Shown in pieces: positions 1 through 24,731 of a DNA stretch of 24,731 nt. The position numbers were made by a program, and so were the translations under genes. Position 1 is the first letter of the stretch. The number at the start of each line of letters is the position of its first letter. The stretch is from Chrysochromulina tobinii (Eukaryota; Haptophyta; Prymnesiales; Chrysochromulinaceae): contig JWZX01002575.1 of the NCBI GenBank assembly GCA_001275005.1, forward strand, positions 1-24,731. The letters run 5' to 3'. The notes under the pieces are model-generated. The model saw only the letters and a list, made by a program, of their open reading frames with translations, was not told where the DNA came from and did no database searches.

Positions 1-152
1 ACTGATGACCCCCGGGCCGTATAGGCCGTTATACTTGTGGGGGTGGCACGTAGGGGGGTGCCAAACGAACCGCCCCCTGCCAAGGGGGGGTTCTAGCCGC
101 CCGATGGTCGCCCGCCTCGTTAGGTACGGTCCGGTGAGACAAAACAAACTTT
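1..152. other. 3' flank of the lipase gene with small hairpins
   Basis: This is the short edge region downstream of the minus-strand lipase gene. It holds two small inverted repeats: GTATA/TATAC at 19-34 and TGGCAC/GTGCCA at 44-63, inside G-runs. No gene is seen. The hairpins may lie in the 3' UTR or belong to a repeat cut by the window edge. Confidence 0.4.
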
Positions 153-1454
153 TCAAAGGTATTCAGCTACCTTGCTGCTTGCCGCCTGCCGCACTTGCAC
201 CCAGCCGTCGTCGCGCAGCGCGTCGAGCACGAGCGAGAGGCACGCCATGAGCGTCTCGCGTGCGGGCGGCGCGGCGTCGACATTTTGGGCCCTGCCGCGC
301 AGCGCGAGGTAGAAGCAGCGCAGCGGCCCGTGCTCGAAGACGGAGGGGATGTCGGTCTGGGCATAGTGGCCTGCGCCCTCGACGCGTACGATGCCGAGCG
401 TGCGCGGCTTCGCATTCTTGGCGGCGTTCGCCACGAGCGACTCGGCGGCTTGGGCGGACGTTTTCGCGACGAGGCCGCCCATGTCGAGCCAGACGCGCAA
501 CGTGCGCAGCGTCTTGTGCAGCGGCCTCTCGAGGTCGGCGGCGCTGAGCGGGCTCACGTCCTCCTGCTCTATCCATGGATCCAGCAGGAAGCAGTGCGTA
601 ACACGTGGCACGGCCCGGCTGCCGTCGCGCAGGGCGAAGGCGGCGGCGGTCGCGCCGCCGAAGCTCATGCCCACAACCGCCACATTGTCACGCACGCGTG
701 CAAACGGGCGTCCTTCCTTAAAGGGCCGGGCGAACAGGTCCGGGCGTGCGGCAGCCAGCGTCGCATTCAAGTGGTCGAGAGACGCATCGAGCTCGGCGAG
801 CCGCTGTTCGTTTTGGGCCTGGCGCCACGCCAGGCCGAGCTTTCGCACCTCGTCGTCCCTCGCGCCTGGGGGCAGCGCCGCGCGGATCTCTTGGCATTTC
901 TTGTCCCAAGGCAGGTACGTGGCGAGCAGCCTCTGCGGGCCCGGCCCGTGGGTCAACGCGACGCACGCGGTTCGGTCGCAGTGAGTTGGGCACACGACGA
1001 CTGCGCCTTGGCCGGCGATCGAGAGTGCCATGGCAGATTGATGCAGCGGCCACGCCGTGAGAGAGTGAGACATGATGCAGCACGGCCACCCAGCCGATGG
1101 TGCAGGCGCGGGCGGTGCGCCGATCGGCGTCGGCAGCTTGAGGCAACCCGTGGCCGCCTGACCAAAGATGGTCATGAGCGCCACGCCCCCACACTCGGTG
1201 AAGGTGTTGGCCAGCTGCGCGACTCCGAGCGCCTGCGCATATTCAATAGCTAGCCATGCTGGCCTCTCGCCCTCGCCCGCGTGGTCTTTGGACACAGGGT
1301 AGAAGACATGGCACGGCACGACGGAGCCCTCGGTCTTGCCAGGAACATTGATCGCAATGCAACCGACGGCGTAGTTGCCTTCCGCAAAGGGCAGAAGGTC
1401 CCCAGCGCTTGTGAATGTGTAGTTCCCCGGTGCTGTTGAGTTGACTTGCCCCAT
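153..1454 (-). CDS. PAF-acetylhydrolase II-like alpha/beta hydrolase, predicted N-myristoylated
   Basis: Predicted 433-residue serine lipase of the platelet-activating-factor acetylhydrolase family, which removes short or oxidised sn-2 acyl chains from phospholipids. Visible family marks are an SHS oxyanion-type motif followed by a CPTHCDRTA block, the nucleophile elbow GMSFGG (Ser264), LLDPW (Asp292) and EGAGHY (His363), giving a full Ser-Asp-His triad in the expected order. The length is close to the roughly 390 residues of PAFAH2. The start at 1454 was chosen because it opens with MGQVNS, a good N-myristoylation signal (Gly2, Ser6), as in PAFAH2, and has A at -3 and G at +4. The frame stays open to 1688, but that extension is Cys/Ala/Thr repeat translated from a 9-bp tandem repeat and is probably 5' UTR. 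No intron is needed. Seen: triad motifs and N terminus. Inferred: membrane attachment by myristate and substrate. Confidence 0.85.
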   Translation of the reverse strand: MGQVNSTAPGNYTFTSAGDLLPFAEGNYAVGCIAINVPGKTEGSVVPCHVFYPVSKDHAGEGERPAWLAIEYAQALGVAQLANTFTECGGVALMTIFGQAATGCLKLPTPIGAPPAPAPSAGWPCCIMSHSLTAWPLHQSAMALSIAGQGAVVVCPTHCDRTACVALTHGPGPQRLLATYLPWDKKCQEIRAALPPGARDDEVRKLGLAWRQAQNEQRLAELDASLDHLNATLAAARPDLFARPFKEGRPFARVRDNVAVVGMSFGGATAAAFALRDGSRAVPRVTHCFLLDPWIEQEDVSPLSAADLERPLHKTLRTLRVWLDMGGLVAKTSAQAAESLVANAAKNAKPRTLGIVRVEGAGHYAQTDIPSVFEHGPLRCFYLALRGRAQNVDAAPPARETLMACLSLVLDALRDDGWVQVRQAASSKVAEYL

Positions 1455-1554
1455 AGTTGTTGTGACCGTCTGACAAGGGTCGGAGCGAGAGAAAGGCACC
1501 AGGGGAGGTTGACTCGTGTGAACCCGTTTTTTTCTAACGAAAAGCCAGGACGTC

Positions 1555-1612
1555 GCACACAGTCTGCGCGTCGCACACGTCGCACACGTCGCACACAGGA
1601 CGTCGCACACGC
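1555..1612. repeat. 9-bp tandem repeat GTCGCACAC upstream of the lipase gene
   Basis: Five or more copies of GTCGCACAC, some separated by short AGGA or AGTCTGCGC pieces, lie about 100-160 bp upstream of the lipase start codon. In the minus frame they translate to a Cys-Ala-Thr repeat, which is why the open frame runs past the real start. They may be promoter or 5' UTR. Confidence 0.75.
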
Positions 1613-2176
1613 TCTGCATGCCCATAGTACCGAAATGCGACCAAAACGCGACATCACAGGCCGTACTCGCGGGGTCACAATGTGACATCTGAGTGGCGAG
1701 AGTGACCTGTTCTGTCGTGATTCTCTGTGTTGTATGAGTCCATATAGTCTCCAGACTCGATCTAGGGCCCTCCAGCTATGTGCCGTCTCGCGATCTTTGG
1801 AGATGTGCATCGAAATTGGCCTTAGACAATAAGTAGCTCGACACGCGAGCCGTAGCCCAAATTTGATGCACATCTCCAAAGGTCGAGAGATAGTGCATAG
1901 CTGGAGGGCCCTAGATCGAGTCTGGGGATCATATGGTGTCATACGACACCGAGAATCACACCATTACAGGTCGCTCTGCATGCCCCTAGTACCGAAATGC
2001 GACCAAAACGGGACGTCACAGGCCGTACTCGGGGTCACAATGTGACATCTGAGTGGCAACAGTGACTTGGGATGGCGTGATTCTCTGTGTTGTATGCCTC
2101 CACATAGTCCCTAGACTCGATCCAGAGCCCTCCAGCTATGTGCTGTCTCGCGATCTTTGGAGATGTGCATCGAAAT
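1610..2176. repeat. Foldback / direct-repeat element (two direct copies with an inverted copy between)
   Basis: A unit of about 206 bp occurs twice in direct orientation, at 1610-1816 and 1972-2176. Both copies start with CGCTCTGCATGCCC and end with GTGCATCGAAAT. Between them, about 1858-1972 is a reverse-complement copy of about 1704-1819, so 1704-1972 can fold into a long hairpin with a loop of about 40 bases. Copies differ by scattered substitutions and small indels, so the duplication is not recent. No protein-coding signal is present. The structure fits a foldback or MITE-like non-autonomous element, or the remains of nested insertions. Family not recognised. Confidence 0.85.
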
Positions 2177-3598
2177 CCGGCTTCGGCTCGAATATCGACC
2201 CGCGAAGCCGTTTGGCCACACAGCTCCACAATTCGAGCTCCAAAACACATTCTCTCGCCTGTTCTCGGTAGTAAGTATGTTATAGAGTGGTGTGCGATCC
2301 TAAGATAAAGAATGGTCGACGTATGCCACACACTACCGTACGGAAACCTGCATTATGCACACAAGACGCCCTGTACGACACACGCGAGTATGCACAGTGC
2401 TCCCCTGCGCAAGAAGAGTGATGCTCTCGGATCATCAGACCGGTCGGGATATCTCACGAGGCGACTCCGGAATGCCGTGAGCCGTCCATGCGACGCTATC
2501 TGCGCCATCCTGGAGCCATCTACTGTCCTGCGCCTCGTGCGCTGTGGGCGGTGCTGAAGCCATGCTGCCGGTTCTGCGATGACCTGCACGCGATCGTTGA
2601 GCCCACTACCCCGAAGATGCAGCGTCTCAGCCCCCCAGCAGGCTGTAGCGGATGCTCCGTGGGCGGCAAGCCTGACAGCTGCCTTCTAGATGGCGGCTCC
2701 ACTCACATTGGCGCACGCACGTCTCTGCGGACCTGCTGAAGGGATTTGACAACACTTGTCCTGAGCGCCATCGGCTAATCAGGTGGTGGTGTATCTCCAG
2801 TGCGCGCGCGGGGCTGATCCGGACGATAGTTACCGCTCACCAGCCTGTCACTCGCTGGCGGGTTCGGACAGAGGTTTTCGCCGTCATGTGTTGGAGCCGC
2901 TCCACGAGCGGCGACTTAGGGAAATTCATTTCCAAAAGTCTAGCACGAGCCAAACTGTGAATGGTGAAATGGTGTCCACATTGGCTGTGAATGCCCCCAA
3001 TCCGTCCAAGGGCAGCGGCGGCAAGGGCGGCGAAGGCAAGCGTCCTTGTGGGAAGGGCAAGAGAGTCGCCAATCGCACGTGCGTCGGACTGGCGTCAGGT
3101 CTCAGGACGAGAGCACGAGTGTCCACGGTTCGTGTGGCCCCCCCCACGGTGTTTTTGCCGGCAAGTTCCTCTCGGCGGCGAGAGTTGTTGCACATGTATC
3201 CGGATGCATACAAGTCCGGAGCGTGTGCGCGTTGTGTTGAACAGCATCAGCAACAGTGGCCCCATCGGTACTATTGGGTTACGTTTATAGGGGGGAGGGT
3301 CTCTCCTTCCCCCGCCCGCCGCCGATTAACGGCCTGTGTAATAGCAGGCTGTGTCGGCCACGCCTCCGTCCATTGCGATTGCGGCCCCCGTGCTTGGGGG
3401 TCCGGAGTGCGCGCGCGTTGTGTGTTTCACAGCAGCAGCAGCAGCAGCAGTCCTGCTAAAAATAGTTTGGATGGAAAACTCGCGAGGTTCTTGTGAGAAC
3501 CTCAGCGACTCTCTCTCGCGGCTGCTCGCCGCCGCCGACCGCGGGGTCCAGCTTTAGAGAGAAGCCGAGGGCGAAGCCTTGCCCAGGCGAGCGCAGCG
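2177..3598. other. Intergenic region without a recognisable gene
   Basis: About 1.4 kb of mixed composition between the foldback element and the RCC1 gene. Open frames exist, the longest plus-strand one at 2783-3496, but it lacks an early ATG, has mixed third-position bases and resembles no known family. Small structures are visible: a GCCGCTC/GAGCGGC hairpin at 2896-2912, a (CAG)n tract near 3431-3450, and a perfect 8-bp stem GAGGTTCT/AGAACCTC at 3484-3503. The last 150 bp are probably promoter and 5' UTR of the RCC1 gene. A degraded mobile element is possible but not shown. Confidence 0.45.
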
Positions 3599-5275
3599 AT
3601 GGCGCACGTTGAGTTCGCCTCTTCCGAGCCCAAGCTTCTGCCCGAGCTTCCCGACGCTCTCCTGTTGCTAGTTCTCTCCTTCCTCCCCGCCAAGGAGATC
3701 CCGACCGCGGTTGCAACCGTGTGGGGTGCAGAGTGCACTCGGCGTGGGTGTGGGGTGTGCTGGGGTGCGGAGTGCACTCGGCACTGCTCCGCAGCAGTTA
3801 CGCTGCGCCTGGAGCGCATTTCCGAGCCCTTGCTCGCCGCACTCGGCTGCCGGCGCGACACATTGAGCTCGGACTTTTGGGATTCGGAACTGCTCTTCAA
3901 GACCGCGATGTACGTCGACCGCATGTGTGAGCGCCAGCGCGCGAGCGTGGCGGCCGGCGCCGCGCATAGCGTCTGCCTGCGGCCTGGTGATGGGCGCGCC
4001 TACAGCTGGGGCGGCCAGGAATCGAGTTCTCACCTGCTCCCGCGCAACCTGTACACGCTCCACCACCTGGGATTGGGTCACGAGGTGGGGGCGTGCGTGC
4101 GCGCGCCTGCGAAGATGGTGGGACTGGATGGCTCAGATCTGCGTCTCATGGAAGTGGCCGCCGGGCGCGAGCACACGCTGCTCCTGACCGCCGAAGGCGT
4201 CGTGCACTCGTGCGGTGAGAATTCGTGGGCGCAGCTCGGCCAGGGGAGCGGCCACTCGTCCTTCGACAGCCGCGCACCGTGCGCGGTGCTCTCACCCGTG
4301 GCGCAGCTCGCCGACCAGTACATTGTGCAGGTGGCCGCCGGAGGGAACCAATCTCTCGCACTGGCCGCGACCGGCGAGCTCTGGGCCTTTGGTGCCCCGC
4401 GCCATCCGACCTCCCTCAACGAGATGCGGATGCGACGAGTGGACGCGGCGGGGAACGCCTTCGTCGACCCGAGCGGCGAGCGTATCCGCATCGTGCACGT
4501 GAGTGCAGGAGAATCCCATGCGGTTGCTGTGGGCGAGGACGGGAGCGTCTTCGGGTGGGGGCGCAACCAATTCTTCCAGTGCGGGCTGCAACTGCTGCCA
4601 GGCCCGAACGCGCCGCACTACACGAGCCTCGATTGGGTTGGTTCCCCACAGCGCATCAGGCTGCCGGCGCGCGTGCACATACGGCATGTAAGCGCGGGGC
4701 GCCACCACACTCTGTTTGTGTGCGCCGCCGGCGCGCTGTACACGTGCGGGCGAGGCGAGAGCGGCCGGCTCGGCCACGGCGATACTAGCGATCGCAAGGC
4801 TCCGGCCAAGGTCGAGGCGCTCGCAGCGATGCGTGTCGTTCGAGCGGCGGCCGGTGGTGACCACTCGGTGGTGCTTGCCGACGGTGGCGCGCTATGGAGC
4901 TTTGGTGGTGGCCAGGCAGGGCAGCTTGGTCTGGGCCGGCGCGAGGACCACCACGAGCCCACCCACGTGGCTGCTCTGGCACATGAGTGCGTGCTCGATG
5001 CAGCCGCAGGTGAGCAGTTCACACTGGTGGTCACCGAGAGTGGCGCGCTGTTCGGATTCGGTTGGAACGCCCAGGGCCAACTCGGGCTAGGCACGGGTCA
5101 GGCGGCCTCGCGTCTGCCCGAGCGAGTGGACCTGCCGCCCGCCGCCGCGGCCGCCATTGGTTGCTGGGAGATGCGCCCACAGTGGAATGTGCACTTCTCC
5201 TTTTCGGTCGCCTTCCGTCGGCCAAGTAGCGAGCAGGCCGCCTGGCCGGTGCCCGAGGAGTTCGAGCCCGATTGA
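3599..5275 (+). CDS. F-box / RCC1-repeat (seven-bladed propeller) protein
   Basis: Predicted 558 residues. The N terminus (about 14-70) has an F-box start, LPELPDALLLLVLSFLPA, the type of motif that binds SKP1 in SCF ubiquitin ligases. From about residue 115 there are seven RCC1 repeats, each with a VAAG.xHt-type strand and a WGxNxxGQLG-type turn, including VAAGREHTLLL, VSAGESHAVAV, VSAGRHHTLFV, AAAGGDHSVVL and a final FGWNAQGQLGLG. Seven repeats suffice for a closed beta-propeller. The start codon lies in GCGATGGC, a strong context shared with the syntaxin gene. Odd: residues 41-58 come from a 39-bp tandem duplication inside the F-box and may be a 54-nt GT-AG intron (see findings). The likely role is substrate recognition for ubiquitination; the RCC1 domain alone does not prove Ran exchange activity. 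The propeller call is firm, the F-box moderate. Confidence 0.9.
   Translation: MAHVEFASSEPKLLPELPDALLLLVLSFLPAKEIPTAVATVWGAECTRRGCGVCWGAECTRHCSAAVTLRLERISEPLLAALGCRRDTLSSDFWDSELLFKTAMYVDRMCERQRASVAAGAAHSVCLRPGDGRAYSWGGQESSSHLLPRNLYTLHHLGLGHEVGACVRAPAKMVGLDGSDLRLMEVAAGREHTLLLTAEGVVHSCGENSWAQLGQGSGHSSFDSRAPCAVLSPVAQLADQYIVQVAAGGNQSLALAATGELWAFGAPRHPTSLNEMRMRRVDAAGNAFVDPSGERIRIVHVSAGESHAVAVGEDGSVFGWGRNQFFQCGLQLLPGPNAPHYTSLDWVGSPQRIRLPARVHIRHVSAGRHHTLFVCAAGALYTCGRGESGRLGHGDTSDRKAPAKVEALAAMRVVRAAAGGDHSVVLADGGALWSFGGGQAGQLGLGRREDHHEPTHVAALAHECVLDAAAGEQFTLVVTESGALFGFGWNAQGQLGLGTGQAASRLPERVDLPPAAAAAIGCWEMRPQWNVHFSFSVAFRRPSSEQAAWPVPEEFEPD
3722..3783. repeat. 39-bp tandem duplication inside the F-box coding region
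   Basis: About 1.6 copies of a 39-bp GT-rich unit. TGGGGTGCAGAGTGCACTCG recurs 39 bp downstream with one change. It is in frame and gives a repeated WGAECTR peptide. Confidence 0.8.
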
Positions 5276-5644
5276 GGACAAGGCGGTCGCGTCGCCTTGG
5301 GGGAGGCTGCTCCCGCGTACCGGGCAGCACACAGCGGTGCTCATTGTCGCGCTATTCATGGCTGAAGTTCCTGTTAAACCTCACTAGCCGGACTCTTAAA
5401 TCTTTTTCTCCTTCCTGTCCTCTTCTTTCTTCAGAATTGTCCATCCAAACCCAAATCTGACACTTCCTTTCAATTGTTCGGGGGATCCGCGGTGGGTCAG
5501 AGGTTGTGTGTCCCCCGAGCGGAAGAACCCCGGCGTGCGCCCAGGCTGCAGCGAGGACGGCCGGGCCACGACCTCTCCGCTCACGGCAAAGCCTATCGGG
5601 TCTTCAGACCGCTCTCCTATCACATCTTTGGACCGCTCTCGTGC
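5276..5644. other. Convergent intergenic region with a polypyrimidine-CAG tract
   Basis: This region lies between the 3' ends of the plus-strand RCC1 gene and the minus-strand receptor gene. At about 5401-5434 there is a 30-nt run of almost only C and T ending in TTCAG, which looks like a strong 3' splice site on the plus strand with no clear partner. Otherwise no gene is seen; it probably holds both 3' UTRs. Confidence 0.45.
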
Positions 5645-6607
5645 TCACATCGCCCGGTACGAGGGAGGCTCATCGACGTCCGCCGCACCAACGGCAGCCC
5701 AATCATGCTGCTGCGCGGCGGGCCAAGTGGTCGCTAGAAGCTCGCTACGCTGTGCATTGCGGAGGGAGTGCTTTAAACTGAGGGGCGCGAGCCACACGAG
5801 CAGGAAGCCCATCGCCCCCACGAAGATCAGGAAGCACAGGAAGAGCACGAACCCGCTGGGCGCTGACTCGCTCGCGTTGCTCGCGCTGCGGGCGGCGTGC
5901 CATGCCGCGACCGAGGCCGCGGCCGCGGCGGCACTCGCGAGGCTGATCGCCGGGTTGGGCACGGGGCACGCCCAGGGGCTCTTGATACGCACGCTCAGAT
6001 CGGCAAGAGGATGGTCGGACAGGCTGATTGGAAGCACCGGCCCTGAGGGTAGCGGCGCCGACGGATCACACTCAAAGTCGATCGTGAATGCGGGCGGCCG
6101 CTGGGCTCCCCATTCATCCGTCGCCGGCGGGATCGTCACGTTGGTCGAGAAAGCGAGATCCCCGGTGGAGGTGCCCATATCGTAGTGCGAGACGCGCACT
6201 CCCACACGCCCCTCAGCATGGTCCAAAAGCTGCCAGTGCGACCCAACGCCACCGACCGCGCCCCATCCAAGCTTTCGACACGGTGAGGTGCACAGCTCCG
6301 GACCGCAGCGCTGGCCTGGTGGTTCTGGTGGGGCACCCCAAAAGTCAACAGCTGACGGCGTCGTGACCGGGACCGATGCACCCTGAGGATTGCACATGGC
6401 AAGCGGTGGCCTGCAAACATTGAGCACCACTCTGCCACGGTCGGTGGCCACCTCGTAATCACGCGTTGGTTGCGAGAGGTTGGTCAGATTGAAGCGCCAC
6501 TCACGGCCGAGGGAGTCGACCATGACCATGGCACACGGGTGCGAGGGCGTTATCAAAGCGCTGCATGGGGCGGATGTCAACCAGAGGAGCCAGGAGTAGC
6601 TTCGCAT
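5645..6607 (-). CDS. Type I membrane protein, MRH/Atg27-like sorting receptor
   Basis: Predicted 320 residues. Residues 1 to about 17 form a signal peptide (hydrophobic SWLLWLTSAPCSA). The lumenal part (about 24-215) has several cysteines (25, 65, 72, 101, 106, 110, 180, 214), an early GREWRFNLTNL strand and a late YDMGTSTGD ... FTIDFECD block, similar to the mannose-6-phosphate-receptor homology (MRH) fold used by Atg27 and cation-dependent M6P receptors. One transmembrane helix spans about 252-274. The cytosolic tail of about 45 residues ends in PPSYRAM, which combines a PPxY motif with a terminal YxxPhi motif (YRAM), the type of signal read by clathrin adaptors. This suggests cycling between Golgi, endosome and vacuole. 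The classical MRH Gln/Arg/Glu/Tyr sugar-binding set is not clearly complete, so ligand binding is open. The topology is firm, the family moderate. It is divergent from the GH63 gene. Confidence 0.7.
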   Translation of the reverse strand: MRSYSWLLWLTSAPCSALITPSHPCAMVMVDSLGREWRFNLTNLSQPTRDYEVATDRGRVVLNVCRPPLAMCNPQGASVPVTTPSAVDFWGAPPEPPGQRCGPELCTSPCRKLGWGAVGGVGSHWQLLDHAEGRVGVRVSHYDMGTSTGDLAFSTNVTIPPATDEWGAQRPPAFTIDFECDPSAPLPSGPVLPISLSDHPLADLSVRIKSPWACPVPNPAISLASAAAAAASVAAWHAARSASNASESAPSGFVLFLCFLIFVGAMGFLLVWLAPLSLKHSLRNAQRSELLATTWPAAQQHDWAAVGAADVDEPPSYRAM

Positions 6608-7005
6608 CGAAGGAATTTCCGAGTGTGAACGTGAATAGTGCTCAACGTTCTGAACTCGGTGCAGACAACCGCGTTATAAGGGGCCTGGTCCAAACCTGGC
6701 GCTGTCAAACTTCGTCAAACTTCTTCAAACTCCTTCGCACGGCGCGAGCGAATAAGGAGATGCCCGAGGGTTATCATCGCCACGGCCGAGGAGCTGCTCC
6801 TCGGCGGCGCATGCAGCAGCCAGCATCAGCCTCCAAAGGCGGTGGGGCGTGTTCGTGCGCGCAAGCTGTCCATCCAGCCCTCGACGTCAATGAGGAAGCG
6901 ACCAGAGCCTCCTCCTCTTCCTCCTCTTGCTCTGCTCTGGTCGCTTGTGCGAAGGGAGCGCTCACTGCCTTGGGTCTCACGCTTCGGCGCTGGCCGAACC
7001 GAGCG
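6608..7005. promoter_or_regulatory. Divergent promoter / 5' UTR region between receptor and GH63 genes
   Basis: About 400 bp lie between the two divergent starts. A TATAAG-like box sits at 6675-6680 on the plus strand. At 6708-6735 there are three imperfect CTTCGTCAAA-type repeats. The GH63 frame is open throughout, but its third-position GC in 6760-7005 is about 61 percent, against about 80 percent just after 7006, which fits an untranslated leader. The in-frame ATGs at 6565, 6760 and 6811 remain possible starts. Confidence 0.4.
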
Positions 7006-10000
7006 ATGGCCGGACTCTTTGACGAGAGCGTGGTGCCCTCGCTCTCCATGCAGACGACGGGCGGCGCCGCCGACGAGCCATTCAGCCTCGAGGTACTCGG
7101 CACGCTCTCACTGCCTGTGCAACAGCTGGCCTCGGGTGAGCGATGGCTCATTCACTGCGCGTCGCAAGGTGGTTCCTTCTTCCTCTGGCTGGACGACCAC
7201 CTCGTGTGCGAGGGCGGCAACATGCAGCCCAAATGGAATCCGTTCCGGCTCGAGGCGGTGCTGCCCTTTTCCCACAGCCCACGCCAAACGCGCTTCTTCC
7301 TGCGCGCCACGTTTGTGCAGCAGCCAGCACGCCACCCGATGGACGGCCGTGAGCTGCACCAAGCCGCCGGCAAGCGCCGGCTCGAGGCGAGCGGGCGGGC
7401 AGGCTTCTCCCTGAGCTGGCAACGAACCAGCACGGCGCCCGTGTACTCGTGGGGCAAGAACCGCTGGGAAGCATCAAGGGGGGCACCTGTGATGGTGTCA
7501 GTGCCACGCTCAGCGCTCTCGACGTACGTGCCCGCCGCGCAGCACGCGCGTCTCACGATGCAGCGCGAGCTCCTCCATGGGTACTGGGGCACATGGAACG
7601 AGCGCTCCGTCACCACGCACGTCATGCTGCCTTTTGGGGTCGAGCTGCGTTTCGGACTATGTGTTCTCTCCGGCCTTGGCAGCGGCGTCGGTCGGGAGCT
7701 CTCCCAAGGTACGATCTCCGGTCGGGAGCTCTCCCAAGGTACGATCTCCGGCCGGGAGCTCTCCCAAGGTACGATCTCCGGCCGGGAGCTCTCCCAAGGT
7801 ACAAGTGCGGGCGGCGGCACGAGCCCATGCGAGCTAGAGGGTACCAAGGCGATGATCGACGATGGGCGCGTGCGGTTGGGGGCGCACGGGTATCGGCACG
7901 AGTACACGCAACTCTTCTTCACCTCGGCGGGAGTCAACGTGTCCATTGAGACGATGCAGAAGAGCCGCTGGGGGCCTTTGCTAGTGCATGCGCGGCTGGT
8001 GGGCGTTCAGGCGCGCGCCCCCAACGTGGCCTTCGTGGTGAGCGTGGGGGCGACGGGCAGCGACGGTGGTGGCCATCAGCTGCCGGGTCGCGTCATCGAG
8101 AGTCGTGACGGCCAAGGCCGTGAGAGCATCACCGTCAACACCGATGGGCTGTGGAAACGTAACGGCAAGAGCCCGAAAGAGAAGATAGGTGGACTGACCG
8201 TGCGCGGCGCGGCGGGGAGCAAGTCGATCAAGATCGCCTCGCTCGGTAAGATGCCCCATCTCGCCTTCGCGCTCGGCCCGGGCTCCAAAGGCCAAGCTAA
8301 CGAAGGCGTCGGGCTGCTAGCGTCCCGAGCGGCGCGTGGCTCGCGCACGGTCCGCGAGATTTCCAGCTCCATGAGCGAGGCGCGCGCCGACGTGGAGCGG
8401 CACCTCGAAGCATTCGGAACGCACGCGGAGGTCAAGCAGCTGACACAAGCGGCGCTCATGTGGAATCAACTCTCTCGCTCCATGCTGCCTGGGCCGCAGA
8501 CGCAGTGCGCGCGCGGATGGGGACGGCCGTGGGTAGCCTTCATGTGGGACGACGTCTTCGCCTCGATGCAGCTCGCCCTCGACCAGCGTGCGCTCGCGTA
8601 CTCGCAGCTGACGACGCTGCTCAAGGGAAAGCTCTCTGAAGGATTCGTGCCCAACATGTGGATGCCCAACTGGATCTCTTTTGACCGTTCAGGCCCACCG
8701 CTTGGCGCGTTGGCGTTGCGCCTGCTGCACACCCGTTACAACGACGATTGGCTCGTCGAGCTGCTCTTCGAGGACGTGGCCGCGTGGCTCGACTGGTTCT
8801 GGCGCAAACGCCGGCTGCAGCCGCTCGGCCTCATCGCCCTCGGCAGTGACCCCGGTGCGATGGGCTCCAAGTACAACAAGCCCAGCCTCAAGATGGCCAA
8901 GCTCGAGTCCGGGATGGATAACTCGCCCATGTATGACGAGGCCTCCTTTGACAACACGAGCACGCTGCTCATGCGCCTGTACGATGTCGGCATGTCCTCG
9001 CTCGTGGTCGCCGAGCTTCGTCACCTCTCTGCGCTCGCCGAAGCGTCGCTCGCCCACCACGACGCCTTTCCCGACGAGCACGCGCGGCGCGCTCGGCAAG
9101 AGCAAGGCAGGCAGCTCGAATCGCGCGCGCACGAGCTCGGCCAGCTCATCCAAGCCCATCTGTGGAATGAGGAGCTCGGCGCCTTTACGAACCGCTATCA
9201 GGATGAAGGCGGCCGGCTGAGCACGCGCGTCTCGCCGACAAGTTTCTACCCTCTCCTCGCTGGCCTCGCCACAGATGCGCAGGCGGAACGCATGGTCACC
9301 GAATGGCTCCTCAACCCTCGCCGCTTCTGTATCCATGTGGAGGGTGTCTCACGCGCTGAGCGATCAACGCAATGCCACTGGGGCCTACCGTCGATCACCT
9401 TTGAGGACGCAGCCTTCAAGGAGCAGGATTACTGGCGAGGTCTTGTGTGGTCGCCGACCTCCCTCCTCGTCTACGCGGGTCTGCTTCAGTATGACCACGT
9501 GCCCGTCGTGCGCCGTGGCCGTAAGGCTTTGGTGGCGCAGATGCGCTCGATGGTGCTGGACATGTGGCGCCGGCACGGGCACGTGTGCGAGAACTACTCG
9601 CCGAGCGCGCGCGCGCTCAATTGCACGGGCGACCGCTTCCACCAGTGGGGCGCCCTTGCATCGTATCTCTCCCTACTCGAGGCAGGCTATGTACGCCTCC
9701 CACAACTTTCACAGATGATCCCCCGTGGGGTGGCGCAGCCGGCGGCGTCGGCGAGTGCGGACCGTGCGGCAAGCGAGGCGGCGAAGGCGGGGGCGAAAGC
9801 GGAGGTGAAGTCAGCGCCAAAGGCGGAGGTCGAGGCGACAAGGGAGGTGAAGGCCAAGACTACACCCAGTGCATCGTCGGCCAGTGCCGCTCCCTCGACC
9901 AGCCAGGCTGACAGGGGCCTTTGGCGCGATTGGCGCCGGCACGGCTCTGGGTGGTATGCATGGGCCCCTTTCGCGCGGGACAGTCTTCCAAGTCCATGGA

Positions 10001-10332
10001 CCAAAGCACCAGCTCCCGAGAAGGCCTCTGCCCACATGTGGCGCGATTGGCACTGGTACGGCTCCGGCTGGTACGAATGGTCCCCTTTTGCTCGTCAGAA
10101 TCTTCCAACGTCATGGACTAGCGTTCCTCCAGCCCCCAAGACGGCCTCTGCCGCCCCGCGGCCTGCCTCCACCGCCGAGCGTGCTGGCTACGCACAGGCG
10201 TTGGAAGCAGAAAAGGCCGAGCGAACTGGCGTGCGCATCGAGTCGTGGCTCAACTTCATCTTGCGACATTTAATGGGTGCAATCGGTTCAGAGGGCATCG
10301 AGGAGCTCGACCTGGACCGCCTGGACTCTTGA
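7006..10332 (+). CDS. GH63 (YgjK-like, clan GH-G) glycoside hydrolase with N-terminal PA14-like domain
   Basis: Predicted 1108 residues from 7006. An N-terminal beta domain (about 20-115; FFLWLDDHLVCEGG) resembles PA14 or a GH63 N domain. The (alpha/alpha)6 catalytic domain spans about 440-930, with FMWDD (candidate acid Asp515), SGMDNSP, WRGLVWSP and CENYSP (candidate base Glu862), the usual GH63 order. The family includes ER processing glucosidase I and bacterial alpha-glucosidases such as YgjK; the substrate here is unknown. The start at 7006 is preferred because it lies in GCGATGGC and third-position GC rises there. The longer form from 6760 (1190 residues) would add a basic, then weakly hydrophobic leader that could be a signal anchor, so cell location depends on the start. 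Odd: four 10-residue repeats at about 230-269 and an Ala/Lys-rich tail with two 39-residue Trp repeats at 973-1050. Confidence 0.85.
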   Translation: MAGLFDESVVPSLSMQTTGGAADEPFSLEVLGTLSLPVQQLASGERWLIHCASQGGSFFLWLDDHLVCEGGNMQPKWNPFRLEAVLPFSHSPRQTRFFLRATFVQQPARHPMDGRELHQAAGKRRLEASGRAGFSLSWQRTSTAPVYSWGKNRWEASRGAPVMVSVPRSALSTYVPAAQHARLTMQRELLHGYWGTWNERSVTTHVMLPFGVELRFGLCVLSGLGSGVGRELSQGTISGRELSQGTISGRELSQGTISGRELSQGTSAGGGTSPCELEGTKAMIDDGRVRLGAHGYRHEYTQLFFTSAGVNVSIETMQKSRWGPLLVHARLVGVQARAPNVAFVVSVGATGSDGGGHQLPGRVIESRDGQGRESITVNTDGLWKRNGKSPKEKIGGLTVRGAAGSKSIKIASLGKMPHLAFALGPGSKGQANEGVGLLASRAARGSRTVREISSSMSEARADVERHLEAFGTHAEVKQLTQAALMWNQLSRSMLPGPQTQCARGWGRPWVAFMWDDVFASMQLALDQRALAYSQLTTLLKGKLSEGFVPNMWMPNWISFDRSGPPLGALALRLLHTRYNDDWLVELLFEDVAAWLDWFWRKRRLQPLGLIALGSDPGAMGSKYNKPSLKMAKLESGMDNSPMYDEASFDNTSTLLMRLYDVGMSSLVVAELRHLSALAEASLAHHDAFPDEHARRARQEQGRQLESRAHELGQLIQAHLWNEELGAFTNRYQDEGGRLSTRVSPTSFYPLLAGLATDAQAERMVTEWLLNPRRFCIHVEGVSRAERSTQCHWGLPSITFEDAAFKEQDYWRGLVWSPTSLLVYAGLLQYDHVPVVRRGRKALVAQMRSMVLDMWRRHGHVCENYSPSARALNCTGDRFHQWGALASYLSLLEAGYVRLPQLSQMIPRGVAQPAASASADRAASEAAKAGAKAEVKSAPKAEVEATREVKAKTTPSASSASAAPSTSQADRGLWRDWRRHGSGWYAWAPFARDSLPSPWTKAPAPEKASAHMWRDWHWYGSGWYEWSPFARQNLPTSWTSVPPAPKTASAAPRPASTAERAGYAQALEAEKAERTGVRIESWLNFILRHLMGAIGSEGIEELDLDRLDS
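7689..7809 (+). repeat. Four tandem 30-bp repeats in the GH63 gene
   Basis: Four copies of a 30-bp unit, GGTCGGGAGCTCTCCCAAGG plus TACGATCTCC, are nearly identical; only T/C changes and the end of the last copy differ. They are in frame, giving GRELSQGTIS repeats. Every copy contains CAAGGTAC, which resembles a 5' splice site. They sit at a loop position between two conserved strands, so they may be a spacer or part of an intron. Confidence 0.9.
9922..10155 (+). repeat. Two 39-residue Trp-rich repeats at the GH63 C terminus
   Basis: Two tandem 117-bp units encode WRDWxxxGSGWYxWxPFARxxLPxxWT followed by a Pro/Ala/Lys-rich spacer. The peptides are highly similar while the DNA has diverged, which suggests selection on the protein. 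No known domain is recognised; a carbohydrate- or protein-binding module is possible. Confidence 0.85.
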
Positions 10333-10876
10333 GGTGTCGAGGCGTGTATCTGCATGCGGCAGCCAACGGGAGCCGCACGTACGGCCGGACGGGACTCAAG
10401 TGTCAGAACGGGTGGCATGCCTTGTGCGGCATGGCCCCGACGCTATGGTCATCGATTCGACACGTGGACCGACGCGGAAATATTGCGCGCAGAGAGAGGC
10501 TCTGCCTCTGGGTTTTGTGCGTCGTGTCGGCGGGTCGGTATGCGCTATTCACAAAATTCGATCCGGAGTACACTGTAGACGTACACGAGACGCGCGTAAT
10601 CGGTATTCGTGGTGTTTGGGCGGGCGCCGCGCCGCGCGGGCGCGCGAGACTGGCGAGGACGAGCGCCCCAAGCCCCGAGGCGTTGCGGCTCCGGTCGACG
10701 TCGTTCTGGACCGGACCCGGCACTGGTCCGCACCCGCCACGCCACGCGGAGTCCGCGACGCGAGCGTGCGTCCCGGACCCCGCAGCACCCCCCGACATTA
10801 CACGTCCGGTGGTGAAGGTGTTGACGCGGTACGACTCACGGATAATATTTTATACTCTAAATGCCTCCTGGTGATC
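10333..10876. other. Convergent intergenic region, GC-rich, no gene recognised
   Basis: About 540 bp lie between the 3' ends of the GH63 gene and the coiled-coil/IQ gene. The middle (10620-10790) is GC-rich and contains several short inverted repeats; the right end (10839-10870) is AT-rich (ATAATATTTTATACTC) and probably belongs to the 3' UTR of the minus-strand gene. Open frames here have no recognisable product. Confidence 0.4.
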
Positions 10877-13513
10877 TCATTCAAGACCCTCCACCAACGG
10901 TTCCATCACGCGTTGGAGCGATGAGCTGCCCTCCTTCACCATGGTGAGCCAACCAAACGGCTCGCTCGCGCCCTCTAGCTGCACTTGCGCGCGCTCTTGC
11001 CCATCGGGCATCACGACAATCTCAATGACCTGTACGCGAGTGTCCGGCTCGAGCTGACCGACTTGCTCAGACGTGAAGCTGAACTCGTTGCCCGCACGGC
11101 AGATGAGTGGCTTGTTGGTCGCAATAATGGCAATGTCGCCCACGTTCGGTGCGTTGAGCGGTCGATTCGGGTCGATCGCCGACACAGCCTTAGCCTTCTC
11201 CCGATGCATCGGTGCTGGCCGGGGCTTTTCTCTCATCGTCCTGCCACGTGCCCTGGCTTGCAACTTCGTCGCAGCCGAATCAAAGTCGTTGAGCTCGTAA
11301 CGTTTGGACGCGGCAACGCCCTGGTTGCGCTCTTCGATCAGTGCCCTACCCTGAGCGACGATCACGCCCCACCGGGATGCAATCGTAATCGCATGTTCGC
11401 CCAGCCATGCCGGCGCCGGCACCTGGTCGTCCTCAACGACGAATTTGACGAGCCACTCTTGCGGGGTACCTTCAGCGTGCGCCACCGCCACGGCCACTCC
11501 CGTGACTGGCGTGCTCTCACCATCCGAGGAGTGGATGAGCACGTGCACGGGCTCTGGCACGGCGCTACCGCGATCGTCGCCGAAGCCAGCCGTCTCCGCC
11601 AGCGCTGCTGGAATGCATACCCCGCAGACAATGCCAACCTGCATCTTTTGCGGCACGCTGCGAATCGCTGTCGCTGCTGGAGAGTCGTCACGGTGGAGCA
11701 TCTCCTCAATCACCTGGCACCCGACGATCGCCAGCGAACGTCCAACCAGCTCTTCCGCAATCCCCGAGACCTTGATCTGCTCCGCCTCACGCAGCTGCCG
11801 CAGCGCAAGTCCTCGAGCGATGTCAGTCTGACGCGTAAGCTTCTCCTTCTGCACCTCCAGCGCCTTCTTGCTCGAGCCGCCAACCAAAGACTGCAAGACG
11901 TCGATCTCCTTCTCGAGCTCAGCGACGCGCTCCTCGGCGGCCGCAGCGTGCTGCTGCTCCCTCTCTGCCATCTCGATGGCCTCCTTCACTTGGTTGGCCA
12001 TCGCCTCCAGGTTGTCGGCACTCATGATGGAGCCTGCATCGGCCATGGTCGTGTTCATGCTGCTCGCGGGTTTGCTCAGCTGTAGGAGGGCGGCATCCTC
12101 GTCGTCATCGCCAGGCGGGATGTACGCCGCCGAGGCACCGAGCTTCCTAGCTTGTTCGGCGGCCTTGAGCCGCTTTGCTCTCGCTACCTCGGCCTCCGCC
12201 TTCTCGGCCGCACGCTCCATGGCGACGGCATGCAGGGCGGCCGCCTTGGCCTCCTCTGCCGCCTTCATGAGCGCAAGCTTCTCCGCCTCGGCTGAGTTAC
12301 GTACGGCGTCGAGCGCCGCCTGCTGCAACGACATGGCGTATTCCATCGACTTAATCCTCTCATCGGCATCCGCAATTTTCTTCTTAGCATTCTCCACCAT
12401 CGCCTTGCTCTCGTCGCGCATCAGCTCCATCTCGGCGCGTGCCTTTGCATGCTCTGCCCGCTGTGCCTCCGCCGCCTTCCACGTCAGGCGCGCTTCCTCC
12501 TTCTCCTTCTCCGCCACCTTGAGCGCCTGAGTCGCAAGCGCGGTCACCCTGTCAGCCTCCTGCGAGCGCAGCTTGACCACCTCCGCTCGCACTGCCTCGG
12601 CCTTGGCAGCCGTCTGCCTGGCCGTCTCCGCCTTGTCCTTCTCAGCCTGAATGGCCGCGTTCTTCTCGGCGAGATCCTTGGACTTTTGCTCGCGCAACTG
12701 CTTCTCCTTGTCCTTCTTCTCACTCTCGACCTGACGGATGAGGTCCTTTACTCTAGATTGCTCGAGCTCGAGCTCCTGCTGCAGCTTCTCGGCGCGAACC
12801 GTAACCGCGTGCGTCGCCTCCTTTTCGATGTTGAGCTTGCGCTCCGCAGCAGCATTCAAATTCTCAGCCTGCCTCAGCATCGCCTCGTTATGTCGCTCAT
12901 TTAGCTGCTTCACCTCAATGGCAAAGCGTGCCTCGGCTTCGAGACGGGTCTTCTCGCGCATCGCCTGCATATCGAGGCCGTGTTGGGTAGCTATCTGTAC
13001 AGCACGGGCCGCAGCAGCGATCTTATCGGCCTCGGCGGTTTGATGCATCTTGTTGTGGGCCTGCAACTTGGCTTGCTGCTGCTGGCGGAGCTTCGAGAGA
13101 CCCAGCGCCGTTTCGGCGACCGCATCGCGATGGGCCCTCTTCTCCTCACGCCGCAGTCTTTCCTCAAGCTCAACTTCGCGATCATGGATCGCTTGCCGCT
13201 CCTTCTCCAGCCGCTCATCATAATCGCGGCGAAGCTGCAGGAGTGTGACTGAGTCGGCAACCTTCATCGGTCCACCGGATTTGGACGGCGATCCTGGGCT
13301 CGACGTCGTAGTCAACAGGAACATGTGATCACTCTTGCCCTTCTTGCCGCGGGCCGTGTTGCTTCCCGAGCGGGCACTCTTGTCGCCTCTTGCCGTCGAG
13401 TTGCCCATTCCGCCGCCTGGGTTGACCGCTCTTTGCATGAGACGCACGGCTTCGGGTCGCGACATCTTTGTCGCAGGCGGCGAGCTGGACAAATGAAAGG
13501 GTGAGTCACCCAT
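10877..13513 (-). CDS. Long coiled-coil protein with IQ motif and C-terminal beta domain
   Basis: Predicted 878 residues. The N terminus (1 to about 85) is Ser/Gly/Lys-rich and disordered. Residues of about 88-470 form an almost continuous charged coiled coil rich in Ala, Glu, Lys and Arg; a second coiled coil spans about 500-600. A non-coiled domain of about 605-735 contains regular hydrophobic strands (IVCGVCIPAAL, TGVAVAVAH, EWLVKFVVEDD). At about 743-758 lies an IQ-like motif, AATKLQARARGR, a calmodulin-binding type. The last 80 residues (VGDIAIIATNKPLICRAG...FGWLTMV) look like a small SH3-like barrel. The start at 13513 is the first ATG of the frame; Met17 is an alternative. It is divergent from the syntaxin gene with about 290 bp between starts. 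A cytoskeletal, centrosomal or ciliary scaffold is likely; the exact identity is unknown. Confidence 0.85.
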   Translation of the reverse strand: MGDSPFHLSSSPPATKMSRPEAVRLMQRAVNPGGGMGNSTARGDKSARSGSNTARGKKGKSDHMFLLTTTSSPGSPSKSGGPMKVADSVTLLQLRRDYDERLEKERQAIHDREVELEERLRREEKRAHRDAVAETALGLSKLRQQQQAKLQAHNKMHQTAEADKIAAAARAVQIATQHGLDMQAMREKTRLEAEARFAIEVKQLNERHNEAMLRQAENLNAAAERKLNIEKEATHAVTVRAEKLQQELELEQSRVKDLIRQVESEKKDKEKQLREQKSKDLAEKNAAIQAEKDKAETARQTAAKAEAVRAEVVKLRSQEADRVTALATQALKVAEKEKEEARLTWKAAEAQRAEHAKARAEMELMRDESKAMVENAKKKIADADERIKSMEYAMSLQQAALDAVRNSAEAEKLALMKAAEEAKAAALHAVAMERAAEKAEAEVARAKRLKAAEQARKLGASAAYIPPGDDDEDAALLQLSKPASSMNTTMADAGSIMSADNLEAMANQVKEAIEMAEREQQHAAAAEERVAELEKEIDVLQSLVGGSSKKALEVQKEKLTRQTDIARGLALRQLREAEQIKVSGIAEELVGRSLAIVGCQVIEEMLHRDDSPAATAIRSVPQKMQVGIVCGVCIPAALAETAGFGDDRGSAVPEPVHVLIHSSDGESTPVTGVAVAVAHAEGTPQEWLVKFVVEDDQVPAPAWLGEHAITIASRWGVIVAQGRALIEERNQGVAASKRYELNDFDSAATKLQARARGRTMREKPRPAPMHREKAKAVSAIDPNRPLNAPNVGDIAIIATNKPLICRAGNEFSFTSEQVGQLEPDTRVQVIEIVVMPDGQERAQVQLEGASEPFGWLTMVKEGSSSLQRVMEPLVEGLE

Positions 13514-13803
13514 GCGGCGCTCGGTCTCTCACAGACTGAAGCGAATGGCGAAGCGACTCACGACCGGGTCTGCCTTGCCGCGAAGCAGTCCACGCAAAGG
13601 TCCTCACACGCGGCCAATTCTGATCGAAAAAAACGAAGCGCGTCGCGTGCTTATTCGGGAGGACAGAAAGATTCCCCCCTCGCACACAGGACAGGGGGGA
13701 ACGACCCTGTCGATACATTCGCTCGGATTGCCTACAACTCTGGGTCAGGAGGCGCGGGCAGGTGGCGCGTGCGGTCAAGCGCTGTCCTGGCGCGAGCATC
13801 GCG
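13514..13803. promoter_or_regulatory. Divergent promoter region between the coiled-coil/IQ and syntaxin genes
   Basis: This 290-bp spacer must carry both promoters. It contains a perfect 8-bp inverted repeat, TTCCCCCC at 13672-13679 and GGGGGGAA at 13694-13701, with a 14-base loop. An A-run follows GATCG near 13625. No TATA box is obvious. Confidence 0.35.
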
Positions 13804-14871
13804 ATGGCGCCCACGAACGACAGGACGGCGGAGTTCTTTGCCATCGCGGATTCGCGCTGCAAGCAGCGCGGCCGAGCGCCGGCGACCCGTCAGCGGGCGG
13901 CCAAAACGCCGTTTGGCGAGACGGCGCAGCGCCTTGGCCGGGCGCTGCACGCGACCGAGGCCCGCACCAGCCGGCTGCAAAAGCTCGCGTGTAAGAGCTC
14001 GCTCTTCGACGACCCAGCAGCCGAGATCAATGAGATCAATCTTGCCGTGCGCCGTGAGCTCTCGGGCGCCGCCACCGGCCTCGATGCACTCGGCTCTGCC
14101 AAGCGGCCGGGTTCAAATCAATTCGCCGCCCACGCCGATGCGCTTCTCGCCTGGCTGCGCGCGCGGATGGCGGCGGTTACGAGCGATTTCCAGGCGGCGC
14201 TCAAGCAGCGCGAGGCGACGATCAGCGCTAAGGAGAGCCGCGCGGCGCAGCTTGGCGTGGCGAGCGTGGCCTCGCCGTTTGCGACGCCGTTTGCAGCGCC
14301 TGCAGCGCCGAAGGCGTTCGGCAGCAGCTGTGGCGGGGCGTGCGGCAGCAGCAGCAGCAGCGGCGGCGGCGGTCCGAGCGGCGGGCGCCTCGCCAAGCCG
14401 CAGCTCCTCCCGGTGGGCGGCGTGCGTCGGCGGCCCACCGCCGGCGCGGGCGCGGCGGCGGTGGCGGTGGCCAGCGAGCGAGCATATCACGACCTCGAGG
14501 GATTCGGTGGCTCCGGGGGCGGGGGCGGCGGCGCGTACGGCGCAGAGCCGAGCACGTCCGAGCAGCTGCAGGCGCAGCAGTTCTGGACGCCGCGCTCGCA
14601 GAAGCATCGGCAACAGGAGGTCTCCCAGATGCAGTCGACGCTTGCGGAATTGGGCTCCATGTTCCAGCGATTTGGGGCCATCGTCTCGGAGCAAGGGGCG
14701 CTCGTCGACCGGATCGACCAGAACACGGACATCTCGCTCGACAACGTCGAGGATGCGCACAAGCAGATCATGAAGTACCAGCGCACCATCACGGGCAACC
14801 GCGGGCTCATGCTCAAAATCTTTGGCGTGCTCTTCTTCTTCATCGTGATCTTCGGCACGATGCGCAGGTGA
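13804..14871 (+). CDS. STX5: Syntaxin-5 / Sed5 Qa-SNARE
   Basis: Predicted 355 residues. The N terminus reads NDRTAEFFAIADS, matching the DRTxEF Sly1/SM-protein binding peptide typical of syntaxin-5/Sed5. A helical Habc-type region spans about 35-150. A Gly/Ser/Ala-rich linker (about 155-250) contains poly-Ser and poly-Gly runs from CAG/GGC repeats. The SNARE helix (about 263-325) has the zero-layer glutamine at Gln297 (SEQGALVDRIDQN) and ends in KYQRTITGNRGLMLKIF. A C-terminal anchor spans about 335-352, followed by MRR. It acts as the Qa-SNARE in ER-Golgi and intra-Golgi fusion. The start at 13804 lies in GCGATGGC; the frame upstream has no ATG. Odd: the stop TGA lies in CAGGTGAGAGTG, which looks like a 5' splice site, but the protein is complete at this point. 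Confidence 0.95.
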   Translation: MAPTNDRTAEFFAIADSRCKQRGRAPATRQRAAKTPFGETAQRLGRALHATEARTSRLQKLACKSSLFDDPAAEINEINLAVRRELSGAATGLDALGSAKRPGSNQFAAHADALLAWLRARMAAVTSDFQAALKQREATISAKESRAAQLGVASVASPFATPFAAPAAPKAFGSSCGGACGSSSSSGGGGPSGGRLAKPQLLPVGGVRRRPTAGAGAAAVAVASERAYHDLEGFGGSGGGGGGAYGAEPSTSEQLQAQQFWTPRSQKHRQQEVSQMQSTLAELGSMFQRFGAIVSEQGALVDRIDQNTDISLDNVEDAHKQIMKYQRTITGNRGLMLKIFGVLFFFIVIFGTMRR

Positions 14872-15027
14872 GAGTGAGAAAGTTCAGTCTGTACGGGGAA
14901 CGTAGCACCTAAAACCCTGAAGTGAAACCGTCTTCGTGACGAAACTAGCTCCGCTACGTTTCAAGAGGGCTCCCGTGTCGGGCGGCGCCGCGTGCGCAGC
15001 GGCCGCCAAGGACAAAGCGTGAAAGGA

Positions 15028-16614
15028 ATGACTGTGGCCAGGCTCCTTCCGGCCAAATCGGCACCGTCACTGCCCACGCACGTGCACCGGAACCGGCTCA
15101 CGCCGCGCTCCGCCGAGGCATGCCGTCGCACGGGCATCGAGCCCTCCGAGCTTCTGCCGCTGCCGCAGTCAGCATTCCAGGAGCCCGGCCAATCGCCGCT
15201 CATCGCGAAGCAGCGATGGGAGCGATACGAGGAGCTGCGCCTCGAAGCGTACCAGGCGGTGCGCGCCGAGCGCGAGAAGGTCATTGCTGACGGTGGAGTG
15301 ACGAACCTCGGGCGAAGTGAGGGTGAGACGGCCTCAGCGCCCAACTTCACCGACGAGGCGGTGTCGACGGCGGCGGACATGGATCGACGCGTGATCGAGA
15401 AGATCAAGAAGAAGCAGCAGGCCGAGATCGAGCAGATGCTCATGTTTGAGATCTCTCAGGCCCGGCAGCTGTCGGAGAAGGAGGACAAGGTCAGGGCCGA
15501 GAAGGCCAAGGAAGAGGCACGAAGGCTCGAGCGCGAGCAGCGCGCAAAGGAGACGGCCGAGTTCCGGCGTCGTACGGAGCTCGAGCGCAAGGAGGCCGAG
15601 GAGAGGGCCGAGAAGGAGGCGCGCCGGCGCCAGCAGGAGGAGATGCGGCGCGATGCGAAGCGGCGCGAGGAGGAGGAGGAGGCGGAGCGCCAGCGCCTGG
15701 TGGAGTTGGATCGCAAGGAGCGAGAGAGGATCGCCAAGGCCGAGGCGCGCCGGCTCCGCCAGAAGGAGCTGCTGGAGGAGCAGCAGGCGGAGATGAAGCG
15801 CAAGGAGGAGCAGAAGGCCGAACAGGAACGCGAACGTCTCCAGAGGCTCGAGGAGAAGCGCCAGGCCCAAGCGGAGGAGAATGCGCGTGCGCGCGCGCGG
15901 CAGCAGGAGCGGATTGAGCAGACGCTGCTCCAGAACCAGGAGAGGCTTGCGCAGCAGCGCTCGCAGTACCTGCAGAAGATGCAGAAGGAGGAGGAGCGGC
16001 GCCAGGCTTTCGAGGCGGAGAAGGAGGCGGAGATCCTCGCCAAGCAGCAGGCCGGCATCGAGAAGCGCGAGCACATCAAGCAGTGTCAGTTGCAGATGGA
16101 GGCGGTGGTGCAGGAGCGCAAGGACGGGGTGATGAAGAAGGAGCTCCATCATGAGCAGATGAAGCAGGAGGCGGACGAGGTGCGCCAGCGAGAGCAAGAG
16201 AGCAAGATCGCCGAGCGTGAGATGCGACTCTACGCGATCCAGCTCGCCCATATGCGCAGCCAGCGGCGTACCGAGTACCAGCGCGAGGTGATGGCGAGCA
16301 AGATCGAGCTCGAGGCGGCGCGCACGGACCACCTGCTCCAGTCACGCCGCGCACAGCTCGTGCAGCGCAAGGACATGCGCTCCAAGAGCTGTCGCGCCAA
16401 GGAGGACGTGACCGCACGTATGGACAAGATGCGCACCTCGTCCTCCTTTGACATCGACGACGAGATCCGCCAGTACATCCAGAACCCGGACCTGCGCGAG
16501 CTGCTCGATCGGTGTGACGAGAAGTGCAAGGGCGGCAAGGTGCCACTCGACACGATGCGCGCCGTGCTCTACGAGATGCAAAAGGAAGGCAAGCTCCTCT
16601 CCGGCACAAGGTGA
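15028..16614 (+). CDS. Charged coiled-coil protein, ciliary/flagellar-associated type
   Basis: Predicted 528 residues. An N-terminal conserved-looking block (about 30-90; LTPRSAEACRRTGIEPSELL, then QRWERYEELRLEAYQAVRAERE) resembles the head of flagellar-associated coiled-coil proteins of the kind found in algae and trypanosomes. Residues of about 115-460 form a long single helix rich in Glu, Arg, Lys and Gln (trichohyalin-like). The C terminus (about 465-528; DDEIRQYIQNPDLRELLDRCDEK) is a small non-repetitive helical domain. The start at 15028 is the first ATG, with G at -3; the frame is open to 14992 only through GTG. It lies 156 bp after syntaxin-5 on the same strand. The ciliary role is inferred from the head pattern and composition, not proven. 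The last coding bases are duplicated in the 3' flank. Confidence 0.85.
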   Translation: MTVARLLPAKSAPSLPTHVHRNRLTPRSAEACRRTGIEPSELLPLPQSAFQEPGQSPLIAKQRWERYEELRLEAYQAVRAEREKVIADGGVTNLGRSEGETASAPNFTDEAVSTAADMDRRVIEKIKKKQQAEIEQMLMFEISQARQLSEKEDKVRAEKAKEEARRLEREQRAKETAEFRRRTELERKEAEERAEKEARRRQQEEMRRDAKRREEEEEAERQRLVELDRKERERIAKAEARRLRQKELLEEQQAEMKRKEEQKAEQERERLQRLEEKRQAQAEENARARARQQERIEQTLLQNQERLAQQRSQYLQKMQKEEERRQAFEAEKEAEILAKQQAGIEKREHIKQCQLQMEAVVQERKDGVMKKELHHEQMKQEADEVRQREQESKIAEREMRLYAIQLAHMRSQRRTEYQREVMASKIELEAARTDHLLQSRRAQLVQRKDMRSKSCRAKEDVTARMDKMRTSSSFDIDDEIRQYIQNPDLRELLDRCDEKCKGGKVPLDTMRAVLYEMQKEGKLLSGTR

Positions 16615-16653
16615 GAGTGGTCCTCATCATAAAGGAAGGCAAGCTCCTCTCCA
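16580..16653 (+). repeat. Direct duplication of the 3' coding end into the 3' flank
   Basis: AAAGGAAGGCAAGCTCCTCT occurs at the end of the coiled-coil gene (about 16580-16601) and again 52 bp later (about 16632-16653), after the stop codon. It is a small tandem duplication spanning the stop. Confidence 0.8.
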
Positions 16654-17486
16654 GTATGCCAGGTGTGAGAGGTGAGAAAGGTCGAGGGCGAGGTCGCGAC
16701 CTGGCGACGACGACGCACAGGCGTGGCGTGATGACTGATGATCGATCTTGCACGGTCCACGGAGCATGTGTCGGCGCGCGTGAGCGCAAGCGTTAGTATT
16801 ACACGATCCGATCATTCTCTGCACGCTGCCGGCGGCTTTGGGCCTTCTTAGATCTTACGGCTTACCGGTCCGATTTTGGATTTATGCGATTACTCGTTAA
16901 CGTACTCTTTACCGTATAGCGCGATATTATAGTTACTGCCTACAACTTGAACTTCTCAACAAGTTCGTCTTCCTATCCCTTGACCCTTCGGAACTTCGCC
17001 ATCTAGCATCTTCACCTTCGCTTGGCCCGCACGCATCTCAGTGGTGCCAGAGTCGGAGAGTTGTTGTGCTTTTTACTACGTTCCTACGTTAAAGTGCTAC
17101 GCGCGTTATCCGTTAACGGAAACTCGAAAGCGAGGACCAAAGCGCAAAGGACCGGACGGGCTGTGCCCTCGTGCGGCGATTCCACTGTCTCCGAGATTGG
17201 TGCTAGACTAGTGCTAGACGGGATAGACGACCTTTCACCGGGGAGTCGAGTACAATGCTACAATCATGTTCACATGTGACATGAGATCTGAGACCCGCGA
17301 CGTTGGTGTATTCCCTTGTGAGCGCGGGGAGGGACTGACTGTGTGAATGAGCAGACTGAGACGCGAGGTCCCTGCCAGAGGTGTTTCTTGGAGTTTGAAC
17401 TGCAGCCGGCGTTTTCCGTTACGCAAGATTCCGTCAATCGAAGACTTCAGAAGACGCAGCGGCAGCCCGCGGTCCCGGGGCTTGTG
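16654..17486. other. Intergenic region and likely promoter of the plastid-targeted protein gene
   Basis: About 830 bp with lower GC content than the genes, notably 16800-17000. Small palindromes are seen: CCGTTAACGG at 17110-17119 and a near-palindrome around TCACATGTGA at 17271-17280. A short direct repeat, GTGCTAGAC, is at about 17200-17220. The open frame at 17022-17279 has no recognisable product. The frame of the next gene is open upstream from 17343, but only via GTG. Confidence 0.4.
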
Positions 17487-19133
17487 ATGGTGCGCAGTCT
17501 GTGGGGAGTTGTTCTCTGCGTCGCTATGTGTGCAGAGGCTCTGCACACTCCCTGGAGCATGCCCAGTCAGTCCAAGCCGAGGACGACTCCGATGCTACGG
17601 CGGACGGCAACGATGCAACTCAAGGACGAAGACCAAACTGTGACCGTCACAGGTAAAGAGGTCACACTAAAGCTGGTTGTGCAAGATGAAGAAAAGAGCG
17701 TACCAATTGCTGCTGCTGCGGTGTTTGCAATCAGCTCCTTCCTTTTGCATGTGCCGCTCCTGCTTGTGCCGATTCTGCTCGCCCCCACTAACAGCAAAAC
17801 CTCCGAGGCGGTCCCGGAAGCGGCACCGGCGGCGACCCCGAAGCCAGAGGCATCGCAGGCTGTAACGTTCTCCAGGCCGCTTGCAGTGCGCAGCTCGATC
17901 ATGCTTTCGGAGAGTACCGTTGAGGAGAAGCCGCCGAAGGCCGACAGCACCCCGACGGCGGCGGATCTCAGCAACAAGCTCGAGCAGAAGAGAATCAGCA
18001 GCACGGATGTCGCAATGCAGGAGCAGAATTCGATGACCTCTAGCCGAAGCCGAAAGGTGTCGGGAGCAGTCGCACTCCTTTCAAGAGCAGCCCAAAGGAG
18101 TGCGAGCAACGACAACGCATTGGTGGCCAGCAACGGAGGCGGATTGTCGTCGCATCGTGGCGGGGCGCCTCTCTCTGGAGGTCAGCTCGTCGTCCGGCGC
18201 GTGGCATGGGCCACGGGATGGACTCTGCTCGTCGTTATCGCGATGGTTGCGCTGGGCATGCCGCTCACACGCCAGAGGCTCATAGAGCTCATTGGCGCGA
18301 ACGCCTCGCGTGGGATTGAGACGCTGGTTACGCTGCTTGTCGGCGTGTCGGCGCAGATCACCGCTGCTCCGGCTCAGGCACAGGAGCTCGCGCAGGCCAC
18401 CGTCGCCTCCTCGCGCGCGTTTGCGCAGCATTCGTCGGAGCTCATCGCTCGGATCCCATCGAGCTACGCCTGGCAAGCAGCCGAGGTGGCGGCGACTACA
18501 GTCGGCCAGTCGGCAGCGAGCGCATGCCAGGCGGTATGGTCGGGAGCGCAGGCGGCCGCGGCGACGAGCGTACCGATCATGGCCCAGTTCGTGACCACAT
18601 GCAGCGCGTATGCTGCCAGCGGCTGGCATGTGGTTTGTGACTGGGCCACGGCCTTTTGGAAGCTCGCCGTGGCCAAATGGGCGATCTTCTCTCGGATCGC
18701 CTTCGATCTCGCCGCGGCTGCTTCAGTGGCCGCCTGGCAGGCTGCTGTCGCGGCGTGGAAGGCCGCCCCACAGATGGCCGCCGACGCCTGGGCCACTGCG
18801 TCGCAGCTCGCCGCCCTCTATGCTCTGCGCGTGTCGGAGGAATGGTACATTGGCCTTGCGGCGGCGCAGGCAGCGGGCACGCTGCTGGGCACATGGCTCG
18901 CCGCGGCTATCGATGCGGCCTGCGTGGGCGTGGTTGAGATGGCTGCGTTCCTCAAGGAGGCCTTCGCAAGGCTCACAGCTATACTCATCCCAGCTGCCAG
19001 CGCCTTTGCGGCAAAGCTGGCGGTCGGTGCTGAGCTTGCCTTCGCAGAGGCCCGCAAGGCAGCGCAGCCGCTGCTGGTGCATGTCGTAGCTAGGCTCCAG
19101 ATGCTGGCGGTCCTAATGCCTTCGAGGCTCTAG
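17487..19133 (+). CDS. Probable plastid-targeted Ala/Trp-rich membrane protein
   Basis: Predicted 548 residues, family not recognised. Residues 1-18 form a signal peptide (MVRSLWGVVLCVAMCAEA). Residues of about 19-45 are Ser/Thr/Pro-rich and basic with no acidic residue (SKPRTTPMLRRTATMQ), so the two together look like the bipartite presequence of complex red plastids. Membrane segments span about 73-99 and 243-262. Residues 100-235 are polar and disordered. Residues of about 290-540 are almost pure alanine-rich helix with periodic tryptophans (329, 351, 380, 386, 391, 398, 417, 424, 435, 453, 470) and few charges, fitting long amphipathic or membrane-lying helices. The start has G at -3 and G at +4, and the signal peptide fixes it. 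Possible roles are membrane coating or lipid-surface binding in the plastid; this is inference. A secreted or vacuolar protein is the main alternative. Confidence 0.75.
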   Translation: MVRSLWGVVLCVAMCAEALHTPWSMPSQSKPRTTPMLRRTATMQLKDEDQTVTVTGKEVTLKLVVQDEEKSVPIAAAAVFAISSFLLHVPLLLVPILLAPTNSKTSEAVPEAAPAATPKPEASQAVTFSRPLAVRSSIMLSESTVEEKPPKADSTPTAADLSNKLEQKRISSTDVAMQEQNSMTSSRSRKVSGAVALLSRAAQRSASNDNALVASNGGGLSSHRGGAPLSGGQLVVRRVAWATGWTLLVVIAMVALGMPLTRQRLIELIGANASRGIETLVTLLVGVSAQITAAPAQAQELAQATVASSRAFAQHSSELIARIPSSYAWQAAEVAATTVGQSAASACQAVWSGAQAAAATSVPIMAQFVTTCSAYAASGWHVVCDWATAFWKLAVAKWAIFSRIAFDLAAAASVAAWQAAVAAWKAAPQMAADAWATASQLAALYALRVSEEWYIGLAAAQAAGTLLGTWLAAAIDAACVGVVEMAAFLKEAFARLTAILIPAASAFAAKLAVGAELAFAEARKAAQPLLVHVVARLQMLAVLMPSRL

Positions 19134-19715
19134 ATGCACGACCTAGCCTCATAATCCAAGCTCGTCCAAGAGGTGTGAGACGCATCGCAGGGGACGAGAC
19201 GGATGCTGAGGTGAGAGAGGCGCGCATGCGATGGCCCCCAAGCCCCATTCAGAGTCAAGAGTGTCGAGAAGAGTGTCAACGATTGCAGGATGTCGTGAGC
19301 TAGCCGTGAGCCATCGCATATCAGAGTGATCTATACCGCTTGTACCATGGGATTATAAGGGTGGGGGTGTAGGTTTTCTGGACGGGAGGGGCCCGGGACT
19401 GAGAAAATGCGTTTTGGCCCCGTGATCCGTACTGGTCCGACTGATGGTAACCCCCGAAACCGACCCGCGCCGCAAGGCGCCCGGCGCGGAGCCGAGAGGA
19501 CTCGGACGGGAGTCCGCGACCCGGGAGGGCGAAGCGCCCGCCGAGCTGCGCCGCGGGCAACGGGCGACTCGCCTTTGCCGAAGGTTCACGTTAGCTAACG
19601 TAATATGTGCAGTCCCAACTCGTTTCGCAGGCAGCAGTCAGGAGAGACTTTGCCGGTACAAAGCTTTGAGCTGAACTCGTGAACTGACCACGCGCCAGTG
19701 GAGTCGATTCGCGTA
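19134..19715. other. Convergent intergenic region with a hairpin cluster
   Basis: This region lies between the 3' ends of the plastid-protein gene and the fusion gene. Within 19467-19539 there are three successive short hairpins: GCGCC-GCAA-GGCGC at 19467-19480 (a GNRA-type loop), GGACTC-6nt-GAGTCC at 19498-19515, and GGGCG-AAG-CGCCC at 19527-19539. CCGAG-AGGA-CTCGG at 19492-19505 overlaps the second as an alternative fold. A perfect 14-bp palindrome, ACGTTAGCTAACGT, sits at 19588-19601. No coding gene is supported. A structured RNA, shared 3'-end signals or a small mobile element are possible. Confidence 0.5.
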
Positions 19716-22700
19716 TCACTCCCATAGCTCCTCTAAGCTCGCAAAGCCCTTCTTGCCTCGACCGACGAGTGCCTCGCCGCGGAGGCGCCGCCGCTGCGGC
19801 AGGCCATCAAGACCACGCAGCGCCTCGTCGACTGCGGGCACATCCGTTCCCGCGCTGCCATCCAAAACGCTTGACGAAATCTTGCCGAAGCCCACTGGAT
19901 GCTGGCCGAGGGCCGCCGCATTCTCGGCGATGCGCTCCAGGCGCGAGCTCCGGGGGATGGCGCTGCAGCCGCGCGCGACCGCCCAGCGTATGAGGGTCTG
20001 TGCTGGGGTGAGGCTGAGCGCACGGCTGGCTTGCACGACTTCGGTCGCCTCAAGCAAACTGGCGCTCAGCCCTCTGTCGTCACCGTCGCAACCAGCCGCG
20101 CCGGCCGCATCGGCCGCATCGGCCGCGATAGTCGCTCTGCCATGCTGACCGTTCGCAGCGGCCTTTCGTCCGTCAGTGCCAACGTGCCCGAGCGGAGAGT
20201 AGGCGGTCACGTGTACTCGGTGAGCGAGGCAATAGGCGAGCAGCTCGTCGTTGCGCCATCCGGGGTGCATCTCCACCTGGTTGACTGCTGGAGGGACGGC
20301 TAGTCCAGGGATTGCGAGCAGTGCACCGAGGCGCCGGGGACTCATGTTCGCCACGCCTGATGAGGGAGGCAATCATCAGAGGTCGTCAGAGGTCGTCAGA
20401 GGTCATCAGAGGTCATCAGAGGTCATCAGAGGTCATCAGAGGTCATCAGACTCCTGTTCGCCACACCGATGGAGACCACAAGTCCGTCCGCCACGAGCGC
20501 CTCGAGCTCACGCCAGATCGGCTCAAGATCGGCCATCGATGGCGGCGGCCAGTGGAGCAAGTACAAGTCGAGCCGGTCGAGCTGAAGCGCACGGAGCGAC
20601 GCAAGGCATGCGGCGCGCACGTTGGCCGGTCTTGCATCCGAGATCCACAGCTTGGAGGTGACGAAGAGGTCGGCACGCCGTACGCGCCCCTCACACATCG
20701 CAGCATGGATCGCCTCGCCAACGGCCGCCTCGTTGCGATAAATTGAAGCGCAATCGAGATGCCGCACGCCCGCACGTAGGGCAGCCTCCACCGCCGCACG
20801 TGCCTCGTGTGGGGAAAGTTCCCAGGTGCCCACGCCGAGCAGAGGGATGGCGGCACCGGTGTTCAGGACGACGCGAGGACCACCGGGGCGCTCCCGATCC
20901 GCCGCCGACACGGCGCCATCGCTGCCCGACACGGCGCCACCGCCGCCCGACACGGCGCAATCGCCGCCCGACACGGCGCCATCGCCGCCCGACACGGCGC
21001 AATCACCGCCCGACACGGCGCCGCCGCCGCCGCCGCCGCCGCTGCAATCATTTACCGTGCTGCCCTGAACATTGCCGGTCTCATCGCCGTCGACGAGCGC
21101 TTCGAGCGCCGTCTCGAGCGCACGGATCGCCCGGCGCGCATAAAACTGCCGAAACTCTGTTGGCAGCGCGGCCAGCTCTGCGGCCGCGGCGTCGACGTGG
21201 GCCATGGCCTGCGTGGCTGCTGGCGGATCGCGGTTGCCGTACAGGTCCTTCGGGTCGTACATCGCGCGCGTGAGCGCTGCCGGGCCTGCGGGGCTCGGCG
21301 ATGGCTGGTGCGAGCGCCAGAAGACATTCAGGGCCACGCTGAATCCAATCGAGGTGACGTTGTGGAACCAGAGCGCGGGAATGAAGAGCACGTCGCCGGG
21401 TGCGAGCTCGCACTCTCGGCGTGTGGCCACCGCCGCCCGGAAGCGAGGCCACTCATCGTCATTCCAACGGTCAATGTCGGAGACGCGGGAGGAGGAGCCT
21501 TCAGTGTACCTGATGAGGGAGGTAATCAGAGGTCATCAGAGGCAATCAGAGCCTTCAGTGTACCTGATGAGGGAGGTAATCCGCGCCCATCAAGAGGCCA
21601 TCAAGAGGCCATCAAGAGGCCATCAAGAGGCCATCAAGAGGAGGAGGCTCCAGTGTACAGATTGGCATCCTCTGAAGGCGGCCAGAGCACCACGCGTTTT
21701 CGACCGGTGAGCTGCGCGAGTGCATTGTCCATCACGTCGAAGTGCGTCCACAGCTGCGTATCGTCCGAGGCGAGCCGCAGAACCGACGAGTGATAGCTCG
21801 CACGGCGTACGATCGCGCCGCCCCGAGCGTTCACACCAACCGCACCGTTCACACCGTGTGCACCAGTCGCGTCCGAGTGGGCATCATCCGAGCTCGACGT
21901 GCACTTGGTGACGGCTCGCTCGTCCTCGATCGGCTGCGGCAGCAGCCGGCACTCGCGTGCAAGCTCGGGGAAGGTCGAGGGGAAGTCGGCCGCGTCCTTC
22001 CTGGGGTCGGGCCCGACGGAACGAAGATAGTAGCGCTCGCCGCTTTCGAGGAGCGGAGGGTATGAGGGGAGTCGAGGCTGAGGGTGGACCGCTGCCGCCG
22101 TCGCGCCTGCTTGGTCACCTTCGTCAGCAGCGGCGTCACTGCCATCTGCGGCCTGATGAGCCTCGCCATCTGCCGCCTGATGAGCCTCGCCAGTCCCTTG
22201 GCCGTAGCAGCGCCATACCGCCTCCGCGAAGGGCATCGAGCGGAAGACAAAGTTTCGCGGCGTGTTAGGCGCTCGATGCCCCGCGAGGTCGACCACGGCG
22301 TTCGGGCACACGTGGACGCTCACGCTCGCCGAGGTGCAGCGGGTGGCGGCAAGGTGCGAAGCGGTCCAACGTCCGCTGCATGCGCCGAGATCGAGACCTC
22401 GGAGAATTGCAGGCTCACGCGCGCGGAAGGCATGCTGCTCCAGCCACGCAGCGTCCGCGAATGCGGGGCACTGGACCACGCGCACCGGCGCCGCCCGCGG
22501 AAGTCGCGCCGCCTCGGCGCCCTTGCCGCCCCTACCGCCCTCGCCGCTCTCGCCGCCGCCGCTGCTGCGCCGCGCCGCCGCCCCGCCTCCAAACGATCGC
22601 TGCTGTGCTGGCGGCTTGGGCCGGGCATGTGCCCGTGGCAGCGCGGCCGGCAGCGCGGCTCGTCCTGTGCCCGGCATGGCGTGCACGGGGCTGTCGCCAT

Positions 22701-23946
22701 TCGCCGCAGACGTGGGCTTCTGAGGCTTGGGCGGCGGCTTTGAGGCCAGCGCCCCAGCCGCCATCGGCTCCAGCGCCAGCACTGCTCGCAGCTCGGGCAC
22801 CGACCCATCCGCCATGGCGCGTCGAAGTGACGCGACGCCCGCCACGCAGATTGGGAAGGCGAGCCTACACCCGTCGGGCCTTGCCTTGCCCTCTGACGCC
22901 GGCGGCGGCAGCAACGAGAGCGGCTTCAGGCACGCATCCAGCCAGCCGTTGGATTTGAGCACATCCTTGACCTTCTTCCCATCCGCCGCATGGACCACGG
23001 CCGCCCACGAGATCTCGGCGATCTCCGATATATCGGAGATATCCGAGATCTCGTGGGCGGAGATCTCCGAGATCGCCGAGATCGCCGCGAGGGGCATAGC
23101 ATCAGCTAGGGGTGTGTCGGCGCCCATCGTGTCCGACGGCGTTGTAGCCGCCTCCGTCGTCGCTACGGCCGTCGTCCGAGTGCTGAGCGCCGCCCTGAGC
23201 GCTACCCACTCTGGCAGCAGGACGATCGCTGCTGCTTGTGCGTCCAGCGGCTGCAGCGGCATCGGCGTCGGCGGCATCGCACGCGTGATGACGGTGCCGT
23301 CGGGCGTGCTGTGCACGCGCGTGAGCGCAAATCCCGCGCTCGCCAAGTGCTCCAGCACCACCTCCTCCTGCTTGCCGCGCGCACGCCATGACAGCAAGCA
23401 CGGCGCACCCAGCGCGGCAATCGTGGCAGCAAGATGCGTGTAGGCCGAAGGCTGGTAGACGCAATCGCAGGCGATGACGAGGTCTGCGCGCAGCCCATCG
23501 GGCAGAGGCTCGCCCCACGGCAGCGCCTTGATCTCGATGGGCTCGAGTCGCCTCGTAAGGCTGTGATGGGCCCGAGTCGCCGCGTAGTTTTGTTCTGCAT
23601 TTGCACGTAGCAGCGGCAAGGCCGTCTCCAAATCAGTCAACGTGACCCTTGCGCCCATGGCAGCGCATGCAAGGCCGATGACGCCCGTTCCAGCACCGAG
23701 CTCGACGACCGCCTTGCCCTGGAGCCCAGTCGGTGCGAACGCGGACTCGAGGTATGCCAGCGTTGCCTCGGCAGCCTCCCAGACGACAGCACCCGCGCCG
23801 CATGCCCAGAGGGCTTCAGCGCTCATGCTTGTGTCCTGAGTAATGCTCAGCGATTGGCCAGAAGTGAGCTCGAAGATGCGCGCGCGGTGCTGCTTGGGAG
23901 TGCCTCTTTGCCAGGCGCGAGCTTCGTCGTCGTCGTCTGAGTCCAT
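19716..23946 (-). CDS. TYW5: Fusion: METTL21-like methyltransferase + TYW2-type domain + TYW5 JmjC hydroxylase + aldo-keto reductase (3 exons)
   Basis: Minus-strand exons 23946-21659, 21509-20467 and 20356-19716 give 1323 residues with matching phases. (1) About 20-225: METTL21/Methyltransf_16-like domain, SAM motif VVELGAGTGVIG (80-91), DCVYQPSAY (161-169). (2) About 313-392: AAVVHAADGKKVKDVLKSNG then WLD, like the small N domain of TYW2 enzymes. (3) About 500-900: TYW5 JmjC hydroxylase, PAILRGLDLGACSGRW, YYLRSVGPDPRKD, iron ligands His735, Asp737 and His812, then YGNRDP and FRQFYARR. TYW5 hydroxylates wybutosine precursors at tRNA-Phe position 37. (4) About 974-1323: aldo-keto reductase with tetrad Asp1015, Tyr1020, Lys1049, His1082. 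Splicing restores NLYTEGSSSRVSDID in JmjC and SIGVANMSPRRLG in AKR; stops occur if introns are kept. The JmjC-AKR join lies in one continuous exon, so the fusion does not depend on splicing. What the AKR reduces is unknown. Confidence 0.9.
20357..20466 (-). other. Intron 2 of the fusion gene, introner-like (110 bp)
   Basis: On the minus strand the intron starts GTGTGGCG and ends GATTGCCTCCCTCATCAG. It is filled with about eight copies of the 10-mer CTCTGATGAC. The 10-base sequence GTGGCGAACA occurs near the intron start (20464-20455) and again in the downstream exon (20354-20345), exactly one intron length apart, like a target-site duplication. The only change next to it, GC to GT, creates the donor. 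CTGAT in each repeat could serve as a branch point. Removal restores the aldo-keto reductase core; retention gives an early stop. Confidence 0.9.
20907..21042 (-). repeat. 21-bp minisatellite coding the JmjC-AKR linker
   Basis: Six copies of a 21-bp unit (plus strand GACACGGCGCCATCGCCGCC plus C) followed by a (GCC)n run. In the minus frame each copy gives seven residues, GGDGAVS or GGDCAVS. They form a flexible Gly-rich linker of about 48 residues between the hydroxylase and reductase domains, with no stop codon. Confidence 0.9.
21510..21658 (-). other. Intron 1 of the fusion gene, tandem double introner (149 bp)
   Basis: On the minus strand it starts GTACACTGGAGCC and ends GATTACCTCCCTCATCAG. 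The 19 bases at its start match the first 19 bases of the next exon (GTACACTGAAGGCTCCTCC) at 17 positions, one intron length apart. Inside, a second complete boundary, CATCAG/GTACACTGAAGGCTC, lies at 21564/21563, so the intron is two units: 21658-21564 (95 bp, with five 11-bp TCTTGATGGCC repeats) and 21563-21510 (54 bp). Splicing of only one unit leaves a stop codon; removal of both restores the TYW5 frame. Confidence 0.9.
22141..22188 (-). repeat. Two 24-bp repeats in the JmjC region
   Basis: Two adjacent 24-bp copies with one difference encode GEAHQAAD twice in a loop insertion before the YYLRSVGPDPRKD motif. Each copy contains CTCATCAG, the last eight bases of the introner units. Confidence 0.85.
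23001..23060. repeat. 60-bp near-perfect palindrome inside the coding sequence
   Basis: The arms 23001-23030 and 23031-23060 are reverse complements except for two adjacent positions, with no spacer. The palindrome encodes an EIS/DIS low-complexity stretch (about residues 296-316) between the methyltransferase and the TYW2-type domain. Further GAGATC-type repeats continue to about 23085. Confidence 0.95.
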
Positions 23947-24645
23947 TCCACTTCGTCCAAGTTCTTGCCAAATCGGGCAGACGTTGAGACGTCGTCACGG
24001 TGTCTCGATCACTCCTCCCCGTTGTCGTGCCCCACCCGGGACCCTCCTCATGCAGGAGACAGGATCCTCGCGAGTTCTGAACCTCGCTCGGTCCGTGACG
24101 CCGTGACGATCCGGGGTAAGCCGTAAGGGGTCGACTCCGCAGAGTGTCGACTCGGCCCCACAGGGCCAGCTCTCGGGGCTGTTCCTTATTTAACATCCCG
24201 GGCAATGCCCGAATCAGGTGTGCCAGTACGACGAAGCGCCACATCGTACGACGACAGTACACGTACGAAGAGGAAGAGGCAGGGGACGGATCGTCCACCT
24301 ACCCAAGCACGTCGCCCAGAGAGGACCCTGGAGCCAAGGGCTCCGGTTCTCACCCTCGTTACTGCACGGCTCGTTCTCGTATGTACATGAACGGCACTTG
24401 AAACCTTCGCGGCGCGCCTGCCATCTTCAGCGGCACGGATGATCTCCGCGCAATCCCCACGCGGGCGCCTTCTTCCTTCCTGCCGCCACCGCCTACCACA
24501 GCTCCCTGCCGCCACGGTTGCCACCTTTCCCTCCGCCATTCTCTCCCGGGGGGGGCGTTTGTTGCCCGCGCCCCCGCCTTCGTTGCCGCCCCCGCCCTTG
24601 TCGCCCCCGCCTGCACTGCCCCGCGCGCGCGCGCGCACCGCGAGC
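23947..24645. other. Intergenic region: fusion-gene promoter side and 3' flank of the edge gene
   Basis: About 700 bp. The left part should hold the promoter and 5' UTR of the minus-strand fusion gene. GTCGACTCCGCAGAGTGTCGAC at about 24128-24149 contains two SalI-type palindromes. At about 24568-24612 three GCCCCCGCC boxes are spaced 18-20 bp apart (G-runs on the minus strand, possible quadruplex), and a (CG)n run lies at 24622-24636. The open frames here are low-complexity and no gene is supported. Confidence 0.4.
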
Positions 24646-24731
24646 TCAGATTGCGTCCTTCATCTCGACGCCGCTCGTGGCCGAGGACTGCGCTATCGGG
24701 TTGTTGATGGTCGTGGTCGGGATGGCCTTGA
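24646..24731 (-). CDS. C-terminal end of a minus-strand gene, cut by the window edge
   Basis: The last 86 bases read on the minus strand as an open frame of 28 codons ending in TGA at 24648-24646; the peptide ends SATSGVEMKDAI. Third positions are almost all G or C, as in the other genes here and unlike the neighbouring spacer. The family cannot be told from so short a piece. Confidence 0.45.
   Translation of the reverse strand, partial: KAIPTTTINNPIAQSSATSGVEMKDAI

Follow-up and report, generated by a model that had tools for sequence, protein, structure and literature searches.

The window analysed here, a 24,731-bp stretch of Chrysochromulina tobinii, is contig C1423 of a 53.15 Mb assembly of 2,253 contigs. 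It contains a gene on the minus strand (19716-23946) in which Methyltransf_16 (lysine-methyltransferase-like), Cupin_8/JmjC and aldo-keto reductase domains are fused in one frame, to our knowledge an unusual combination. Two predicted introns divide the gene, each bordered by a duplicated target sequence:

21659..23946, minus strand: exon 1 of a spliced open reading frame of 1323 aa; Methyltransf_16, then most of Cupin_8/JmjC (Pfam)
21510..21658, minus strand: predicted intron 1, 149 nt; two stacked family A units with 3' ends at 21564-21581 and 21510-21527
21638..21658, minus strand: intron 1 target duplication (21 bp), first copy, with the GT donor; 19/21 identical to 21489-21509
21549..21563, minus strand: further copy of the target start, GTACACTGAAGGCTC, inside intron 1 where its two stacked units meet; 13/15 identical to the first copy
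21489..21509, minus strand: second copy of the target duplication of intron 1, the start of exon 2
20467..21509, minus strand: exon 2; end of Cupin_8 and start of the aldo-keto reductase (spliced frame, Pfam)
20357..20466, minus strand: predicted intron 2, 110 nt; one family A unit with its 3' end at 20357-20374 and 10-bp repeats at 20373-20450
20449..20466, minus strand: intron 2 target duplication (18 bp), first copy, with the GT donor; 16/18 identical to 20339-20356
20339..20356, minus strand: second copy of the target duplication of intron 2, the start of exon 3; begins with GC
19716..20356, minus strand: exon 3; remainder of the aldo-keto reductase and stop codon

Splicing both introns in silico yields a single open frame of 1323 aa. 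Retention of intron 1 leads to a stop after 770 residues, and retention of intron 2 to a stop after 1123. The first junction (residue ~763) lies within Cupin_8 (507-830, 1.6e-33) and the second (~1110) within Aldo_ket_red (987-1260, 2.9e-45) in the Pfam search.

The initial annotation had described a common 3' end, and this is confirmed: GATTRCCTCCCTCATCAG occurs three times in the window, always on the minus strand (20357-20374, 21510-21527 and 21564-21581), compared to a mean of 0.05 over 100 shuffles, none of which contained three copies. Short tandem repeats fill the units as described, with 7.8 copies of a 10-bp repeat (20373-20450), 5.0 copies of an 11-bp repeat (21587-21641) and 3.3 copies of a 10-bp repeat (21519-21551). 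The flanking duplications are also present, and in both introns the two copies lie exactly one intron length apart, but the lengths first given (17/19 and 10/10) were too short; the matches are 19/21 for intron 1 and 16/18 for intron 2. The C-to-T difference between the copies at the donor of intron 2 is real. It need not have been required for splicing, since 23 of 136 sampled copies (see below) have GC directly behind the 3' end. We read intron 1 as the probable result of two insertion events at one site, because another copy of the target start directly follows the unit end at 21564. A 24-bp tandem repeat in exonic sequence (22141-22192) contains GCTCATCAGGC, which resembles the introner 3' end within coding sequence, possibly by chance. 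Elsewhere in the window, a 30-bp tandem repeat (7689-7802; 3.8 copies, 98%) lies within a long open reading frame.

The 18-mer 3' end, which defines family A, has 1006 exact copies in the 53.15 Mb genome, whereas the reversed pattern has none. GT follows directly in 677 copies. The end is thus not confined to this gene; such confinement was one of the results that the initial annotation had named as refuting its reading. Searches for the 18-mer outside the alga gave one viral contig in IMG/VR with no introner context (GC 0.41) and seven prokaryotic contigs in 257 Gb, which by our own estimate is within chance; we rejected the idea of introner copies in viruses or bacteria. We assembled a sample from the window and the DNA around copies on contigs C1 to C176, taken in order and not picked by duplication. 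It comprises 206,237 bp in 39 segments (GC 64.0%) and holds 154 copies with at most four mismatches. Three copies with short flanks were dropped from the duplication scoring (leaving 151), as were 15 with an introner repeat downstream, which left 136. The bases right after the terminal CAG recur upstream with a score of at least 11 in 72, at least 15 in 55 and at least 20 in 42 of the 136 copies; the corresponding numbers for swapped loci are 15, 1 and 0 of 648. The target-duplication model of the initial annotation, with the GT coming from the host copy and the AG from the insert, is borne out by this comparison (55/136 versus 1/648 at a score of at least 15). A same-locus control with the query shifted 35 bases downstream gave 28, 19 and 12 of 136 at the three thresholds; we think that these matches come from long duplications and tandem units that reach the shifted query, and the control shows that the sampled loci are repeat-rich. 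About half of the sampled copies have no scored duplication even at the loosest threshold. Such copies are older, lie in arrays, or are different.

For the anatomy of the units we used 48 simple ones, obtained from the 72 by removing 24 (13 with body motifs in the duplication and 11 with the end of another unit inside). Stacking on another unit is seen in 11 of the 48, and the set of 48 still includes two whole-unit tandem copies (56 and 59 bp). The duplication has a median of 22 bp and the body (unit minus duplication) a median of 55.5 nt; total length ranges from 67 to 229, with a median of 82. The 36 non-stacked units have duplications of 11-44 bp, plus one of 58. Twelve non-stacked units have perfect duplications, measuring 11, 12, 15, 18, 20, 22, 23, 26, 29, 33, 33 and 33 bp, a spread (11 to 33 bp) that is not the fixed short TSD of DNA-transposon introners. 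The first target copy starts with GTR in 33 and with GC in 5 of the 48 units, and the preceding base is G in 53 of 72. At least one CTGAY, which we read as a branch-site-like motif, occurs in 41 of 48 bodies, and 16 nt follow the A of the last CTGAY in 29 of 48. We looked for TIRs of at least 6 nt in these units and found none: inverted CCTCATCAG is seen at the body start in 0/48, TGATGA in the first 10 nt of 3/48 bodies, and CTGATGAGG near the start in 0/48. An apparent length law relating duplication to body (rho -0.77) was discarded, as a floor of 67 nt on total length, which we read as a minimum intron length, explains most of it: the null mean is -0.58, and the fraction of nulls as low is 0.002 for the 48 units and 0.08 for 19 perfect units.

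Splicing was tested in silico on 34 clean units, after 82 copies without duplication and 38 with introner motifs in their flanks had been left out; only the upstream exon was used to fix the reading frame. In 30 of the 34 the predicted junction had the highest coding score. Shifting the acceptor by 2 nt gave a better score in four, and shifting it by 1 nt in none. With the predicted junction the downstream exon is open in 29 of 34, compared to 16 for a shift of +1 and 26 for a shift of +2, and exon openness alone is therefore a weak test in this GC-rich genome. A retained unit meets a stop in 31 of 34. Twelve spliced peptides were built and five of these, picked by eye, were run against Pfam. 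The domain spans the junction in four (Exo_endo_phos in C71, MMR_HSR1 in C174, an Fn3-like domain in C97 and an ADP-ribosyltransferase in C45); in the fifth, from C107, the FtsZ_C domain stops at the junction. Removal of the units thus restores the coding frame in silico (30/34, with domains across junctions).

A scan for duplications that start with GT, blind to the 3' end, returned 154, of which 38 are preceded by AG; GC was the next dinucleotide, with 16, and the other 116 are other repeats. Without overlaps there are 35 AG units, 20 from family A and 15 others. Five of these 15 have in common, with small differences, the end ...ATGCAAGTGCTCACCACGGCGCCCTCTCCCCACAG. The core of this second family (family B), TGCTCACYACGGCGCC, has 793 exact copies genome-wide and none in the reversed control; its 3' tail is more variable, with 23 exact copies of GGCGCCCTCTCCCCACAG. 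Similar introns thus stand at many unrelated loci of one genome (1006 and 793 copies, reversed controls 0). Scanning for family B with three mismatches allowed, and choosing the AG with the best duplication, gave 107 places, most of which we take to be chance matches. We therefore used the 28 copies with at most one mismatch, 26 of which had enough flank for a swapped control. The duplication score is at least 14 in 13/26, compared to 9/624 swapped pairs in which the AG could be chosen just as freely. In nine of the copies with one mismatch or none, a duplication of 20-41 bp stands right behind the acceptor (C80, C167, C86, C109, C114, C40, C153 and two in C124). Judged by sequence, family B is dissimilar to family A yet has the same architecture. 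Inspection of family B by eye revealed no TIR. The family B copies examined have no tandem repeats in their bodies, so repeat growth is not needed for mobility. Minor groups of units end in TGCATGCAG, GCCACAG or GCGCAG. The single shared 3' end of the initial annotation therefore holds for family A, but it is not the sole end, as the second family and the minor ends have the same architecture. Our unit scans demanded AG, and copies ending elsewhere would escape them.

Units also occur on top of each other and in series. Eighteen of 82 units start exactly on the 3' end of another; this stacking is partly tandem duplication (near-identical units) and partly the result of separate events (different bodies, as read for intron 1 of the window). 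Whole-unit tandem arrays of target copy plus body, with a period of 60-80 bp, are seen at C107:2635-2775, C176:1830-1950 and C54:4587-4661 and in C395 and C1665. They perhaps arose by unequal exchange between long target duplications, a process that could also remove an intron precisely. At C127:6604-6684, four exact 18-mer 3' ends follow each other at a spacing of 21 bp. By a codon-usage score, 105 of the 154 family A copies are in sense orientation, 3 antisense, 36 undecided and 10 unscorable; the 28 family B copies divide into 21 sense, 2 antisense and 5 undecided. One of the antisense family A calls (C33:14205, four mismatches) is to the eye a chance match to the motif. The sense bias does not prove an RNA route, because selection for splicing could yield the same bias.

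Some units carry additional bases, or filler, after the first target copy and before the family sequence, and in two cases the filler could be traced to a donor. Three places in C395 contain the filler of the unit at C19:19715, which belongs there both to the 46-bp exon duplication of a family A intron and to the intact exon. The C19 and C395 introns agree at every one of their last 58 nt (58/58), 24 of which are coding in C395. Likewise, the filler of the unit at C124:4125-4203 matches part of a 31-bp exon duplication in C1665 that occurs three times around a family B intron; here 54 of the last 57 nt agree (three mismatches), and 17 nt of this stretch are coding in C1665. Each match extends exactly to the AG, and after splicing in silico each donor reads through the segment as coding sequence in one open frame. 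Between donor and recipient pieces blastn found only introner-type stretches, and tblastx some further short matches in GC-rich sequence. The 200-nt exon flanks of donor and recipient have local scores of 14-17, where the 95th percentiles of shuffles are 16-18; the C395/C19 pair exceeds its percentile by 1, the C1665/C124 pair stays below its own, and the nearest 60 bases agree at 12-21 positions. On these comparisons, donor and recipient genes do not appear to be evident paralogues. The inserted molecule would thus have held the exon-derived head of the donor intron and ended at the donor 3' splice site. Since the two copies carry sequence derived from a donor exon, what moved appears to have been a donor intron, from an internal point to its exact 3' end. 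An element with fixed ends fails to explain this capture, and the interpretation of the initial annotation, otherwise supported, has to be amended: in the two traced cases the moving unit seems not to have had two fixed ends.

Past the AG, the target and the downstream exon of the donor share GTACG in one pair and GTACGG in the other (5-6 nt). Random GT pairs share at least 5 nt in 9.7% and at least 6 nt in 2.7% of cases, which puts the joint chance at ~0.0026 (a post hoc product of the two frequencies, for two pairs). Weaker evidence for a third case, noticed by eye and then checked, comes from C127, which holds a C76 intron copied at its full length of 67 nt (60/67), with no target duplication seen. 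No donor was found for the filler at C139:10496, and a genome search with seven joined fillers returned the own loci of two of them, C97 and C158, and no near-identical donor for either. Within the sample, none of the matches listed (25 of 36 14-mer hits) read as a donor.

Introners are known from more lineages than the Micromonas, Aureococcus and some dinoflagellates named in the initial annotation: PMC9860276 (Gozashti et al. 2022) reports 548 families spread over 175 genomes, one of them a Chrysochromulina sp. metagenome assembly. Among the families judged there, 49/130 have TSDs and 72/177 have TIRs; previously known TSDs are 3-9 bp, other families show none, and most families with assignable features resemble small DNA transposons. 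Family 5 of the Chrysochromulina sp. TARA MAG comes from the same genus and also has no TIR, but as described in that paper it has a 4-bp TSD and brings along the 5' site, with the 3' site being co-opted, which is opposite to the arrangement seen here. According to PMC11782384 (Rogers and Bendich 2025), direct repeats of 4-30 bp occur at or near the borders of 213 introns; the repeats are alike, but that study is a general intron survey and not about a single mobile family with donors. The genome paper for C. tobin (PMC4580454) gives an average of one intron per gene. A literature search that included the available parts of PMC7789003, PMC11453091, PMC12768974 and PMC12403724 found no introners with long variable duplications or captured donor exons. 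Measured against this part of the literature, the long variable duplications, the second family with the same architecture and the two copies with donor exon sequence are new here.

How did these introns arise? Any answer has to accommodate the families, the variable duplications, the restored frames, the continuous domains and the donor exon sequence captured in two cases, all of which can be read directly from the assembly. With slightly better than even confidence, we favour the view that the units are introners, that is, copies derived from introns that have moved, made by RNA-templated copying that starts at the 3' end. A staggered-ended break would open in a gene, mostly at G|GTR. An existing introner-bearing locus or its transcript would serve as the template, with copying beginning at the exact 3' end (CAG) and halting at a variable upstream point, sometimes within the donor's own exon-derived head. 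As the staggered ends are filled in, a target stretch of 11 to about 45 bp would be duplicated. The new intron would take its first bases, and with them the donor site, from the 5' copy of this stretch, and the copied tail would bring branch-site-like motifs (CTGAY or CTCAC), pyrimidines and the AG. Splicing would then take out one target copy together with the insert, and the old coding sequence would be back. We infer both the staggered break and the 3'-end-first copying from RNA, as in target-primed reverse transcription. The long variable duplications speak for staggered cuts or a return to an earlier template position, and against a transposase with a fixed stagger; the constant 3' end and variable 5' end suggest copying from the 3' end. 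A primed reverse transcript of an RNA made by splicing and ending in CAG would give all features, including the variably cut heads. The 5-6 nt that target and donor exon share in each of the two pairs speak against a free intron RNA; they indicate microhomology, which needs no free excised intron, and fit priming on an unspliced transcript or DNA template switching.

Target-primed retrotransposition of LINEs and SINEs gives a constant 3' end, variable 5' truncation and variable target duplications. The introner units have this pattern of constant 3' end, variable 5' end and variable duplication, but their inserts are mostly 35-100 nt and no partner reverse transcriptase was identified. RVT_1 is found at 26 places in the genome. 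Of the four examined, we take L051, whose reverse transcriptase stands within a very long open frame, to be Ty3/gypsy-like, and the other three (L052+L055, L053+L056 and L054) to be copies of a single LINE-like family with an open frame of >1600 aa from the reverse transcriptase onwards; both labels come from reading the sequences. We reached two LINE-like 3' ends among the 26 places; both are (TTAC)n, with a conserved CTGACTGATGRCTTTCATCAG some 110-130 nt before the end, and neither clearly matches the introner end. Aligned to the introner 3' consensus, one scores 10 against a shuffled 95th percentile of 9 and the other 9 against 10, through an internal ATCAG. We do not count this alignment as a link, and a partner LINE found no clear support in the two 3' ends reached at the four places examined out of 26. 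Behind one LINE copy the adjoining 14-mer occurs once in the genome, so no target duplication of that length was seen there.

A bolder version, which we regard as possible but rather less than probable, is that spliceosomal introns themselves retrotranspose: excised or exon-attached intron RNA would be joined or primed, through its 3' splice site, at a genomic G|GT site, and copying in the 3' to 5' direction would leave a long target duplication, comparable to group II retrohoming. If true, host exon sequence would replace the head at each move and only the acceptor half would be inherited, so that any intron with a good acceptor half could turn mobile. PMC3443670 (Yenerall and Zhou 2012) names spliceosomal retrohoming beside intron transposition as a reverse-transcriptase-dependent route; by its name this is an intron copied into a DNA site, as in our reading, but there it stands as a proposal. 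A literature search for the phrase returned this paper alone among the texts available.

The main rival is copying at the DNA level, by replication template switching or microhomology-mediated break repair, which we consider unlikely but worth serious attention. A broken 3' end would pair at the GTRCG behind an introner AG, copy the intron backwards for a few tens of nucleotides and return to the target slightly rightward, thereby duplicating the stretch between; selection would keep only those junctions that splice cleanly. The 5 and 6 nt shared past the AG in the two donor pairs (~0.0026, post hoc) are what such pairing would leave, variable duplications and captured donor sequence are predicted, and tandem arrays and stacked units are indeed common (18/82). 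On the other hand, such copying does not by itself explain why two dissimilar families share the kind of place at which they end, and selection would have to be invoked for this; among the sampled copies, units with similar bodies (identity of at least 0.8 versus <0.6) do not have longer common target starts (p 0.12). The six body pairs with an identity of at least 0.9 do have a longer common target start (mean run 4.83), but the two donor pairs account for four of them. Classical reverse splicing into mRNA, followed by reverse transcription and recombination, accounts for the sense orientation and the exact 3' end, and the full-length 67-nt C76 copy in C127 (60/67), which has no visible target duplication, fits it. 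It predicts whole introns without duplication, however, whereas the two traced copies have duplications and truncated heads and 72/136 sampled copies have a duplication; we judge it improbable. It is the model proposed for the introner elements of Micromonas in the accessible parts of PMC3879977 (Verhelst et al. 2013) and PMC3443670. Those elements resemble the present ones in being spliced introns copied to new genes in sense orientation, and their donor AG|GTGCGT resembles the G|GTRCG starts seen here, but the model given there has no target duplication, while here it is the main feature.

We put slightly less weight still on a non-autonomous DNA transposon that carries the AG and takes the GT from its target duplication. 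The division of labour would be the same as in Symbiodinium microadriaticum, where the insert gives the 3' splice site and the target duplication the 5' site according to PMC9860276. The Symbiodinium introners have a 4-bp TSD and TIRs; here the duplications are 11 to about 45 bp with no single short fixed length, inverted CCTCATCAG is found at 0/48 body starts, and donor exon sequence has been carried along twice. A transposase cutting at the element ends would not move the donor's target duplication. Finally, the units might have arisen locally, by minisatellite growth and tandem duplication of exon segments, with nothing moving from one locus to another. In favour of this, the bodies of many family A units are tandem repeats, and there are whole-unit arrays, which may have formed in this way. 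For the families as a whole, local origin is already refuted and we give it almost no credence: the same ends stand at a thousand places on many contigs, the family B copies examined have no tandem repeats, and the donor pairs lie in dissimilar surroundings.

Taken at face value, the assembly holds two large families of short introns that appear to have spread into many genes of this alga, often with duplication of the target. The introner search described in PMC9860276 demanded similarity near both splice sites and dropped low-complexity families, whereas here the first 11 to about 45 nt of the units with a duplication derive from the target. Such a search would tend to miss these introns, because of the similarity demanded close to both splice sites and the exclusion of repeat-rich families, and introner surveys may thus have a blind spot. 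The origin of new introns is a long-standing open question. With long duplications, and with donor exon sequence in two new introns, one can read for a single event which gene was the donor, in which direction the copy went and which span was copied, and RNA-based and DNA-based models could be separated by counting such events.
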